DNA of 64,000 bases from Methanobrevibacter ruminantium M1 (GTDB lineage Archaea > Methanobacteriota > Methanobacteria > Methanobacteriales > Methanobacteriaceae): the NCBI RefSeq assembly GCF_000024185.1, contig NC_013790.1, forward strand, positions 2,355,001 to 2,419,000. Direction: 5' to 3'. Both the position numbers and the translations under genes were made by a program. Below the pieces are notes generated by a model. That model ran no database searches. It saw only the letters and a list, made by a program, of their open reading frames with translations, and was not told the DNA's origin. Shown piece after piece: positions 1-64,000 of this stretch (within the stretch, counting starts at the first letter, position 1; each line of letters starts with the position of its first letter).

Positions 1-404
1 AGAGTTGCAGCTGCCATACTTGTTTCAATATTGTTTGTGCAAACACATGAGATTAAATCAGCTCCCTTTGTTTTTTGAACGACCTCTGCAATATCTGCAA
101 GAGTCATTCTGCATTCAGAGTGATTCAATAAGGTTCCGTCAACACCATTTGCCACAAAGCTTTCGAATAAGTTGCTTCCAGTATGGCCTCCAGGGGAAAC
201 TGCATCAATATGTTGAGCTAAAACAGGAATGCTTGTTTCCTCTTTAATCCTATAGATATCAATGGCCTGTGGTACAGCAACCATAGTAATTCCAGATTCT
301 TCTCCAGCGCTTTCTAAAGCATTTGCCAAATCCAATGCCTTTTGACCGCTGGATTCCAAATAAGTTTTAAAATTTAATATAACAACAGGTGTCTTAAGAC
401 TCAA
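1..404 (-). CDS. tpiA: Triosephosphate isomerase, archaeal type (cut by window edge)
   Basis: Interconverts dihydroxyacetone phosphate and glyceraldehyde 3-phosphate in gluconeogenesis. The minus strand reads LSLKTPVVILNFKTYLESSG at the N-terminus, with the substrate Asn/Lys in NFKTY, followed by AQHIDAVSPGGHTGSN and the His-Ser-Glu segment of LLNHSECRMTL, all typical of the short archaeal TIM. About 134 codons are inside the window; the C-terminal part lies beyond base 1. The start is TTG at 404, set by the strong AGGAGG at 413-418; no ATG fits the conserved N-terminus. No neighbour in the window shares its transcript. The identification is firm. Confidence 0.93.
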   Translation of the reverse strand, partial: MSLKTPVVILNFKTYLESSGQKALDLANALESAGEESGITMVAVPQAIDIYRIKEETSIPVLAQHIDAVSPGGHTGSNLFESFVANGVDGTLLNHSECRMTLADIAEVVQKTKGADLISCVCTNNIETSMAAAT

Positions 405-629
405 ATCAAATCCTCCTTAAAATTATAAAATATCAGTAGATAATTCTTTTTTTATGATAAATAATAAATAGAATAATTATAAAAATTATTACTATATTAA
501 TAAAATATATATTCTTAATTATATTTAAATTATTTTAAATTTTAAAAATCTAAATTTAAAGAAATAAAAATATTAAATTATTTTAATTATTTTAAATTAT
601 TTTTCTAACAAAACTTTAAAAGGATTATC
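405..629. other. AT-rich divergent spacer between tpiA and TYW1
   Basis: Both flanking genes are transcribed away from this 225-bp stretch, so it should hold two promoters. It is almost pure A/T with many TATA-like stretches, so no single box can be picked with confidence. I see no RNA gene or long inverted repeat. Confidence 0.5.
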
Positions 630-1544
630 ATGACATTTACTAAAGAAGAACAAGCAAAACTAGAATACAGTGGATACAGATTCGTCGGTGAGCACGGGCA
701 TGCTGCGGCTAAAACCTGTCATTGGACTAGAAAAAGCATAAAAAATGAAGGAGTGTGCTATAAGGAACAATTCTATGGAGTAAAATCACATAGATGCCTT
801 CAAATGTCTCCTGCCGTACCATTCTGCCACCAAAAATGTTCCTTCTGTTGGAGAGACCTATCCCAAACCCGTACAGAATGGGAAGGAGAATATGATGATC
901 CTAAAACAATCATAGAAGGTGCAATTAAGGCACAGAACAATCTCTTATGTGGTTTTGGAGGAAACAAGAAAGCAGATAGGAAAAAGCTTGAAGAAAGCAA
1001 AAGGCCTACAAATGCAGCAATCTCACTTGCAGGAGAGCCTACGCTATACCCTGAAATAGACGAACTTATAGGAGAGTTCCACAGACAGGACTTTACCACT
1101 TTCCTTGTAAGCAATGGAATGTACTGGGAAAAGTTGGGAAGCCTTGAAAACGAACCTACACAGCTATATGTTTCATTGGACGCACCTAATGAGAAAGTCT
1201 ATAATGAGCTTTGCAACCCTCAAATAGATGATGGTTGGGGCAAACTAAACAAAACACTAGAACTGATGCCTAGCTTTAAGAACAATACAGCAATTAGAAT
1301 CACCTCAGTCAAGGGCAAAAACATGTTCAATACCGATGAATATGCCGAACTCATCAATAAGGCAGACCCTACCTATGTTGAAGTAAAGGCTTATATGTTT
1401 GTAGGGTCTTCCAGAAAACGATTAAGTATGGACAATATGCCTAGATTCCATGAGGTCAATGATTTTGCTAAAGAGATAGCTGATAAGACAGGTAGGGAAT
1501 TAACCAAATATTCTGAAGCCAGCAGAGTTGTTTTATTGGAATAA
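630..1544 (+). CDS. taw1: tRNA 4-demethylwyosine synthase (TYW1/Taw1), radical SAM
   Basis: Radical-SAM enzyme that condenses pyruvate carbons with N1-methylguanosine-37 of tRNA-Phe to build the imidazo ring of wyosine bases. The 304-aa protein has the CX3CX2C radical-SAM cluster motif at C66, C70 and C73 (CHQKCSFCWRD). Upstream cysteines C30, C43 and C56 match the family's second iron-sulfur cluster. The SAM-binding segment SLAGEPTLYPE follows. Length and composition fit the flavodoxin-less archaeal form. The ATG follows AAAGGATT. It is a single gene with its own promoter, convergent with sucC. Confidence 0.94.
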   Translation: MTFTKEEQAKLEYSGYRFVGEHGHAAAKTCHWTRKSIKNEGVCYKEQFYGVKSHRCLQMSPAVPFCHQKCSFCWRDLSQTRTEWEGEYDDPKTIIEGAIKAQNNLLCGFGGNKKADRKKLEESKRPTNAAISLAGEPTLYPEIDELIGEFHRQDFTTFLVSNGMYWEKLGSLENEPTQLYVSLDAPNEKVYNELCNPQIDDGWGKLNKTLELMPSFKNNTAIRITSVKGKNMFNTDEYAELINKADPTYVEVKAYMFVGSSRKRLSMDNMPRFHEVNDFAKEIADKTGRELTKYSEASRVVLLE

Positions 1545-1631
1545 ATTGTCTTTAATAATGTAAAAATAGTAAGAATAGAAAATTAATAAAAAAATAGCAT
1601 TTAAAGGCTTAAAAAAAGAAAAATAAAGAAG

Positions 1632-2756
1632 CTATTTGCCAGCTTCTTTTGCTTTTATCTCATTGCACATTTCAACTGCCTTTTTAGCAGCTTCTTCCAA
1701 TGAGATCTCATAAGGAATGCCTGCCTCATCAAAGAGTCTTTGACCTTCCTCTTCATTAGTACCAGTAAGTCTGATTACAATATTTACATCCCACTTATTA
1801 GCTTCCAATGCTGCAATTACGCCTCTTGCAACATCATCTGCTCTAGTAATACCTCCTAAAACATTTAAGAACACTACTTTTACAGGAGGATAGTTTAAAA
1901 CCAAACTTAAAGCCTTATTGATAGTCTCTTCAGATGCTCCACCACCGATATCCAAGAAAGTTGCTGGCTTTCCTCCGAATAAGGTAACCATATCCATACC
2001 GGTTAAAGTGAGCCCTGCACCGTTTCCGATAACAGCAATGTCTCCATCAAGCTTTACAAAAGCAAAGTCCTTTTGCTTGAATCTGTTTTGCTTTACTAAA
2101 TCCTGATGACGGAAAAGAGCGTCATTCTCTATTTCAAGCTTTGCATCTGCAGCAATCAAGCCGTCGTCAGTTAAAATGAGAGGGTTGATTTCAGCCACTT
2201 CTGCATCATATTTATCATAAACATTATAAAGCTTCCAAATGATGCTTCCAAGAGGAGAAATCAATTCAGAGCCTACACCCATCTTTCGGGCTATTTCACG
2301 TGCCTCATAAGGCAAGAACTCCTTTAAAGGATTTACATTATATCTGATGATCTTTTCAGGTGATGTCTTTGCCAATTCTTCAATTTCAACTCCACCTTCA
2401 GCACTTGCCATGATGATAGGCCTTCTGTTGGCTCTGTCATTGGAAACGCTTAAGAAGAATTCCTTTTTGATATTTGCCTTCTCTTCAATGAGCAAGTGTT
2501 TAACCTTTTCCCCTTTTATTTCAAGTTTCAATAATTCATTAGCAATTTCAAGAGCTTCACCAGGGTTATCAGCAAACTTAATACCTCCAGCCTTGCCTCT
2601 TCCACCGACCAAGACTTGGGATTTCAATACGATAGGCCTGCCGAATTCGGTAGCCACTTCCATTGCCTCTTCAGGGGAGTATACCACATGCCCCTCTAAA
2701 ATTTTAATACCTTCACTTTCAAATACTTTTTTTGCGCTATGTTCAAAAAACTTCAT
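1632..2756 (-). CDS. sucC: Succinyl-CoA synthetase beta subunit (ATP-grasp)
   Basis: Beta subunit of succinate-CoA ligase. In methanogens it makes succinyl-CoA from succinate in the reductive half of the incomplete TCA cycle, feeding the kor enzyme encoded just upstream. The N-terminal ATP-grasp carries SQVLVGGRGKAGGIKFA, and the C-terminal CoA-ligase-like part carries GNGAGLTLTGMDMVTLFGGK and FLDIGGGA. I place the start at ATG 2756 (MKFFEHSAKKVF), the family's usual N-terminus, because GAGTGAG lies just before it; an in-frame GTG at 2765 would add three residues. The alpha subunit (sucD) is not in the window. Confidence 0.94.
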   Translation of the reverse strand: MKFFEHSAKKVFESEGIKILEGHVVYSPEEAMEVATEFGRPIVLKSQVLVGGRGKAGGIKFADNPGEALEIANELLKLEIKGEKVKHLLIEEKANIKKEFFLSVSNDRANRRPIIMASAEGGVEIEELAKTSPEKIIRYNVNPLKEFLPYEAREIARKMGVGSELISPLGSIIWKLYNVYDKYDAEVAEINPLILTDDGLIAADAKLEIENDALFRHQDLVKQNRFKQKDFAFVKLDGDIAVIGNGAGLTLTGMDMVTLFGGKPATFLDIGGGASEETINKALSLVLNYPPVKVVFLNVLGGITRADDVARGVIAALEANKWDVNIVIRLTGTNEEEGQRLFDEAGIPYEISLEEAAKKAVEMCNEIKAKEAGK

Positions 2757-3019
2757 TTTTCTCACTCTAAATAATAAGCATGAAAATTTTATAGTAATTG
2801 AATTTTAAAAATACTTATGAATATATAAAAAAATAAAAATTAATGAATAAATTGCCCTATAAATATAGAACTAAATTATTTTTTAATCACATAATTATTT
2901 GTGCTTCATTATTATTAAAATTATTTATAAAGATTTCAAGAAATTTGGAAAAAAATTAATTATAGAAATACTGTCTTTAATAAAAAAACATTTAAAGGCC
3001 TAACTTACCAATTTAAAAA

Positions 3020-3601
3020 TTAATCCTTTGAATTTAATATAGATAAAAGTCTTTCCTTCCTCTCTAATGCAATATTATTATTTGGATTTTTTTCTAATGC
3101 TTTATTTGCGTAAATTAAAGATGAATCATATTCTTCTCTTTTATAATAAATAAATGATTTAGTGTCATAAGCATTTGAACAATCAGGATGCATATTTAAT
3201 ATTTTATCTGATAAAGATAGAGCCTCATCAAATTCTTCAAGCATAAAAAAGAAATTGCATTTATTTATGAATGCTGCCTCATATTCTTCACAATTATCAA
3301 TAACATAATCAAGAAGCTTAAAACCTTCTTCAATGCGATTCATATAACATAATGTTGTTCCTTTGTTTAATAAAGCCATACAAGATTTTTCCAAAGTAAT
3401 TATTTCATCTATACACACTAAAGCATTTTCATAGTCTCCCATATTAGCTAAAGAGTTGTATTTGTATTTTAATACTTCTAAATTATTTTTATCCATTTCT
3501 AAAATAATATCTGCATACTTAATGGCTTTTTTAAAATCATTAGAATAATATGCTTTATTTAATTCAGAAAAATATTTTTTTACTTTAAACTTTCCAAACA
3601 T
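3020..3601 (-). CDS. TPR-repeat protein of unknown role
   Basis: A 193-residue soluble protein made of consecutive tetratricopeptide-type helical pairs. Examples are LNKAYYSNDFKKAIKYADII, YKYNSLANMGDYENALVCID and YDTKSFIYYKREEYDSSLIY, each with the spaced small and aromatic residues of TPRs. There is no signal peptide and no membrane segment. The start is taken as ATG 3601 (MFGKFKVKKYF), preceded by GAGTGAAGATT; an upstream in-frame start at 3625 lacks a ribosome site. It sits between korC and sucC but with spacers of over 200 bp on both sides, so co-transcription is doubtful. A protein-interaction role is generic inference. Confidence 0.8.
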   Translation of the reverse strand: MFGKFKVKKYFSELNKAYYSNDFKKAIKYADIILEMDKNNLEVLKYKYNSLANMGDYENALVCIDEIITLEKSCMALLNKGTTLCYMNRIEEGFKLLDYVIDNCEEYEAAFINKCNFFFMLEEFDEALSLSDKILNMHPDCSNAYDTKSFIYYKREEYDSSLIYANKALEKNPNNNIALERKERLLSILNSKD

Positions 3602-3844
3602 AATCTTCACTCTTAAAACCCACAATATTCAAATTGTTTAAATTTTAATTACTTATCTAATAAGAACCTGATTAGAAAATTATAAACATTTAAAGTTTTA
3701 TAAAAACAAAACCCCACAAACAAGAATTTAAAAGACTATAAATAAAGACAAAACCAAATAAACATGAATTTCTTAAAAATAATAATTCAAATAATTAAAA
3801 AAAAGATAAAATCTTGAAAAAAATAAAAAATAAGATAAAAATAT

Positions 3845-4390
3845 TTAAATTAAAGCATACCCTGCTTCGAATGCTTGAATATTTTTATCCTCTGTGCCTT
3901 TTGGCACACTATCCAAAATAGCTTTTTTAGCAGCATCAACAGAAACCACATTAGTGACCTTTACAATAGCACCTATCATCACAATATTTGCCACAATCCT
4001 AAGGCCAACATCTTCTGTTGCTGTCTTAGTAGCTGGGGCTCTGTAGAGCTTGATCTTGTGCTCTTTTACAAAATCAACAATTTCCTCTTCAACGATCATG
4101 TCAGGGTCAATGATTAGAACACCTTCGTCCTTCAAGTCACCCATATATTTGATTAGGGCTTCATGGGACATAGCTACAAGAATATCTGGACTTGTCACTT
4201 TAGGATAGTCAATCTCTTCATCGCTTACAACGATTTCAGTTCTTGAAGCGCCTCCACGAGCTTCAGGACCATAGGACTGGGTCTGTACAGCATTAATATT
4301 ATCATAAAGGGATGCCGCCTTTCCGATAATGATTCCTGCCATGATAACTCCTTGACCTCCAAAACCAGCTATACGAACTTCAGTTCTCAT
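3845..4390 (-). CDS. korC: 2-oxoglutarate:ferredoxin oxidoreductase, gamma subunit
   Basis: Gamma subunit of the CoA-acylating 2-oxoacid oxidoreductase that carboxylates succinyl-CoA to 2-oxoglutarate with reduced ferredoxin. The 181-residue protein opens EVRIAGFGGQGVIMAG, the glycine-rich fold of the POR gamma domain, followed by QTQSYGPEARGGASRTEIV. Its ATG directly abuts the korB stop codon, so it is the last gene of a tight korD-korA-korB-korC operon. Separate subunits in this order are usual for methanogens. Confidence 0.93.
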   Translation of the reverse strand: MRTEVRIAGFGGQGVIMAGIIIGKAASLYDNINAVQTQSYGPEARGGASRTEIVVSDEEIDYPKVTSPDILVAMSHEALIKYMGDLKDEGVLIIDPDMIVEEEIVDFVKEHKIKLYRAPATKTATEDVGLRIVANIVMIGAIVKVTNVVSVDAAKKAILDSVPKGTEDKNIQAFEAGYALI

Positions 4391-5254
4391 TTAATCCAAC
4401 TCCTCAAATGCAGATTTGATAGCCAGTGGCATATTGGAATTCTCTTCAATCAATTTTTTAATGCTATCGGTCAATTCATCATGAGGCTTGTTTGCAAACT
4501 CGCCTACAATGATCTTTCCTTCCAATTCATCTTCTTCCATCTTTTCTGCTCTTCTTTTGTTTACGCTGTTTTCCTTAATGTATTGGAACATGGACAATGG
4601 AGTTTTAAGCTTGTTCTTACGGCCGAAATAGGTCGGACATTGGGATACCACTTCAATGAATGAGAATCCATTGTTCTCCAGACCCTTTTGAATTGCCTTT
4701 GAAAGCTGTAACGGATGGGTTGTGGTCCATCTTGCAACATAGCTTGCGCCAGCAGCTGAAACCAGCTCGGCCAAGTTAAAAGGCATATCCCTTGAGCCGT
4801 AAGGTGCAGTGGTTCCAAAGCTTCCTTTAGGGGAAGTAGGACTTATCTGACCTCCAGTCATACCATAAATATTATTGTTAATGCAGATAACTGTAAGATT
4901 GATGTTTCTTCTTGCAGCATGAATCAAGTGGTTTCCTCCAATGGAAGCGCAATCCCCGTCTCCGGAAAAGACTACAACATCCAAATCAGGATTTCCAACC
5001 TTTAAACCAGTTGCAAAGCTTAATGCCCTTCCGTGGGTGGTGTGCAATGAATCGCACTTGACATAACCTGGAATCCTTGAAGAGCATCCGATACCGGAAA
5101 CCATTGCAATATTTTCAAAGTCAATGTCAGTTCCTTCAAGGCCTTTTAAAAAGGCGCTCATCACTGTACCGTTTCCACAGCCTGGACAAAATATGTGTGG
5201 CAATCTATCTTCCCTTAGATACTTCTTATATGGGCTTTCTTTTACTTCTACCAT
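4391..5254 (-). CDS. korB: 2-oxoglutarate:ferredoxin oxidoreductase, beta subunit (TPP)
   Basis: Thiamine-diphosphate-binding beta subunit. The 287-residue protein shows the cluster-linked motif HIFCPGCGNGTV near residue 21. The TPP/magnesium motif is GDGDCASIGGNHLIHAARRN followed by INNNIYGMTGGQ. Later cysteines lie in VSQCPTYFGRKNK. An AGGTGG overlapping the korA stop provides its ribosome site, with only 8 bp between the genes. The 2-oxoglutarate rather than pyruvate assignment rests on the four-gene KorDABC arrangement, the residues after GDGD and the nearby sucC. Confidence 0.93.
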   Translation of the reverse strand: MVEVKESPYKKYLREDRLPHIFCPGCGNGTVMSAFLKGLEGTDIDFENIAMVSGIGCSSRIPGYVKCDSLHTTHGRALSFATGLKVGNPDLDVVVFSGDGDCASIGGNHLIHAARRNINLTVICINNNIYGMTGGQISPTSPKGSFGTTAPYGSRDMPFNLAELVSAAGASYVARWTTTHPLQLSKAIQKGLENNGFSFIEVVSQCPTYFGRKNKLKTPLSMFQYIKENSVNKRRAEKMEEDELEGKIIVGEFANKPHDELTDSIKKLIEENSNMPLAIKSAFEELD

Positions 5255-5262
5255 TTTACCAC

Positions 5263-6393
5263 CTATCCGCTAATCTCCTTAATTTTAGCCAATATCTCTT
5301 CAGGCTTATGGAGGATTCCTCCAATCTTGCCGATTAAATGAACATTAGCCTCTCCTTTAGCAGCTCTTTCAACCTCATGAACCATCTGTCCCAAATTCAT
5401 TTCCGGAACGATGATGTCGCTTGCAGTCTTGGCAATCTCTGCAATTTCTTCCTCTGGGAAAGGCCATGGAGTATCTATCTTAAGAGATCCTACCTTAATT
5501 CCTTCTTCCCTTGCTTTTTTCATTGCAGCGCCAACGGAACGATATGGAGAGCCGCAGGATACAATCACAATATCAGCATCATCACATTGCTCTTTCTTAA
5601 CGGAACATATGTCCTTTCTGTTCATAATGACCTTATTGCATAGCCTTTCAACCAATTTGGTATGGGATTCAGGATCATTGGTGTCTGGATATCCTCTCTC
5701 ATCGTGGGTAAGGCCTGTGACATGTATGTTGAATCCGTCACCGAATGCAGGCATAGGAGTGGTTCCGTCCATTGGAGCATCAAAAGGCAAGTATTGGCCA
5801 TCTGGCTTTTCAGGTCTTGTCCTTTTAACAATTTCAATCTCATCTGGAATGATGAGCTTTTCTCTCATATGGCCTACAACCTCATCTGCAAGAACTGTTA
5901 CAGGAACCCTGTACTCTTCAGCTAAGTTGAAAGCCTTGATTGTAAAGTCAAAGAATTCCTGTACAGATGAAGGAGCAAGAGCGATTGGCTCATAATCCCC
6001 ATGGGAACCCCAGCGAACTTGCATCATGTCCGCTTGAGCAGACATTGTAGGCTGTCCGGTAGATGGGGAACCTCTTTGAACGTTAATTATAACGATAGGG
6101 GTTTCTGTAATGAAGCCGTAGCCTATGTTTTCCTGCATCAATGAAATTCCAGGACCAGAGGTAGCTGTCATAGCCTTAAGGCCACTCCAGCTAGCACCTA
6201 TGATGGCACCAACTGATGCAATTTCATCTTCCATTTGAACAAAGGCGCCTCCATATTTTGGAAGCAAGATAGACATTTGTTCAGCAATTTCAGTAGATGG
6301 AGTAATTGGATAACCTGCAAAGAATCTGCAATTAGCTGCAATTGCACCTAATGCACAAGCTTCGTTTCCTTGTACAAAACGTTCTTCAGCCAT
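5263..6393 (-). CDS. korA: 2-oxoglutarate:ferredoxin oxidoreductase, alpha subunit
   Basis: Alpha subunit carrying the pyrimidine-binding and domain II regions of the oxidoreductase. The 376-residue protein begins RFVQGNEACALGAIAANCRF and has GAFVQMEDEIASVGAIIGAS, ATSGPGISLMQENIGYGF and the QRGSPSTGQPT loop, all hallmarks of KorA. The ATG follows the korD TAA with no gap, and GAGGTGG inside korD serves as ribosome site, so the two are translationally coupled. Confidence 0.94.
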   Translation of the reverse strand: MAEERFVQGNEACALGAIAANCRFFAGYPITPSTEIAEQMSILLPKYGGAFVQMEDEIASVGAIIGASWSGLKAMTATSGPGISLMQENIGYGFITETPIVIINVQRGSPSTGQPTMSAQADMMQVRWGSHGDYEPIALAPSSVQEFFDFTIKAFNLAEEYRVPVTVLADEVVGHMREKLIIPDEIEIVKRTRPEKPDGQYLPFDAPMDGTTPMPAFGDGFNIHVTGLTHDERGYPDTNDPESHTKLVERLCNKVIMNRKDICSVKKEQCDDADIVIVSCGSPYRSVGAAMKKAREEGIKVGSLKIDTPWPFPEEEIAEIAKTASDIIVPEMNLGQMVHEVERAAKGEANVHLIGKIGGILHKPEEILAKIKEISG

Positions 6394-6600
6394 TTATTCC
6401 ACCTCTTTTTCAACATAAATAGCTTGATCAGGACATGACAATTCGCATAATCCGCATTTGGTGCATCCTTCCTCATGTTCAGGGAAAGGAAGATAAACGT
6501 TTTTGGTGTTTACCTTGTCAGATTTAGAATAGACCTTCTTAGGACAGGTTGCTATGCAAATATCGCATCCTTTACAAAGCTTTGAATCTATAATAATCAT
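6394..6600 (-). CDS. korD: 2-oxoglutarate:ferredoxin oxidoreductase, delta (ferredoxin) subunit
   Basis: Small 68-residue 2[4Fe-4S] ferredoxin-like subunit that passes electrons between free ferredoxin and the KorAB active site. Two clusters are visible: CKGCDICIATCP and CTKCGLCELSCP. It is the promoter-proximal gene of the kor operon; the 416-bp AT-rich spacer upstream must hold the promoter. Confidence 0.92.
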   Translation of the reverse strand: MIIIDSKLCKGCDICIATCPKKVYSKSDKVNTKNVYLPFPEHEEGCTKCGLCELSCPDQAIYVEKEVE

Positions 6601-7016
6601 AAAATCAACTCTACTAAATTTAAGAATTAAGATAATAAATAAATCACTTATCTAAAATAGAAAATCATGGATTTGAATGATTTAAATAAAAATAATTTAA
6701 AACAGAAAAAAAATCACCAAGTTTTAAAAGATTTGAAGATAAATAATTTAATTATTATCTTTTTAGACTTAACGCAATACATAAATAATAATTAAAATAC
6801 CTTAAAACATATCAGTAAGTAAAATATAGATAGATATGAATTAACATTAATATTTATGGTTTTATTTATTTAAATAATTTTTTAATATATAATAATAGAG
6901 CGTACAAAATTGTACATTAAAAAAAGAGTTTTTAAAAATTAATTAATAGCCTAAGTCAAGAGAAAAAATAGATTAAAAATAAGAAAATAAAATATAAAAA
7001 GATTAAATGAACTTAA
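6601..7016. other. Non-coding spacer upstream of korD with a short palindrome
   Basis: 416 bp, more than 80% A/T by eye, with no open frame worth calling. The one distinct element is GTACAA-AA-TTGTAC at 6902-6915, a 6-2-6 inverted repeat containing CAAAATTG, the core also found in the phased arrays elsewhere in this window. It is 300 bp from korD and at the 3-prime side of mptD, so it is not obviously a promoter operator. Confidence 0.45.
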
Positions 7017-7388
7017 TTATTCAATAATATCTTCCACATACATTAAAGGATAATTAAGCTCTTCAATAAACTCTATTCTAATTACAGCCAAGACATCATC
7101 CACTTTTGAATAGATCTTAACATCCAACATGTCTCCACTTAGAGAAGTGTATTCAAACTCTGTCATAGCCTTATCCAATCTATCCAAGTCTATAGAGACC
7201 TCTACCTTATCAATGCAAGGCTGTAAAGTAAAAGATTCTTCCATAGCCTTTTCTAGGCTTTCAGCCGTCTTTCTATTGAAGGGAGTTCCTACAAATTGAT
7301 GGAATAAGGCCCCCATGCTTATGGCTCCTTCAAATATAGCTCTTTCCCTATTTGAAATATTAGAGAAATATTTTTCTTTTGCACCCAT
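7017..7388 (-). CDS. mptD: Dihydroneopterin aldolase MptD (tetrahydromethanopterin pathway)
   Basis: Archaeal-type 7,8-dihydroneopterin aldolase, which releases glycolaldehyde to give 6-hydroxymethyl-dihydropterin for tetrahydromethanopterin. The family signature is visible as ERAIFEGAISMGALFHQFVG TPF (broken here for length) near the N-terminus. The size, about 123 residues, fits the short DUF381 family. ATG 7388 (MGAKEKYFSNIS) is preferred because GAGGT lies 7 nt upstream; an earlier GTG at 7418 overlaps the sortase stop region. It lies just downstream of the sortase gene and probably shares its transcript. Confidence 0.85.
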   Translation of the reverse strand: MGAKEKYFSNISNRERAIFEGAISMGALFHQFVGTPFNRKTAESLEKAMEESFTLQPCIDKVEVSIDLDRLDKAMTEFEYTSLSGDMLDVKIYSKVDDVLAVIRIEFIEELNYPLMYVEDIIE

Positions 7389-7407
7389 AAAATACCTCGA
7401 ATAAAGT

Positions 7408-8169
7408 TTAATTAACACCCATCATACTATTCAGCCATCCTAATTGATCTGCCCAAATCTGAGAAGAAATTGGGAATAAGCAGAAATAAACTAAAATAAT
7501 AGTTATTATAATCACAACTGCTAAAATAATCTTCCTTTCCTCTTCAGGAGATAAAAATGAAACAATCAATCCTAAAGCAAAGAATCCTAAAGTTATATAC
7601 CATGCCCATGATGCATGTGGATTTTCCTCCAAAGCAGTTTCATTGATTAGACTTGTAGAATTCAATTCTCCAACAACAATAAGCCTTTCAGCTGAAGAAC
7701 CAAGAGGATGGCAAGTGATTAGATAAATTTCCTGATTGTGAATATCCCCTTCCATATGGCTTTCATTTAAATACAGACCATAGCTGGCTGGAACTATCTT
7801 AGAAGATTTGACTGTATAGTTTATCTCACCTATCTCAGGCCATTCGAGAGTTACAATATCTCCCTTCTTCAAACTGTCCAATCTCAAGAAAGGAGATCCC
7901 TGCAATGTCCTATGTCCAAATAGAACCACATCTCCCTTGGTTGGAAGATTAGACATCTGATCAATATAAACCCCTTGAGAGATGGAAACATTGTTTATCT
8001 TCTCAAAAACCCCAATGGATGGAATAATTACTACAGACGCATTAATATCATCATGTTCCACAACATTCTTGTAAGAGAAGTAGTTTACTTCAGTCAAGGC
8101 ATATAGGCCAATGATTATAAATGCAATAATTGTAATGATTGTAGCAATTTTTATATTTTTCAAATCCAT
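7408..8169 (-). CDS. Membrane-bound sortase-family transpeptidase
   Basis: Sortases cleave sorting signals and attach surface proteins to the envelope or to each other. This 253-residue protein has an N-terminal membrane helix (about residues 8-26). An extracellular sortase domain follows, with catalytic His86 (VVLFGHRT), Cys153 (YLITCHP) and Arg162 (SSAERLIVVGEL). At the C-terminus are two further hydrophobic helices (about 190-207 and 214-233). The C-terminal helices recall class D/E-like archaeal and actinobacterial forms. In Methanobrevibacter the likely substrates are adhesin-like surface proteins, but none is encoded in the window. mptD follows directly. Confidence 0.88.
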   Translation of the reverse strand: MDLKNIKIATIITIIAFIIIGLYALTEVNYFSYKNVVEHDDINASVVIIPSIGVFEKINNVSISQGVYIDQMSNLPTKGDVVLFGHRTLQGSPFLRLDSLKKGDIVTLEWPEIGEINYTVKSSKIVPASYGLYLNESHMEGDIHNQEIYLITCHPLGSSAERLIVVGELNSTSLINETALEENPHASWAWYITLGFFALGLIVSFLSPEEERKIILAVVIIITIILVYFCLFPISSQIWADQLGWLNSMMGVN

Positions 8170-8554
8170 ATAAAATCACCGAACAAATAATTTTAATTTA
8201 TTAGTATTATCTAATTTAAATTTATTTTTATATTTAATAAATTTAAAGATTTATTCGAAAATTAAAAAAATAGATTTAAAGAATTGTTAAAATTCAAATT
8301 AAGAAGTTGTTTTTGAAAAAGAGTAAAAATATAGAAAAGTTTTTTAAATAAAAAAAGAAAAATAAAATGTTAAAAATAAAAAAAAATGATTTAGAATGGT
8401 AAAAATTAAATAAGAGCAATAATAAACAATCAAATTTAAAAACAAACTATTAAATGAGGATAATATAAACACCATCATATCAAAGAATAATTAAACATCC
8501 TCATATAAAAGGATAATTACACATCATCATATAAAATAGGATAATTACATATCC
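8170..8554. other. Spacer with the 3-prime-end repeat of the large membrane protein
   Basis: 385 bp between the stop of the large membrane protein and the start of the sortase gene. Bases 8170-8455 are plain AT-rich DNA and must include the sortase promoter. From 8456 onward the spacer is a tandem repeat described separately. Confidence 0.5.
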
Positions 8555-8570
8555 TCATATAAAAGAGGAT
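8456..8570. repeat. Degenerate tandem repeat, four units of 26-29 bp, derived from a gene 3-prime end
   Basis: Units begin at about 8456, 8485, 8511 and 8539 and share GGATAATTACACATCCTCAT or close variants followed by ATAAAA. The last unit overlaps the stop codon (TGA, complement of 8555-8557) of the gene on the minus strand, and each unit keeps TATATGA in that orientation. The last unit can also fold ATCCTC(8551-8556)/GAGGAT(8565-8570), a possible terminator stem. Confidence 0.75.
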
Positions 8571-10486
8571 GAATTTAAATCATAATTGTAAATATTATCA
8601 TAATAAGTCTCATTCAATTCACCAATTACCCAATTCGGAGCAAATTCTGTTGGAATAGTCAGAATAAGATTATCCATATTGTTTATGACAAAACTGACAT
8701 CGGAACGTGGAACTTCTAAAAGAACCAAATATTCACTATCCAAATCAGCCAGATTTGACATCCTCTCATAATTAGATAACTTTATGCCATAACTATTCAA
8801 ATAATACTCTAAAGCCTTATTATCATCATAAGAATTAAATACAGAGGCTTTAAGAAGCTCTTCAACATCATTTGTATATGAACTGGTATTTTCATAAGGA
8901 TCCGTAAGGTTTCCCTCAACTAAAGTATTGGACTTGCTTATTGAACTGTCTATTACACCGCTATCTTTAGAGCGCAAAATGGCCAATACAGTAGCTCCGC
9001 TTACATCCGGTTCTCCATTTTGTGAAAAACCAGAATCTTCTTCGGGATTTGAATCGACAGGCATTTTAGAAATATCTTCGCCACCACCCAAATCCTCGTT
9101 ATCCTCAGACTGGTTTTCTACAAGCCCTTCTGAAGATTCGTTAAGGGCTGATGAAGACTCAAAATTGGAATCCTCGTCACCACCATAGGAATAATTGTCC
9201 TTTAGGGAATAGATATCAACGATTGAACCTACCGAAATAAGCCCTGCACTTGCCTGAAGCCGTGAAATGGAAACAGGAACGATTATAGTGTCTACCTTTT
9301 CAAATTGAATGTTTGATAGGACTCTTCCGTCATTATCCCCAACAAACTCATTTGCATCCTTGACAGACATAATAAGGTTTTTGTTTTCATCCCCATAAGC
9401 CAGCATGACCCTTCCAAAATTATCCTTGGAAGAGACTATTTTGGATTTATGATAAGTTCTCCAATCCTTCGTCGCATACATTAAAATATCAATCTTCTTT
9501 AGTTCATTTATATCATTTTCAGATTCTATTTGATTTTTTAAAATATATGCATTCTCATGAGCTTCCAATGGACCTTTATAAAGAGTATTTAATTCATTCA
9601 GCTTTGCATTCTTTTCCAAATTTAATTCATCTTGAAATGGTTGGTATACAAAGAAATAAAACATAGATGATGCCAAAACCAAAAATATCAAGATAAAAAC
9701 AATTTTTCCAAAGCGGCTCTTGGAATTGTCATCCTTATTCAAAAGGCCATCTTTAAAATTAAGCAATTTGCTTTTAATACCATTGGATTTAAGGGAAGCT
9801 TTCTTTGAGTGACTGCTCTTAAAATTAGAATCATCTAAATAATCTTTATCAAAATCAGAAAAATCAGAATTACTTAAATAAGCATCACCATTCAAATAGC
9901 CATTATCCAAATCCTTTTTAAAAGAAAAATCAGAATAACTTTCATCCAAATAAGAATCATTTTTATAATTTTCACCATTATTATCTAAATCATTGTTAAA
10001 GCGTTTATCTGCATAATTCCTACTTTTATGAAAATTCCTATTTCTTCCAAATTCATTATTTAAACCATCATTATTATCTAAATCCTCCATATAGCTCGAA
10101 TCTCTGGGATCCTTAAAGTTTCTATCACTTAAATCATCTCCAAAAATATATTTTGCATATCTTTTATCGACTCCATCCAAATCATATGAGTCATCCGCAG
10201 GATGAGTATAAGTCACCCCTTCAGACAAATCACCAACTGGACGAGTATAAGACACACCCTCAGGCAAATCATCCAAATAATCAGAATTGAAAAATCCAGA
10301 ATCAGAGTCTAAATCAGTCGAATTCTTACGTAATGGAGAATTTTCAGGAACTATATATTCAATAGTTGATTTAGACCTTTTATTCTTAGAATTATTCTTC
10401 TTTCGATTTGAATTTCCTTTAATTTTTGGAGATATATTTTTAACCTTAGAAATTCCTTTCTTAAAGGAATTAAATCGATTAGACAT
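8555..10486 (-). CDS. Large single-pass membrane protein with CpaB/SAF-like segment (DUF515-like)
   Basis: About 643 residues from ATG 10486 (MSNRFNSFKKGISK), chosen over a hydrophobic 18-residue upstream extension because GAGGGTTTGGTGAT precedes it. A low-complexity Asn/Asp/Ser/Lys-rich cytoplasmic stretch (about 40-260) includes a tandem peptide (DLPEGVSYTRP then DLSEGVTYTHP). One membrane helix lies at about 262-280. The outer part includes VPVSISRLQASAGLISVGSI then VDIY, which resembles the SAF domain of Flp-pilus CpaB/RcpC proteins, interrupted by an acidic Ser/Asp insert. I believe it belongs to the archaeal DUF515 family. Function is unknown; a surface-filament or envelope role is inference. 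The gene is followed by copies of its own 3-prime end. Confidence 0.7.
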   Translation of the reverse strand: MSNRFNSFKKGISKVKNISPKIKGNSNRKKNNSKNKRSKSTIEYIVPENSPLRKNSTDLDSDSGFFNSDYLDDLPEGVSYTRPVGDLSEGVTYTHPADDSYDLDGVDKRYAKYIFGDDLSDRNFKDPRDSSYMEDLDNNDGLNNEFGRNRNFHKSRNYADKRFNNDLDNNGENYKNDSYLDESYSDFSFKKDLDNGYLNGDAYLSNSDFSDFDKDYLDDSNFKSSHSKKASLKSNGIKSKLLNFKDGLLNKDDNSKSRFGKIVFILIFLVLASSMFYFFVYQPFQDELNLEKNAKLNELNTLYKGPLEAHENAYILKNQIESENDINELKKIDILMYATKDWRTYHKSKIVSSKDNFGRVMLAYGDENKNLIMSVKDANEFVGDNDGRVLSNIQFEKVDTIIVPVSISRLQASAGLISVGSIVDIYSLKDNYSYGGDEDSNFESSSALNESSEGLVENQSEDNEDLGGGEDISKMPVDSNPEEDSGFSQNGEPDVSGATVLAILRSKDSGVIDSSISKSNTLVEGNLTDPYENTSSYTNDVEELLKASVFNSYDDNKALEYYLNSYGIKLSNYERMSNLADLDSEYLVLLEVPRSDVSFVINNMDNLILTIPTEFAPNWVIGELNETYYDNIYNYDLNSSSFI

Positions 10487-10727
10487 ATCACCAAACCCTC
10501 TGAAATGAGATAAAAACAGTAGAAAAAAGGGCAAAAACAAAATGTGGAATAGTAAAAAATAGATAAAATAAAAAAGAGAATAAAGAAAGATATTTTAAAA
10601 AATAAAGTTAAATATTGGCTAATAAGCAAATATCATAAAATAAAGTTAATTAAACTTAAAAGTTAAAAATTTGCTAAAATAAAGTGAAATAATTAAATAG
10701 CAAATATACTATTTGAAAAGAAGAAGA

Positions 10728-11672
10728 TTATTCTACTTCTTCCACTATTTCTGCTTCTTTAACTTCTTTTTCTTCTTTTTCCTTTTCCTCTTCAGCATCT
10801 TCTTTAAGACCAACATCCAAATCCTCATTGGAGATTTGATTGATGGTATCTTTCATGTTCTTAAAGACGTCCTTTACATTAGTAACAGAACTGCTGACCT
10901 TGCTTTCGGTAATCTCCCTAACATTGCTTACCTTATCACTGGCCTTATCCCTATCAAATGTCATGTCATCATCAATAAAGAACTCTAGGAATGTCATGAA
11001 CATGTAAACCAATGCTAAAACAAACAATACTAAAGCAGGAAGGTTAATAGGTCCAATAAATACTTGTATTGGCAAAATCAACAATAAGATCATTAGCGCT
11101 CCAAGACCAATAAGATAATAGTTATCCACTTTAGGATATCTGATTGTGCTTATCATTAAAAATGAAGCAAGCAACATCAAGACAGCTGCAACAGCAATAT
11201 TAAATAATCCGCTTAAATAATAGGTAACCAATATTATGGCTGTTGCCGGAATTGGAAGGCCTACAAATCCCCTATAATTGATTTTATCAGCTATCACATT
11301 GTATCTGGTCAGCCTTAAAAGACCGCAAACTAAAGTAATCATACATACAATAGCTATCAGATATCCGGCCCAAGATGAAATGCTTGAACCTATGGAGTAT
11401 AATATAGCCATAGGAGCTGCACCAAAGGATACAATGTCTGCTAAAGAATCTATATTCATACCAAATCCTAACGGATCCACACGATTAAGTTTTCTAGAAA
11501 CCCATCCATCTACAGAGTCAAAAACAACTGCAAGAAGGATACATAGACTTGCATATATTAAATTGTTATCAATAACCATTAAAATAGCTAAGAATCCAAA
11601 TGCTATGTTTAAAATTGAAATAGCATCAGATACTGCTAAAAAATATCCCATTCCAACACTTTTTAATCTCAT
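10728..11672 (-). CDS. pssA: Archaetidylserine synthase (CDP-alcohol phosphotransferase)
   Basis: Transfers a CDP-activated archaeol to L-serine, giving archaetidylserine for the membrane. The CDP-alcohol phosphatidyltransferase signature is visible as DSVDGWVSRKLNR followed by GFGMNIDSLAD (D-x2-DG-x2-SR ... G-x3-D-x3-D). Ser replaces the usual Ala before Arg. About seven hydrophobic helices follow. The last 85 residues are a charged tail ending in a Glu/Lys-rich run, longer than in most family members. TTGGAGTC precedes the ATG. The serine acceptor is inferred from the archaeal family, not from a residue I can point to. Confidence 0.85.
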   Translation of the reverse strand: MRLKSVGMGYFLAVSDAISILNIAFGFLAILMVIDNNLIYASLCILLAVVFDSVDGWVSRKLNRVDPLGFGMNIDSLADIVSFGAAPMAILYSIGSSISSWAGYLIAIVCMITLVCGLLRLTRYNVIADKINYRGFVGLPIPATAIILVTYYLSGLFNIAVAAVLMLLASFLMISTIRYPKVDNYYLIGLGALMILLLILPIQVFIGPINLPALVLFVLALVYMFMTFLEFFIDDDMTFDRDKASDKVSNVREITESKVSSSVTNVKDVFKNMKDTINQISNEDLDVGLKEDAEEEKEKEEKEVKEAEIVEEVE

Positions 11673-12386
11673 AATTTGACTCCAATATTACTTTAAACAA
11701 ACTCCTTTATTAATTTTTCTAAAAAACTAATACAATAATCTTAATTTAAATATAAGTTACAATATGATATTAATATTAACATCAAATAGTAACCATAAGC
11801 TTATATCCATTTTACGATCCCATCAATTTAATTAGCTTAAATCAAAATTGATTTAAGTTCGTAACAATTTAGCATTTTAAAATCAAAATTGACTTGAACT
11901 TAAAACAATTTACCACTTTAAAATCAAAATTGACCTGAGCGTGTAAAACTTTTTAAATTCATAAAAAATCTTAATAAATTTAATCAATTATTTAAAAAAT
12001 AGATATAAAATTTATTACTTAATTATTTATGTAATTTATTACTATTTAATTTATTCTATTTTTAAGCCTTGAAATATTAAGTTTTTTGTAAAAATCTTAA
12101 AAAAATAGGGTGGAAAAATCCAATTTTTTATGAAAAATTAAAAAACTTAGACTAAAAAAAATTAAAATTTTATTTAAATATTAAACCACTTAAAAGAAAA
12201 ATTTCTAAGATAAAAATTAATAAAAATCCTCCGAAGCCATTAAAATAGAAAAACAATTACGCCACCAATCAAACAAAACAAAATTTTATATTATAATAAA
12301 GATAAAAATTAAAACATAAAAGATAATAATGTAAGGATTTTAATAATTTAAAATTTAATAGGCAAATTCCTTTTAGATGTGTTTAT
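11673..12386. other. 714-bp gene-free region containing a 41-bp phased repeat
   Basis: Divergent spacer between archaetidylserine synthase and the Lys-tailed protein. Its left half holds the 41-bp repeats at 11840-11955. The right half (11960-12386) is AT-rich with no open frame, RNA-like GC island or hairpin that I would call. Confidence 0.5.
11840..11955. promoter_or_regulatory. Phased CAA-N2-TTG array, 41-bp repeat unit
   Basis: AATCAAAATTG occurs at 11840, 11881 and 11922, exactly 41 bp apart. Between these sites lie the related CAATTTAG at 11865 and CAATTTAC at 11906. Core-to-core steps are therefore 22, 19, 22 and 19 bp. The first core extends to a 6-2-6 palindrome AATCAA-AA-TTGATT. 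The bases between cores drift more than the cores themselves. This is seen directly; a role as binding sites of a DNA-bending or regulatory protein is inference. Confidence 0.6.
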
Positions 12387-13238
12387 ATGATTGAAGAGAG
12401 AATACAGATTCTTAGAAGAGCTGCTCAAATCTCCACCGAAGATCGGGAGGAGAAGGTATGGTGTGTCATAGCGGGAAATGACAGATTAGTCGATGATATA
12501 GCCTACAATGCAATCACCCGCCAAGGACAGAGTCCAGATTATCCTTTAGGAGAAAATGTTTCAATTACTTCAAAGCATTCATATAAGAAGTTCGATTGCA
12601 TCATGCTTAAGGGAGAAACCTTAAAAATAAGGGAATTGAAGAATAAAACCCATGAAGAAGGGGGAGCCTCTTTGCAAATCACCACAACATCCCTTGAAAG
12701 GCAGCCAAACTTATTGGTTGTAATAGGTCCCGAAGAGAGCATGAAACGTTTTGTTGGTCAGACAAGCAGACAAGAGGTTAAGATTGATATCTTGCTAGAA
12801 GATCACACCACAGGATTTATCAAATCCGAACCGAAGTCAACAAAGATTCCAAAGTTCTTAAAAAACTTTTTCAATCCAATCATAGAATCAAGCGAAGTCA
12901 TCCTATCTGTTCTATTGATTTCAGTTAAGGATGAAGGAGATATTGATAAGGTAAAAGGAATCAGCCAAGAAAACAGCTTATTTGGAATTGATTTAAAATC
13001 AACAATTCAAGATAAGGAAATAGCTAGGCTGAAAGAAAGAAAAGCAAGAGAAAAGGCTAAAAAAGAGGAAGCTGAAAAGAAAGAAAAAGAAGAAAAAGAA
13101 AAAGCCAAAAAAGAATCCGAAAAGAAAGAAAAAGAAGAAAAAGAAAAAGCTAAAAAAGAAGAAAGTAAAGAAGATAAAAAAGAAATTGAAAAAGGAGAAA
13201 CTAAAGAAGATAAAAAAGAAGAAGATAAAAAAGATTAA
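12387..13238 (+). CDS. Uncharacterised methanogen protein with long Lys/Glu tail
   Basis: A 283-residue protein with no membrane segment. The first 215 residues look globular (MIEERIQILRRAAQIS, WCVIAGNDRLVDDIAYNAI, LLVVIGPEESMKRFVG). The last 70 residues are almost only Lys and Glu, with a near-perfect duplicated 19-residue block (EKKEKEEKEKAKKE twice) that would form a charged helix. I think the globular part matches a methanobacterial family of unknown function (possibly DUF2120) but cannot confirm that. The ribosome site before ATG is weak. A phased repeat array lies about 430 bp upstream. Confidence 0.65.
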   Translation: MIEERIQILRRAAQISTEDREEKVWCVIAGNDRLVDDIAYNAITRQGQSPDYPLGENVSITSKHSYKKFDCIMLKGETLKIRELKNKTHEEGGASLQITTTSLERQPNLLVVIGPEESMKRFVGQTSRQEVKIDILLEDHTTGFIKSEPKSTKIPKFLKNFFNPIIESSEVILSVLLISVKDEGDIDKVKGISQENSLFGIDLKSTIQDKEIARLKERKAREKAKKEEAEKKEKEEKEKAKKESEKKEKEEKEKAKKEESKEDKKEIEKGETKEDKKEEDKKD

Positions 13239-13599
13239 ATCTAAAACTTATTTTAAAACTTAAATTATACTCCTTCTTAAAGAAGCAATAAAAGCACCAC
13301 CTTTTAAAAACATCAAGCACCTACAAAATCCATCTTTTAAAAATATTATAAATTAAACATTCGCCAATAAAAGATTTAAAAAAATATCGAATAAAATATT
13401 AAAAATATTTCAAAAATAGTAAAATTATACAAAAACTTATTATTAATAAAAATAATAAATATATAATTATTATAACTTACATCAATCAATTTTTAAATAT
13501 TTTAAATTAAAATGAAATTTTCATTAAAGAAATTTCTGAATTTAAATATAAAAAATTGAAAAGAAAATTTAATATTATTTTAATTATGGAGGAATAACC
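13239..13599. other. AT-rich spacer and leader upstream of mreB
   Basis: 361 bp with no gene. Candidate mreB promoter TTTAAATATAAAA lies at about 13543-13555, some 45 bp before the start codon, and GGAGG at 13588-13592. The rest is featureless A/T, with only a weak CTTC/GAAG stem at about 13272-13284. Confidence 0.45.
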
Positions 13600-14670
13600 T
13601 TGAGTATTTTTGGAAATGAAGACGCTATTGAAATTGAACCAACTAGAGTCGTAAAAAATAGTTTAGGTATTGACTTAGGTACCTTAAACACTGTAATTGC
13701 AAAACCATCTGGAGACAAATTTGACTTATATCAAATTCCTTCAGTAGTTGCAGTCAAAAGAGATGATCCTACTGCTGTTCTTGCAGTTGGAGAAGAAGCT
13801 AAAAAAATGTTAGGAAGAACTCCTGAAGACATCATTGCTGTAAGGCCACTTAAAAAAGGTGTAATTGAAAACATTGCACAGGCACAAGCCTTGCTCATTA
13901 GAGCAATGGAAATAGGCATTAACGAAGGAGAAACTGTAGAAAGAATAGTAATCGGAATTCCTGGAGACTCTTCTGAAGTTGAAAAGAATGCTGCAGAAGA
14001 AATCGGTAGAAAAGCAGGTGCTGAATATGTTTTAGTCATCAGCGAAGGATTGGCTGCAGCTATCGGTGCAGGATTACCTATTGCAGAACCTATGGGAACC
14101 ATGGTTTTAGACATTGGAGCAGGATCCACCGACATCGTTGTCATTTCCCTTGGAGGAATCAATGACATAGAAACAGTAAGATGCGGAGGAGACGACATCG
14201 ACAATAGAATCGTCGAATTGATTGAAGAAAAATACAATGTTGCAATAAGCATCCACGATGCAGAAGCCGCTAAAATCGAAGTGGGTATGGTACACTGCAG
14301 TGAAGAGTTTGAAAACTTGAATTATGAAGTAATCGGAAAATCCTTAGAAACCAACAGACCTAAAAAGGTCGTTATCGATTCCATGCTAGTTGCAGATGCA
14401 GCTGAACCAATCATTAAACAAGTAATCGGCGGATTAAACCTCATCTTAGAAAGATTACCAGCTGAATTAATGATGGGAATCTATAACAACACCGTTGCAG
14501 TCGGAGGAAGTTCCAGATTAAGAGGAATCAAAGAAAGAATCTTTGATGAATCTGAAATCCCTATTAAAATTTCCGATGACCCAATGACAGTAGTAGCTAA
14601 AGGAACTGCTATTGTTGCTGCCGAACCATTAGCTTTAGAACCTGAAGTACGTTTAAAAGCTATGAAATAA
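13600..14670 (+). CDS. mreB: MreB-like actin-family cell-shape protein
   Basis: Actin-fold ATPase forming filaments that guide wall synthesis; in Methanobacteriales it is presumed to organise pseudomurein growth. The 356-residue protein has the phosphate-1 loop GIDLGTLNTVIA near residue 23. It also has VRPLKKGVI, IPGDSSEVEKNAAEEIGRKA, phosphate-2 MVLDIGAGSTDIVVISLGGI, and AVGGSSRLRGIKERI in the adenosine region. A 16-residue N-terminal extension precedes the first strand. The start is TTG at 13600, fixed by GGAGG 7 nt upstream. It is monocistronic, and an inverted repeat at 14755-14779 may end the transcript. Confidence 0.92.
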   Translation: MSIFGNEDAIEIEPTRVVKNSLGIDLGTLNTVIAKPSGDKFDLYQIPSVVAVKRDDPTAVLAVGEEAKKMLGRTPEDIIAVRPLKKGVIENIAQAQALLIRAMEIGINEGETVERIVIGIPGDSSEVEKNAAEEIGRKAGAEYVLVISEGLAAAIGAGLPIAEPMGTMVLDIGAGSTDIVVISLGGINDIETVRCGGDDIDNRIVELIEEKYNVAISIHDAEAAKIEVGMVHCSEEFENLNYEVIGKSLETNRPKKVVIDSMLVADAAEPIIKQVIGGLNLILERLPAELMMGIYNNTVAVGGSSRLRGIKERIFDESEIPIKISDDPMTVVAKGTAIVAAEPLALEPEVRLKAMK

Positions 14671-14975
14671 GTAAAAGTCATTGAAATTATAATTAAATTA
14701 ATTTTTAATCAATTAATGATTTTATACAATTTCAAGGCGCTTTTTCTAAAATACTATGAATTGTTTTATACAATTCATAATATTCCTTTATTTACACCAC
14801 TACCACCTAATTAAACTATTTTTTATTAAAACAATTCTAAAATAACTATTTTTATCAAAATAAGCTTTCACAATAAATAAACTAATAAAATAAGAACACT
14901 TATTATCAATAAACTTTACAACAATTAAAATAATAAAAAAAACAATTTTTATTCTGTATTTAAAAACAAAAAGAA
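14671..14975. other. Spacer between convergent mreB and antitoxin-like gene
   Basis: 305 bp, AT-rich. It holds the inverted repeat listed at 14755-14779 and otherwise nothing I can assign. Confidence 0.45.
14755..14779. terminator. 10-bp stem inverted repeat behind mreB
   Basis: TATGAATTGT (14755-14764) and ACAATTCATA (14770-14779) are perfect complements around a 5-base loop. It is the only strong hairpin in the convergent spacer behind mreB, which favours a terminator or RNA-end function. A T-rich stretch follows. An operator is the alternative. Confidence 0.5.
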
Positions 14976-15215
14976 TTAGTTTTTTCCAAAGAATTTTAAA
15001 TCAACCTTTCTAATGCCTTCATAATCCCCATTTTCAAAATATTTAATCCTTTCATTATAAAAATCAGCTTCAGCATCACTCAATTCATCAAAATAGCTAT
15101 TTTCATAAACATCTATCAATCTAGCAATAAGATCATTATAATTTTCAGATTCTAAAGCCAAAAGAGATAATCTGTTATAGACTTCTTCACTTAAATAAAT
15201 TGTTTTCATATCCAT
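14976..15215 (-). CDS. VapB/RelB-like antitoxin, orphan
   Basis: A 79-residue acidic protein beginning MDMKTIYLSEEVYNRLSLLA, the ribbon-helix-helix style N-terminus of many archaeal VapB-type antitoxins, followed by a helical acidic C-terminus ending VDLKFFGKN. GGGGG lies 8 nt before the ATG. The expected partner (a PIN-domain VapC or RelE toxin) is not adjacent: next come a phased-repeat spacer and rnhB. It may be an orphan or act on a toxin elsewhere. Confidence 0.62.
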   Translation of the reverse strand: MDMKTIYLSEEVYNRLSLLALESENYNDLIARLIDVYENSYFDELSDAEADFYNERIKYFENGDYEGIRKVDLKFFGKN

Positions 15216-15568
15216 AAAAAGACCCCCTAAAAAAGTATTATATATTAATATAAATCTTGTAATTATTATAATTGTTGAAAAATAACAAAATTTAACACAC
15301 TCAAATCAAAATTGACCTAACCCTAATAAAAATCCCTAAAAAAACACCAAAGTTTAACACACCAAAATCAAAATTGTTTCAATATTAAAGCAATTTTGAT
15401 GTGAGAAAAGTGAGAAAATCCCCCAATTTACAAAAGTATTTAAGAAAGAAATAATTAAGTATTAACAAAAAAGATTTAAAAATTTTCACACCCTTGATTT
15501 AATTTTAATAAAATCATTTTAAATCTTAAAAATAAAAATAAGAAATAAAATCAAAGGAAAGTAAGTAA
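15216..15568. other. Divergent spacer with a second phased CAA-N2-TTG array
   Basis: 353 bp between the antitoxin-like gene and rnhB. The repeat array at 15283-15400 occupies the centre. The remainder is AT-rich and should contain promoters for both flanking genes. Confidence 0.45.
15283..15400. promoter_or_regulatory. Phased CAA-N2-TTG array with 62-bp direct repeat
   Basis: Cores start at 15286 (CAAAATTT), 15307 (CAAAATTG), 15348 (CAAAGTTT), 15369 (CAAAATTG), 15380 (CAATATTA) and 15391 (CAATTTTG). Spacings are 21, 41, 21, 11 and 11 bp, all close to whole helical turns. A 62-bp direct repeat underlies it: CAAAATTTAACACAC at 15286 recurs as CAAAGTTTAACACAC at 15348, each followed by AAATCAAAATTG. 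It is the same motif as the arrays near 11840 and 42284. Confidence 0.55.
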
Positions 15569-16228
15569 ATGAACACACTAGGATTAGATGAAGCAGGTAG
15601 AGGTCCCGTTCTTGGACCAATGGTAGTAGCCGGAATAGTCATACCTGAAAAGAAAGAAAAGATAATAGAAAGAATGGGAGTGAAGGATTCCAAAAGGATT
15701 ACCCCAAAAAGAAGGGCTGTGCTCTATAGAAAACTAACCAGAATGTTTGATTATGAAACTGTGGAAATCAGTGCAAAGGACATTGATCTATTAAGGGCAA
15801 AAGGAGTAAACCTCAACCAGATTGAAAAGTTGGCCATGATGAGAATCATTGCAAAGCTTAAGGCCGACACCATAATCATAGATTCCCTTGACATAAAGGA
15901 AGGAAGGCTAGAGGAAGAGATGCAAAATTTTGTTGGAGAAGGCTCAAAGGTAATTGCAGAGCATAAGGCAGATGACAAATATATAGTTGTAGGAGCCGCT
16001 TCAATCATAGCCAAAACAAAAAGGGATGAAATAATCAACCAAATCAATAAGGAATACATAAGGTCCACTGGAAACAAGGATGGAATCGGTTCCGGATACC
16101 CAAGCGATCCAAAGACAAAGAACTTCCTTAAAAACTACAAATACGATGAAATGCCAGACTTTGTTAGAAGAAGCTGGGGAACTGTTCAAAGAATAAAAGA
16201 AGCTGAAGAAGCTGAAAAATCATTGTAA
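15569..16228 (+). CDS. rnhB: Ribonuclease HII
   Basis: Cleaves the RNA strand of RNA-DNA hybrids and removes misincorporated ribonucleotides. The 219-residue protein opens MNTLGLDEAGRGPVLGPMVV with the first catalytic Asp-Glu (DEAGRGP). DSLD (about residue 109) and the basic HKADDKYIVVGAASIIAKTK stretch follow, then the C-terminal GSGYPSDPKT. This is the standard archaeal length. A phased array lies in the upstream spacer. Confidence 0.95.
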   Translation: MNTLGLDEAGRGPVLGPMVVAGIVIPEKKEKIIERMGVKDSKRITPKRRAVLYRKLTRMFDYETVEISAKDIDLLRAKGVNLNQIEKLAMMRIIAKLKADTIIIDSLDIKEGRLEEEMQNFVGEGSKVIAEHKADDKYIVVGAASIIAKTKRDEIINQINKEYIRSTGNKDGIGSGYPSDPKTKNFLKNYKYDEMPDFVRRSWGTVQRIKEAEEAEKSL

Positions 16229-16420
16229 AATCAAATGATTGATCTAATCCTAAAAAGATAATAGAAAAAATCTTAAAATTAGACGAAAATAGAAGGATTT
16301 TTCACAAAAAATAGAAAAAACTAAAAAAAAGAAACTGAAAAAATAGAAGAAATAGTTAAAAAAGAAAAAACTAAAAAAAGAACAAAAAATATTAAAAAAT
16401 AAAAAAAACTAAAAAAAGAA

Positions 16421-17038
16421 TTATTCTGGATTTAATCCAGAAATATTCCATTTTCCATCAAAGATTGCTGCAACTGAACATACAGGATTTTCAAACTCAG
16501 CAAATGCACCTTCATCAAAGATAAACTTGCATGCATCATCTGGAGTTTCGGCAGAATATACAACATCTTCCGGACTGTTCTTTTCATAAGTGGAAATGAA
16601 TTGAGCACCCTCATCAATCTTTTCAACCAATATCTTACTGTCAGTTACAATACCAATATATGCTTCAAAATCATCTCCACCTTTAACCACTGCAGCAATT
16701 CTAGGAGTGTTATAATCGTCCTTTTCATAATCCAAGGTAATCAAGGAATATGCCATTGCATCACGAATATTCATACCAATGGATATCTTATCTGCAATCG
16801 GATTGGTCTGTGAACCATTTGAGATAATTGCAATATCTCCTACAGTTTTTATACAGTCATAAGCAATATAAGAGTTTTTAAAAATGTCCTTTTCAAAGCC
16901 TTCCTTTGGAATGATAGCCGCTTCATCTTCAAGAACCTTTACCTGTCTGTTTGGAAAAGATCTGCTTGAAACTCTATAAGCTACAAAAGGCTTGCCATCT
17001 TCTGTTTTACCTGCTGAAATAATTCTTCCTAAATACAT
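16421..17038 (-). CDS. purO: IMP cyclohydrolase, archaeal PurO type
   Basis: Closes the purine ring, converting FAICAR to IMP in the last step of archaeal de novo purine synthesis. The 205-residue protein starts [20 protein letters not shown] and has [15 protein letters not shown] and the internal [12 protein letters not shown], typical of PurO. Length fits. It is followed by simple A-rich DNA (16229-16420) and preceded by exbD about 130 bp away with a small hairpin (AACTC/GAGTT near 17074-17088) between them. Confidence 0.93.
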
Positions 17039-17171
17039 TTTATAACCCCAAAACTTTAATAAATAAGAAAAAACTCTAAAAGAGTTAAAAAAATAAATAA
17101 AACTCCAAAGAGCATAAAAATGCCCTAAGAGTTAAAAAAATTAAAAAAATAAAAAAAAGAATAAATTTAAA

Positions 17172-17573
17172 CTACTCTGGCGTGTGAACCGCTTCTTGCG
17201 GACTCATACCTGGAGGCGCTTTAATAATTATCGCATGTTCACTCGTTTTAATCTGAACATCTCCCTGGTCAAGGACTCTTGCATGCACACCAATTGCATT
17301 TCCCTTAATCTCAGAGGACATATCCACACCATCTACAGTAACTTTCTGCAAACCGGCAACAGGAATCAAATAATACTCCGCATCACCAGTAGTGTCCGTC
17401 ATATTCGGCTTTCCAGAACCTGAACCATTATCATCAACTGTAGCAGCTCCAAAGGTACTTGTAACCACTAAAAATATAAGCAATGTAAATAAAATGTCAA
17501 TGAAAGGAACCAGTTTGATTTCAGGTTCGTCCTGTCTAAGCTTTTCCTTATGACGCTTAATGTCAATTGCCAT
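17172..17573 (-). CDS. exbD: ExbD/TolR-family proton-channel partner protein
   Basis: A 133-residue protein with a short charged cytoplasmic N-terminus and one membrane helix (IKLVPFIDILFTLLIFLVVT, about residues 19-38). The helix carries the functional Asp of the family (PFIDILF). A small periplasm-side domain follows. Paired with the ExbB/TolQ-like gene 47 bp upstream. Such pairs convert ion-motive force to mechanical work at the envelope. The acceptor protein (TonB or TolA in bacteria) is not seen. Confidence 0.88.
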   Translation of the reverse strand: MAIDIKRHKEKLRQDEPEIKLVPFIDILFTLLIFLVVTSTFGAATVDDNGSGSGKPNMTDTTGDAEYYLIPVAGLQKVTVDGVDMSSEIKGNAIGVHARVLDQGDVQIKTSEHAIIIKAPPGMSPQEAVHTPE

Positions 17574-17620
17574 CTAATCACCATCTTTTCCGAATAAGCC
17601 TTTTAGAAACTAGAAATCGC

Positions 17621-18460
17621 CTATTGTCTCAACTTACTTTCAGTAATTTCAGACTTTACATCACATTTCTCTAAAATGATATTGCTTATACTCTTTTCAA
17701 GCATACTAGGCTTGAATGAAATCTGAATATTGGAATAAGGATCTGTAATCTCCTTAACACTTACGATACCATCTGCCTCTTGAAGAGCTTCAACCACACA
17801 AGGCAATTTTTCATAAACACGAATCTTAATAACTGCATAACTCCAATTAGTCATTTTAGTTGCCAATTCGATTTTATCCATTTCATCATCAATCAAACCT
17901 TTAATATAAGTGTACAAAGGCATAAGAATAATAGCTACAGTCAAACCAGCAATTGTAGTAATAAGAGCAATGTAAATACCTTCAGCCATTGCAGCAGCAT
18001 CTGGATTCACACCTAAATTCTTAAAGGTCATCCAAATACCAAGCACAGTACCGATTAGACCTAAAAATGGAGCAAGCTCAATAATGGTCTTTAAAGCACT
18101 GATCCCATTTGTCATCTTACTTAATTCGACAATAAAAATCTGCTCCATACTTTCTTCAACTTCTGTCTTATTCTTATAGCCAATCTTCAATGCTTCAGAC
18201 ATGATTCTTGAAACAGGGTTCTTATAGTGACTGATGTTCTTCAAGGCTTCAATAGCTCCGCCCTGTTCCATAGAAGAGGTAATTGTCCCCATAATCTCTG
18301 TAGCATCAATTTTACTTATCTTCCTAAGGTAAAATATTTTTCTAATGGATATTAAAAGACCATAGATACCAAGCAAGAGAATTATATAGGTGATAACTCC
18401 TCCGCTTTGCAGCATCTCCATAATCATATTAAATCCATCAGTTAGCATTTCTATAATCAT
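17621..18460 (-). CDS. exbB: ExbB/TolQ/MotA-family proton channel
   Basis: A 279-residue membrane protein with helices at about residues 17-36, 128-150 and 163-185. The conserved MotA/TolQ/ExbB core reads LAPFLGLIGTVLGIWMTFKN and later ALITTIAGLTVAIILMPLYT. The C-terminal 80 residues are an extra soluble domain not present in short ExbB proteins. It lies upstream of exbD in a two-gene operon. Archaeal ExbBD pairs exist in Methanobacteriales without a known TonB; the driven process is unknown. Confidence 0.88.
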   Translation of the reverse strand: MIIEMLTDGFNMIMEMLQSGGVITYIILLLGIYGLLISIRKIFYLRKISKIDATEIMGTITSSMEQGGAIEALKNISHYKNPVSRIMSEALKIGYKNKTEVEESMEQIFIVELSKMTNGISALKTIIELAPFLGLIGTVLGIWMTFKNLGVNPDAAAMAEGIYIALITTIAGLTVAIILMPLYTYIKGLIDDEMDKIELATKMTNWSYAVIKIRVYEKLPCVVEALQEADGIVSVKEITDPYSNIQISFKPSMLEKSISNIILEKCDVKSEITESKLRQ

Positions 18461-18711
18461 AGTATCCTCTTATGAATTAATATCATATAATTAAATTGAA
18501 TTATTTACATATCTTTGAAAATCATTAAGATTTAATAAAACTAGACTATTTAATAAAACCAAATGATTTAAAATTTTTACATATTAATAATAAATTTATT
18601 ATTTTTAATATATAATTATAATGTAAGAATTTGTCAAAATAGATAAAATCCAATAATAAGATAAGCAGATAAACAATAGTTTTTTATATTCTCAAGATAT
18701 AAAATTTAATT

Positions 18712-19476
18712 ATGACTTTAGAATTATTTGGATTAAAAAAAATTCCTTTGGTAAAAAAAGGAGATGACATTGCAAAGATTATAGAAGATGACTTGAAAGA
18801 GGAAGATATCCAACTTGAAAATGGAGACATCTTGCTCATAGCTGAAACATTAATTTCAAAGGCTGAAGGAAACATCATAAAGATGGATGATGTTGAAGTA
18901 AGCGACAAAGCCATAGAAATAGCTGAAAAGTGCAAAAAAGACCCTAAGATTGTCGAAACCATCCTTCAGGAATCCAATGAAATCGTTGCAGTAGGCCCTA
19001 ATTTCATAGTTACAGAAACCAAGCACGGATTTGTATGCGCCAACTCTGGAATAGACGAATCCAATGTAGAGGACGGATTGGCTACCCCAATGCCTGAAAA
19101 CCCTGACAAGTCTGCTAAGGAAATCAGAGAATACTTAGAAGAAAAATATCAAAAGGAGATAGCAATCATAATCACAGACACCCAAGGAAGGGCATTTAGA
19201 GTGGGAGCAATCGGAACTGCAATCGGATGCTCTGGAATCAACCCCCTTTGGGTGAGAATAGGAGATACAGATCTTTATGGAAGGGCTCTTGAAACCACAG
19301 AAGTGGCTACAGCTGATGAGCTTGCAGCTGCTGCATCCTTATTAATGGGACAAGCAGATGAAGGAATTCCTATAGTTCTTATAAGAGGATTCGATGCATT
19401 TAATATCCTTAGAGATACTGAAACTGGAATCAAGCCACTCCTTAGACCAAAAGAGTTTGATGTGTTTAGAAAATAA
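18712..19476 (+). CDS. cofE: Coenzyme F420-0:L-glutamate ligase
   Basis: Adds gamma-linked glutamates to F420-0 with GTP to make coenzyme F420-2. The 254-residue protein has GDILLIAETLISKAEG, TKHGFVCANSGIDESNV, ITDTQGRAFRVGAIGTAIGC and RIGDTDLYGRALE, the metal- and substrate-binding signatures of CofE. It lies 0.8 kb upstream of cofD, with a Cys-pair protein between, forming an F420 cluster on the plus strand. Its 3-prime end is repeated behind the stop. Confidence 0.95.
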   Translation: MTLELFGLKKIPLVKKGDDIAKIIEDDLKEEDIQLENGDILLIAETLISKAEGNIIKMDDVEVSDKAIEIAEKCKKDPKIVETILQESNEIVAVGPNFIVTETKHGFVCANSGIDESNVEDGLATPMPENPDKSAKEIREYLEEKYQKEIAIIITDTQGRAFRVGAIGTAIGCSGINPLWVRIGDTDLYGRALETTEVATADELAAAASLLMGQADEGIPIVLIRGFDAFNILRDTETGIKPLLRPKEFDVFRK

Positions 19477-19512
19477 CTTAAAAAAAGAGTTAATCTATTT
19501 AGAAAATAACTT
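19452..19512. repeat. Tandem copy of the cofE 3-prime end
   Basis: AGAGTTTGATGTG plus TTTAGAAAATAACTT ends cofE (19452-19479) and recurs as AGAGTTAATCTA plus TTTAGAAAATAACTT at 19487-19512. The 15-bp stop-containing core is identical, 33 bp apart. Confidence 0.7.
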
Positions 19513-19610
19513 TTTAACAATTCTAAAACATTTAACAATAAATAAAATAATAAAATATTTATTATTAATTGTGATTTTATTTATTAATTCAATGCAATAG
19601 AGAGATAAGA

Positions 19611-20120
19611 ATGGTTGAAATTAATTATAGTTGTACAAATTGTGACTTTTCATTCCTAGACAAAAATCTAATATTCTATTTAGACACAGCAAATGAAACT
19701 GAAAGAATAGATAATTTAGAAGAGATCTTGAATGATAAAACAGACAATTTAGAATTAATTGAAACAAGCCTAAATAAAGAAAGCTCAGATAAAATGACTA
19801 AAGCACTTATTGCAGGCTTTCTTTATGAAAATTATTGTCCTCATTGCAAGCAGTTAATAAAAACCTATGTTCCAGAGGATAATAAACTATTTACAGACCA
19901 AGAGATGGAAAAAATACTAAAAAAGGAAATTTCTAAAAATAAACAAGAAAATAATAATTTTAAAATACTGTTTTTTGATTTTAAAAATACTCTCTATAGA
20001 GATAGAAGAAAGATTCTTGAAAGCAATGAATGTCCTAATTGCAATAAGGAAATGTCTTTAGTAATTTCAGAGAAAACTCCATGTCCAGAATGTGGAGAAA
20101 AACTAAAAGAAGATTTTTAA
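19611..20120 (+). CDS. Hypothetical protein with several Cys-x2-Cys pairs
   Basis: A 169-residue soluble protein that I do not recognise. It has metal-knuckle-like pairs CTNC (about residue 8), CPHC (about 77), CPNC (about 141) and CPEC (about 161), spaced such that two zinc or iron sites are plausible. The middle is Lys/Glu/Asn-rich. It sits between cofE and cofD on the same strand, but nothing in it suggests F420 chemistry. The 3-prime end is duplicated downstream. Confidence 0.7.
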   Translation: MVEINYSCTNCDFSFLDKNLIFYLDTANETERIDNLEEILNDKTDNLELIETSLNKESSDKMTKALIAGFLYENYCPHCKQLIKTYVPEDNKLFTDQEMEKILKKEISKNKQENNNFKILFFDFKNTLYRDRRKILESNECPNCNKEMSLVISEKTPCPECGEKLKEDF

Positions 20121-20196
20121 AATAAACTAAAGAAAAGATACTATTAAAACTAAAAGAAGATTTTTAAAATAATTCTAAAGAAAAAATACTATTTAA
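20101..20196. repeat. 47-bp tandem duplication of a gene 3-prime end
   Basis: AACTAAAAGAAGATTTTTAA at 20101-20120 (last codons and stop of the Cys-pair protein) plus the next 27 bp recur from 20148. The copies differ only by a few substitutions and a 2-bp length change. Confidence 0.8.
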
Positions 20197-20259
20197 ATTA
20201 AAAACCATTAAAGATTTAAACTTATTTTCATACAAAATAAAACAATGTGAGTGCAAACT

Positions 20260-21165
20260 ATGATTACCATACTTTCCGGAGGCACAGGAACTCCCAAACT
20301 AATACAAGGAATAAAAGAAATCTACCCTGAAGAGGAAATATCTGTCATCGTAAATACAGTGGAAAACGAATACTTTTCAGGAGGATATGTAGCTGCAGAC
20401 TGTGATACAGTTATGTACACCTTTGCAGATATGATTGACGACCAATTCTTCTATGGAATTATAGGAGATACATTTAAGATAAGAAACATCCTAATTGAAA
20501 TGGGAACTACAGAGCTTCTTAAAATAGGAGATATGGATCGAGCAATCAAGATTCAAAAGACAATCCTTTTAGAGGAAGGAAAGACCCTTAGCGAAATTGT
20601 AGAACATCAAAAGAACAAGCTAGGAGTTAAAGCAAAGATAATCCCAATGAGCGATGAGGACTCTGAAATAAAAATAATAACAAAAGAGCATGGCGAACTG
20701 GATTTCCATGACTTCCTAATCAAGCACCAATGCGAAGGGGAAGTTCTTGAAGTAAAATACAGCGACGTTAAGCCAAGCCCTAATGTGATTGGAACAATTA
20801 AAGATGCAGATAAGGTAATCATAGGTCCATCCAATCCGATAACCTCAATAAGGCCAATAATTGCAATTGAAGGGGTTGAAGAGGCACTTAAGGAAAAGAA
20901 AGTCATTGCAGTCTCACCATTTTTAGGAGAAGCCGCTTTCAGCGGACCTGCTGCCAAATTCATGAATGCATTTGGATATGAGGCATCATCTAAAGGAGTT
21001 GCTGAATTATACAAACCTTTCTTAGACACATTTATAATAGACAATGAGGATAAAGACAAAAAGGAAGAATTAGAAAAAATAATTCCAAATATAGTAGTTG
21101 CAAACACCTTTATGAAAACAATTGAAGATAAGATCAATCTTGCAAAAGTGGTTTTAGAACTTTAA
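20260..21165 (+). CDS. cofD: 2-phospho-L-lactate transferase (F420 side-chain formation)
   Basis: Transfers the activated phospholactyl (or enolpyruvyl) moiety to the deazaflavin Fo to give F420-0. The start at ATG 20260 gives MITILSGGTGTPKLIQGI, the canonical CofD N-terminus; an in-frame GTG at 20251 would add three residues and GAGTG precedes the ATG. Other signatures are GGYVAADCDTVMYTFADMID, FYGIIGDTFKIRN and IIGPSNPITSIRPI. The 302-residue length is standard. The last 30 bases are part of a perfect 50-bp tandem repeat. Confidence 0.95.
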   Translation: MITILSGGTGTPKLIQGIKEIYPEEEISVIVNTVENEYFSGGYVAADCDTVMYTFADMIDDQFFYGIIGDTFKIRNILIEMGTTELLKIGDMDRAIKIQKTILLEEGKTLSEIVEHQKNKLGVKAKIIPMSDEDSEIKIITKEHGELDFHDFLIKHQCEGEVLEVKYSDVKPSPNVIGTIKDADKVIIGPSNPITSIRPIIAIEGVEEALKEKKVIAVSPFLGEAAFSGPAAKFMNAFGYEASSKGVAELYKPFLDTFIIDNEDKDKKEELEKIIPNIVVANTFMKTIEDKINLAKVVLEL

Positions 21166-21264
21166 AAAAATAATGAAAACAAATGAATCTTGCAAAAGTG
21201 GTTTTAGAACTTTAAAAAAATAATGAAAACAAATGAATCTTGCAAAAGTGGTTTTAGAACTTTA
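21136..21264. repeat. Perfect 50-bp tandem repeat of the cofD 3-prime end (2.6 copies)
   Basis: Units start at 21136, 21186 and 21236; the first two are identical over all 50 bases and the third matches for 29. The unit begins AATCTTGCAAAAGTGG and contains the last nine codons and the stop of cofD. Complete identity points to very recent duplication. Confidence 0.92.
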
Positions 21265-21414
21265 GCTTGAAACAAGACCCCAACTGAAAAACTCATTTTA
21301 AAATTTAAAGAAATGAACAAAAGCAATAAAATAATAAAAATCATAAAAAAATTATTAATAATCATACAAAAATCAGAAATTAAAGGGTAAAAATTATTAA
21401 AGTATAAATATGAT

Positions 21415-21430
21415 TTTAGTTATAACTAAA
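21415..21430. promoter_or_regulatory. 16-bp perfect palindrome just downstream of a TATA box
   Basis: TTTAGTTATAACTAAA is fully self-complementary. It follows AAGTATAAATATG (about 21400-21412), a good archaeal TATA box, and lies 25 bp before the GTP cyclohydrolase III start codon. That is the expected transcription-start region, so a bound repressor would block initiation. Confidence 0.55.
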
Positions 21431-21454
21431 TATATTACTATTAGGTGAAAATAT

Positions 21455-22216
21455 ATGATACAAATGACTTTGATACAAATTGATAATTATGGTCCATGGA
21501 CAGTAACTCCAAGACCACGTACTGAATCTGACCTTCAAATTTTACAAGCGGAACTTTTTGCAGACGTACAAAGACAGATAGCTGCTAAAAAAGGTTTAGT
21601 GTTCTTTACAAGATTTGACAACTTGCTTGCAGTTACAAACGGCTTAAATGAAGAAGACCATATGAGAATTCAAAGATCAATTAGAAACAGATACCCAATC
21701 ACAATAAGCATGGGTGTAGGAGCTGCAGAGACAGCTCATGAGGCACAAAGACTAGCAACCATAGCTCTTCAAAAAGAAGGAGGAGCCCAATCCTCAGGCA
21801 GAAAAGAAATTTTAGCAATCAATAATCTTATTGAAAACCCTGAAGACAGTTTCGTACAGGCTGCACACATTGACATAAACAGCGTAACCGAAACATTAAC
21901 CGACATAGAGTCTGCCTTTGACACAAGCTTCATGGTAAACAAGGCTCAACACTACCTCATGACCAAGCTTAGAGAAAAAGGAGCATTATTATTCTTCATC
22001 GGTGGAGACAATTTCATGTCCCCATGCAACGGCTTAAGCGAAGAGGACTTAACAAACATCCTTAAGGAAATCGATGAAGAGATAGGAATCGGATTAAAAG
22101 CAGGTATCGGAAGAGCAGACAATATGGAAGACGCCGCTTATATGGCAGACATCGGACTTGAAATAATCCGTGAAGGAAATAATAAAGAATGGATTCATGT
22201 AATTGAAGAACTTTAA
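21455..22216 (+). CDS. gch3: GTP cyclohydrolase III
   Basis: Archaeal enzyme that opens GTP to 2-amino-5-formylamino-6-ribosylamino-pyrimidinone phosphate, an entry to riboflavin and deazaflavin (Fo/F420) synthesis. The 253-residue protein consists of two homologous cyclase-like halves with [16 protein letters not shown] and [16 protein letters not shown], and [20 protein letters not shown]. The N-terminus [20 protein letters not shown] is the family's. Location next to cofD and cofE fits F420 supply. Confidence 0.94.
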
Positions 22217-22434
22217 ATAAACTTATTTTCACTTAATTTAATTTTCTTTTTTATTTCTAAATTTTTATTTTTTAATTTTCTATTTTCTATTTTTATTATT
22301 TTTATAGCTATTTTTAATTAACTAAATCTAAAACTCTTTAGTATGAAAATTATTTAAATAATTAAAATCAGAAAGAAAGATGTTAAATTTAGCGAATCTA
22401 TTAAGGAAGTGTTAAAATAAAAGTACTTGCGCCA

Positions 22435-23148
22435 ATGGCCGGAATAACAAATGCAGAATTTGCAATGAAACTCATACCTTACGGATTTGACACAGTCACC
22501 ATCGGAGGATACAATACAGACTCCGAATCAATAGACGCCTGTGAAAAGATTATTGCAAGAGGCCGAAAAGAGTTCAATTACCCTAAAGAGGAAATCTATA
22601 GCGTAATTGAAAATGAAGTTAACGCAATCAAAGACAGTTTTAATGTACAAGTCTCTGCAAACTTAAGAGGGAGCACACCAGACCCACTTATCAAAATCAG
22701 CAAAATAGAAAAACTGGACATAATTGAAATAAACTGCCATTGCAGACAAGAGGAGCTTGTAGCAGTAGGATGCGGACAATCAATGCTTTTAAGACCAGAC
22801 TTAGAAGATTACATAAGAGAAGTGGTAAAAAAATCAGAATCAAAAGTCTCAATGAAGATGAGAGCTAACGTTGAAGGGGTAGACAATCTGGAAATAGCAA
22901 AACTGGCAGAAGACTGTGGAGTTGACTACTTACACATTGACGCCATGAAAATGGGAGTAAGAGATGCTGATTTTTATCTAATAAAAGAAATAGCCGAAAA
23001 CACCAATATTTTCATCATTGGAAACAATTCAATAAATTCAATCTCTCAAGCAGAAAAGATGCTGAATGCAGGAGCAAATGGCATTTCCATAGCTAGAGCT
23101 GCAATTAGCGGAAAATTAAACTTCGATTTAAATCAAATAAAAATCTAA
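22435..23148 (+). CDS. DUS-like FMN-binding TIM-barrel protein; true start probably upstream at an AUA
   Basis: Related to tRNA-dihydrouridine synthases and the methanogen MJ0144-like family; substrate unknown. It has QVSANLRGSTPDPL, VSMKMRANVEG, DYLHIDAMKMG, and C-terminal FIIGNNSINSISQAEKM with ANGISIARAAI, the phosphate/FMN-binding end of such barrels. The first ATG (22435) cuts off the first barrel strand. In-frame codons before it read KIKVLAP, giving the family's expected K-V-L-A-P-M-A-G-I-T start. An AUA codon at 22417 stands 5 nt after GGAAGTG. No ATG, GTG or TTG is available there. The listed start is the conservative one. Confidence 0.78.
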   Translation: MAGITNAEFAMKLIPYGFDTVTIGGYNTDSESIDACEKIIARGRKEFNYPKEEIYSVIENEVNAIKDSFNVQVSANLRGSTPDPLIKISKIEKLDIIEINCHCRQEELVAVGCGQSMLLRPDLEDYIREVVKKSESKVSMKMRANVEGVDNLEIAKLAEDCGVDYLHIDAMKMGVRDADFYLIKEIAENTNIFIIGNNSINSISQAEKMLNAGANGISIARAAISGKLNFDLNQIKI

Positions 23149-23255
23149 CTAATTTTTACCTCATTTAAACCAAACAAAAAAAATAAGATTCGATTTAAAT
23201 CAAATAAAAATCTAACTAATTTTTACCTCATTTAAACCATACAAAAAATAAAAAA
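23122..23255. repeat. 67-bp tandem duplication of a gene 3-prime end
   Basis: TTCGATTTAAATCAAATAAA begins at 23122 inside the DUS-like gene and again at 23189. The two 67-bp units, which include the last codons and the stop, are nearly identical (difference CCAAAC/CCATAC and A-run length). Confidence 0.9.
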
Positions 23256-23290
23256 AAGAAGGAAAGGACATTAAAAGTCCTTTATAAAGT

Positions 23291-24335
23291 TTATTCATCA
23301 AATTCTTCAAAGGTGATTACAGCTCTTCCTTCGACTCTTCCGTTTCTCAAGTCGTCAAGAGCTTCTAAAAACCTTACTGAATGGATATTTTTGAGCTTGA
23401 ACTGTAATTTTACCAGCTTTTGCCAAGTCCATAATCTCATAAAGGTCTGTAATTGTTCCACCTTGAGTCAATCTTACCATAACACCAGGTTTGACTGTGG
23501 TCCAGCTTACAGGAAGTGTTCCTCCACCAAGACCTAAAATGGAAATGAGACCTAATCCTTTGGTGATTTGTGCAGCAAGCTCTAAAGTGTTGTCTCTTCC
23601 TACAAAGTCAAATACAGCATCTACACCTTTGCCGTCAGTCAATTCCATAATCTTATCATATGCATTGTCATCTAAAACAACCAATTCGTCAGCACCGAAG
23701 TTTGTCATCTTAGCCATCTTATCAGCTGAACGGTTTACTACAATAACACGAGCAGAGGTTGTTAAAGCTAAATATTGACAGCAGTAGAATCCAAGTCCCC
23801 CTACACCGATAACAACAGCAGTACCATTGTTTGGAATGAATGGTTTTGCAGTCTGTACAGCACCATATGGAGATAGACCTGCATCAGCCAATGCCACATA
23901 TTCTGTAGGGTCAAGGTCACCTAAAGGAGCGACTTCCCTTGCATCAGCAATCATATATTCTGCCATACCTCCGTCTTCCTTAAGACCACGTGCACTTGCA
24001 ACTTCACAGAAGTTGTCACGGCCTGAAAGACAGTATTGACATTTACCACATGCATGCAATGTGTCTACAATGACATTTTGTCCAACCTCAACAGTATCTA
24101 CTCCAGGACCGAGTTTTGCAACAGTTCCTGCGTTTTCGTGACCAAATGTGAATGGTCCGACAAATGGAACTGTAATGAAACCTTCATCTATAACTTCAAG
24201 GTCAGTTCTGCACATTCCTGCACCTTTCATTTTAATTAAGATTTCACCAAATCCAGGTTCTGGTATAGGGACATCCTCTAATACAGGAGGTTTTCCTAAT
24301 TCATTTATTCTCCAAGCTTTCATAGTTCCAGCCAT
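23291..24335 (-). pseudogene. adh: Zinc-dependent alcohol dehydrogenase with a frameshift near the C-terminus
   Basis: Medium-chain zinc alcohol dehydrogenase, close to bacterial NAD-dependent enzymes. Catalytic-zinc Cys-His-Glu lies in GMCRTDLEVI and FGHENAG, structural-zinc cysteines in CGKCQYCLSGRDNFC, and the Rossmann loop is VIGVGGLGFYCCQYL. The intact frame runs 326 residues to a stop at 23355. The next frame then supplies the missing C-terminus LEALDDLRNGRVEGRAVITF to a stop at 23291. Removing one T from the T5 run at 23367-23371 joins both (SKV then LEALDD). So it is either a late frameshift mutation or a homopolymer base-calling error. The bacterial-type signature suggests transfer into the archaeon. 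Confidence 0.85.
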
Positions 24336-24377
24336 ATTTATTCCTCATTTTTATTTTTATTCATTAAATGATAATTC

Positions 24378-24485
24378 AATGAAACTAATAAAACAATTTC
24401 TTATCCTAAAATTCACTAAAGATATACAATGAACTAATAAATAATCCTAAAATTCACTAAAGATAATACAATGAAACAAATAACT
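24378..24485. repeat. Short tandem repeat in the adh upstream region
   Basis: CAATGAAACTAATAA (24378), CAATGAACTAATAAATAA (24428) and CAATGAAACAAATAACTAA (24470) are separated by copies of CCTAAAATTCACTAAAGATA. Units are about 50 and 42 bp. It lies within 150 bp upstream of the alcohol dehydrogenase start. Confidence 0.65.
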
Positions 24486-24660
24486 AATATTCAAATAAAG
24501 ATTATTCAAATAAATGATTAAAAGTATTAATTTCGTTTAATGATGTCTTTAAACAGTTGAATATTAATTAGAAAAATTCGTATTTATCTAAACATTTTAT
24601 TTATAAAAATCTGATTAATATTTTATTAATCCAATTATATAATTTTTTTGAAATGTTTTT

Positions 24661-24740
24661 AAAGTTAAGCCTTAACTCGATAAATTTCTTAAACTTAACC
24701 CTTAAATCGATATTTTTTAAAGTTAGCTATTAATTCGATA
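24661..24740. repeat. Three-unit TTAA-TCGATA repeat
   Basis: AAAGTTAAGCCTTAACTCGA (24661), AAACTTAACCCTTAAATCGA (24691) and AAGTTAGCTATTAATTCGA (24720), each followed by TA. The TCGA cores are 30 and 28 bp apart. It lies about 130-210 bp upstream of the TfoX-like gene, so regulatory or slippage-derived. Confidence 0.6.
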
Positions 24741-24870
24741 ATCCCAACAAGCAATTAGTTAAAAAGCATTGAACCATAAGTTTATGAAACTTAAAATACA
24801 AATATCAAATAAACATATCCAAAAGGAAAAATAAAAGAATATCCTTTTAAAAAATTATTGAGGCATTAAA

Positions 24871-25128
24871 ATGAGCAAACTCTCTAAACTGCCGAATATT
24901 GGCAAGGTATTGGAAAAGCAATTAAACGATGTAGGAATAAAGACTGATGAAGACTTGATTGATCTTGGCAGTAAGGAAGCATGGCTAAAAATCAAAGAAG
25001 TAGATGACAGCGCATGCTTAAATAGGCTAATGGCTTTAGAAGGAGCCATACAGAATATTCGTTGGCATAACTTATCTCAAGAGGATAAGGACAATCTAAG
25101 AGAGTTCTATAATTCACAAAAGATATAA
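24871..25128 (+). CDS. TfoX C-terminal-domain protein
   Basis: An 85-residue protein consisting only of the TfoX C-terminal helix-hairpin-helix-like domain: LSKLPNIGKVLEKQLNDVGI then DLGSKEAWLKI and ALEGAIQNIRWHNLSQEDK. In bacteria this domain is attached to the competence regulator Sxy/TfoX; stand-alone copies are common in anaerobes and have no settled function. It is monocistronic. Confidence 0.85.
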   Translation: MSKLSKLPNIGKVLEKQLNDVGIKTDEDLIDLGSKEAWLKIKEVDDSACLNRLMALEGAIQNIRWHNLSQEDKDNLREFYNSQKI

Positions 25129-25436
25129 AATCTCTAAGTTAAAACTATCCAAACTTTTTTAAAACATTACATTCTTTAAAAAGATTTTAAGCAAAAAATC
25201 TTCACTATTTTTTTAAATCACCGCCCATTCATCAAATACCAAGACAATAAGTATTTTTAAACTATTTTTTCTATAATCTCAATACACAATACATTTTCAT
25301 CCTAAAAATCAAAAGACAAACTATATATTAAATGTTATGAATATATATTCATAATAAATATATATTCATAATGATTATTTTCATTTAATATATAAAAACT
25401 TTTTAAGGAACTATTTCAAAGAAAAGGAGAGAATAA
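25129..25436. other. Spacer and promoter region of the DUF134 regulator
   Basis: 308 bp, AT-rich. The right part holds the double palindrome at 25337-25369 and then a purine-rich ribosome site (AAGGAGAG) just before the ATG. Confidence 0.5.
25337..25369. promoter_or_regulatory. Two adjacent palindromes, likely operator of the DUF134 gene
   Basis: ATGAATATATATTCAT (25337-25352) is a perfect 16-bp palindrome. ATAAATATATATTCAT (25354-25369) is a one-mismatch copy 17 bp on. They overlap TATA-like sequence about 70-100 bp before a gene for a DNA-binding protein, which suggests autoregulation. The operator role is inference. Confidence 0.6.
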
Positions 25437-26096
25437 ATGGTTAGGCCAAAAATAGAGCGACGAATTGTGAAAAAACCTAGCTACACTTGCATCCAACACG
25501 GCGACATATCAAGAGAAGAGGATTTCGAAAGCATCAAGATGAATCTTGATGAGTTTGAAGCAATACGCTTAGGAGACTATCACAATATCAAACAAAAGGA
25601 AGCTGCAGAACTGATGGGAATATCCCAACCAACATTTCATAGAATAATCAATTCTGCAAGAAAGAAGACTGCAATGTCTTTGATTGAAGGAAGAAAAATA
25701 GAAATAAACAATGAAAATTTCTATAGCGAAGATAAGATCTACATCTGCAACAATTGCGGATTCCAATGGAACAATCCAAAAAAGGAATATGCAAACTGTC
25801 CAGACTGTAAAAGTGAAAATATCGAACGAATTAAGGTTAATTTGAATGAAAGTGATTATATAAATAATAATCCAAATAAGATAAAAACAAATAGCCAAAT
25901 ATGCGATATTGATAATACAGATGTTCCTTTAAATGAAAGAAAATCATTTGGAGGACCTGGAAGTGGTAGGGGACCATCAAAAGCATGCGAATGTCCTAAT
26001 TGTGGCCATATTGCACCAAAAATTAAGGGATTCCCATGCAGAAACATAAAATGTCCAGAATGTGGAACCCCTCTATGCGGATCAAAGCATAAATAA
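25437..26096 (+). CDS. DUF134-type DNA-binding protein with added zinc ribbon
   Basis: The first 90 residues match the UPF0251/DUF134 family. They start MVRPKIERRIVKKPSYTCIQ, then FEAIRLGDYHNIKQKEAAEL leads into the helix-turn-helix MGISQPTFHRIINSARKKTA. A two-pair zinc ribbon follows (ICNNCGF ... NCPDCKSENIERI, about 105-130) with an Asn-rich linker. The C-terminal section has GGPGSGRGPSKACECPNCGH and CPECGTPLCGSKHK. At 219 residues it is about twice the core family length. The C-terminal Cys-rich region recalls DUF134/NifX-neighbour metal proteins. Probably a metal-linked regulator; ligand unknown. Confidence 0.82.
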   Translation: MVRPKIERRIVKKPSYTCIQHGDISREEDFESIKMNLDEFEAIRLGDYHNIKQKEAAELMGISQPTFHRIINSARKKTAMSLIEGRKIEINNENFYSEDKIYICNNCGFQWNNPKKEYANCPDCKSENIERIKVNLNESDYINNNPNKIKTNSQICDIDNTDVPLNERKSFGGPGSGRGPSKACECPNCGHIAPKIKGFPCRNIKCPECGTPLCGSKHK

Positions 26097-26294
26097 ATAA
26101 AAAACTTATCTTAAAAAATAAAACAAAAGCAAAAAGAAAAAAAATAATAAAAAACTTATTAAAAAATAATAAAAAAGCAAGCAAAGATAATAAAAAAATA
26201 AAAAAATATCAAAATTTATATTAATAATATCGATTATAAATAATAAATATATAATTTAATAATAAACCATTTGATATAACATTAAATCAAAAAA

Positions 26295-26321
26295 TATTTG
26301 ATAAAAAAATTCTATCAAATA
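26295..26321. promoter_or_regulatory. 9-bp inverted repeat before atwA
   Basis: TATTTGATA (26295-26303) and TATCAAATA (26313-26321) are perfect complements with a 9-base spacer. The same half-site ATTTGATAT also occurs near 26270. It is centred about 55 bp before the atwA start, so either an operator over the transcription start or a leader hairpin. Confidence 0.5.
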
Positions 26322-26362
26322 AAAAAAAATTAATAATTACAACTAATTATCAAGGCGGGCTT

Positions 26363-27973
26363 ATGTCTTTCATAACATTAAAAAACATTAATAAGTCATT
26401 TAACGGAGAACCTGTTCTAAAAGATATAAATTTAACTATAGAGGAAGGTTCTACTTTAGGTATTCTCGGTAGAAGCGGTAGTGGAAAGTCAGTTTTAATA
26501 AACATGCTAAGAGGTACAAAGGAATATGCTCCAGACAGTGGACAAGTGCTCTTTGACCTTGCAATATGTGAAAACAAAAAGTGCTTGCATGTTGAGCCTG
26601 CTTCAAAGGCTGGAGGAAAATGTCCAGAATGTGGAGCGGAACTACAAGCAAAACAAATAGACTTCTGGAATGCAGGAAGATTGGAAAAGGCTGCAATCAG
26701 AAGAAGAATCTCCATCATGCTTCAAAGAAACTTTGCATTATACGACGAACAGACTGTAATAGACAACGTATTGAATGCAATGGGTGACGAAGGCAGATAT
26801 GAAGAGGAGAATATCTACAATGCCATTGACCTATTGGAAATGGTTCAAATGAGCCACAGGGTAACCCACGTTGCACGTGACTTAAGTGGAGGAGAAAAGC
26901 AAAGAGTAGTACTTGCAAGACAATTGGCTAAAAACCCTATGTTGCTTTTAGCAGACGAACCAACAGGTACATTAGACCCTCAAACTGCTGAAAAGCTTCA
27001 CCAAACCTTGATTGAAGGTGTAAAAGATGAAGGAATCAGCATGGTAATCACTTCCCACTGGCCTGAAGTTATGAATCACCTAGCTGATGATGCAATTTGG
27101 CTAGACAATGGGGAAATCATAGAACATGGCGCCCCTGATACAATTGTAGAAAACTTCCTCAAAACAGTGCCTAAAGCAGAACAAGTGGAAAAAATAGAAC
27201 ACACCGAAGAGATAATTAAAGTTCAAGATATTAAAAAGCATTATTATTCAATTGAAAGAGGAGTTGTAAAGGCTGTAGACGGCGTAAGCCTAACAATCAA
27301 CCAAGGAGAAATCTATGGTATTGTAGGTCTAAGCGGTTCTGGAAAGACCACATTGACTAAAATGATGATCGGCCTCACCGAACCAAGTGCAGGAGAGCTT
27401 GTAATCAGATTAGGTGATGACTGGATTGACATGAAAAAGCCAGGTCCTTTAAACAGAGGCCGTGTAACTCCATACTTAGGCTTGCTCCACCAAGAATACT
27501 CTCTTTACCCACACAGAGATGTACTTGGAAACCTGACAGATGCAATCAGCCTAAACCTCCCTGCAGAGTTTGCAAAAATCAAGGCCGCACATATCCTTGA
27601 GACTGTAGGATTTGAAAAGGACAAATCCATGAGCATGCTCACAAAATGGCCTGACGAACTAAGTGGAGGAGAAAGACACAGAGTGGCTCTTGCACAAGTT
27701 CTTATAAAAGAGCCTAATATAGTGGTATTGGACGAACCTACAGGTACAATGGACCCTGTTACAAGAATCATCGTTACCAATTCCATCCTAAAGGCAAGAG
27801 ATGAGTTGGATCAAACTTTCGTTATCATATCTCACGACATGGACTTTGTTCTAGATGTCTGTGATAAGGCAAGCCTTATGAGAGGAGGAAAACTCTTAAG
27901 CACTGGAACCCCAGAAGAAATCGTTGCAGAGCTTACAGGTGAAGAAAAAGCAGATATGATTAAGGACCACTAG
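26363..27973 (+). CDS. atwA: AtwA: methyl-coenzyme M reductase component A2, double ATP-binding protein
   Basis: ATPase needed for reductive activation of the Ni(I) F430 cofactor of methyl-coenzyme M reductase. The 536-residue protein contains two ABC nucleotide-binding domains. The first has Walker A GRSGSGKS (about residue 36), signature LSGGEKQR and Walker [10 protein letters not shown]. The second has Walker A GLSGSGKT (about 322), signature LSGGERHR and Walker [10 protein letters not shown]. An inserted Cys-rich loop (CENKKC then CPECG, about residues 71-95) is typical of AtwA. It has no membrane helices. A strong hairpin terminator follows. The ribosome site GGCGGG is unusually G-rich. 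Confidence 0.94.
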
Positions 27974-28443
27974 CTCAAGCTTTTTGAGCCTTCGGCTCAA
28001 AAACCTTGACCAAAATTTTTTTCAATCGTTTGGAAAAACTTGCCCTATGATTTTTCCATCACAATTATCTTATTTTTTATTTTTTTTTCAAAAAACTATT
28101 TTACATATTTTGAATCCTAGTTATTTCTATTGATTTTACTTATTTTTAAAAAAAATATTAAATTCGAACCTATTTTTAAAAAAATGATTCTTTTTTAGAA
28201 AAAATAAGATTCCCAAAGTATTAAAAAACTAAAAAATTCAATGCAAATTTAATAATGAACCACATTTATAAAATAAAACTCACTTTTTTTAAATAAAAAT
28301 TAATAAGTTTTATAAATATAAAAATATAAAATTTATAATGTTATAATACTATAAAATAAATTAAATTATAATGCTAATTTGATTTATAAAAAAATATAAA
28401 AAAATAATAATTATTTTATCATAAGAATAAATGGAGATATAAA
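27974..28443. other. 470-bp spacer between atwA and the marker-9 gene
   Basis: Opens with the atwA terminator (27981-28022). The rest is A/T-rich with no open frame, repeats or GC island that would suggest an RNA gene. The last 60 bp should contain the marker-9 promoter. Confidence 0.45.
27981..28022 (+). terminator. Hairpin plus T-tract behind atwA
   Basis: TTTTTGAGCC (27981-27990) pairs perfectly with GGCTCAAAAA (27994-28003) around TTC, giving a 10-bp stem that is unusually GC-rich for this DNA. A T-run at 28016-28022 follows. It starts 8 bp after the atwA stop. Confidence 0.8.
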
Positions 28444-28926
28444 ATGGCATGGGATGATGCACCGTCACATATTTGCAGAGGAGGAGATGTAAGGGGACTC
28501 GCATTTTGCTGTCCTCCAGTAAAACCTTGCCCTGTAATGAATGCACTTAGAGAAGTGGGAATTACTCCTCAGGAATTTTTAGAAATTAAACAGAAGTTTG
28601 CAAGAGAAACCCGATTAGGGGAAGGCCCTGCAACTTGCTTCGGATCACTTGTATGGTGTTGTAAGACTTCAAAGCCTTGTCCTTTAAGAGACATGACCTT
28701 AAATCAAATTAAAATGACTGAAGATGAGTATATGACACTTAAAAAACAGTTATCTGAAGAAATCTTAAAAGCAGGCAAGCCAAAAGACAATAGCGCTGAA
28801 GCAATGGCTCTTGCAGAAACATTTAATATAAGCGTAGAAGAGGCTAAAAAGACTCTTGAAGACTGTGATAATGATTTAAGAATGGCTGTAAAATTGCTCA
28901 AATTAAAAGAGCTTGATAACGAATAG
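28444..28926 (+). CDS. Methanogenesis marker 9-type protein with UBA-like tail
   Basis: The 160-residue protein has the Cys-rich signature [20 protein letters not shown] then CPVMNAL, repeated in part as [19 protein letters not shown]. This pattern is the methanogenesis-marker-9 domain found across methanogens, probably binding metal. The last 45 residues ([20 protein letters not shown] then DLRMAVKLL) resemble a UBA/NAC-type helical domain. Biochemical role unknown. The SD is GGAGAT before the ATG. Confidence 0.82.
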
Positions 28927-29024
28927 ATGAATTCTATTTGAATTGTTGAAACCTAATCCTAATCGAAAAACTAAAAGAAACTAAATTAATCGATTGAATA
29001 AAAAATAGCATCAAAAGTGATAAT

Positions 29025-29648
29025 ATGGGACTTACTTCCCTTTTTTTAGAAGTGGAAAACAAAAACGTTTTTATCTTAGGCACTGGAGAAGTAGCCACCA
29101 GAAGAGCACATCGCTTTTTAGACAAAGGAGCAAATGTTATTCTAGCCGGAAACTCAATCGATGAAGAGCTAAGCAAAAAAGGAGCTATCCTAACTCCTAT
29201 TAAAGACCTTGAAGAGCTTGTCAAATGGAGTGACATAATTGTCACTGCAAGCGGAGACGATGAATTATGCGAATACATCGCATCAATCAGCCAAGGAAAG
29301 TTAATCAACAGAGCAGACAAGCCTGAAAAGGGAAATATAATAGCGCCAACAAGCTTTCTTATAGACGATATAGAAATATCCATCTATACCAATGGACAAA
29401 GCCCCTTAATGGCTCGAGAGCTTAGAAAAAAAATCCAATCCATAATCACAGAGGAAGACATTCTTGAGATAAAGCTTCAGGACTATGCCAGAAAGCTCTT
29501 AAAAGAAAAGGTAGAAGACCAAAAGACAAGAAAGCAATATCTTCTAAAGATTCTAAACAACACCCAGATAAAGCAATGTCTAAAGGAAAAGAATTTAGAT
29601 AAAGCCAAAGGACTTGCAGAGGAGATCATCAATTCAGAATTTAATTGA
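29025..29648 (+). CDS. Precorrin-2 dehydrogenase / sirohydrochlorin ferrochelatase-type protein
   Basis: NAD-dependent oxidation of precorrin-2 to sirohydrochlorin, the branch toward F430, sirohaem and corrinoids. The 207-residue protein begins MGLTSLFLEVENKNVFILGT with the dinucleotide loop GTGEVATRRAHRFLDKGANV. It then has SDIIVTASGDDELCEYIA and IYTNGQSPLMARELRKKI, matching the CysG N-terminal/Met8p family. hemA follows 128 bp downstream on the same strand, a common pairing in methanogens. Confidence 0.9.
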   Translation: MGLTSLFLEVENKNVFILGTGEVATRRAHRFLDKGANVILAGNSIDEELSKKGAILTPIKDLEELVKWSDIIVTASGDDELCEYIASISQGKLINRADKPEKGNIIAPTSFLIDDIEISIYTNGQSPLMARELRKKIQSIITEEDILEIKLQDYARKLLKEKVEDQKTRKQYLLKILNNTQIKQCLKEKNLDKAKGLAEEIINSEFN

Positions 29649-29776
29649 TCTAATCAAAAAAGAGTAACTTTTATTTATTCAAAATTTAATTAACTAATTC
29701 AAAACCTAAAGAATAACTCTCATAAATCCCTAAACGACTTTTATTTAAAAAACTATTATATAAAGGAGAATCAAAA

Positions 29777-30973
29777 TTGATAATCAATATACGTGTAGAC
29801 CACACCCTTGCAGACATAGAAACTATGGAAAAGGTCTCAAAAGACCTAAAGGAACTCTTTTCCAACTTAAAAGAAAACTTTAACATCAGTGAATATATTG
29901 AAATCAATACCTGTAACAGATACGAATATTTCCTTTATACTAATGTTGATGACGACAGCCTAGACTGTGACAACGAATATGTCATAATAGAATATGACGA
30001 TTCTGCAATTCTCCACCTATTCAGAATGACTTCAGGGCTTGAATCCATGATCATCGGCGAAGATCAAATTCTAGGCCAGATAAAAGATTCCAAAAAGAAA
30101 AGCGAAAAGGAAGGCCACTGCGGAAAGACCTTAGACACCATCTTTACAAAGGCAATACATGTTGGTCAAGTGGTAAGAAACAAGACAAAAATCAATCAAG
30201 GCTCTATCTCAATAGGCTCAGCAGCAGTTGATCTTGCAGAAGAGCATCTTGGAGATCTTCAGGACAAGCATGTTCTTGTAATCGGTGCAGGAAAGATGGG
30301 AACACTTGTTGCAAAGGCATTGGCAGAGAAAAACCTAAAGGCAATCTTTGTAGCAAACAGAACCTATTACAAAGCAGTGAAATTAGCAGAGGAACTTGAT
30401 GGAGAGGCAATACTATTTGACAATCTAGAGGAAAAGCTGCTTAATGCAGACCTTGTAATAAGCTCTACAGGTTCTCCACACCCTATAGTCAATAAGGAAA
30501 GACTTATGAAAGTATTTGGAGATGAAGTCCCTGAAAAAATGATATTTATTGATATAGCAAACCCAAGAGACATTGAAGATGATGTCAAGGAATTGGGAAT
30601 CGACCTATTCAATATTGATGACTTAAGAGGAATTGCCGAGAAGAATAAGAAACTTCGTGAGAAGGAAGTAATCGCAGCTGAAAAGATAATTGAAAATGAG
30701 TTTAATTTACTTAAAGAATCCTTTAATTTAATTGAAATAAATTCAATACTTGGTAGTTTAAGAGAGTCTATGGAAGAAATAAGACAACGTGAAAGTCAAA
30801 AGGGCATAGTTAAACTAAATGCGGTAGATGCGAGGGACATAAAAGTCATAGATAAGATGACTAAGTCAATAGTTAACAAGATATTTTATGACATCTCTGA
30901 AAAAGTTAAGATATCCGCTAAAAACAACGAAGAAGATGTTATTAAAATGTGTGAAGCCATCTTAAAAAGATAG
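29777..30973 (+). CDS. hemA: Glutamyl-tRNA reductase
   Basis: First committed enzyme of C5 tetrapyrrole synthesis, reducing glutamyl-tRNA to glutamate 1-semialdehyde. The 398-residue protein has the catalytic Cys46 in INTCNRYEYF and SGLESMIIGEDQILGQIKDS. The NADPH-binding VLVIGAGKMGTLVAKALAEK follows, and a C-terminal dimerisation helix. The start is TTG at 29777, after AAAGGAGAA; the next residues IINIRVDHTLADIETMEK fit the family. Paired with the precorrin-2 dehydrogenase gene. Confidence 0.94.
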   Translation: MIINIRVDHTLADIETMEKVSKDLKELFSNLKENFNISEYIEINTCNRYEYFLYTNVDDDSLDCDNEYVIIEYDDSAILHLFRMTSGLESMIIGEDQILGQIKDSKKKSEKEGHCGKTLDTIFTKAIHVGQVVRNKTKINQGSISIGSAAVDLAEEHLGDLQDKHVLVIGAGKMGTLVAKALAEKNLKAIFVANRTYYKAVKLAEELDGEAILFDNLEEKLLNADLVISSTGSPHPIVNKERLMKVFGDEVPEKMIFIDIANPRDIEDDVKELGIDLFNIDDLRGIAEKNKKLREKEVIAAEKIIENEFNLLKESFNLIEINSILGSLRESMEEIRQRESQKGIVKLNAVDARDIKVIDKMTKSIVNKIFYDISEKVKISAKNNEEDVIKMCEAILKR

Positions 30974-31020
30974 CATTAAAAATTAACACCATAAAATAAT
31001 CTTGTTAAAGAATAATTGTC

Positions 31021-31104
31021 TTAAATTACTCTTTTTAGAATAAAGATATCTTAAATTACTCTTTTTAGAATAATAGATGTCTTAAATTACTCTTTTTAAA
31101 AATA
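31021..31104. repeat. Three-copy tandem repeat behind hemA
   Basis: CTTAAATTACTCTTTTTAGA or its shortened form starts near 31020, 31049 and 31081, about 30 bp apart, in the convergent spacer between hemA and the AAA ATPase. Unlike other repeats here it does not include the stop codon. Confidence 0.7.
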
Positions 31105-31168
31105 GTTAAAAATTAAAGTAAAAATTAAAATTATAAAAATAGTTAAAAATTAAAATTAGGAATGTAAA

Positions 31169-32296
31169 TTATTCAAACATTCCTTTAACTTCTTCTTCTT
31201 TATATTTATTTACACCCAATGCAAAAGCGACATCATCCATATCAACTGTCTGCTTATCATTGATTATTGCATTGTGAAGGGCTGTCTTCAATAGCTTTTC
31301 CTTAATATCCCTTCCAGACATTCTTTTAGACACTTTTACAAGCTTCTCTATGTCTAAATCATAATCAAGAGGGAAAGTGTCAAGATTAAGCATAATTATT
31401 TCCCTTCTCTCATCATCACTCGGAAGCTTGAATTCAATTTCCTCTTCAAAACGGCTTCGGATTGCAAAGTCTATTGCAGAAGGGTTATTGGTAGCTGCAA
31501 TGGTTACAACACCATCATTTGGGCTGATTCCATCCATTTCAGTCAAAAGAGAATTTACAATCTCTGCAACATCTCCCCTTAAGGACTGGAAAGACCTGTG
31601 AAGTGCAATTGCATCTATCTCATCAATGAATATTAAGGAAGGTGCATTTCTGCTTGCAGCCTCAAATAATTCATGGATCCTGCTTGCAGCATCTCCCACA
31701 TGCTCACCAATCAATGAGGTTGACTTGACAAGATAAAGGCGAATGTCCAATTCATTGGCAAGGGCCTTTGCGAGCATTGTTTTACCTGTACCTGGAGCGC
31801 CATAGAACAAGACATTCTTAGGAGCCCAAGTGCCAAATTTGTCTGGATTCTGAAGATATTTGTAAATCAATTTGGATTTGCTTTTTGCATTCTCCTGACC
31901 TACAATATCATCAAAATGAACATCATATTGCTTTGACTTTATAGAGGAACGTTTATCCTTATCAACATCAGCAACCACAATAGAGGTGTTTTCAGATATG
32001 ATGGAATTTTCTGGAAAAACCTTCAGAACCTTAAATGCATAATCTGGAATAATCTTTTGATCAAATAAATAAGAACCAGTCTTTACAAGAGTTCCACTCC
32101 ATTGTTCAATTGCATATTGCTCAAAGAGGACATTATCTGATATTTCTAAATGAGGTCCTTCAAGAAGTGCAAAGTTAAATGGATAACCTGCAGACTCTAA
32201 GATAAGCTCTTCGGCCTCTTTATCTATAGAATCAGAACTAGATTTAATATAAACCTCTGATTTTTTAATTTTTGAACTCTTATTATCAGATTTCAC
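31169..32296 (-). CDS. AAA ATPase, archaeal proteasome-ATPase-like single domain
   Basis: A 375-residue AAA protein: a 125-residue N-domain without recognisable motif, then FDDIVGQENAKSKSKLIYKY, Walker A GAPGTGKT (166-173) and Walker B LIFIDEIDAI (Asp225-Glu226). The second-region-of-homology arginines lie in AIRSRFEEEIEF, followed by a small helical lid. The methanogen lineage has one or two such PAN/FtsH-like proteins of unknown substrate. There is no N-terminal coiled coil as in PAN, so it is not the canonical proteasome activator. Confidence 0.85.
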   Translation of the reverse strand: MKSDNKSSKIKKSEVYIKSSSDSIDKEAEELILESAGYPFNFALLEGPHLEISDNVLFEQYAIEQWSGTLVKTGSYLFDQKIIPDYAFKVLKVFPENSIISENTSIVVADVDKDKRSSIKSKQYDVHFDDIVGQENAKSKSKLIYKYLQNPDKFGTWAPKNVLFYGAPGTGKTMLAKALANELDIRLYLVKSTSLIGEHVGDAASRIHELFEAASRNAPSLIFIDEIDAIALHRSFQSLRGDVAEIVNSLLTEMDGISPNDGVVTIAATNNPSAIDFAIRSRFEEEIEFKLPSDDERREIIMLNLDTFPLDYDLDIEKLVKVSKRMSGRDIKEKLLKTALHNAIINDKQTVDMDDVAFALGVNKYKEEEVKGMFE

Positions 32297-32420
32297 TTAT
32301 ATCACATTCCTTTATTCTCTTTTTTCATATAAAGTCAAATTACAATTTTAATTGGATTAATTTTTATATTAAATTATAAAATTTAAAATCACATAATCAG
32401 ATTAATAAGTTTATTATTAA

Positions 32421-32545
32421 CATTATTTAAATATTATCATTACTTGATTAAGCAACCCATATCAAAGTGATAAACTATCAAATTGATTAACACTATTAAA
32501 TATATCATTACTTGATTAAGAAATCATATCAAACTGTCATAAAGC
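32421..32545. repeat. 68-bp tandem duplication spanning the stop of the endonuclease-IV-like gene
   Basis: ATCATTACTTGATTAAG occurs at 32436-32452 and 32504-32520, and flanking bases (ATATCAAA on one side, CA-TATTAAATAT on the other) also correspond. The right copy includes the last codons and stop of the minus-strand gene at 32524. Confidence 0.72.
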
Positions 32546-33360
32546 TTCTTCATTCTTAAGGCATCCTGGTCAATCAAAGGAGTTTCACAGATTATAGTGG
32601 CTTTCCAATCGTTTTCAATCAGATTGAGCAATAAATCTTTAATGTGAGGCCCATATTCATCACCTTCAGCTAGAGTATGGTGCTTTCTCTCTCCCTTGTG
32701 GGAGTATTCAATTGTAGTGAAATGGCAATGAAGCCTGTCAATGTCCAGATTGTCTTCAAGCTTTGAGAATATGCAGTTATAATCGTCCTTCTTATTTAAT
32801 ATTCCGCGCCCTCTTGCATGAACATGGGCAAAGTCGATTGTTGGCTCGAAATGGTCAAAGCTGGCGCACATTTCAATTATCTCATCGATATTTCCTAACT
32901 GTGAACGCTTTCCTGTAGTCTCTGGAGCAAAGGTAAAGTCCTCTATCCCTTCCTCTTCACATCTTAAAAGGAGCCTCCTATAGGTTTCCTTAGCCAAATC
33001 CATACAGACATCAGCCTTTCTGTTTGAATAGAATCCTGGGTGGAAAACAAGCCTGTAGGCACCCATATATTCTCCAACCTTAGCAGATTGAATCAGTCTT
33101 TCTATGGAGCTATCAATCTTTTCTTCCTCTTTAGAACATACATTAATGTAATAAGGACAATGCATGGACATTAAAACCCCATTTCTCTCTGCAGACTCTC
33201 TAAGCTTTATTGCAGATGACTCCCCTATCCTTACGCCATAAGTGGACTGATATTCAAATGCATAAAGCCCCCTTGGACCTAAATATTCTGGAGATTCAAA
33301 TGCCTTTCCCTTAAAATCAATTGGCTTACCTGCTGGACCAAAAATAACCTTATCTTTCAT
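32524..33360 (-). CDS. Endonuclease IV-like TIM-barrel (AP endonuclease family 2)
   Basis: Homologous to endonuclease IV/xylose-isomerase-like barrels that bind a trinuclear metal site. Visible metal-ligand regions: MSMHCPYYINV (His), YRLVFHPGFYS (His), FAPETTGKRSQLGNIDEIIE (Glu), PTIDFAHVHARG (Asp, His, His), LHCHFT (His) and IICETPL (Glu). The 278-residue length is close to Nfo. Likely base-excision repair of abasic sites, though the archaeal branch is less studied. Confidence 0.85.
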   Translation of the reverse strand: MKDKVIFGPAGKPIDFKGKAFESPEYLGPRGLYAFEYQSTYGVRIGESSAIKLRESAERNGVLMSMHCPYYINVCSKEEEKIDSSIERLIQSAKVGEYMGAYRLVFHPGFYSNRKADVCMDLAKETYRRLLLRCEEEGIEDFTFAPETTGKRSQLGNIDEIIEMCASFDHFEPTIDFAHVHARGRGILNKKDDYNCIFSKLEDNLDIDRLHCHFTTIEYSHKGERKHHTLAEGDEYGPHIKDLLLNLIENDWKATIICETPLIDQDALRMKKLYDSLI

Positions 33361-33488
33361 AAAATCCCTTAAAAATAATTATAAATTCTTTAATAAAAAT
33401 TGAATAAAAATTAAGATAAACAAATAAATTAAAAATGAAATGAAAAAACTAAAAAATTAAAAATATTAGAAAAAAAGAAGAAGAAATA

Positions 33489-33586
33489 GATAAAATTAAT
33501 TATCCATTCAAAGATTAGAAAAATTAATTATCTTTCAATTAAAGATTTTCACAGATAAAATTAATTATCTATCCAATTAAAAGATT
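33489..33586. repeat. Three-copy repeat of the GAPDH gene 3-prime end
   Basis: Units containing AAATTAATTATC and ending AAAGATT lie at 33489-33516, 33517-33547 and 33548-33586. The last overlaps the minus-strand stop of the GAPDH gene (coding end ...GGAATCTTTTAA). Confidence 0.75.
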
Positions 33587-34593
33587 CCCATTGCTTTATT
33601 GGTTTTTGCAATGGATTTTTCATTATCAGATTCCATTTCAAGCATTGCACGAATAGCATCCACGTTTTCAGGAACCACATCAGATTCTTGGTGCACAGCT
33701 TGCATATAGAAGAGTTCATTATCCACTACATTAATGGACTCTTTCCATACAGGAATCTCATACAAGTCATTTCTGCTTCTTCCTAAATCCTTAGCATATT
33801 CCATAAGTGCAGCAGTTGAGTCAAGGCCAGCAGCTGCTTCAACAACCATTACTCTGGAACGTTTTTCAAGAGCTTCAATTACTTCTTCCTTAGTTACATC
33901 ATTTCCAATCTCAACCATAAGGTTGTGTTGGTGCATCAAGGTAGTAGGAACAAGCAAAGCCATTGTAGTAACATCTATGCCTTTCATTACAGTCTGAACG
34001 TCAGGACCGTGGTGGGAAGGGACCTTTGGAGGGTTAGGTACAATAGCGTTGATAGGACCCTTCTTGATTTCAGATGGGTCGGATCCTCTTCTTACCATTA
34101 CAGCACGAACTTTCTTAATGTCAACCAATGGATTAAGGGTGTGCAAGGTACGGGTTAGACCGGTTGTGTTACAGGATACGACTCTTGCATAGTCTGCACC
34201 ATATGAATCATCATAGTTAGCAAAGGAGTTAAATGACAATCCGGTTAGTTCATGGTCTTCTCCACCTTGGTAAATAGCCTTAACGCCAGCTTTCTTATAC
34301 ATCTCAAGGTTTTGAGGGCCGATGTTTCCAGGAGTACAGTCAACTACAATGTCTGCCTCTTGAATCATGTCTTCAACAGTTCCTGCAATTTCTATTCCTG
34401 CTTCCTTAAATAGAGGCTCTCTTTCTGGAATTCCTATATATAAAGGATATCCCTTTTCCTCAACAGCAGTTCTTGCTTCAAAGTTAGGTCTGGTTTTGCT
34501 TACACCAATAACTTTCATGTCATCTTGAGCGGCTACAGCATCAGCCACTCTTTTACCTATAGTTCCGAATCCATTAATAGCTACAGATTTCAT
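33577..34593 (-). CDS. gap: Type II glyceraldehyde-3-phosphate dehydrogenase (phosphorylating)
   Basis: Archaeal NAD(P)-dependent GAPDH for gluconeogenesis. The 338-residue protein begins [20 protein letters not shown] with the Rossmann loop. The catalytic cysteine region is [16 protein letters not shown], and [20 protein letters not shown] and HHGPDVQTV follow. All match the archaeal (type II) enzyme rather than the bacterial one. Partner of tpiA at the left edge. Confidence 0.96.
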
Positions 34594-34773
34594 TTTTTAA
34601 ACATCCTTAAAATATTAAGTTTATAAAAAATTGTTTATGCCATTAAAAGTTTATAAAAAACTTTTAATTATATGATTAAAGATTTATAATTCAATCTATA
34701 TATAATTTGATATTCAAGTTAAGATATTTAAAAAAAAGATTATAAAATTAAAAGAAAAAATTAGATTGAATGA

Positions 34774-35316
34774 TTATTCCAATAAGACGATTCCATAACA
34801 GAAATAGCTGTTATTCTCCTCATCGATTCCTAAAATATCATAGCCATTGTTTTCAATTGTCTTATGAATGTCTACACCACAAGCCTCTCCGGAAGGCCTT
34901 GCTTCATTAGGATATTTACAGGCATCCAAACTGCATTCTTCACCTTTTGACTTGCAAACCATACAAGGCCCAGCGCCCATGCCAAATGCCTTATAATAGC
35001 CAAAGTGAGCGCAAAGGTTTTCTATATCAACCGAAACCTTAGTTATACCTCCAATGTCATCTTCAAGGGAGGCCAGACTTATTTGAAAGAGAATTGCAGT
35101 CTTATATGAATTCACCATGCCGATAAATTCCTCTGCCTTTGGAGTGAATGGAGGACATACAAGGGTCTTTCCATAATTAGGGCAGCCATATTGACATTTA
35201 AGCCTTGTCCAAGGCTCAACTACAATGGAATCTGTATCTATGTATTTGAATTCAAATCCCTTATAATCCTTGGTTAAATCATTAATTTCCTTTTTTAATT
35301 GGTCTAGATCAATCAT
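34774..35316 (-). CDS. DUF2284 predicted metal-binding protein
   Basis: About 180 residues with a Cys-rich pattern: RLKCQYGCPNYGKTLVCPPF near the N-terminus, then GPCMVCKSKGEECSLDACKY and GEACGVDIHK. This is the DUF2284 pattern, found in anaerobes and often next to corrinoid or redox proteins; it probably binds an iron-sulfur cluster. ATG 35316 (MIDLDQLKKEI) is preferred over one three codons upstream. Function is not established. Confidence 0.82.
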   Translation of the reverse strand: MIDLDQLKKEINDLTKDYKGFEFKYIDTDSIVVEPWTRLKCQYGCPNYGKTLVCPPFTPKAEEFIGMVNSYKTAILFQISLASLEDDIGGITKVSVDIENLCAHFGYYKAFGMGAGPCMVCKSKGEECSLDACKYPNEARPSGEACGVDIHKTIENNGYDILGIDEENNSYFCYGIVLLE

Positions 35317-35365
35317 AAAAACCATCTACAATTATTTATTATTAAAATTCATCACAACTATAAGC

Positions 35366-35456
35366 TCTACAGAACTACTCCTATTATAACTGTCTACAGA
35401 ACTACTCATTAATATAACCGTCCAAAGAACTATTCCTTATTATAATCGTCAACAGA
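35366..35456. repeat. 28-bp repeat: coding 3-prime end plus three downstream copies
   Basis: On the minus strand the last codons of the membrane-protein gene (TCTGTTGACGATTATAATAA then GGAATAG, 35430 onward) are followed by TTCTTTGGACGGTTATATTA, then TTCTGTAGACAGTTATAATA, then a decayed TTCTGTAGAGCTTATAG. The unit length is 28, then 27 bp. The first two downstream copies still end in TAG. Confidence 0.85.
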
Positions 35457-36515
35457 ATTAATCAAATTATGCATATTTTCAAATAATTCAGTGATTTCCT
35501 CATCTGACTTCTCTGGAAGTCCATCATTAAGAATAAGTTCTTCTAAAAGATTATTCATCTCACCAAGCAATGAATCCATAAGTCCTATCTTATTTTTTAT
35601 GGTCTCATCTACTCTTTCGCTGTATTCTGGAGCCAGATTAATCATGGTTAAAGTGGAATCTGCCTGAGAATAGAATGTCTTATGAAACTCATTTACAACT
35701 GACTTGAATCTGCCATAGCTAAGCTCTTCTTTAGTAAAACGCTTAGATAACAAATTATTAACATTGTCTTCCTTAGTCTTAAAAGCGTCTTTCAAATCCT
35801 CAACTTGAGTCTTATATCCCTTGAACTCAGGAACTATATCATCATCTGAAAGATTGTTCTCACTATAAGAATTGATTGTGTTTTCAATAGGATTTTGAGC
35901 AGGTGGCTCCTTCTTAACAGCTGTTGGACTGTAAAAGCCTCCATCCATTCTTTCCTCTTCAAAGTAGACCATAAATGTTCTAATGACAGATAGAATCATA
36001 CCAATAAATCCAAGTGAAATGATAAAACTGTTTAAGGCCTTATTGCTGGGGGTGATAAAAAATAGAAGCCATAAAAATTCAAAGAAAGCACCTTCCAATA
36101 TCCATTGCCGAACGTTTCTTTTAAATCCGACATATATCAAACCAAGCCCATTTAAAAAGATTATAACAGAAAAGATAACCCAAAATGAAGTGATGGACTT
36201 TTCAGTGCTTATCCGACTTTCGGCATCGTCATCTATCAATATGTCCTTATGCTTATAGTAGACATAGAGTGACCTAACAAAGGAAACAGCCATTCCCAAT
36301 AAGCCTATTGTTGCAAAGAACACTCCAAGATCCTCATTATTTACAAAGATAAATAATAAAAACCAAGGAATCTCGTAAATCACACCTTCAATAATCCAAT
36401 TATTTTTAAACTCCTTAGCGCCTATATAAGCAAACCCCAATCCATTTAGGGTTGGAATAAAGGAAGCCAAGACCCATAATGATTTAACTATTTTACTAAA
36501 AAAAGTATTTGCCAT
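35430..36515 (-). CDS. Membrane protein with an internally duplicated three-helix unit
   Basis: A 361-residue protein that I do not recognise. Residues 12-88 and 110-185 are clear copies of one another. Both carry FW/LW, LNGLG..Y.G.K, a W-I-x-EG-x3-E segment, then I..LG..GM..S..R..YVY/MVY, each giving about three membrane helices. The last 140 residues are soluble, acidic and helical (VEDLKDAFKTKEDNVNNLL) and may form a coiled coil. A sensor or scaffold is possible but speculative. The 3-prime end is amplified downstream. Confidence 0.7.
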   Translation of the reverse strand: MANTFFSKIVKSLWVLASFIPTLNGLGFAYIGAKEFKNNWIIEGVIYEIPWFLLFIFVNNEDLGVFFATIGLLGMAVSFVRSLYVYYKHKDILIDDDAESRISTEKSITSFWVIFSVIIFLNGLGLIYVGFKRNVRQWILEGAFFEFLWLLFFITPSNKALNSFIISLGFIGMILSVIRTFMVYFEEERMDGGFYSPTAVKKEPPAQNPIENTINSYSENNLSDDDIVPEFKGYKTQVEDLKDAFKTKEDNVNNLLSKRFTKEELSYGRFKSVVNEFHKTFYSQADSTLTMINLAPEYSERVDETIKNKIGLMDSLLGEMNNLLEELILNDGLPEKSDEEITELFENMHNLINSVDDYNKE

Positions 36516-36823
36516 ATTAAACCCCCTAATATCGTTTAATGTTTAATAGTAGTATATATGTTTTGATTAATATAATTTTTTAAAATTCGCTTATGAAAAT
36601 AAAATATTTTTAACTGATTAAATTGGAAAGTCCAGGACATAATTCCCTATAAATTCAATGGATAAAAAATAAGTAGAATAAAGAGATATCACTAAAAAAA
36701 GAATGAAGACATTTCAACAAAGAAAAAAAATCAAAAAATCAAAAACATTTCAACAAAGAAATGAGCTAAAAAAAGAAAAAAAGATTCTAAATTAATTCAA
36801 AAAGGAATGAATTAAAAAAAAAA
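36516..36823. other. Spacer upstream of the duplicated-helix membrane protein
   Basis: 308 bp between that gene's start and the 3-prime end of the decayed secreted-protein gene. It is AT-rich with a small direct repeat (AACATTTCAACAAAGAAA at about 36708 and 36750). No gene is seen. Confidence 0.45.
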
Positions 36824-37322
36824 TCAAAACAAGTTAAATTTAATTAACTTTGTTTGAATTGTATCGAAGATGACTTTTGCAGGATTGTCTTCAGAGTTTA
36901 AAATCACTGTCAAAGTCTTCATCGTCAGTTGTAACAGTCACAACAAAATTGCCATCGGGAAGATAACCATTATGTAATTATAAACATATAATGGTGGTTC
37001 CATCAACATCAGCAGAGAATGCCTGAAGGGTGATGTCCATGTCATTATAGTTCATGGATTCTTCTTTAAGCAATGTTTTTCCTTGACTGATGAAATTTTG
37101 TTTTGCTGCTTCTATATCATCGCTGACACCGGTTGCAAAGCTTATGGCATGGGTTGCATCCTTTTGCATTGCACAGGTAGTGTCATCGGATGTTGCAATA
37201 GTGTAGTCATCTGGTATTGTGAAAGTGTATGGATCAACTGTTGCGTCTTCAGCTGCAACAATGCCAACACTAGCAATGAATACCAATGCTATTATTAATA
37301 AAATTTTTTTATTGAAATTCAT
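36824..37322 (-). pseudogene. Decayed small secreted protein gene
   Basis: It starts intact with MNFNKKILLIIALVFIASVG and a signal-peptide end IVAAED, then TFTIPDDYTIATSDDTTCAM and TLLKEESMNYNDMDITLQAF. The frame stops after 114 residues. Beyond the stop, frame changes recover a continuous protein-like text: GYLPDGNFVVTVTTDDEDFD, then NSEDNPAKVIFDTIQTKL to a stop at 36824. At least two indel events are needed. The pattern (signal peptide, TFTIPDGY-like start) matches small secreted proteins common in Methanobrevibacter. Either a pseudogene or several base-calling errors. Confidence 0.75.
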
Positions 37323-37482
37323 ATAAAACCTCCTATTTTATATTTAATATTGAAATATATATATAGATTTTGATTTAATTCGGCCAAATAAGTTCTTATA
37401 TATTAAAACAAATAAAATAAGAAATGAAAAAATAAACAAAATACTTTAAATCATTAGAATTGAAAAAATCTAATTTTTAAAA

Positions 37483-37542
37483 CTAAAAATCCTTAAAGTC
37501 ACCAATAAAGTTCTAATGTAAAAGCTAAAAATCCTTAAAGTC
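37483..37542. repeat. 18-bp perfect copy of the AAA gene 3-prime end, 42 bp away
   Basis: CTAAAAATCCTTAAAGTC occurs at 37525-37542 (complement of the last codons, DFKDF, and stop) and identically at 37483-37500, outside the gene. TTCTAATG/TCTAATTT bases nearby also correspond. Confidence 0.8.
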
Positions 37543-39177
37543 TTCAAGGGTTAATGTATTCAAATCATCATCGGAGATATCTTCCATGCCCACCAGCCTA
37601 TTGGCCTGATTTGACAAGACCTTTTCATAAATATTCCTCACATAACGACCATTTGCAAAATTATCATCCCTTGAATTATAAACGTCTTCAAAATGACCTT
37701 TAAGGAATTCCTCTGCCTTTTCATCAAGCTTTAGATTGGTTTCACTGGCCATTGACACAAATATATCAAACAGCTCTTGAGGGTTGTAGTCCTCAAAATA
37801 AAGATGCTTGTTGAATCTTGATTCAAGGCCCGGATTTGAATGGAGGAACTCATCCATCAGATCAGGATATCCTGCAACAATAACAATAAAGTCATCACGA
37901 TTGTCTTCCATAGCCTTTAGAATGGTATCAATCGCCTCTTGGCCAAAATCATTTTCTCCCTTTGCAGAAGACAATGCATAAGCTTCATCTATAAAGAGAA
38001 TGCCTCCCATGGCTTCTTGGATAACCTCTTGGGTTTTTATTGCAGTTTGACCTACATAACCTGCTACAAGACCGCTCCTATCTGTTTCGACCAAATGGCC
38101 TTTAGACAGCAATCCAAGCTGGCAATAGATATCTGAAAGGAGTCTTGCAACTGTGGTCTTTCCAGTTCCAGGATTTCCAGAAAACACTAAATGTAAGGAC
38201 ATGTCAGGTTGCTTTATTCCACGCTGCTCTCTTAATTTTCTAATTTGAATAAGGTTTATTAAGGAATTTACATCACTTTTAACAGCTTCTAGACCAACTA
38301 ATTTGTTTAATTTATCTAAACTCTCTTGAATGCTCTTTTTATTATCTTTTTGAGAATCGGAATCACTTGGAGAAGAGGAATTAGATTGAGAATCACTATC
38401 TAAAGAGTCATCACCACCCATATTTAAATCATCATTTGAAGAGTCAACAGAACTAACGAAATCATCATCGGATTCATTGTTAAAGAAAAAGTCATCAACC
38501 TTATCTAAGAAAGAATCATCTAATTGAGGATTGTCTAAATCAGAATCAAAAGAAGTGTCCAGATTAGAATCAGAAAAGCCATCAATTGAATTAGTATCCA
38601 ACATATTATCTATCAAATCATTTTTTAAAGCCAAAACCATAAGTTCATACTGGAAGCCTCTCAAATCAGCCAGTTGCTTTTTAATATTGTCTAAAAATGA
38701 ATCTAAAATATTCTTTTCAAGAGAAGACTCATTATCAAGAGCTATAAAGAGATGTCCGATTCCATTGAAAACCTCAAATAAGGAATCTACAATGCTTTCA
38801 GTCAGTTTTCCATTTTCCAATGCAAACTTATCAAATTCATAGAACACAAAAAAGGAAGGAGGAAGAGATTCGCTATAATCATCAATTAGATTATTCTTTA
38901 AATAAAGCTCCAAATCGCTTTTTGTAAAATTGAAATTTAAAACATAATTTATAAAATTCAATTCATCAGAACTGATATTTCCATCACTCAATCCTAAAAA
39001 GCTTAAAAAGCATAGAATATCATTTAGCAAAAGGGCATCTAAAGTTATGTTAAATTTTCCCTTTGCAAAATACCATAAAGGAGCAGAATCTTCATCCAAT
39101 GTATCAGAATGAGTTTTTGCAAAATCCAAGATATCTTGAATAAGTTTTCTTAAATTTTCTAAATCATTATTTTCCAT
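37525..39177 (-). CDS. CbbX/EccA-type AAA ATPase with TerB-like N-domain
   Basis: A 550-residue protein in three parts. Residues 1-190 are helical, with GLSDGNISSDELNFINYVL suggesting a TerB/tellurite-resistance-like domain. Residues 196-282 are an Asp/Ser-rich low-complexity linker. Residues 283-550 are a CbxX/CfxQ AAA domain with Walker A GNPGTGKT (334-341), a pore-like loop SGLVAGYVGQTAIKTQEV and Walker B GGILFIDEAYAL. Sensor-2-like FANGRYVRNIYEKV follows. Relatives remodel Rubisco or serve type VII secretion in bacteria. No such partner is nearby; the substrate is unknown. Confidence 0.82.
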   Translation of the reverse strand: MENNDLENLRKLIQDILDFAKTHSDTLDEDSAPLWYFAKGKFNITLDALLLNDILCFLSFLGLSDGNISSDELNFINYVLNFNFTKSDLELYLKNNLIDDYSESLPPSFFVFYEFDKFALENGKLTESIVDSLFEVFNGIGHLFIALDNESSLEKNILDSFLDNIKKQLADLRGFQYELMVLALKNDLIDNMLDTNSIDGFSDSNLDTSFDSDLDNPQLDDSFLDKVDDFFFNNESDDDFVSSVDSSNDDLNMGGDDSLDSDSQSNSSSPSDSDSQKDNKKSIQESLDKLNKLVGLEAVKSDVNSLINLIQIRKLREQRGIKQPDMSLHLVFSGNPGTGKTTVARLLSDIYCQLGLLSKGHLVETDRSGLVAGYVGQTAIKTQEVIQEAMGGILFIDEAYALSSAKGENDFGQEAIDTILKAMEDNRDDFIVIVAGYPDLMDEFLHSNPGLESRFNKHLYFEDYNPQELFDIFVSMASETNLKLDEKAEEFLKGHFEDVYNSRDDNFANGRYVRNIYEKVLSNQANRLVGMEDISDDDLNTLTLEDFKDF

Positions 39178-39492
39178 AATATCCTCTCAAAAAAAGAATT
39201 TGATAAAAAAAGCCTATAATTTTATTTAAAATTAAAAAATAAGAGATTTGTCTATTTACCTAACACCCCAATTTATTAAAAACTAATTATTAGTATATGA
39301 CAAATATTTTATAAAATTTACTAATTGATTTAAGGATGTTTAAAAATAGCATAATCAGAAAAGAGAGTAAAATTCAACAAAAGAGAAAATAGAAAAATAG
39401 AAATTAAAAAAAGTAAAAAAAGACTAAAAAAAGGATAAAAAAAATTTAAAAAGTAAACGAAAGAAAAAAAAAAGATTTAAAAGATTTAAAGA
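39178..39492. other. Spacer between the CbbX-like gene and copA
   Basis: 315 bp. The copA-proximal half is made of A-runs interrupted by single bases (39380-39490), a pattern seen behind many genes here. I see no gene, strong hairpin or repeat unit. Confidence 0.4.
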
Positions 39493-41469
39493 CTAATTAG
39501 CATATTCATACCTTAAAAGCAAGGATGAATAGATAATAACGATCACAGATCCAATATTATGAACAAAAGCACCTTCAATAGGTCCAATCATTCCATACAT
39601 CGCAAGAACTGTTGCCAATATATTCAAGATTAAAGCAAAAGCAATTCCTCTGTTGATTGTCCTTATAGTCTTTCTAGAGAGAGCCAAGAGATGAGGAACA
39701 TATTTAATATCATCACTTACAAGGCAGACGTCAGATGCTTCTATGGAGATGTTGCTGCCTACCCCTCCCATTGAAATCCCCACATTTGCCTGTCTTAATG
39801 ATGGAGCATCGTTTATGCCGTCTCCAATCATTGCAACATTCAATTTAAGTGATTGAAACTTCTTGATTGTGGAGATCTTATCTTCAGGGAGGCAATTATA
39901 CTGATAATCAACGATATCTGCCTCTTTGGCTATGTATTCAGCTGCTTGCTTATTGTCTCCAGTAAGGAGAGTTGAAACCACCTTAAGTCTTCTCAATTGA
40001 ACAACCAAATCAGAAGCATCCTTCCTTAGGACATCAGAGAGCAATGCACATCCTAAGAATCTTGAATCCTTTGCAATGTAGATGGCTGTAGCCCCTTTTT
40101 CAAGGGATGGAGAAACAATTTCTTCAATAAATTCCTCTGGAATATCAATCCCTAATGATTTGAAGAATTCCAAATTGCCTGCACAGATATTGCTGCCATT
40201 CAGATTAGCTTTTACCCCTTTAGCAATGATCATTTCAAAATCGCTCAACTTTAAAAGGGTATCGTCATAATTATCCATATAATATTTAACGATAGCCTTA
40301 GCAAGAGGATGCTCAGATAAGTTCTCTAGTGAAGCAAGCAAATGAATAAGTTCCTTCTCTTCAGTTTCCTCATCATAGACAATGACATCAGTTAGTGTAG
40401 GCTTGCCATAGGTTAAAGTTCCAGTCTTATCAAAGACGACCCTATCCACTTTAGCCAACTTTTCGATGGTTATTCCTTCCTTTACCAAGATTCCCCTTTT
40501 GCTTAGGTTTCCAATAGATGCCATAATTGCAGTTGGAGTTGCAAGAACCAATGCGCAAGGGCAGAAGACCACCAAAACAGTTACAGCACGGATTATCTCA
40601 CCAGTGAAAACCAATGCCAAGACAGCACAGATAAATGCAATTACAACAATGAGAGTTGCCCATTTATCTGCAGTCTTTACAATCTCTGCATCATTTGGAT
40701 TTGAGAATTCTACCAATTTAATCAATCTTTGAAGTGAACTGTCCTCACCCTTTTTGATTGCTTTCATAACAAAGGAACCATAAAGATTGATTGTTCCGCT
40801 AAATACTTCATCCCCTTCCAGTTTATCTACAGGAATGGATTCCCCAGTCAATACGGACTGATCTATTGATGTCTCGCCACTTATGATTTTTCCATCAACT
40901 GGAACAGTCTCTCCAGGAACCACTTTCAATATGTCTCCAACTTCAATAAGATCAGCTGAGATTTCCCTTTCAGATTCATTGGACTTGTTGTAGTTTTCAA
41001 TCAATCTCCCCTTTCTTGGGGTCAAATCAACAAGCTTTTCTATTCCCGCTCTTGTTTTAGAAACTGTATACTCTTCCAGATAGCCGCCGATTGCCATGAT
41101 GACTGCAATCACCCCTGCTGCAAACAATTCCCCAATGAGTATTGAAGATATGATTGCAATTGTCACAAGAACATCTGCCTTTATGTCAAATTCAGTGTAA
41201 AGACCTATTGCCGCTTCCTTAAAGATTGGAATGCCGCAGAATATAATTGCTATCCAAATAAGACTGATTCCATAAATATCTACACCTAAAAGGTCTAAGG
41301 CAATAGCAATTATGGAGATTAGAATGAAAATAATGTCGATTTTCTCTATGAAATATTCCTTAATTCCCATAGAATAGCCTCCTAAAATGCTTAAATTATT
41401 ATTTAAGTCTTTCTCAATAGCAACGATTTTTCTTTTTTCTTTATTTAGGAAAAATTCTTTAATTCCCAT
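39493..41469 (-). CDS. copA: Heavy-metal (probably copper) exporting P-type ATPase
   Basis: P1B-type ATPase. In 658 residues: actuator TGES at 208-211, membrane CPC at 303-305 (VVFCPCALVLATPTAI), phosphorylated Asp347 in DKTGTLT, SEHPLAKAI, and the hinge GDGINDAPSLRQANVGISMG. It lacks an N-terminal HMA metal-binding domain. The CPC motif, upstream csoR and CsoR-type operators favour Cu(I) export; Zn/Cd is less likely. The 5-prime end is duplicated: ATG 41469 (MGIKEFFLNK) and ATG 41370 (MGIKEYFIEK) each have their own AGGAG(G) ribosome site, so either or both may be used. Confidence 0.92.
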   Translation of the reverse strand: MGIKEFFLNKEKRKIVAIEKDLNNNLSILGGYSMGIKEYFIEKIDIIFILISIIAIALDLLGVDIYGISLIWIAIIFCGIPIFKEAAIGLYTEFDIKADVLVTIAIISSILIGELFAAGVIAVIMAIGGYLEEYTVSKTRAGIEKLVDLTPRKGRLIENYNKSNESEREISADLIEVGDILKVVPGETVPVDGKIISGETSIDQSVLTGESIPVDKLEGDEVFSGTINLYGSFVMKAIKKGEDSSLQRLIKLVEFSNPNDAEIVKTADKWATLIVVIAFICAVLALVFTGEIIRAVTVLVVFCPCALVLATPTAIMASIGNLSKRGILVKEGITIEKLAKVDRVVFDKTGTLTYGKPTLTDVIVYDEETEEKELIHLLASLENLSEHPLAKAIVKYYMDNYDDTLLKLSDFEMIIAKGVKANLNGSNICAGNLEFFKSLGIDIPEEFIEEIVSPSLEKGATAIYIAKDSRFLGCALLSDVLRKDASDLVVQLRRLKVVSTLLTGDNKQAAEYIAKEADIVDYQYNCLPEDKISTIKKFQSLKLNVAMIGDGINDAPSLRQANVGISMGGVGSNISIEASDVCLVSDDIKYVPHLLALSRKTIRTINRGIAFALILNILATVLAMYGMIGPIEGAFVHNIGSVIVIIYSSLLLRYEYAN

Positions 41470-41490
41470 TTTTCAAACTCCTTAAAATAT
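41361..41490. repeat. Duplicated copA translation start region
   Basis: On the minus strand AAGGAGTTTGAAAA-ATGGGAATTAAAGAATT lies about 99 bp upstream of TTAGGAGGCTATTCT-ATGGGAATTAAGGAATA. Both blocks contain a ribosome site, ATG and the codons for MGIKE followed by two hydrophobic/aromatic residues, in the same frame. Confidence 0.75.
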
Positions 41491-41635
41491 TGATTATTTG
41501 TTAAAAATTAAAAAATTTTTAAAACTATTCATAAAGAAAGATTCAAATTAATTTTTTAACAAAAAGCATTCGACTACCTAATACAATTATAAATACAGAT
41601 TTTTTTATGCCCATCACAAATAGCAAATATATAGA

Positions 41636-41653
41636 TATACCCCTATAGGTATA
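41636..41653. promoter_or_regulatory. CsoR-type operator upstream of copA
   Basis: TATACC-CCTATA-GGTATA. Its centre TACCCCTATAGGTA matches 11 of 14 bases of the palindrome before csoR. It lies 170 bp before copA's first start codon. Confidence 0.72.
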
Positions 41654-41734
41654 AAAGTCATTGAAAAAAATATACCTAATTTAAATCCAGAAATTTAAAT
41701 TAGATAATATGATAATAATAAAGGCCCATATTAA

Positions 41735-42007
41735 TTAAAGCCTTGAATAATACTCTAAAATTGATGAAATATCGGCTAAAGCCTCGTCTGTGTCTCCTTT
41801 TTCCATTGCATTTTTAATGCAGTTATCTAAATGACCTTCTACAATAATATATCCGACCCTATGCAAAGCAGATTTAGAAGCATTTATCTGCATTAAAATA
41901 TTTTCACATGGAATATCTTCATCAATCATACGATCAATGGCATTAAGTTGGCCAATAATCTTTTTAAGTCTTCTATGTAGATTTTCAGAATCCATACATT
42001 CTTTCAA
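41735..42007 (-). CDS. csoR: CsoR-family copper-sensing repressor
   Basis: A 90-residue all-helical DUF156 protein that leaves DNA on binding Cu(I). The Cys-His-Cys ligand set is visible: Cys34 (DIPCENILMQ), His59 (VEGHLDNC) and Cys63. The N-terminal RRLKKIIGQLNAIDRMI matches the family's DNA-contact helix. It lies directly upstream of copA on the same strand, with operators before each gene. Confidence 0.93.
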   Translation of the reverse strand: MKECMDSENLHRRLKKIIGQLNAIDRMIDEDIPCENILMQINASKSALHRVGYIIVEGHLDNCIKNAMEKGDTDEALADISSILEYYSRL

Positions 42008-42030
42008 TATAACACCACCATATAATTTTA

Positions 42031-42044
42031 TACCCCAATGGGTA
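42031..42044. promoter_or_regulatory. CsoR operator upstream of csoR
   Basis: TACCC-CAAT-GGGTA is a perfect 5-4-5 inverted repeat, the classical A/T-flanked C-run/G-run form of CsoR sites. It is 24 bp before the csoR start, so it should overlap the transcription start and give autoregulation. Confidence 0.8.
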
Positions 42045-42261
42045 TGTCTATATATGAATATATTTTTCTAGTATATAAACGTTTTGAAAAATTATCGGAA
42101 AAATCAAATTTTTAAAACAGTTATATAATGAGACAATAATGGTAAAATAATTATAGGAAAATAAAAAAGAGAAATAGAAGAATAAAATAAGATTACAATT
42201 GCACAAAACATCATACTAATATCAAATACTTAAACAAAGCTTAAATTACTATTTTAAGATA

Positions 42262-42420
42262 AAACAATTTTAACAGCCTTAATCAATATTGTTACGAAAT
42301 AAAAGCAATATTGTTACGAGATAAAAGCAATTTTCTAGCGATATCAAAACAATATTGTAGCGAGATTAAAACAAGTTTGTTATTAAATTAAAACAATTTT
42401 ATATCTTTAAATCAATTTTT
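42262..42420. promoter_or_regulatory. Phased array of eight CAA-N2-TTG sites, six exactly 22 bp apart
   Basis: Core starts: 42265 CAATTTTA, 42284 CAATATTG, 42306 CAATATTG, 42328 CAATTTTC, 42350 CAATATTG, 42372 CAAGTTTG, 42394 CAATTTTA, 42413 CAATTTTT. Steps are 19, 22, 22, 22, 22, 22 and 19 bp. The linkers partly repeat as well (TTACGA or TAGCGA followed by ATAAAA). It ends about 80 bp before the downstream ribosome site. Direct observation; function is inference. Confidence 0.7.
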
Positions 42421-42513
42421 ACTTATCATACTAAGGTTAAATTTAAATACAATTAAAATAAATCAAATATTAGGCAAATAAAGAAAAATACTTAAAAAAA
42501 TATGAGGTGTAAT

Positions 42514-42963
42514 ATGTCTAGTGAAAAACGAAATAGCAAAGATCAATCCTACTTAGGCTTTGAACTTATTGAAGTGGAGGACTACTATCTCCTATCAAAC
42601 ACAGAAAAGCTGCTTGAAACAGTTAAAAAAGACTGGTTTAAAAGCCTAATGGACGAAATAAGAGAATTGGTTGGAAAGCATTATCCAGACTTTGTAATTT
42701 ACTTAGCCTATGTTGATCATGGAGATGACGGTACAATTTTAGGCTATGTGAATGTAAGGGAAGATGACAATAAGAGAGATGAAGAGTATTCAGAAGTTGC
42801 TCTAAACAAAGAAATGCTTGAGATATGTGAAAAACACAAAGAAGATAAAATATTATTTGTAACAATTCCAAGAAAGAGAAAAAGCTTTATAAAGTTAAAA
42901 AAAGGAAGCATCAGAGAACATTTCAAAGAGGCTCTATTAAAATTAGGTGCAAAGCCACTATAA
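42514..42963 (+). CDS. Hypothetical basic protein downstream of the phased array
   Basis: Taken from ATG 42514 (MSSEKRNSKDQSYLGFELIE), set by GAGGTGT 5 nt before it; 149 residues. I recognise no domain. It is soluble, mixed alpha/beta by composition (FVIYLAYVDHGDDGTILGYV then KILFVTIPRKRKSFIKLKKG), with a basic C-terminal third that could contact nucleic acid. It has no same-strand neighbour. Confidence 0.65.
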   Translation: MSSEKRNSKDQSYLGFELIEVEDYYLLSNTEKLLETVKKDWFKSLMDEIRELVGKHYPDFVIYLAYVDHGDDGTILGYVNVREDDNKRDEEYSEVALNKEMLEICEKHKEDKILFVTIPRKRKSFIKLKKGSIREHFKEALLKLGAKPL

Positions 42964-43161
42964 AAATTAAAATGAAAAAGAGTCCGAAAAACGGAAATAT
43001 CTAAAATTGAAGGATAAACTAAAAATAAGCATAAAATAAACTAATAAAAGTAAGAAAAGTAAAAAAAGTAAAAAAAACTAAAAAAAAGTAAAAAGATAAA
43101 TTATTAAAAAAAATAAAAGAATTGAATTAAAAATTAATCCAATTCACTTTCCCAAAGATAA

Positions 43162-44250
43162 TTAGTTAAGTCCTAACTTTTCAGGGAAATATGTATCTAC
43201 TACATATTCAAGCCCATACTTTGAGAAAGATTGCTGTTCTGCTTTTTTACCAAGCTTAAGCATCTTTTTGATTTCTGTCTGCCAGAAGTCAGTCTGATAC
43301 CTTGGGTCTTTAGAAAGCTCCTTTAACCTTAAGACGTCAATGTCCTTAAGCGGATCAGTCGGAAGGTCATAATTTTGAATGTCACTTGCAGTTACACCAA
43401 TGAACTTGGCATCAGGTGTAGCCAAATCGTGATTAACGTGAGCTAACTTTGCACTTCCGGAAATGATTACCTGTGCAATGTGGAATCCCCAAGGGTCTCC
43501 GTCGTTACAGATATAAACTGGAAGGCCCAATTCTTCATTGACCCTTTTGATAAATCTTCTTGTAGCACGAGCTGCCTGACCTTTAAGACCTACAATAAGA
43601 CAGTTATATCTTTCGTGAGCCTTTTCCTGAACAAGCCTATGGAACATTCCCATGGTTTCCACTGCAAGGAGGAAGTCTGCTCCGCAGTCCAATAACTCAA
43701 CCTGGTCGATAGTTGGAGAAATGGTATAGCCTGATTTACCTGCTCTTGCCGCATTGATTTCATAATCTCCGTCAAGAAGGGTAATATCACCATATACAGA
43801 TGCTCCGTCTTCTTCAGGCATTAATCCTAAGTCTTCACGGGTTGCACCTAATGCAACTTCCAAGTCCTCTCCAACAATGTTGGATTCCTGTTGTGTATTG
43901 AATTCAATACCCCAACCTTCAGAGATATAATACATCTCCCTGATGGTAGCAGTCTTGTCCCTTTGGACTAAATCCTTACAGAAATTAGCTACATAGACCA
44001 TCTGACCTAATTTTCTGATTTGCTTAACGTTTCCGAGAGACCTTCTACCATATCTATCACCAAGGATGTAGTAACGTTTATCCTCATCATAAACAATGTT
44101 ACCAGTTCCTCTTGAAGGAATCTTTAGAGTTGGCACTTTGTTCTTCTCAATGTCCTCTATGATCTCTTGGCCGAAAGCCTTAAGCTTATTGAATGTGTAT
44201 TGTCTTCTTTGTTCTTTGTGAGTGTGTTCATGAGTACTTTCACCAGTCAT
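43162..44250 (-). CDS. top6A: DNA topoisomerase VI subunit A
   Basis: Catalytic, Spo11-like subunit of the archaeal type IIB topoisomerase. The 362-residue protein has the 5Y-CAP domain with the catalytic tyrosine in [13 protein letters not shown], and the Toprim domain with Glu in [10 protein letters not shown] and the Asp pair in [13 protein letters not shown]. It lies 5 bp after top6B in an operon. The C-terminus [15 protein letters not shown] is the family's. Confidence 0.96.
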
Positions 44251-44255
44251 CTAAA

Positions 44256-46055
44256 TCATTCCTCCTGTTCTTCTGAATCAAATAAAGTAGACTGTCCTTC
44301 ATCAGCGCCTTCTGATTTTTTGGACTTTTTGGATCTCTTTCTTGGCTTTTCATCATCTATAAAGGCTTCATCCAAGTCAGATTCCTGAATTCTGTCCTTT
44401 CTTGCTGAATGCTCCTTATCGACAGTGTGGCCGAATTCGTCAAGCTCTTCAAGCAAGGAATCGACGAAATCTTCTTCCTCTTCTTCTTCCTCGACCTTTT
44501 CACCCATGATTTCTGCCAATGCCCTTCTTGTTACCTTAGCAAGAACAGGCTTATAATCTGGAACTTCAGTCTCAGCAAGTGAAGCTGCCTCTTCAATGAT
44601 GACTGGAACATAGTCTTCAAATATCTTGGATCTCATGGCCTTTTCCTTTTCAGCCTTTTTGGATCGGATATGCTTTTGAAGTCTTCTTGCTATTTTCATG
44701 GTAGCTTGCCTTATCTCATGAACTATTTCAGGTTCAGGGGCAATGCTCTGTTTTCCTGTAGATAAATAAGGAACTTGAGTAGAGATAATATTTACAAACA
44801 AGGTAAGAGGAGTGTTATCCAAGTCTCTAAGACCGTAACGTCTCCAATCAATAGACCTTAACGCTTCTGTAATTGCACAGCTTCCTGCATCGAAAGTCAA
44901 TGGAACTCTGTTTGCAAACCTTAAGATCTCTGATTTTCTTTGTTCGTTTACGATTCTTCCTGCATCTCCTCCATAAGCGATACCTGCCTCTACAATGAAA
45001 GCCACACCACCCTTATAGGTTACAGGGCTTCTTGTGATGGTGGTAATGAATTCAGGCTTTAGAATCAATTTCATACCCTTTTCTATTTGCTCTTCACCGA
45101 TAGGTATCAATCCTGAAGTTGGAGGAGCCATGAATTTCATTTTGCCGAAAGCTTCTACGATCTTTTCAGCTTCTGCCCATTCCATGTTTTTAGGACGTTT
45201 CTTCATATCTATTCCGGTAAGCTCCTGAAGTTCTGAAACCTTTTTAGAGGACATTCTTGACAAGGAACTTGTCAGCATGCTTTTGAAGTTTCTCTTATCA
45301 GTGAACTTTGCAATGGTAATGATATCGTCAGCTGTAACCCCTTTAGGGTGAGGCAATACCTCTTGAGGGAGTACTGGAACGATTTCTGCTGCCCTTTTAA
45401 AGATGTATTTATGAGCGCTAGGATCCCTGAATGTGATTTTAGCGTGAGGGTTTGCAATCATGGTTCTACGGATGTATTCGAATGCACCTTGCTCAGCTAA
45501 AGAGTAGGATACTTCCTTAAAGTGGAGCTTAATGCATACACCAGTTCCTGTAGGTGTAAATTCGCTTTTCTTGATTAAGTCACCTTTGTTTTGCTTTACA
45601 TCCATCTTGAATTCCATCTTGACCCCTTTAAGCTCCCCATTTTCCATCCATCCGGAAGTTACATGGGTGGACTCACCGGTGGTCATTTGGGATAAAAGAA
45701 CACATCCACTACAACCTAAACCTTGTTGTCCCCTGGATTGGATGTTTCTGAATTTGGAACCTGCAAACATCTGACAGTATACCTTCATTACAAATTCTTC
45801 AGGAATTCCAGGACCATTGTCTGAATGGGTCAATACATAATGGTCCTTACCTAATCTATCTAATTTAATGCTGATTTCAGGTAAGATACCTGCTTCTTCC
45901 GCTGCGTCAAAACTGTTAGTTATAAGTTCGTGGAAAACGATAGTTAAAGAACGAATCTTTCCTGAAAATCCTAACATCTGTTTATTTTTTCTAAAGAACT
46001 CTGATGGAGTTAACTCATTAAAGTTTTCAAAGAGTTCTTGAGCTTGTTGAGACAA
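44256..46055 (-). CDS. top6B: DNA topoisomerase VI subunit B
   Basis: GHKL-type ATPase subunit that clamps the second DNA duplex. The 599-residue protein contains [20 protein letters not shown] (Bergerat N box), [13 protein letters not shown] (G1) and [20 protein letters not shown] (G2). The transducer domain includes [20 protein letters not shown], and the charged C-terminal tail ends [20 protein letters not shown]. The start is TTG at 46055 with AAGGAGG 7 nt upstream. It is the first gene of top6BA. Confidence 0.96.
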
Positions 46056-46842
46056 ATTAAACCTCCTTTAATTTAGAACAAATTTATCAATTTTTTTCTA
46101 AAATCTATTTTTAAAGAATAAATTTTATCAATCATTTACTAAAATCTATTTTTAATTAAATATAAAGAATAAATTTTATCAATTTTCTACATTAATATTA
46201 AATCTACATGATTCAAACACCAATAGCTAAAATATTTAGCATGCTATCTAGTTGAATAGTAACTTAAAAAATTCAATTTAATTAATTTTTTTATGATTAA
46301 AAAATTAAACCTAGAATAAATTAAAATTTTCTTTATAGCGGTAATGTTTGATCAAATTTCATTCTAAATAATTTATAATTTCTTAAAAATTCATGAAAAA
46401 ATTAACTAAAACATAGTAAATTCTTCACTACATATACATATGTACTTGAAAGTATATAAGAGTTTGCATATATTTGAAATTATTATGCATACAATGTTAA
46501 GACTATATAGAAAAATCAAAGGCAAAGTCTATTAAATTATAGTTAACTATTTTTTTTAATATAAAAATTTTGCCTTATCCATATACTCTTGTTAAGATAT
46601 AGTAAACTTTTATATAAAACTAATCCATATGAAATTTAAACAATATAATTTGAATAAGAACAATCTCAAATATAAAAATTAAAAAAAGGATAATGATTTG
46701 AAAATAATAATATTAAAAATTGGAAAAAAACAAGAAAAATATAAAAAAAATAAAGTAATGTAGATTATGAAAATAATTAATTAAATAAAAATAATTAATT
46801 AAAAGAAGAATAATTAATTAAATTAAAAATAAAAGAAAAGAA
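46056..46842. other. 787-bp gene-free region upstream of top6B
   Basis: The largest gene-free stretch in the window, between the KH-protein stop and the top6B start on the same strand. The top6B-proximal part has a three-unit repeat (46080-46190). The rest is AT-rich with no frame over 40 codons and no GC-rich fold. One 12-bp run ACATATACATATGT near 46432 is partly palindromic. An unlisted small RNA cannot be excluded. Confidence 0.5.
46080..46190. repeat. Three-unit repeat in the top6B leader/promoter region
   Basis: AAATTTATCAATTTTTTTCT (46080), AAATTTTATCAATCATTTAC (46120) and AAATTTTATCAATTTTCTAC (46171). The first two are followed by AAAATCTATTTTTAA and AAAGAAT. Periods are about 40 and 51 bp. 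Confidence 0.7.
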
Positions 46843-47454
46843 TTAGTCATCCAAGTCATCACGGAATTCAATTTCATCCTTTTCAATTCCAACGACTTCC
46901 TTGAATTCTTTCATCTTACGTTCATTCTTCTTATTTTCAAGGAATGCATAGACAGACTTATGTCTTGATCCGTTAAGAATCATTTCAACTGCTTCCTTTG
47001 CAACCATGACATTATCAAGCTCGCCTATTAAGGAAACAGTCTTTCCATAAATTGCCATATCCACTTCTGCCATATCTACAATAATCTCTCTTGTCTTTCC
47101 ATCCTTTCCAATGATTCTGCCCTTATACCTTGCCATAGCCTTTTTGGACTTTCCAACATATAAAGGCAATTTGATTATTTCCAAATAAGTATCATCTTTA
47201 TTTAATTTTAAAGCAACATGTGGATTAAAGCCACGTGCTATAGCTTTTACAATATGGTTTGCCTTCCATACTCCAAGAGGGTCTTCCATATTTTCTCCAG
47301 GATAAATAGCTACAGTGCAGTCATCGCTGTCAATATCTAAATGAGTATTAGTTGCATTTTCAATCAAATGTTTAGTTTCACCTTTTGTTCCGATTAAAGC
47401 GCCAATCCTATCAGATGGAACTCTAAGATAGTCAGTTTCCGGCAATTCATTCAC
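46843..47454 (-). CDS. Double KH-domain RNA-binding protein (Pno1/Dim2-like)
   Basis: Archaeal counterpart of the eukaryotic small-subunit assembly factor Pno1/Dim2. The 203-residue protein has KH 1 LRVPSDRIGALIGTKGETKH (GxxG = GTKG). KH 2 reads MARYKGRIIGKDGKTREIIV (GKDG), followed by the conserved YGKTVSLIGELDNVMVAKEA and SRHKSVYAFLE. It is encoded near rio1 and aIF1A, a conserved archaeal order linked to ribosome maturation. Confidence 0.92.
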   Translation of the reverse strand: MNELPETDYLRVPSDRIGALIGTKGETKHLIENATNTHLDIDSDDCTVAIYPGENMEDPLGVWKANHIVKAIARGFNPHVALKLNKDDTYLEIIKLPLYVGKSKKAMARYKGRIIGKDGKTREIIVDMAEVDMAIYGKTVSLIGELDNVMVAKEAVEMILNGSRHKSVYAFLENKKNERKMKEFKEVVGIEKDEIEFRDDLDD

Positions 47455-47860
47455 CTCATTTATTTTTTTAATTAAAATTTTGATTTTTTAAATTAAATCT
47501 TGAATATTTAATTTATTTTTAACTAATAATAATTATTTATTCCATTATTTATTAATCTTTATATCTTTATAGGTTTATCCCATTATGATTTCAATATTTA
47601 TTACGCTAGAAACTAAACTATGAGAACATTAAAAATAGTTTATATATCATATATAATTTGAATTGTCCAAGAGCATATGAAAACTAATGGAGGTAGCATT
47701 TCAAGTGTAAATTTAAGAACAATGAGAAGAGATAAGTAATTAAATTAGATAAAAAAAGCAATGAAAATAAAATAATCTTAATTAGATAACAAAAGCATGA
47801 AAAATAAAATAAACTTAAAGAATAAAAAAGTTTAAAAAGAAAATAAATAACTAAAAAAAG
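47455..47860. other. 406-bp spacer between the KH gene and DUF3781 gene
   Basis: Contains a TATA-like stretch (47640-47655) facing right and a 20-codon frame behind it, listed separately; otherwise AT-rich. The promoter of the KH gene should be at its left end. Confidence 0.45.
47677..47739 (+). CDS. Possible 20-residue microprotein
   Basis: ATG at 47677 opens MKTNGGSISSVNLRTMRRDK, then TAA. It is the only GC-richer island in the spacer, and TTTATATATCATATATAA ends about 22 bp upstream, the right distance for a nearly leaderless archaeal transcript. The peptide is basic. There is no ribosome site of note; GGAGGT lies inside the frame. It could equally be the start of an untranslated small RNA or a relic. 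Confidence 0.3.
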   Translation: MKTNGGSISSVNLRTMRRDK

Positions 47861-48094
47861 CTATTTCTTCTTATGAGCAGTTATTATAGTAAAAGAATGC
47901 TTATTAACTGTTATTATACAGTCATCAACAGTTACATAATAGTTTTTGCCCTTCTCTTCAATTACAGCGTCCTTATCCTTAATTTTTAAAATGCAATATT
48001 CAACTGGATCCACATCAATTCCAAGATTCCTTTGAATTCTTCCAACACCCATCTCTGTTGTATGAATTTTATCAATATTATCTAATAAGCTCAT
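47861..48094 (-). CDS. DUF3781-like small protein
   Basis: A 77-residue protein: LLDNIDKIHTTEMGVGRIQR at the N-terminus and KNYYVTVDDCIITVNKHSFT IITAHK at the C-terminus (broken for length), a pattern I recall from the DUF3781 family of gut anaerobes, mostly Firmicutes. It lies 24 bp behind rio1 and may be co-transcribed. It is absent from the usual aIF1A-rio1-KH order, so possibly acquired. No function is known. Confidence 0.68.
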   Translation of the reverse strand: MSLLDNIDKIHTTEMGVGRIQRNLGIDVDPVEYCILKIKDKDAVIEEKGKNYYVTVDDCIITVNKHSFTIITAHKKK

Positions 48095-48118
48095 GAAACC
48101 ACCTGAAATAAACTATAA

Positions 48119-48898
48119 CTAATCCTTAATCAATCGATTAGTCAAATCCTCAATGGAAGTGTCAACCCCCATCTTGGAAAATTCAAAGCTAATATTCTTA
48201 ATATCCCTTGCAAGCAACTCATTTGCAATTATATGATCCCTTACAACAGATTGGGAAACGTCAATAATTACAGGCTTCTCATCAAAATTAAGAATATTGT
48301 AAGAGGAGAGGTCTCCATGAATCAGATTAGCCTTATTAATGAACCTGTCCATCTGCTCCACCAATTGCTCATAGAAGTGGGCAGGGTCTTGAGGAGGAAG
48401 ATTCTTAACTGTAGGTGCAGGATTTCCATCCTCATCACCAATAAACTCAATTATAAGCACGTTGTTAAGGCTTGTGATTGCCTCTGGAACATTTACTCCA
48501 GCATCCTTTAGCCGAGTCAGATTTCTGAATTCCTTATTTACCCAATTGTTAATTAATTGTCTTTTATTGCTTGATCTGACATTAAATCTAGGGTCTCCTG
48601 CAATGTAATACTGCATCTTCTTAAAGTCAGATGTGGCTATCCTATAGATTTTAACAGCAACGATAGATCCATCCTCTTTTATGCCCTTTAAAACATTAGC
48701 TTCCTTTCCAGTGCTGATTGCACCATTTAAAACATCCAAATGGCCCTGATTCGCCAGCTTATAAAGGACTTGCAAAGTTGCCTTATCAAATATCTCGCTT
48801 GAGACCTTTCTATCATCTGCATCTTTAGTTCTTTTTCTTGAAATCAGTTTTTGAACTTCTGCATCTGCCTTAGCCACTCTTGGATTTTCATCATCCAT
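48119..48898 (-). CDS. rio1: RIO1-family serine protein kinase
   Basis: Atypical kinase acting in small ribosomal subunit maturation. The 259-residue protein has the nucleotide loop LNGAISTGKEANVLKGI, IVAVKIYRIATSDFKKMQYY with the ATP-binding Lys, catalytic LIHGDLSSYNIL and metal-binding VIIDVSQSV. All match the RIO1 subgroup. aIF1A is upstream and the KH protein downstream. Confidence 0.95.
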   Translation of the reverse strand: MDDENPRVAKADAEVQKLISRKRTKDADDRKVSSEIFDKATLQVLYKLANQGHLDVLNGAISTGKEANVLKGIKEDGSIVAVKIYRIATSDFKKMQYYIAGDPRFNVRSSNKRQLINNWVNKEFRNLTRLKDAGVNVPEAITSLNNVLIIEFIGDEDGNPAPTVKNLPPQDPAHFYEQLVEQMDRFINKANLIHGDLSSYNILNFDEKPVIIDVSQSVVRDHIIANELLARDIKNISFEFSKMGVDTSIEDLTNRLIKD

Positions 48899-49079
48899 AA
48901 AAACACCCTAAATTTAGATAAATAAATAACTAATAAAACTAAGAAAACTAAATTAATAAATAATTTAATTAAGTAAATAAATAAAAAAGAGTTCAAATTA
49001 TAAAAAGGTTATAAAAGTAAATAAAGTAAGTAAATAATTAAATAAAATAAGAAAAGAAGTTAAAAAAGTAGTGAAAAAC

Positions 49080-49382
49080 TTACATTTTTAAATAACCTTT
49101 TCTTTCAAGCCAATTGGATTCAGTCCTTGTGTATCTCCAGATAACATCAGCCTTTTGATCGGATTGGAAATCCCATGGCTTTACAAGAACAACATCCCCT
49201 TCACGAATCCAGATTCTCTTTTTCACCTTACCTGGAATACGTGTCATTCTGATATTTCCATCAGCGCATCTTACTTTAAGTTTACCATGTCCCATAATTT
49301 GCTCTACGACTCCTGGAATTTCTCCCTTCTTTGGAGTACGTACTCTTCTATATTCTTGTTGATTATTTTGTGGTTTCGCCAA
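49080..49382 (-). CDS. eif1A: Translation initiation factor aIF1A
   Basis: OB-fold initiation factor that binds the small-subunit A site. The sequence MAKPQNNQQEYRRVRTPKKG is followed by VVEQIMGHGKLKVRCADGNI and KKRIWIREGDVVLVKPWDF. The start is TTG at 49382, because AGGAGG stands 6 nt upstream and lies inside the longer frame that opens at 49400. 100 residues is the usual length. Leads the aIF1A-rio1 region. Confidence 0.94.
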   Translation of the reverse strand: MAKPQNNQQEYRRVRTPKKGEIPGVVEQIMGHGKLKVRCADGNIRMTRIPGKVKKRIWIREGDVVLVKPWDFQSDQKADVIWRYTRTESNWLERKGYLKM

Positions 49383-49400
49383 AATTTGCCTCCTAAACAT

Positions 49401-49849
49401 TATCCAAAACTTTTATTTAAATTACACTAATTATTATAATGAAAATTATTTAAACCTTTCGGAAAATTTTAAAAAACGTCCCAAATATTTATAGAATTTT
49501 AAACTTTTTGAAAATTTCAAAAATCATCCAAAATCGAATAAGTGAATAATTAAAAAATTATAGTAAATAATCATTAGTAAATAATTTATTACTATAATAT
49601 ATATTTGTCTTAATATAAATACTAGCAAGATTTTGAAAAAAATTTTTTATGAAAAATTACATTTGGTTCATAAAAAATCCTAAAAAATCCTAAAAAATCT
49701 AATAAATTATATAGAATAAAATAGAAAAAGAATATATGAATATTTTAATTAAAATATTTGTTAAATAATTTAATTAATATTTTTAAAATAATCAAAATTT
49801 CATGTTTAATAATTTTAAAACCAAATAAATAAACTTAATAGGTAATAAA
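49401..49849. other. 449-bp divergent spacer between aIF1A and moeA
   Basis: AT-rich with runs such as AAAAAATCCTAAAAAATCCT near 49670. I see no RNA gene, operator-like palindrome or further open frame. It must hold both promoters. Confidence 0.45.
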
Positions 49850-51064
49850 ATGGGTGTAGAGTTTTTAAATATTATAGAATCAGATGAAGCTAAAGAGATC
49901 ATAAAAGAAAAGTTCGAAGAATGTTATACCGCTCAATCTGAAATCATAGACATAGCAGAAAGTGCTAATAGAATCACATATAGCAAAATTGAAAGTAAGA
50001 TCGATTTTCCACCATTCAACCGTTCATTAAAAGACGGATTTGCAATCAAGGCAGAAGACAGCTATGGAGTTAATGAAGAAAATCCTAAAAAGCTTAAAGT
50101 CATTGACTTTCTTGAAGCGGGATCATTTACAGATAAGACCGTTGAGCTTGGAAGCTGTGTTGAAATAAGCACAGGGGCTCCTATTCCAGATGGTGCAGAT
50201 GCTGTAATAATGGTGGAGTTTTCATATAAGTCTGATGAAAATCCAGAGCTTGAAGATGATGAGGTGGAAATCCTAACAAGCGTCACTCCTTCACAGGATA
50301 TCGGCCAAAAGGGCTCAGACGTTAAGAAAGGACAGGTCATCCTTGATGAGAATATCCTATTGAACCCTCCAAAGATTGGAGTTATTGCAGCTCAAGGAAT
50401 AGACACTGTAGAGGTCTATAAAAAGCCAAAAGTAGGAATAATCTCAACTGGAAACGAACTCCTAACCAACCAAGAGGAATTAAGGCCGGGCAAAATCTAT
50501 GACGTCAACAGCGAAATGATCAGAGCGGGGGTAAACGCATGCGGAGCCGAAGGTGAATGCCTTGGAATAGTAAGAGACAATTATGATGACTTAAAAAACA
50601 AGATAACCGAATCATTAAAGGAATGTGACATTCTCTTATGCTCTGGAGGAACCTCTGCAGGGGTTGGAGACAACATCCGCCACATCCTTGATGAATTGGG
50701 AACAGTCTACATTCATGGAATTACCGTCCAGCCTGGAAAGCCTACCATCCTTGGAGTTGTAGATGGAAAAATCATAATAGGCCTTCCTGGAAACCCTGTT
50801 TCTGCAATTGTCATATTTAATGTGTTTGTTGCACCTGCAATCAAGAAATTAGCTGGATTCAAACAAGAGGAAGAGCAAAAAACAATAAAGGGAAAATTGG
50901 CAAAAAGAATACATTCTCCTATTGGCAGAATGCAGTACCAATTGGTTAAAGTAGAAGGAGACAGTGTTATTCCTATATTTAAAGATTCGGGAGCAATATT
51001 CTCACTTGCAAGTGCAGCAGGTTATACAAAAAAGTCTCAAAAACAGAACCCGAATTTGGTTTGA
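49850..51064 (+). CDS. moeA: Molybdopterin molybdenumtransferase MoeA
   Basis: Inserts Mo or W into adenylylated molybdopterin, needed for formylmethanofuran and formate dehydrogenases. The 404-residue protein shows PPFNRSLKDGFAIKAEDSYG, GSCVEISTGAPIPDGADAVI, VGIISTGNELL, CSGGTSAGVGDNI and IIGLPGNPVSAIVIFNVFV, the MoeA signatures in order. Fine archaeal match, no PBP-like domain at the end. GyrI-like protein follows. Confidence 0.95.
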   Translation: MGVEFLNIIESDEAKEIIKEKFEECYTAQSEIIDIAESANRITYSKIESKIDFPPFNRSLKDGFAIKAEDSYGVNEENPKKLKVIDFLEAGSFTDKTVELGSCVEISTGAPIPDGADAVIMVEFSYKSDENPELEDDEVEILTSVTPSQDIGQKGSDVKKGQVILDENILLNPPKIGVIAAQGIDTVEVYKKPKVGIISTGNELLTNQEELRPGKIYDVNSEMIRAGVNACGAEGECLGIVRDNYDDLKNKITESLKECDILLCSGGTSAGVGDNIRHILDELGTVYIHGITVQPGKPTILGVVDGKIIIGLPGNPVSAIVIFNVFVAPAIKKLAGFKQEEEQKTIKGKLAKRIHSPIGRMQYQLVKVEGDSVIPIFKDSGAIFSLASAAGYTKKSQKQNPNLV

Positions 51065-51192
51065 AGAAGCGAGAAAGAAGTTGAGGTTACTTTGTTTAAT
51101 TAATCATTTATACAAAATAATAAATTATAAAATCAGATTAAAAAAATTTAAAATATCTAAAATAAATAAATATTATTAGATAAGGTGTAAAA

Positions 51193-51660
51193 ATGGAGAT
51201 TCAAGAAAAGACAATTGAAGACCAGAAAGTCGCTATAATGAATTATAAAGGCTATCTTAAAGATATGGAGATTTTAATTTCCAAATTAACAGGATGGATT
51301 GAGTTAGAAGAAATAGAAACCGTCGGAGACTTATTTGCAATATTTTACAACAATCCAAGAACTGCAAAGGAAGATGAAGTCGTTTATGATGTTGGAATCC
51401 CAATCAATCCAGAATTAGACCCTGATGAAACTGAAGAGATAAGGATTGTAACAATCATCGAACATAAAGTCCTATCCGGACTCCATTATGGTTCCATTGA
51501 CAATATTCAAGAGACCTATAACATTATGGCAGAATACTCTATCGAAAATAAATATGACATTATCGGCTCTCCAAAGGAAGTCTACATTAAAAGCAAATTT
51601 GATGTTGAAGATGAAGAAGACATGATTACTGAAATCCAATTGCCAGTAATTAAGATGTAA
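51193..51660 (+). CDS. GyrI-like small-molecule-binding protein
   Basis: A 155-residue protein of the SHS2-duplication GyrI/SOUL effector-binding fold: KVAIMNYKGYLKDMEILISK, FAIFYNNPRTAKEDEVVYDV GIPI (broken for length) and KVLSGLHYGSIDNIQETYNI MAEYSIENKYDI. The domain usually forms the ligand-binding half of AraC/MerR regulators; here it is alone. Ligand unknown. Confidence 0.85.
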   Translation: MEIQEKTIEDQKVAIMNYKGYLKDMEILISKLTGWIELEEIETVGDLFAIFYNNPRTAKEDEVVYDVGIPINPELDPDETEEIRIVTIIEHKVLSGLHYGSIDNIQETYNIMAEYSIENKYDIIGSPKEVYIKSKFDVEDEEDMITEIQLPVIKM

Positions 51661-51776
51661 TTCTCCATTTTAAAAAAGAATGAAAATCCATTAAGATGCA
51701 TATTATTCATTCTAAAAAACAAAAAAAGATAAAAATTTAGATTAATTTAAAAACAATTCCAAAGAGGTTTGAAATT

Positions 51777-52085
51777 ATGGCAGAAGAAGAAAAAAGTTCT
51801 AAAAAGAAATCCAAAAGAGAATTAGAAAAGGAACTTAACAGCAAAGTAGATAAGATCATAGAAAAGAACTTCGAAGATTTTAAATCTCAAGATGAACTTG
51901 AAGACTTTATCCAAAAGGCTTTCGACGATAAAGCTTCACAATACAATAAAAAAATCGAATTAAAAGAAAAAGAGTTGGATAAAAAGTTCAAAGCTTCAAG
52001 AGAAAACGATAATAAAAAAATCGATAGAAAAATAAGAGAAATGGATAGAAAATTAAAATTAAGGTATAAAACTATGTTAAAATAA
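51777..52085 (+). CDS. Small highly charged coiled-coil protein
   Basis: 102 residues, about two thirds Lys, Glu, Asp or Arg, predicted as one or two long charged helices (ELEKELNSKVDKIIEKNFED and KIDRKIREMDRKLKLRYKTM). GAGGTTTG precedes the ATG. I do not recognise a family. The composition suggests a coiled coil or nucleic-acid-associated protein, without a specific role. Confidence 0.65.
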   Translation: MAEEEKSSKKKSKRELEKELNSKVDKIIEKNFEDFKSQDELEDFIQKAFDDKASQYNKKIELKEKELDKKFKASRENDNKKIDRKIREMDRKLKLRYKTMLK

Positions 52086-52151
52086 TTATTATTTTACCTT
52101 AATTCTTTTTTTAATAATTAATTTACTTTAATTCTTTTTTTTAAAAAAAAA

Positions 52152-52181
52152 AGCCTTTTTAATCATTAAGATAAAAAGGCT
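52152..52181. terminator. Bidirectional hairpin between convergent genes
   Basis: AGCCTTTTT (52152-52160) pairs with AAAAAGGCT (52173-52181) around a 12-base loop. Flanking A-run (52143-52152) and T-rich sequence make it usable in both directions, between the coiled-coil gene (+) and the TldE-like gene (-). Confidence 0.65.
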
Positions 52182-52279
52182 CATTTACTTATTTTAAAAA
52201 CTAGTTTTTAAAAGGCTTTAATTAACAAAGCCCCCTTAAACAAAACTATTTTATTCTATTTTTATAAACAAGACTAATC

Positions 52280-53593
52280 CTAATTTGAATTATTCCCAAC
52301 CACTCTCACATTAGGTAAAAATATCTTAGGAATAATGAAAGAGCCTCTTTGTTTAGTCTCAGTACCAACAGCTTCAGCATCAGCCAAAAGATCATAAATA
52401 TTACCAGAAATCATGGCTTTTTTAATAGGCTTCTTATCACCATTTGAAACTAAAAATGAATTGCTTGCCTCAACTGAAAAGTCTCCTGTAATTGGATTGG
52501 CTGTATGGGCTCCTAAAACGTCAGTAACTAAAAATGCATCATCAATGTCATCTAAGTTTCTATGGCTTTTAAAGTCAAACAATAGATTTGAAGCCCCAAC
52601 TGAAGGAGTTCCCAAATAGGATGATCTAAATCCATTTGAACTGCTTTTAACTCCATCCTTATTTGCTGTGTAGATATCATATAAAAATCCTTTTAATACC
52701 CCATCTTCAACCAAACAAGTCCTCTTTGAAGCGGTGCCCTCATCATCACAGCGAGAGGAATTCAATCCACCATCGATAGTGGAATCATCATAAATGGAAA
52801 GGTTTTCGGTAATGATCTTCTCATCCATCTTATCAGCGATTCTGGATCTTCCCCTTTGAACATTATCTGCATTGAATCCGCTTAAAAAGGTAGACAATAA
52901 TCCAGTGGCAGCATGATAATCTAAAACAACATCCCTATCTGAAGTTTCAATGTCTTCTCCACCTAAGGAGTCCATTGCAAGATTACAAATATCCTCTACC
53001 AAGGCCATACCATCTAAATCATAAAGGCAGGATGAATCGGAATCATAAGCAGTGGTCAATTCACCATCCTTAACTGCATTGATTGACACTCCTATTGCAA
53101 AGCCTGTAGAATTGTCATAGGCTTCAACACCATTTGAATTTATTATTAAGGTTTCACCTTCAGCAGCGGAAAATCCTCCAGAGCTTACCTGACATCCATA
53201 ATCCTCAACAGAATTCAAGACAGATTTAAGTGAGCCTGTAAGCTCATCCAAATCCAAATCCTTAAATCTTTTATCATAAGTGCCTTTTACAACAGGGAGT
53301 TTTTCATATTCTGCAAATGAATAAAATTCATCCTTTGTATTGAGCTTTGAATTCAAATAAGCATTCTCACAAGTCTTTGCAATCTCATCCATATCAGATG
53401 TGAATGCAAATCCTATTGCTCCATCCTTGATAATCCTAATCCCCACTCCTAAGCTTAAATCTTCCTTTGCAAAATTAAGCTCAGTCTTTTGAGAATCAAG
53501 TTCCAATAATTCAGTCCTGTCAATATAAATTTCATAAGTGTCTGAATATTTTGATATTTCTCTTTTTGCCTCTTCTGCTATTTCATAAATCAT
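52280..53593 (-). CDS. TldE/PmbA-family metalloprotease-related protein
   Basis: A 437-residue member of the TldD/PmbA family. In bacteria TldD/TldE heterodimers trim peptides such as microcin precursors; TldE itself lacks the zinc motif. It shows LSLGVGIRIIKDGAIGFAFT, VLDYHAATGLLSTFLSGFNA, the terminal RSSYLGTPSVGASNLLFDFK, and FSVEASNSFLVSNGDKK. I see no HExxxH, so it is the PmbA/TldE half; the TldD partner is not in this window. Confidence 0.9.
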   Translation of the reverse strand: MIYEIAEEAKREISKYSDTYEIYIDRTELLELDSQKTELNFAKEDLSLGVGIRIIKDGAIGFAFTSDMDEIAKTCENAYLNSKLNTKDEFYSFAEYEKLPVVKGTYDKRFKDLDLDELTGSLKSVLNSVEDYGCQVSSGGFSAAEGETLIINSNGVEAYDNSTGFAIGVSINAVKDGELTTAYDSDSSCLYDLDGMALVEDICNLAMDSLGGEDIETSDRDVVLDYHAATGLLSTFLSGFNADNVQRGRSRIADKMDEKIITENLSIYDDSTIDGGLNSSRCDDEGTASKRTCLVEDGVLKGFLYDIYTANKDGVKSSSNGFRSSYLGTPSVGASNLLFDFKSHRNLDDIDDAFLVTDVLGAHTANPITGDFSVEASNSFLVSNGDKKPIKKAMISGNIYDLLADAEAVGTETKQRGSFIIPKIFLPNVRVVGNNSN

Positions 53594-53651
53594 AATATCA
53601 CATAATAATTAAGATAAATATAAAAAATACCCTTTCAACTCTTTTAAAAAG

Positions 53652-54356
53652 CTATTCCTGATTAAAAACAAACTTATCAATAGCCTCTGCCACTCCATCA
53701 CCATACTTATTCTCGCAAACATAATCAGCAATCTCTTTTAGCTCATCACATGCATTGGCCACTGCAACCTTAAATCCTCCTGCAAGGAGAAAATCAATAT
53801 CATTTTCGCTATCTCCAATGCACATAATATTCTCAACATTATATCCAACGAGATTAGCCAATTTTGCAAGCCCTGTTCCCTTATCGACCGCAGGATCGGT
53901 AAGATGAAGTGCAAAACCGCTGTCATAGACCTCTACATCAAAGTCCTTCAACATCTCCTTAAGTGGCTCTGAACTCATATTCTTATAGAAAGTTATTTCT
54001 GAAACCCTTGCATCGGAATCTTCCACTATCCTAAATGGAATGTCTTTTCCAAACTTATCAAATAGAAAATCATAAGCCTTTTGAGCTTTAGAGATATCTC
54101 CTAAGACGATCACTCGATTGTCATTATATCCATCATGATAGATAACTCCCCCATTTTCACAAACAAGGCCTCCAGTAGTCCCTACAAGGGTTGCCACAGC
54201 ATAGGAAAAGTGGGAAATGTTTCCAGTTGCAATAATCACTGGAATTCCAGCATCCTCTGCCTTTCTAAGAGCATCCAATGCACTATGGCAGACTCTTCTT
54301 CTGCCATCCGTAATTGTTCCGTCAACATCAACAGCTATTGCTTCTATTTTAACCAT
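53652..54356 (-). CDS. Phosphoglycolate phosphatase, archaeal HAD type
   Basis: HAD IIB hydrolase, annotated in archaea as phosphoglycolate phosphatase or sucrose-phosphatase-like. It has motif I AVDVDGTITDGRR with the nucleophile Asp, motif II IIATGNISHFS, Lys of motif III in DKGTGLAKL and motif IV CIGDSENDIDFL. The start is ATG 54356 (MVKIEAIAVDVDG); an in-frame GTG three codons upstream belongs to a repeated leader sequence. Confidence 0.9.
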   Translation of the reverse strand: MVKIEAIAVDVDGTITDGRRRVCHSALDALRKAEDAGIPVIIATGNISHFSYAVATLVGTTGGLVCENGGVIYHDGYNDNRVIVLGDISKAQKAYDFLFDKFGKDIPFRIVEDSDARVSEITFYKNMSSEPLKEMLKDFDVEVYDSGFALHLTDPAVDKGTGLAKLANLVGYNVENIMCIGDSENDIDFLLAGGFKVAVANACDELKEIADYVCENKYGDGVAEAIDKFVFNQE

Positions 54357-54430
54357 AAAAACCACTTAAAACGATTTTATTTAACCATAAACCACTTAAA
54401 ACGATTTATTTTAACCATAAATCACTAAAT
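54346..54430. repeat. Three-copy repeat of a gene 5-prime end and leader
   Basis: TTTTAACCATAAAAACCACTTAAAACGATT begins near 54347, and shortened or near copies begin near 54378 and 54410 (period about 31 bp; strings here cut to the shared core AACCATAAA-CCACTTAAAACGA). The first copy contains the complement of the phosphatase start codon (CAT at 54354-54356). Confidence 0.75.
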
Positions 54431-54441
54431 TAAGAATTTAT

Positions 54442-55503
54442 TTACCTGCTGTACCTATGAGCAATATTACAGGTTCCCTCTTTGCTGACCATACATGCAC
54501 CAATCGGATGCATAGGATTACATGCCCTTTCTAAAACAAGCCTTACAAGTCAGTAAGGTTTTGCAAGCCCTCTAAGAATAGGTCCGCAGATGCAGCCTTT
54601 AGGAGCTTCAGTAACGTCCTTTACTTCAATATCATACTTTTCCCTTGCATTCCACTGGGAAAACTCATCATTTACTTCCAAAACAGAATCAGGGATTTTA
54701 GGAAATCCTCTCCATTCCCTGCTTTCAACATGGAAGACCTCATCCATCATCTCTTTTCCAATGACATTTCCTTCAGTTCTAACTGCTCTCTTATACTCAT
54801 TGTCTATTCTAGGCTCTCCTCTATCGATTTGTCTTAATATCATATAAACAGACATTAATATATCCAAAGGATTAAATCCAGCCACCGCTTGAGGAATTCC
54901 ATATTCAGTAGAGAATTTTTCAAATGGCTCTGTCCCAAGAATGGTGCAGACATGTCCTGGCTGAATGAGAGCGTTTAGATTGGTCTCTCCTGAATTGATC
55001 AAGAAGTCAAGAGCAGGAGGGATCAGCCTATGGCATGAAATGATTGAAAAGTTTTCAGGAGGCTTTTTCAAGAGCTCGGAAGCGGTTGCAGGAGCTGTTG
55101 TTTCAAATCCTGCAGACATGAATACAACATCATTATCAATCTTTTCAGCGATTTCCACAGCATTTGGAATACCGTAGACAACCCTTACATCTGCACCTTC
55201 AGCTTTAGCCTCTGCAAGAGAGCCATTAGAACCTGGAACTCTTAACATGTCTCCAAAGGTGGTTACAGTAACCCCTTTTTCTACGAGTTGCAGACATTCG
55301 TCGATTTCCCTTGAAGGAACCACACAAACCGGACATCCCGGCCCTGCAACAATCTCAATTTCCGGAGGAAGCAAGGATCTAATCCCATGTTCCATGATTG
55401 TATGCTCATGAGAACCACAAACATGCATAATCTTTACAGGAACAGCTAAATCATTAATTCTTTTTAGTATAGCATCAGCCATCTCTTTCATACTAGCCAT
55501 CAT
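54442..55503 (-). pseudogene. hypD: HypD hydrogenase maturation protein with in-frame UGA
   Basis: HypD helps build the Fe(CN)2CO unit of [NiFe] hydrogenases with HypC. The main frame has MHVCGSHEHTIMEHGIRSLL, GPGCPVCVVP and VFMSAGFETTAPATASELL. It reaches CICGPILRGLAKPY, then TGA at 54550-54552. The same frame continues LVRLVLERACNPMHPIGACM, VSKEGTCNIAHRYSR, stop at 54442, giving the conserved Cys-rich C-terminus. Comparison with the family P-x-D-C spacing suggests three single-base insertions (reading Y-D-C-R without them) around the TGA; one of four expected cluster cysteines is lost. Recent mutation, sequence error or readthrough remain open. Confidence 0.82.
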
Positions 55504-55826
55504 AACACCATTCTTTTTTTATTTCACAAAACATTATAGAATAATTATTAATTTAAAAATCAAAAGAATTTTTATCGAATTATACTATATAAAATTATTC
55601 AATTTAAAAAATTAATCAACTAATTAATTCATTCGAAGCCATTATAAAAAACTATAATCAGCAATAATCATTAAAACTTAATTAGTTTATTTAATAAAAT
55701 TTAATATTAATTAATAATATAATATAATTAGTTTGTCTTAATTAATAATATTTTTTAAATTAATTAGAATTTTATAAAATTCATAAAAATAAGAAAAAAT
55801 AAAAAACAATAGCTAAAGGTTTTAAA
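55504..55826. other. Spacer before the surface-glycan cluster
   Basis: 323 bp between divergent hypD and the NeuA-PseG gene, strongly AT-rich (55660-55800 nearly pure A/T). There is no distinct palindrome or frame. It should contain both promoters, and marks the switch from core genes to the accessory glycan cluster. Confidence 0.45.
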
Positions 55827-57551
55827 ATGTATAAAGATAATAAAATATTAGTTGTAATTCCTGCAAGAGGAGGATCCAAAGGAATTCCGCGTAAAAACAT
55901 ACGTTTTTTAGGTAAAAAGCCTCTCATTGCACACACAATAGAAATGGGAAAGGCATCCAAATATGTGGATGAGCTAGTTGTGACAACTGACGATGAGGAA
56001 ATCAAGTTCATCAGCGAAAAATTCGGAGCAGAAACAATCAAAAGGGATGGAAAGCTAGCTGAAGACTCTATCCCACTTGATCCGGTAATCTACGATGCCG
56101 CAATTCAAAAGGAAGGAAAAAGCAATGAAAAATATGATGTTGTAATTACCGTACAGCCTACTTCCCCATTGCTTAAGACAAAAACCTTAGATTTAGCTAT
56201 TGAAAAACTATTAAACCCCGACAATGAAAACAAAGATTATGACACAATCATAAGTGTTGTAGACGACAGGCACTTAAGCTGGGGCTATGATGAGAAAGAA
56301 AAAAAGTATTTCCCATTATATAAGGAAAGGGTAAACCGACAATATCTTCCAAAGGCATATAAGGAAACCGGAAGCATATTTGCAACAAGAAGAGAATTTG
56401 TAAAGGAAGATAGCCGTCTTGGAGAAAATATAGGTCTTATTGAAGTATCCAAACAGGAAAGCATAGACATTGACAACTATGAGGACTGGTGGGTAGCTGA
56501 AAGAATCCTAAACAAGAAGAAAATCCTAATAAAGGCAGATGCCTCCCACGAAATAGGAACCGGCCATATTTACAGAGGCCTCTCAATAGCTTCAAAGCTT
56601 GTAAACCACGAAGTGATTTTCCTTCTTGATGAGGCTCAGGAATTAGGAATTGAAATAGTTAAAAACAACAACTATCCATTCATAACCCATAATTCCAATA
56701 AAGGAAAGGGTAAAGAGGCAGATGAAAAAGCTAAGGAAGAGATTATAGAAAAGATAGTGGAATACGACCCAGACATTATCATAAATGACATACTAAACAC
56801 CAATTCAAAATACACAAAGACCCTTAGGGATAATGGATTTTTCATAGTAAACTTTGAAGACGTTGGCGGAGGAGTCAAATACGCCCATTTAGTATTTGAT
56901 GCACTATATGAACATAAGATACCTCTTAAAAACCTTTATTCAGGACACAGATATTATATCCTGAAAGATGAATTCTATTACCAATCATTTAAGAAAATAG
57001 ACAAGGAGGTTAATAGAATCCTTCTTACATTTGGAGGAACCGATCCAAACAACCTTACAGAAAAAACGCTGGAAGCAATACTGGAGAGCAAATACCAAAA
57101 CGAGATTGAAATAATCCTAGGATTGGGATACAGCAAAAAAGAGGAAATCCAAGAAAAATATAAAGACAACGAAAGAATCAGCATCTATGAAAACGTTAAG
57201 AACATGAGCGAACATATGCATAATGCAGACCTGATATTCACTTCAGCTGGAAGAACCATGTATGAAATAGCATCCCTTGGAGTTCCTTGCATATGCCTCT
57301 GTCAAAATGAAAGAGAATTAAGCCATATCTTTGGAAACATAGAGCATGGATTCATTAACTTAGGTCTTGGATCCAGAGTAAGCAAGGAAGACCTAATCAG
57401 AACACTTGAAAACACAATCAACGATTATGAACTTAGAATAGAGATGAATAAAAGAATGGGAAACGTAGACTTAAAGCATGGATTTGATAATATTAGAAAA
57501 CTGATAAAGAAGGAATATAAAAATTGGAAAGCAGAACAGTTAAACAAATAA
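55827..57551 (+). CDS. Fusion of NeuA/PseF-type CMP-sugar synthetase and PseG-type hydrolase
   Basis: A 574-residue bifunctional protein for nonulosonic-acid (sialic/pseudaminic/legionaminic-like) sugar activation. Residues 1-230 are a cytidylyltransferase with ILVVIPARGGSKGIPRKNIR, VVTTDDEEIKFISEKFGAET, TVQPTSPLL and YKETGSIFATRREF. Residues 231-574 resemble PseG, the GT-B-like UDP-sugar hydrolase: IKADASHEIGTGHIYRGLSI, LTFGGTDPNNLTEK and IFTSAGRTMYEIASLGVPCI. Together with NeuB-family synthase downstream it covers nucleotide removal, condensation and CMP activation. Which nonulosonate is made cannot be told from sequence alone. Confidence 0.88.
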   Translation: MYKDNKILVVIPARGGSKGIPRKNIRFLGKKPLIAHTIEMGKASKYVDELVVTTDDEEIKFISEKFGAETIKRDGKLAEDSIPLDPVIYDAAIQKEGKSNEKYDVVITVQPTSPLLKTKTLDLAIEKLLNPDNENKDYDTIISVVDDRHLSWGYDEKEKKYFPLYKERVNRQYLPKAYKETGSIFATRREFVKEDSRLGENIGLIEVSKQESIDIDNYEDWWVAERILNKKKILIKADASHEIGTGHIYRGLSIASKLVNHEVIFLLDEAQELGIEIVKNNNYPFITHNSNKGKGKEADEKAKEEIIEKIVEYDPDIIINDILNTNSKYTKTLRDNGFFIVNFEDVGGGVKYAHLVFDALYEHKIPLKNLYSGHRYYILKDEFYYQSFKKIDKEVNRILLTFGGTDPNNLTEKTLEAILESKYQNEIEIILGLGYSKKEEIQEKYKDNERISIYENVKNMSEHMHNADLIFTSAGRTMYEIASLGVPCICLCQNERELSHIFGNIEHGFINLGLGSRVSKEDLIRTLENTINDYELRIEMNKRMGNVDLKHGFDNIRKLIKKEYKNWKAEQLNK

Positions 57552-57613
57552 AAATAATAATCTATTAAGTGCAAAGTAGAATAATATCCATCAAGCCTAA
57601 GGGAGAAATTAAA

Positions 57614-58453
57614 ATGGAATCAAAAGACATTACAAATATTGAAGAGATTATACCAAGCAATGACGTATATCCTTTAGTAAATCTACTATTCCAAAGCAAA
57701 CTCTTCAAATCAAAAGAAATAAACACAAACAGCCTTGCAATCAGCTGTCTTGACCTAATCGACAAAAACAGAATAAAAATCACATTCAATGAGGAAATCG
57801 AATCAATCAAAATCAGCAAGAACCCTCTTCTTAAGACAAAAGGCCAATTGGAAAAAGAATTGGAACTCATGAAAAACATCAAATTTACAATCAATTCAAA
57901 AGAGATGAAAAAACTGGATAAAAGAGACCAAATCATCTTGAAGATGTTTAAGGACATCAACAAAAACCATGAATTTGACTTAAAATCCATGTATGATAAG
58001 ATCCTAAAGCAGGATATAGCAATCAAATTTGCAAAATACTTCAAAGATTATTCCAAATCCCTTGAAAGGGAAACCAAATACTCATTGGAAAACTATAAAG
58101 ACCTCATCAAGGATGGAGAGTTTACCTTTAAGGGAAATGAAATAAGCAATGAATGGAAAGAATTCAAAAGCTCTTTAAAATCAGATAAGTCCTTATACAG
58201 CCAAGACGCAGAAATAATTGACAAATATCTGATTTATGGAAGATGCCTTGAAATTGAAAAGGATGTTCTAAAAAACATTGAAAAGGCAAATCCAGACTAC
58301 GATTCAGAGCTTTACAGATTCCTAAGGCATAATGGTGCAGACTTATTGAAGCTAATATTTGATAAGGCACTTGCAAACAGCAAGATAGAAAGAAAAGGAG
58401 ACGGTTCAGTACCTGTTGGAAACAGCAAATACTTCGTCCCAGGATTCGGATAA
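57614..58453 (+). CDS. Uncharacterised protein inside the glycan cluster (DUF2207-tail-like)
   Basis: Start at ATG 57614 (MESKDITNIEEIIPSNDVYP) behind GGGAGA; 279 residues. The arrangement, an N-terminal winged-helix-like part (PLVNLLFQSKLFKSKEINTN), a helical middle, and YGRCLEIEKDVLKNIEK near the C-terminus, recalls the cytoplasmic C-terminal half of DUF2207 membrane proteins. Here the membrane part is missing. I am unsure of that match. Its place between NeuA-PseG and NeuB suggests co-transcription but not a sugar role. Confidence 0.62.
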   Translation: MESKDITNIEEIIPSNDVYPLVNLLFQSKLFKSKEINTNSLAISCLDLIDKNRIKITFNEEIESIKISKNPLLKTKGQLEKELELMKNIKFTINSKEMKKLDKRDQIILKMFKDINKNHEFDLKSMYDKILKQDIAIKFAKYFKDYSKSLERETKYSLENYKDLIKDGEFTFKGNEISNEWKEFKSSLKSDKSLYSQDAEIIDKYLIYGRCLEIEKDVLKNIEKANPDYDSELYRFLRHNGADLLKLIFDKALANSKIERKGDGSVPVGNSKYFVPGFG

Positions 58454-58599
58454 AACTAAAACTTTTAAAAAATTAATTAAAAAGTGATGTGCCTTTGAAA
58501 TCCGAATAAAAGAATAAAATTAATAAAAAAACCATATAAGCATTAAAATTAGAACAAAAAAACAAAATTACATATTATCAAAGATTAAAAGGTGAAAAA

Positions 58600-59670
58600 A
58601 TGACCATATTCAATGAAGAACCATTCCTAATAGCCGAAATAGGCGTAAACTACTACGACATTGCAAAGAAGGAAAATATATCCAATATGGATGCAGCTAA
58701 ACTAATGGTTAAGGAGGCTCATGACGCAGGATGCAATGCAGTTAAATTCCAATCATATAAGGCAAACACCATAGCATCCAAGAATTCTCCAGCATATTGG
58801 GACACAAACGAAGAGCCTACCCAATCACAATACGAACTATTCAAGAAGTTCGACTCCTTTGGAGAGGCAGAATATAGGGAAATCGCAGACTACTGCAAAG
58901 AAATCGGAATCCTATTCCTATCAACACCTTTTGATTTTGATTCAATAGACTATCTAGACGACTTCATGGACGTTTATAAAATATCATCCTCAGACCTTAC
59001 AAACATCCCATTCATAAAAAAGATAGCCAATAAAGGAAAGGACATAATCATATCCACCGGAGCATCAACCCTTGATGAAGTAAAACTAGCTATAGAAACA
59101 ATAGAAAACGCTAACGACAAATACAAAAAAGGAGAAGCTGGAATCGGAATCATGCACTGTGTGCTCTCCTATCCAACAGCAAATGAAGATGCAAACCTTC
59201 TTATGATTAAAAACCTTAAGGACCTTTATCCAAATTATGAAATAGGATATTCAGATCATACAAAGCCAGATGAGAATATGCTCATTCTTACAACAGCCTA
59301 TCTTTATGGCGCCACTATCCTTGAAAAGCACTACACATTAGATAAGACACTTCAAGGAAACGACCACTATCATGGAATGGACCCAGATGACATTAGAAAG
59401 TTCAACAAAAACATAGAACTGATAAAAACAATTAACGGCCAATATGATAAGATACCTCTCCCATGTGAAGGAGAATCAAGAAAACAGGCCAGACGCTCAA
59501 TAATTGCAAAGGAAGAAATCGGTGAAGGCACAATAATCACAGAGGATATGCTTACATATAAAAGGCCTGGAACTGGCATTTCTCCAAGTGAAATAGATAA
59601 TGTAGTTGGCAAAAAAGCCAAAATAACCATTCCAGAAGATGAACTGATTCAATATGACTTTTTAGAATAA
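58600..59670 (+). CDS. neuB: NeuB/PseI/SpsE-family nonulosonate synthase
   Basis: Condenses phosphoenolpyruvate with a hexosamine-type sugar to a nine-carbon acid. The 356-residue protein has FLIAEIGVNY, the TIM-barrel Lys in CNAVKFQSYKANTIASKNSP, DVYKISSSDLTNIPFIKKIA, ILEKHYTLDKTLQGNDHYHG and a C-terminal SAF (antifreeze-like) domain with RSIIAKEEIGEGTIITEDML and KRPGTGISPSEIDNVVGKKA. It is a full-length enzyme. The exact acceptor (ManNAc, or 6-deoxy-AltdiNAc) is unresolved; PseG fusion upstream favours a pseudaminic-type product. Confidence 0.92.
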   Translation: MTIFNEEPFLIAEIGVNYYDIAKKENISNMDAAKLMVKEAHDAGCNAVKFQSYKANTIASKNSPAYWDTNEEPTQSQYELFKKFDSFGEAEYREIADYCKEIGILFLSTPFDFDSIDYLDDFMDVYKISSSDLTNIPFIKKIANKGKDIIISTGASTLDEVKLAIETIENANDKYKKGEAGIGIMHCVLSYPTANEDANLLMIKNLKDLYPNYEIGYSDHTKPDENMLILTTAYLYGATILEKHYTLDKTLQGNDHYHGMDPDDIRKFNKNIELIKTINGQYDKIPLPCEGESRKQARRSIIAKEEIGEGTIITEDMLTYKRPGTGISPSEIDNVVGKKAKITIPEDELIQYDFLE

Positions 59671-59750
59671 TAATTGATTTAAAAAAACCTTTAGAATAAT
59701 AATTATAAATTTTAGAACAATAATTTATCTAAAAAACTTTTAGAAAATTT
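59659..59750. repeat. Repeat of the neuB 3-prime end (about four copies)
   Basis: TTTTTAGAATAATAATTGAT spans the last codons (F-L-E) and stop. TTTAGAATAATAATTATAAA (59690), TTTTAGAACAATAATTTATC (59710) and TTTTAGAAAATTTATCC (59739) follow, each behind an A-run. Confidence 0.7.
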
Positions 59751-59787
59751 ATCCAATGACTAAACTTTTAATTTAAGGACCTAAAAC

Positions 59788-61314
59788 ATGACTTTTACAG
59801 TAAAGGAAATATGCCAACATATCTGGTCTCTTGAAGAGAAATATGAACTGAACCACAAAGAGATTCAAGGCTGCTATCCATGGCAATTAATCAGAATGTA
59901 TCTCTACTACGAAATAACCAGAAAGACAAATGTCTTTGAGTCAGCTCAACAGTCCAGTCTTTCCCTAGCGGATAAAGTAAATACATTCCTTCCTTTTATA
60001 AAAAACAGCATTCTTTCAAACCCCTTAAGCGGAAAGGATACCAAAGATGTTTTAATATTCGACCATCCAAGAAAAGTCATATTAAATGGGGAATACCAAG
60101 ACATCTATAGCTATTTTCTAAAGGACATTCTAATAAAAAACAATAAAAGCTTTGAAACAATAGAATCCCCATATCTAAACAATCATTTCAGAAGCAGTGC
60201 AAATAAGAAAGAAAATAATGTCAAATACAATGACCGAATCCTTTTAGGCTCTTTTATAAACAAAACCAAAAATAGAGGAAAATTGCCATTTACAGATGAA
60301 GAAAAAGACTTTATCGAAACAATAAAAAGAGAATTAGAGTCTGCATTCAAAATAGAAATAAATCTATTCAATATTATTGAAGATCACATACTTAATTTCC
60401 AATATGATTATAAAAAATATATAGAGCTTCTTGAAAAGAGAAAGCCAAAGCAAGTCTATCTGGTTGTAGCCTATGAAAACAAGGCATTAGTTGCAGCATG
60501 CAAGAAAAAGAATATAGAAATTATTGAATTACAGCATGGAACCATAAGTCCATACCATTTAGGATATAGTTACCCAAAAAATACAATGCTGATGAACAAT
60601 ACAATCAAGGAAATTGAATATTTCCCTGATAAAATACTAAGTTTTGGTGACTACTGGCAAAATTCTTCAAGCTTCCCTATAGAATCCGATAAGATAATCT
60701 CAATGGGATTTCCATACTTTGAAGACAACTCTAAAACTTTTATGAAGATGGCAGATGAGGATAAAAACAAAAAGCAAATTCTATTCATTTCACAAGGAGT
60801 TATTGGAAAATACCTTTCTGAATTGGCTTATGAACTGGCTAAAGAACTAAATGAAAAAAATAAGAAAAATGATTTAGAGAATAGTGAAAATAATGAATCT
60901 GATTTAGAAAATAATAATTATACATTCATTTACAAATTACATCCAGGAGAATATGGAACTTGGAGAGAGAATTACGAATATTTAAATAAAGCAAATGAAT
61001 TTGATAACTTTAAAGTCATTGATAAAAGCGAGCCTCCTTTATATGAGCTATTTGCAAAAAGCAACTATCAAATAGGGGCCTTTTCAACAGCAATCTACGA
61101 AGGGCTTGCATTTAACTGCAAAACATTCATCATAGACGTTCCAGGAGTGGAATATTTAGATGACTTGATTGACAAGAATATTGTAAAAAAGGTTAAATCA
61201 AGTGAAGAGCTGATTAATTTTATTGAAGATGAAGATAATTTAGATTTAAAGGAATATGATAAGGATTATTTCTTTAAAAACTTCGACGAAAGCATATTTG
61301 ATGAAATATTATAA
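59788..61314 (+). CDS. GT-B-like glycosyltransferase of the surface-glycan cluster
   Basis: A 508-residue soluble protein. The C-terminal 270 residues look like the donor half of a GT-B enzyme: IEIIELQHGTISPYHLGYSY (HG), DKIISMGFPYF, ILFISQGVI, FIYKLHPGEYGTW (KLHP) and YQIGAFSTAIYEGLAFNCKT FII (broken for length). HG, HP and S-x-x-x-E motifs recur in capsule, polysialyl- and CDP-glycerol-type transferases. Position after NeuB suggests it transfers the CMP-nonulosonate. Asn/Glu-rich insert at about 360-385 is low complexity. Confidence 0.75.
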   Translation: MTFTVKEICQHIWSLEEKYELNHKEIQGCYPWQLIRMYLYYEITRKTNVFESAQQSSLSLADKVNTFLPFIKNSILSNPLSGKDTKDVLIFDHPRKVILNGEYQDIYSYFLKDILIKNNKSFETIESPYLNNHFRSSANKKENNVKYNDRILLGSFINKTKNRGKLPFTDEEKDFIETIKRELESAFKIEINLFNIIEDHILNFQYDYKKYIELLEKRKPKQVYLVVAYENKALVAACKKKNIEIIELQHGTISPYHLGYSYPKNTMLMNNTIKEIEYFPDKILSFGDYWQNSSSFPIESDKIISMGFPYFEDNSKTFMKMADEDKNKKQILFISQGVIGKYLSELAYELAKELNEKNKKNDLENSENNESDLENNNYTFIYKLHPGEYGTWRENYEYLNKANEFDNFKVIDKSEPPLYELFAKSNYQIGAFSTAIYEGLAFNCKTFIIDVPGVEYLDDLIDKNIVKKVKSSEELINFIEDEDNLDLKEYDKDYFFKNFDESIFDEIL

Positions 61315-61424
61315 GAAATATGAATTCAAAATAAATAAAAAAAATAAAAAAAATCACTATAGTGAAATACTATAAAAAATCATAATTACAGATTAACAAT
61401 TATCAAAAAAGACATGTGGTTGAT

Positions 61425-62867
61425 ATGAGTGAATACGTGCGATTTATACAAAGAATAGGTCTAGTCGGGATTACAAACATCCTAATATCTCTTAGTAGCC
61501 TAATCTTTATTCCAATCATTACAAAATCCTTTACTACAGCCGAATACGGAATGTGGGCTCAAGTAAACACTACCATCGCACTTGTTCCAAACATAGCCAA
61601 CCTAGGTCTTCCATACACCATGGTACGATTCCTGTCTGCTGAAAAGGATAAGGAAAAAATAAGAGATTCCTTCTATCCAATGATAAGCCTGACATTCATA
61701 TCAACAGTGATCATCTGCCTATTGTTTTTAATATTTGGACACCCTATTGCAGATGCGCTCTTTAATGGAAGCATGCAGGTATTGTACATCACAACTGCAA
61801 TATCCTTCTTTGCATGCATGAACCTAATGCTCATAACCTACTTTAGAACCTTCCAGGAAATGAAAAGATATTCCCTATTCCTTGTTCTTCAAAGCTATAT
61901 AGGGGTTTTTGTAAGCATCTACCTTACATATGCAGGATACAATATAGAAACAGTTGTTCTCGGTCTTTTAACAGGCTATGCAGCAGTATTCATCATGATG
62001 GCATTTCTCATTGTAAGGCATCTTGGATTCAGCTTTGGAAAATGGTCAAACCTAAAGGAACAGCTTGCCTTTGCCCTTCCAACCATTCCAAGCAATGTTT
62101 CAAGCTGGGTAGTTGATTCAAGCGACAAATATGTTATTGGAATCCTTTTAGGGTCAGTGGCAGTGGGATGCTATTCACCAGGATATGCCTTAGGAAGCAT
62201 ATTGCTAATGTTCCTATCTCCATTTGCAGTTCTTCTTCCAACGATTCTTCCAGAGCATTATGAAAAGGGAGATATGGCAGAGGTAGACAAATATCTCAGC
62301 TATTCAATGAAATACTATCTTCTTCTCACTGTGCCAGCAGCTGTAGGGATGAGCGTACTCTCTAAGCCATTGCTTTACATAATAACAACCCCAGAGATTG
62401 CTCTTGGAGGTTATATGGTAACTCCATTTGTCTGTCTAGGTGCAATATTCATGGGAATGTATGGAATAACCAATAATATACTTATACTAGAGAAAAACAC
62501 AATGATCCTTGGTAAATTATGGATAATTGTAGCCATATCCAACATTGTTTTAAATCTGATTCTTGTGCCTTATCTAAATATAATTGGAGCGGCAATAGCC
62601 ACACTTCTCTGTTATATGCTAGCATTTGGAGTGACTGCCATTGCAAGCAGAAAGACAATGAGATTGCCTTTCAATAGAAAGGAACTTGTAAAAATACTTA
62701 TTGCATCAGCGATTATGGGTGCAGTGGTTTATATGATGAATCCAAGTGGAATAGTTAATGTTTTAGTGGCTATATTAGTGGGAGTTGTGGTTTATTTTGC
62801 AATTATATTTGTTTTAAAGGCAGTTACAAGAAAAGAAATAGGTATATTTAAAGATTTAGTAAAATAA
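61425..62867 (+). CDS. Wzx-type polysaccharide flippase
   Basis: A 480-residue polytopic protein with 12-14 membrane helices of the MATE/MOP polysaccharide-transport type, flipping lipid-linked glycan units outward. It opens RFIQRIGLVGITNILISLSS then the family segment FIPIITKSFTTAEYGMWAQV. ATG 61425 (MSEYVRF) is chosen over GTG 61416 because GGTTGAT precedes it. It closes the plus-strand glycan cluster. The 3-prime end is duplicated. Confidence 0.88.
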   Translation: MSEYVRFIQRIGLVGITNILISLSSLIFIPIITKSFTTAEYGMWAQVNTTIALVPNIANLGLPYTMVRFLSAEKDKEKIRDSFYPMISLTFISTVIICLLFLIFGHPIADALFNGSMQVLYITTAISFFACMNLMLITYFRTFQEMKRYSLFLVLQSYIGVFVSIYLTYAGYNIETVVLGLLTGYAAVFIMMAFLIVRHLGFSFGKWSNLKEQLAFALPTIPSNVSSWVVDSSDKYVIGILLGSVAVGCYSPGYALGSILLMFLSPFAVLLPTILPEHYEKGDMAEVDKYLSYSMKYYLLLTVPAAVGMSVLSKPLLYIITTPEIALGGYMVTPFVCLGAIFMGMYGITNNILILEKNTMILGKLWIIVAISNIVLNLILVPYLNIIGAAIATLLCYMLAFGVTAIASRKTMRLPFNRKELVKILIASAIMGAVVYMMNPSGIVNVLVAILVGVVVYFAIIFVLKAVTRKEIGIFKDLVK

Positions 62868-62918
62868 ACCATCATAGAATTAGAATAACAACTCATATTT
62901 AAAGAATTAGTAAAATAA
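62844..62918. repeat. 51-bp tandem duplication of the flippase 3-prime end
   Basis: ATATTTAAAGATTTAGTAAA ATAA at 62844 (last codons IFKDLVK and stop; broken for length) recurs 51 bp on at 62895 as ATATTTAAAGAATTAGTAAA ATAA, still readable as IFKELVK and stop. Confidence 0.85.
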
Positions 62919-62995
62919 GTGAATGAATAAAAAAAATTATATAAGAATAGAAAAAGCAAAAGTATAAAAAATCAAATATATTCGCTTAAAAAGCA

Positions 62996-63502
62996 TTAAT
63001 GAAACTTACCTTCTTCTTTTAATTTTTCATAATGCTCCTTATCTCTAGAAGAAAATACCTTTGCCGGATGACCTCCAGCAATTGCACATTTAGGAATGTC
63101 CTTTACCACAACGCTTCCAGCCTGAATTATAGCCCCTTCACCAATACAGACTCCTGGAAGAATTATTACACGATTTCCAATCCATACATTATCTTCAATA
63201 ACAACATCCTTTGAAATGACAGTCTCATCATAAGGAATCGCTTCCCCCTCATAGTTATGGCTGTCTGTGATTATCATACAGTCGATTCCAGAGTGGAAAT
63301 TGCTTCCTATGCTTACATTGGCAGTTCCTTGTATCTTCATGCCATTGAAATTAACATTATCTGCCAGACTTGTCTTTGGAGTGACATAGGAGTAATTGTT
63401 TACAGTGAGATTATCTCCACAGGACTTTGACACTCTCTTTACCCTATATGTATAATAAGCCCTTTTAATGCTTTGTTTAATGTTAAAAATCTTTGAAATC
63501 AT
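62996..63502 (-). CDS. Hexapeptide-repeat acyltransferase (sugar O-acetyltransferase type)
   Basis: A 168-residue left-handed beta-helix acyltransferase. Hexapeptide turns run through VSIGSNFHSGIDCMIITDSH, VVIEDNVWIGNRVIILPGVC and IGEGAIIQAGSVVVKDIPKC with the C-terminal AIAGGHPAKVF. The catalytic His is probably in ITDSHN. It is encoded convergent to the flippase, so likely part of the glycan locus, acetylating a sugar. Its 5-prime end and leader are duplicated upstream. Confidence 0.9.
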   Translation of the reverse strand: MISKIFNIKQSIKRAYYTYRVKRVSKSCGDNLTVNNYSYVTPKTSLADNVNFNGMKIQGTANVSIGSNFHSGIDCMIITDSHNYEGEAIPYDETVISKDVVIEDNVWIGNRVIILPGVCIGEGAIIQAGSVVVKDIPKCAIAGGHPAKVFSSRDKEHYEKLKEEGKFH

Positions 63503-63600
63503 ATAAATAAGTCCTTTTTATGCATTAATAATGTTAAAAATAATTAAATAAACTTTTCTATGCATTTAATATCTTAAACACCTTTGAAATCATATAATTA
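63470..63600. repeat. Duplicated 5-prime end and leader of the acyltransferase gene
   Basis: On the minus strand an upstream copy ATATGATTTCAAAGGTGTTT AAG (near 63590; broken for length) resembles the real start ATATGATTTCAAAGATTTTT AAC (63504). The segments between (TTAAATGCATAGAAAAG / TTAATGCATAAAAAGG followed by TTATTT) also correspond. Unit about 60 bp; the upstream copy would encode only MISKVFKILNA. Confidence 0.72.
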
Positions 63601-63667
63601 CAAAAAATAGAAAAGAAAAATTGATAATAAAAATATAAAAAAAGTTTAATTTGAATAGAACTTCAAA

Positions 63668-64000
63668 TTAATATACATCACAGTTTGCAGAATAATAAGA
63701 AAGTAGCCTTGCTATTTTAGCAACTGTAAGCTCATCCAATCTTTTTCTTCCACGAATTACCTTATTGAATAGCTCATCAATGAAAAGGTCCTCATTGGTT
63801 AGAATTACATTCAATATGGCCAAATCATCATTTACAAAACCGATCAATGGCTCAATATAGATTCCATTGAATCCTTTCTTATCAAGGAAAATAGCCAAGT
63901 CTTCATTTAATTCCAATGCCTTACGTTTGATTTGGCTGTTTTGAGTGAAATGAATCTCTTCATTACCAAATTGGAATCTTGATTGATTGTCATCATAATC
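63668..64000 (-). CDS. C-terminal part of an uncharacterised protein (cut by window edge)
   Basis: The frame is open from 64000 to a stop at 63668, 110 residues, with no start that must be used inside; it reads DYDDNQSRFQFGNEEIHFTQ ... FLDKKGFNGIYIEPLIGFVN, DELFNKVIRGRKRLDELTVA, KIARLLSYYSANCDVY. No family recognised. No membrane helix. It runs toward the acyltransferase, 165 bp upstream of it on the same strand. Confidence 0.65.
   Translation of the reverse strand, partial: DYDDNQSRFQFGNEEIHFTQNSQIKRKALELNEDLAIFLDKKGFNGIYIEPLIGFVNDDLAILNVILTNEDLFIDELFNKVIRGRKRLDELTVAKIARLLSYYSANCDVY

Follow-up and report, generated by a model that had tools for sequence, protein, structure and literature searches.

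The array at positions 11824 to 11944 of the window (the whole stretch of 64,000 nucleotides of Methanobrevibacter ruminantium M1 DNA that was analysed) probably, at about 0.78, belongs to a family of cis-regulatory operator arrays that is spread over the genome and serves one putative regulator. The family combines a unit shared by many promoters, a position beside core promoters and conservation at orthologous sites. The array itself consists of six CAAWWT cores, at 11824, 11843, 11865, 11884, 11906 and 11925, in steps of 19, 22, 19, 22 and 19 bp. An earlier note on this DNA had claimed a 41-bp repeat, with CAAAATTG at 11843, 11884 and 11925 and CAATTT at 11865 and 11906, and all five were found in place; the CAATTT at 11824 is additional to that note and adds one more 19-bp step. 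Tandem Repeats Finder reported 11839-11938 with a period of 41 and a score of 135. Two covariance models were built from sequence only, R1 from 19-bp doublets and R2 from 22-bp pairs, and R2 matched the array at genome positions 2366840-2366870 (26.8 bits, E 1.4e-5) and 2366880-2366911. The array and the elements around it are as follows.

11824..11944, plus strand: array of CAATTT/CAAAATTG cores (cores read, Tandem Repeats Finder, model R2)
10728..11672, minus strand: archaetidylserine synthase-like gene (pssA), facing gene 1; open reading frame with its start 152 bp from the array
11797..11808, minus strand: candidate TATA box of the leftward gene, GGATATAAGC as written on this strand, read from the sequence
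11945..11956, plus strand: candidate TATA box of a rightward transcript, AAAACTTTTTAAAT, just beyond the array, likewise a reading of the sequence
12387..13238, plus strand: uncharacterised protein, facing gene 2; open reading frame kept in 16 of 19 genomes of the genus

The leftward frame is a putative archaetidylserine synthase, a name that the earlier note had given it and that fits the sequence. For the 12387..13238 protein, Pfam, NCBIfam and fold comparison returned nothing informative (mean pLDDT of the structure, 70), and an MreB/Hsp70-like gene follows it at 13600. In the congeners G007 (R1, E 5.1e-8) and G008, pssA has the same downstream neighbour and a counterpart of the array stands between the two, with units that differ.

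The same 19- and 22-bp steps had been reported near 42284, and a second array was indeed present there, with cores at 42265, 42284, 42306, 42328, 42350, 42372, 42394 and 42413 spanning 42265-42413 in steps of 19, 22, 22, 22, 22, 22 and 19 bp. R2 matched it at genome positions 2397281-2397314 (34.9 bits, E 3.8e-8) and 2397306-2397338. Upstream of RNase HII, window positions 15288-15400 contain a third site of the family, absent from the earlier note: a palindrome at 15369 and a related copy at 15307.

42265..42432, plus strand: second array, ending about 70 bp ahead of the next start codon; R2 matches
42502..42963, plus strand: open reading frame for a 153-aa protein of no assigned family, facing the second array
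41735..42007, minus strand: CsoR-like metal-sensitive repressor gene flanking the second array opposite the 42502 frame (PF02583)
15369..15398, no strand assigned: 30-bp palindromic site CAAAATTGTTTCAATATTAAAGCAATTTTG with two cores 22 bp apart (R2, 37.9 bits, E 4.3e-9)
15569..16228, plus strand: RNase HII gene facing the 15369 site (PF01351, E 4.3e-53)

The 153-aa protein has weak similarity to another array-facing gene (locus L068). The longest CAAWWT chains at 19/22 steps in the 64-kb window are the arrays at 11824 and 42265, with 6 and 5 cores, and such a chain never exceeded 3 cores in 300 Markov-shuffled windows. Rfam gave zero matches within the window. Tandem repeats were also observed at 21136-21264 (a perfect 50-bp repeat in 2.6 copies, overlapping the end of an open reading frame), at 8457-8575 (an unrelated 26-27 bp repeat in 4.3 copies between the 7408 and 8555 open reading frames), and at 30992-31105 and 54345-54426 (30-bp repeats in 3.8 and 2.7 copies, of a different consensus).

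The window covers 2355001-2419000 of a genome that forms a single contig of 2,937,203 bp. Across this genome, about 50 array loci of 2 to 16 units each were counted among the matches listed, collected by exact-pattern searches, targeted stretches and then chaining. The consensus unit is the 19-bp TSAMATCAATTTHACRNNN, and the 22-bp variant CAAWWTTGTTACGAAATNAAAA is the same unit with three bases inserted between CAA and TACGA. When 118 19-bp units were picked with CAATTT.AC....T.A...CAATTT held fixed, the free positions gave the consensus TSAMAT CAATTT HAC R NNN. CAA-N2-TTG, which had been taken as the shared motif, does not serve as the common core, which is CAATTT; it does occur, confined to the 22-bp units. 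Isolated 22-bp pairs form long palindromes, such as the 40-bp CACATCAATTTTGCTTCAACATTGAAACAATTTTGATGTG at 2548705. Read from the consensus, a TNACA-like element appears to repeat inside arrays every 11 and then 8 bp, 19 in total.

Pairs of CAANNTT numbered 55 at 22 bp against 33 in the reversed control and 79 at 19 bp against 53, and inspection of the matches listed indicated that this excess is made up of arrays. The histogram of pair distances, which the earlier note had proposed as a check, was not flat: over 48 loci, CAAWWTT pairs numbered 56 at 19 bp, 25 at 22, 34 at 38 and 34 at 41, with any other distance at 8 or fewer, the 19- and 22-bp peaks in this genome being partly selected for because the loci were picked by motif. 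At loci of relatives found by models trained on the M1 genome, the counts were 19 at 19 bp, 9 at 20 and 6 at 22 in the same genus, and 68 at 19 bp and 1 at 22 in a second genus, where the 22-bp step is nearly absent. The arrays lack strict helical phase, since distances of 19, 38 and 57 bp do not fit a 10.5-bp turn, and this counts against the operator reading.

R1 gave 128 matches in the M1 genome (E<=0.1) and R2 gave 131 (E<=1), and R1 matched 35 and 18 times in the closest congeners, G008 and G007, respectively. Matches of R1 at E<=0.001 occurred in 70 of 138 genomes of the family, some of them incomplete, and in 2 of its 17 genera. The copy number of arrays differs among species. An exact-pattern search of virus contigs for arrays returned none.

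The genes that face arrays in M1 include those for topoisomerase I (topA), RadB, MCM, the primase large subunit (priL), RNase HII, an XPD/DinG-like helicase, an OB-fold protein, a TatD DNase and a Cas4-like nuclease; the pilus genes for T2SSF/TadC, a class III pilin and an A24 prepilin peptidase; and the CsoR gene. RPA also lies downstream of an array, but about 1 kb off, and the site that an RFC-like gene faces is a weak one. At least 8 facing genes of M1 encode IIEFQ/IEHHS-type motifs and a C-terminal helical tail as in Rpn nucleases, with weak support for the Rpn family (TIGR01784, E 2.2e-4, one gene). Facing genes in the second genus encode RhuM (four), Rpn (three), a restriction endonuclease, UvrD, the antitoxin-like SocA/Panacea, DUF4062 and DUF4143 proteins and Topo VI-B. 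Second-neighbour genes, used as controls, are mainly metabolic or housekeeping, and the enrichment of replication and pilus genes is strong, given the assumed background sizes. A second, partial MCM-like coding region was seen at genome positions 412349-413050 (L156), with 55% identity to the main MCM.

One alternative is that the arrays are operators of another kind, on whose AT-rich units a chromatin-like or xenogeneic silencing protein nucleates and keeps recently acquired defence, nuclease and pilus genes off. The largely accessory character of the facing genes in the second genus (RhuM, Rpn, restriction and antitoxin-like) next to housekeeping second neighbours speaks for such silencing. 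However, the core genes mcm, priL, topA, radB and RNase HII of M1 have the sites too, and the unit has a defined consensus beyond AT richness, and we consider silencing unlikely. The targets of the proposed operator arrays are themselves heterogeneous and differ between the genera, with pili in one and defence-like genes in the other, which counts against the operator reading.

Gene orientation was examined at arrays of both genera. Of the 39 arrays in M1, 19 had divergent flanking genes, 17 had co-directional ones and 3 had convergent ones; for the 41 in the second genus the corresponding numbers were 21, 20 and 0, with arrays picked by motif, gene calls made mechanically by simple ORF calling and several facing genes more than 200 bp off. 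Against an assumed 25% of convergent regions, this deficit has P 8e-6 in the second genus and P 6e-3 in M1. Among 55 array-gene pairs lying 40-130 bp apart, the best TATA-like octamer mostly falls 20-50 bp off the array edge, and arrays occur in either orientation (31 of 55 on the same strand as the gene). Such orientation and spacing speak for regulatory sites ahead of the genes rather than for terminators or transcribed leaders. A tRNA or ncRNA context was considered and rejected; two tRNAs lie near arrays.

Sites also recur at orthologous promoters while their units turn over. The full 22-bp pair is present at the mcm promoter of three species, and a degenerate form, TAACGAAATCATAACAATTTTTCAA, occupies the same place in several other congeners; the site block is conserved above its flanks and below the TATA region, and was absent from the mcm promoters examined outside the genus. 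At prepilin peptidase, congeners often have one unit-like sequence adjoining the TATA box, and M. ruminantium has about 12 units. Most of 33 congener sites examined lie at promoters orthologous to array promoters of M1, namely those of RPA, radB, TadC, pilins, prepilin peptidase, DUF192, the XPD/DinG-like helicase, TctA, Rpn-like genes and a putative moaC (named from sequence). A single promoter-proximal site appears ancestral at mcm and prepilin peptidase, and tandem duplication would have stretched such single sites into arrays in the M. ruminantium lineage. In congeners, the prepilin-peptidase leader (L387-L398) also carries conserved blocks, ATTGTCTTA..TTTTTTAAGAC, GGGTCCTAAAATAGGATT and TTGGAGGTTTCCTCTTGTAT, about 130-430 bp downstream of a ribbon-helix-helix (RHH) gene, and these look like a structured leader RNA.

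These results bear on whether the arrays are simply minisatellite- or MITE-like, that is, tandem repeats, neutral or selfish, that have multiplied through slippage and copying and happen to persist in intergenic DNA. Perfect multi-unit duplications, such as the 57-bp repeats at 77847-78151 and 873647-873932, and the variable copy number among species would suit this, and local duplication clearly adds to array length at some loci. Nevertheless, such repeats should fill convergent regions too, yet these hold the few arrays counted above, and neither a preferred distance to the TATA box, nor recurrence at orthologous promoters with unit turnover, nor one site conserved at mcm and prepilin peptidase where a species has no array at these genes would be expected. 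Neutral minisatellites should show no gene-context bias and no orthologous conservation; such a bias and such conservation were both found, and we regard this origin as quite improbable.

A further candidate reader is Orc1/Cdc6, an initiator that would also act as a transcription factor, like Orc1-2 in Sulfolobales. Some units contain TTTTACACTT, which is also found in the origin boxes upstream of cdc6 (TTTTACACTTGAAA), and the regulon resembles the Sulfolobus damage response with Ups pili (PMC9738581). However, the origin-box core CACTTGAAA and the C/T-rich CTCTCTC flank are not kept in the units, whose positions 10-13 vary, and the unit does not share a consensus with TTTTACACTTGAAA plus CTCTCTC upstream of cdc6. 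Similarly, the Sulfolobus ANTTTC falls at the conserved core only in units with C at position 7 (29 of 118), and recognition by Orc1/Cdc6, whether at origin boxes or at an Orc1-2 type of damage-response element, is very improbable. A probable replication origin was located upstream of cdc6 (genome position 1) at 2935688-2937203 (L384:4689-6204), with boxes TTTTACACTTGAAA and TTTCCAGTGAAACGCA flanked by CTCTCTC-like runs.

It is scarcely credible that the common regulator is the RHH protein whose gene lies next to the prepilin-peptidase array: this gene is adjacent and syntenic in several congeners, and such proteins often bind tandem short sites, but relatives were found in only 9 second-genus genomes though most genomes there carry arrays, others are present in genera without arrays, so that its distribution does not match theirs, and the gene that lies downstream of the array is a different one. 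A CRISPR array, with repeats of about 23 bp or more and unique spacers, was ruled out, the 19/22-bp units being contiguous and without spacers.

Returning to operator arrays with a common regulator, the earlier proposal that a single DNA-binding system, and not independent slippage, underlies the repeats is, on indirect grounds, well supported by about 50 loci, 70 genomes, promoter proximity, the scarcity of arrays in convergent regions and their repeated occurrence at orthologous promoters. We infer protein binding, and binding by a single protein. Each 19-bp TSAMATCAATTTHACRNNN or 22-bp CAAWWTTGTTACGAAATNAAAA unit would offer one sequence-specific protein either a site or two half-sites; several copies of the protein would line up next to one another just upstream of the TATA box, and bound arrays would set transcription of one promoter or of two, often divergent, jointly. 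Archaeal activators commonly bind upstream of the core promoter, whereas repressors frequently sit on the TATA box or start site. Because the arrays end upstream of the core promoter and not over it, we lean somewhat towards an upstream activator rather than a repressor. The gene set, comprising replication/recombination, type IV pilus, PD-(D/E)XK/Rpn-like nuclease and restriction/antitoxin-like genes, suggests a DNA-related trigger, and the regulon may answer DNA damage, DNA uptake or competence, or replication phase. A DUF4062-type protein with a C-terminal Sta1/Lrs14-like winged helix (L303:2806-4314) faces an array in M1, and a relative of it faces an array in the second genus (L361); we take it as a lead, a candidate regulator.

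On a broader and more tentative reading, to which we give clearly less than even odds, gut Methanobrevibacter would possess a global system in which one regulator reads homotypic 19/22-bp arrays and co-regulates replication/recombination, type IV pilus (possibly for DNA uptake) and nuclease/defence genes, as the equivalent, in a methanogen, of an SOS or competence regulon. To our knowledge, methanogens have few defined global regulons, and efforts at methane mitigation target rumen Methanobrevibacter. An operator family common to mcm, primase, radB, topoisomerase, pilus and nuclease genes would offer a handle on a master regulator, and whether these archaea mount a coordinated response of the DNA-damage, competence or cell-cycle kind becomes directly testable. 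The arrays also show site gain, duplication and turnover between close species. The papers searched on Methanobrevibacter repeats, operators and motifs gave no description of them; the M1 genome paper, searched by term, does not mention intergenic regions or promoters.

Among bacterial systems, MetJ met boxes, omega heptads and paired NrdR boxes are tandem short sites beside promoters that are read cooperatively. The arrays differ from these in having a 19- or 22-bp unit, up to about 16 units, archaeal promoters and no known protein. TK0271-type archaeal regulators reportedly use palindromic upstream sites at aromatic amino acid synthesis genes; compared by type of site and by gene set, the upstream palindromes are alike and the genes unlike. 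The origin recognition boxes of Cdc6/Orc1 are also repeated AT-rich elements, and a few units contain TTTTACACTT, but these boxes cluster at the origin with a C/T-rich element, whereas the arrays lie at promoters genome-wide and have a different consensus. The nearest functional parallel is the damage response of Sulfolobales. In Saccharolobus islandicus, Orc1-2 controls pili and other damage-response genes via a short promoter motif (DDRE, ANTTTC; PMC9738581), and the arrays are similarly proposed to be archaeal elements through which pilus or DNA-exchange genes and others come under one regulator. By contrast, the Orc1-2 elements are single hexanucleotides of another consensus with a known regulator, and the arrays are tandem 19/22-bp units.

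Follow-up and report, generated by a model that had tools for sequence, protein, structure and literature searches.

In the genome of Methanobrevibacter ruminantium M1, positions 42265 to 42420 of the window (the whole analysed stretch of 64,000 nt) carry on the forward strand an eight-core array belonging to a genome-wide family whose members usually end upstream of a TATA-like box and recur before orthologous genes of sister species. We read it as an upstream activating array of a competence/DNA-metabolism regulon, cooperatively bound by one factor, with a probability of about 0.66; that it regulates in cis, as part of a conserved regulon, appears very probable. How archaea take up DNA, and how this uptake is switched on, is largely unknown. 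A promoter element standing before pilus, TctA, OB-fold and recombination genes of a rumen methanogen provides both a list of candidate competence genes and a bait for their regulator.

The eight-core array and its promoter

The cores of the array, which was identified by pattern, a Markov chance test and matches to R1 (a sequence-only model of two consecutive units), lie at 42265, 42284, 42306, 42328, 42350, 42372, 42394 and 42413. Pattern search reproduced exactly these eight positions, and the steps of 19-22-22-22-22-22-19 bp, as they had been given in the earlier note. The series reads, in order, CAATTTTA, CAATATTG, CAATATTG, CAATTTTC, CAATATTG, CAAGTTTG, CAATTTTA, and CAATTTTT. All eight had been described as CAA-N2-TTG sites; this is exact for four of them (42284, 42306 and 42350, each CAATATTG, and 42372, CAAGTTTG), the other four (CAATTTTN) being one mismatch away from that consensus. 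By itself the CAANNTTG motif is not enriched in the window (28 seen; 32 expected). The longest chain of CAANHT at 19 or 22 bp has eight members in the window and at most three in 300 first-order Markov copies of it: the special trait of the array is its register, not its motif count. All pairs among the five adjacent 22-bp units agree at the CAA and TT positions, whereas the 14-bp linkers are about 70% identical, in agreement with the earlier description of conserved cores and drifting linkers. The array is also called by Tandem Repeats Finder. A structured RNA was rejected, since the array has no Rfam match and its fold (z = -1.43) is not unusually stable. A CRISPR array was rejected as well: the linkers of 13-14 bp recur and are partly conserved, in contrast to the unrelated 30-40 bp spacers of CRISPR. 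Elsewhere in the window (21136-21264) there is a perfect 50-bp tandem repeat of 2.6 copies.

Directly after the last core follows, on the same strand, a promoter-proximal element (TTTACTTATCATACTAAGGTTA; 42418-42439), found near-identical, with small changes, after the arrays of a paralogue (1525 kb) and of TctA (707 kb). A TATA box recognised by its consensus (TTTAAATA; 42442-42449, forward strand) has its centre 30.5 bp downstream of that of the last core (42413). The array would regulate, from upstream, the gene beginning with the start codon at 42514 (42514-42963, forward strand), its probable target. The 149-aa product, previously taken for a basic protein, is acidic (net charge -3, pI 5.9) and has no relative in Pfam, NCBIfam or PDB; its paralogue also stands behind an array (C1:1525 kb, C1 being the single contig), and a relative occurs in sister genome G018. 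Relatives of the 42514 protein (L032:155-1505 in G018; L047:1-1406) lie in a short gene row with a HEPN-like protein, whose likeness in G018 is weak, and such rows are possibly a toxin-antitoxin or defence-like unit. The divergent neighbour on the other side was rightly recognised as csoR: it encodes a CsoR-like metal-sensing repressor (Trns_repr_metal; 41735-42007, reverse strand), probably not a target because the array is about 300 bp from its start.

A genome-wide family with two spacings

We searched the M1 genome (2,937,203 bp in a single contig) with patterns and with the model, and read it in stretches. The R1 model gave 134 matches at E<=0.1, grouped in 43 clusters, and chaining of cores gave 39 arrays with 211 units, 185 of 19 bp and 26 of 22 bp. 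The genome holds about 40 intergenic arrays of one family. The array at 42265-42420, regarded earlier as special to the csoR locus, is one member of this genome-wide regulatory family, and the 19-bp step, earlier called an outer step, is its commoner spacing. The same spacing with similar linkers was found elsewhere in the genome by a spaced-pattern search, and CAATTT pairs lie exactly 19 bp apart in 39 of the first 100 matches listed, with 31 spacings allowed. The spacing follows a simple grammar: after a directional CAATTT the next core usually comes at 19 bp, and after a palindromic CAANWTTG normally at 22 bp; core 42328 is an exception, as it is not palindromic and yet is followed by 22 bp. 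The consensus of the 19-bp unit is CAATTTnACannnTnAaAT, cores occur in both directions, and the longest array (16 units) precedes TctA. Such a two-spacing grammar, combined with long arrays, is an unusual promoter design. The window contains a second array (11824-11932, forward strand; steps 19-22-19-22-19), flanked by a PssA-like gene and an uncharacterised one; sister genome G007 has an R1 match at the orthologous position. It also contains two palindromic cores 22 bp apart (CAAAATTG and CAATTTTG; 15369-15398, forward strand), which precede the RNase HII gene (15569). The passages searched of the M. ruminantium genome paper make no mention of the arrays, and our literature search found no Methanobrevibacter regulator with such site arrays. 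At C1:957895-957960 a different repeat (CAATTTATTTAT) recurs at 12 bp, a spacing unrelated to that of the arrays, and nine isolated three-core matches were seen in viral contigs.

The arrays are intergenic, with the start codon usually 30-200 bp further on. Examination of 22 promoters showed a TATA-like box downstream of the last core (all TATA boxes being consensus matches, not mapped start sites). The distances between the centres of last core and TATA box cluster at 25-36 and 42-50 bp, most of them at 27-31 or 45-50 bp, one 19-bp unit apart, and their phase modulo 19 is non-uniform (P ~0.002), a result that does not tell periods of 18-22 bp apart. Repeated sites upstream of BRE/TATA, the layout of a multi-site upstream activating sequence, were thus found in 22 promoters, and the sites are common to the 43 clusters in M1 and present in sister species too. 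The core with its flanks (approximately AAATCAATTTNAC, or AACAATATTGTT in the 22-bp form) is the putative binding site of one sequence-specific factor. Sites every two turns would occupy one face of the DNA and end close to the TFB/TBP site, and several bound units could therefore act jointly on the promoter. The factor is most likely an activator that aids TBP/TFB recruitment.

Genes behind the arrays and their conservation

Array-fronted genes were identified at the Pfam level. The one TctA gene found in M1 stands behind the 16-unit array; the genes of a T2SSE ATPase and a T2SSF protein come next, in the same orientation (C1:707954-712258), a row in which the putative DNA transporter adjoins pilus motor genes. 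Both T2SSF genes of the genome are array-linked, one in this row and the other directly (TadC, with a class III pilin), and the single OB-fold/TM protein found, with an N-terminal hydrophobic segment, is array-fronted as well. Also array-fronted are prepilin peptidase, class III pilins and further pilin-like proteins, as well as a DinG/YoaA-like helicase, a Cas4-like protein, RadB, RNase HII, a topoisomerase and MCM. Seven other array genes share or resemble a D...ExQ motif; from this motif and two weak NCBIfam matches their products are predicted to be Rpn-like PD-(D/E)XK proteins. No DNA role is evident for MoaC, RraA-like, TPR, methyltransferase, argB and adhesin genes, which also follow arrays. 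The same factor would control about 40 other promoters, among them those of the type IV pilus, prepilin peptidase, TctA-like putative DNA transporter, OB-fold membrane protein, recombination/replication and PD-(D/E)XK genes.

Natural transformation of M. maripaludis needs type IV-like pilus genes, eppA, an OB-fold/TM protein and a TctA-like protein, as established by a transposon screen and deletions, and according to the screen also a thermonuclease (PMC10133366). The type IV-like pilus, prepilin peptidase, OB-fold/TM and TctA-like proteins correspond to array targets in M1, the equivalence being one of family and architecture, not of alignment; by contrast, a cis-regulatory element is not described there, and the thermonuclease family gene of M1 has no array. 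It was the arrays that pointed to TctA and OB-fold, the likeness to competence genes being recognised only afterwards. Fonseca et al. reported no ComEC homologue and went no further than suggesting that competence may be regulated (PMC10133366), and no report of natural competence in Methanobrevibacter was found in the literature searched. Because many array genes resemble DNA-uptake and DNA-processing machinery, the arrays are probably the switch of a competence/DNA-handling network. We lean towards a regulon that serves competence or DNA handling, and consider it an even bet that they act as the cis-element of an archaeal competence regulon not described before and common to Methanobrevibacter. 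The arrays are a reason for transformation tests in this genus. Should the reading hold, array genes of unknown function, including the 42514 gene and the Rpn-like PD-(D/E)XK genes, would encode new factors of DNA uptake or processing, and the case for TctA, which has the longest array, as the DNA transporter would be strengthened.

Matches to R1 are present in 17 of 18 genomes of the same genus, reduced to one or two weak ones in other genera of the family, and absent from 12 genomes of other families of the order. Phased 19/22-bp cores, which the earlier note had proposed to look for elsewhere, thus occur in some 40 arrays of M1 and in sister Methanobrevibacter. The top sister-genome matches precede TadC, the DinG-like helicase, prepilin peptidase, DUF3800 and an Rpn-like gene, at orthologous places. 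In nine sister TadC promoters, AATT pairs number 22 at 19 bp and 14 at 38 bp, against about 3 for most spacings; an excess at 19/38 bp is absent from 20 genomes of other genera. The cores of the M1 TadC array are opposite in direction to those of the sister species and keep the same 19-bp register; the array has therefore turned over while the register stayed. In most sister species the TctA and OB-fold promoters carry one to a few cores, and the OB-fold promoters, mostly with one or two, have no 19-bp excess. These few cores suggest that the long arrays arose by expansion of an older promoter with a single site; array length varies between species. An ancestral single site in the g7 clade was considered and rejected: three of the four genomes have AAATTGATTT before TadC, but this pattern combined with a TATA box does not define a regulon in that clade. 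When 84,980 genomes were scanned for four CAATTT at 19-bp spacing, 52 stretches were obtained; 21 belong to Methanobrevibacter or its relative Methanovirga, and several of the 52 precede VapBC-type, Rpn-like or other small genes. In several Methanobrevibacter species (L203, L207, L210, L211, L220, L236, L241) an array lies behind a Fap7-type adenylate kinase gene and is followed by changing small genes (VapB/VapC-type and others), a locus that resembles an exchange hot spot.

Alternative explanations and known systems

Silencers typically have large arrays that fill cooperatively, and the same regulon may be governed by cooperative repressor operators (SOS-like, or a nucleoid-type silencer) through which costly genes for DNA uptake and nucleases stay off until a signal arrives. 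We hold this to be rather unlikely. The two cores of the MCM promoter do follow the apparent TATA box, a position that resembles that of a repressor site, and some arrays are no more than about 25 bp from the TATA centre; nearly all, however, end upstream of BRE/TATA, where archaeal activators bind, repressors binding over or after BRE (PMC5512572). For this reason an activating role is the more likely one, and the array quite probably activates. Another reading keeps the promoter role and drops the special competence link, the arrays then marking many inducible genes in general. The targets without a DNA role fit it, as do the toxin-antitoxin-like and HEPN-like genes that relatives have behind arrays, and we give it appreciable weight, unlikely as it is: every TctA, OB-fold/TM and T2SSF gene found is array-linked, compared with about 3% of promoters by a rough estimate, which makes chance unlikely.

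Explanations outside gene regulation fare worse. Direct repeats of 19-22 bp look iteron-like and replication genes are among the targets, so that sites of chromosome organisation or replication (a centromere, origin-recognition-like boxes, iterons) could be considered, but the roughly 40 copies are scattered, are linked to TATA boxes and to genes that in part form a coherent set, and make up no single origin-like cluster. This renders the reading very improbable, and iterons were rejected. The least probable explanation, hardly to be credited, is a functionless minisatellite made by slippage. Units are indeed alike within an array, some arrays have local duplications, and array length is unequal between species; against this, the same cores and both spacings recur at about 40 unrelated intergenic places, by promoters and at sister orthologues, so that copies are neither local only nor free of positional and phylogenetic constraint, and the M1 TadC array has reversed cores in the sisters' register. 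The AATT phasing at 19/38 bp in nine sister TadC promoters already contradicts a minisatellite. The claim made in the earlier note of a cooperative filament or dimer set in place of slippage holds in so far as the sites are ordered and putatively protein-binding, because both steps recur at dozens of unrelated loci and the register is kept at sister orthologous promoters; filament and dimers are hypothetical forms of such binding.

A bacterial parallel to an activating competence array is provided by the ComK AT-boxes of Bacillus, AT-rich, helically phased activator sites common to competence, recombination and other genes. They share these features and targets with the M1 arrays but are bacterial and form paired boxes rather than long arrays, and no homology is claimed. 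Ribbon-helix-helix (RHH) proteins often fill tandem operators. The archaeal cell-cycle regulators CdrS and aCcr1 are RHH proteins, small and DNA-binding, with regulons (PMC7439475, PMC8406309); they are likened here by description, not by site comparison, and no RHH protein is tied to the M1 arrays.

In methanogens, EarA of M. maripaludis has four 6-bp sites just upstream of BRE/TATA at the fla operon (PMC5512572), likewise several short repeated sites serving a type IV-filament-like machine; these concern one operon and the archaellum, however, whereas the M1 arrays reach 16 units in strict 19/22-bp register at about 40 promoters, including pilus and DNA genes. Ptr2 (Lrp family) of Methanocaldococcus recruits TBP from multiple upstream activating sites (described in PMC5512572), which resemble the M1 arrays in their number and their place upstream of BRE but differ in sequence and have few targets. 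Regulator candidates of the RHH-like and V4R/ArsR types were noted in M1, and none was supported. An RHH-like gene, a possible candidate, lies beside an array and prepilin peptidase in M1 (L085, C1:1642 kb) and in G011 (L063), and a V4R/ArsR-type gene, noted as a candidate too, adjoins the DinG-like helicase gene in M1 and G018.
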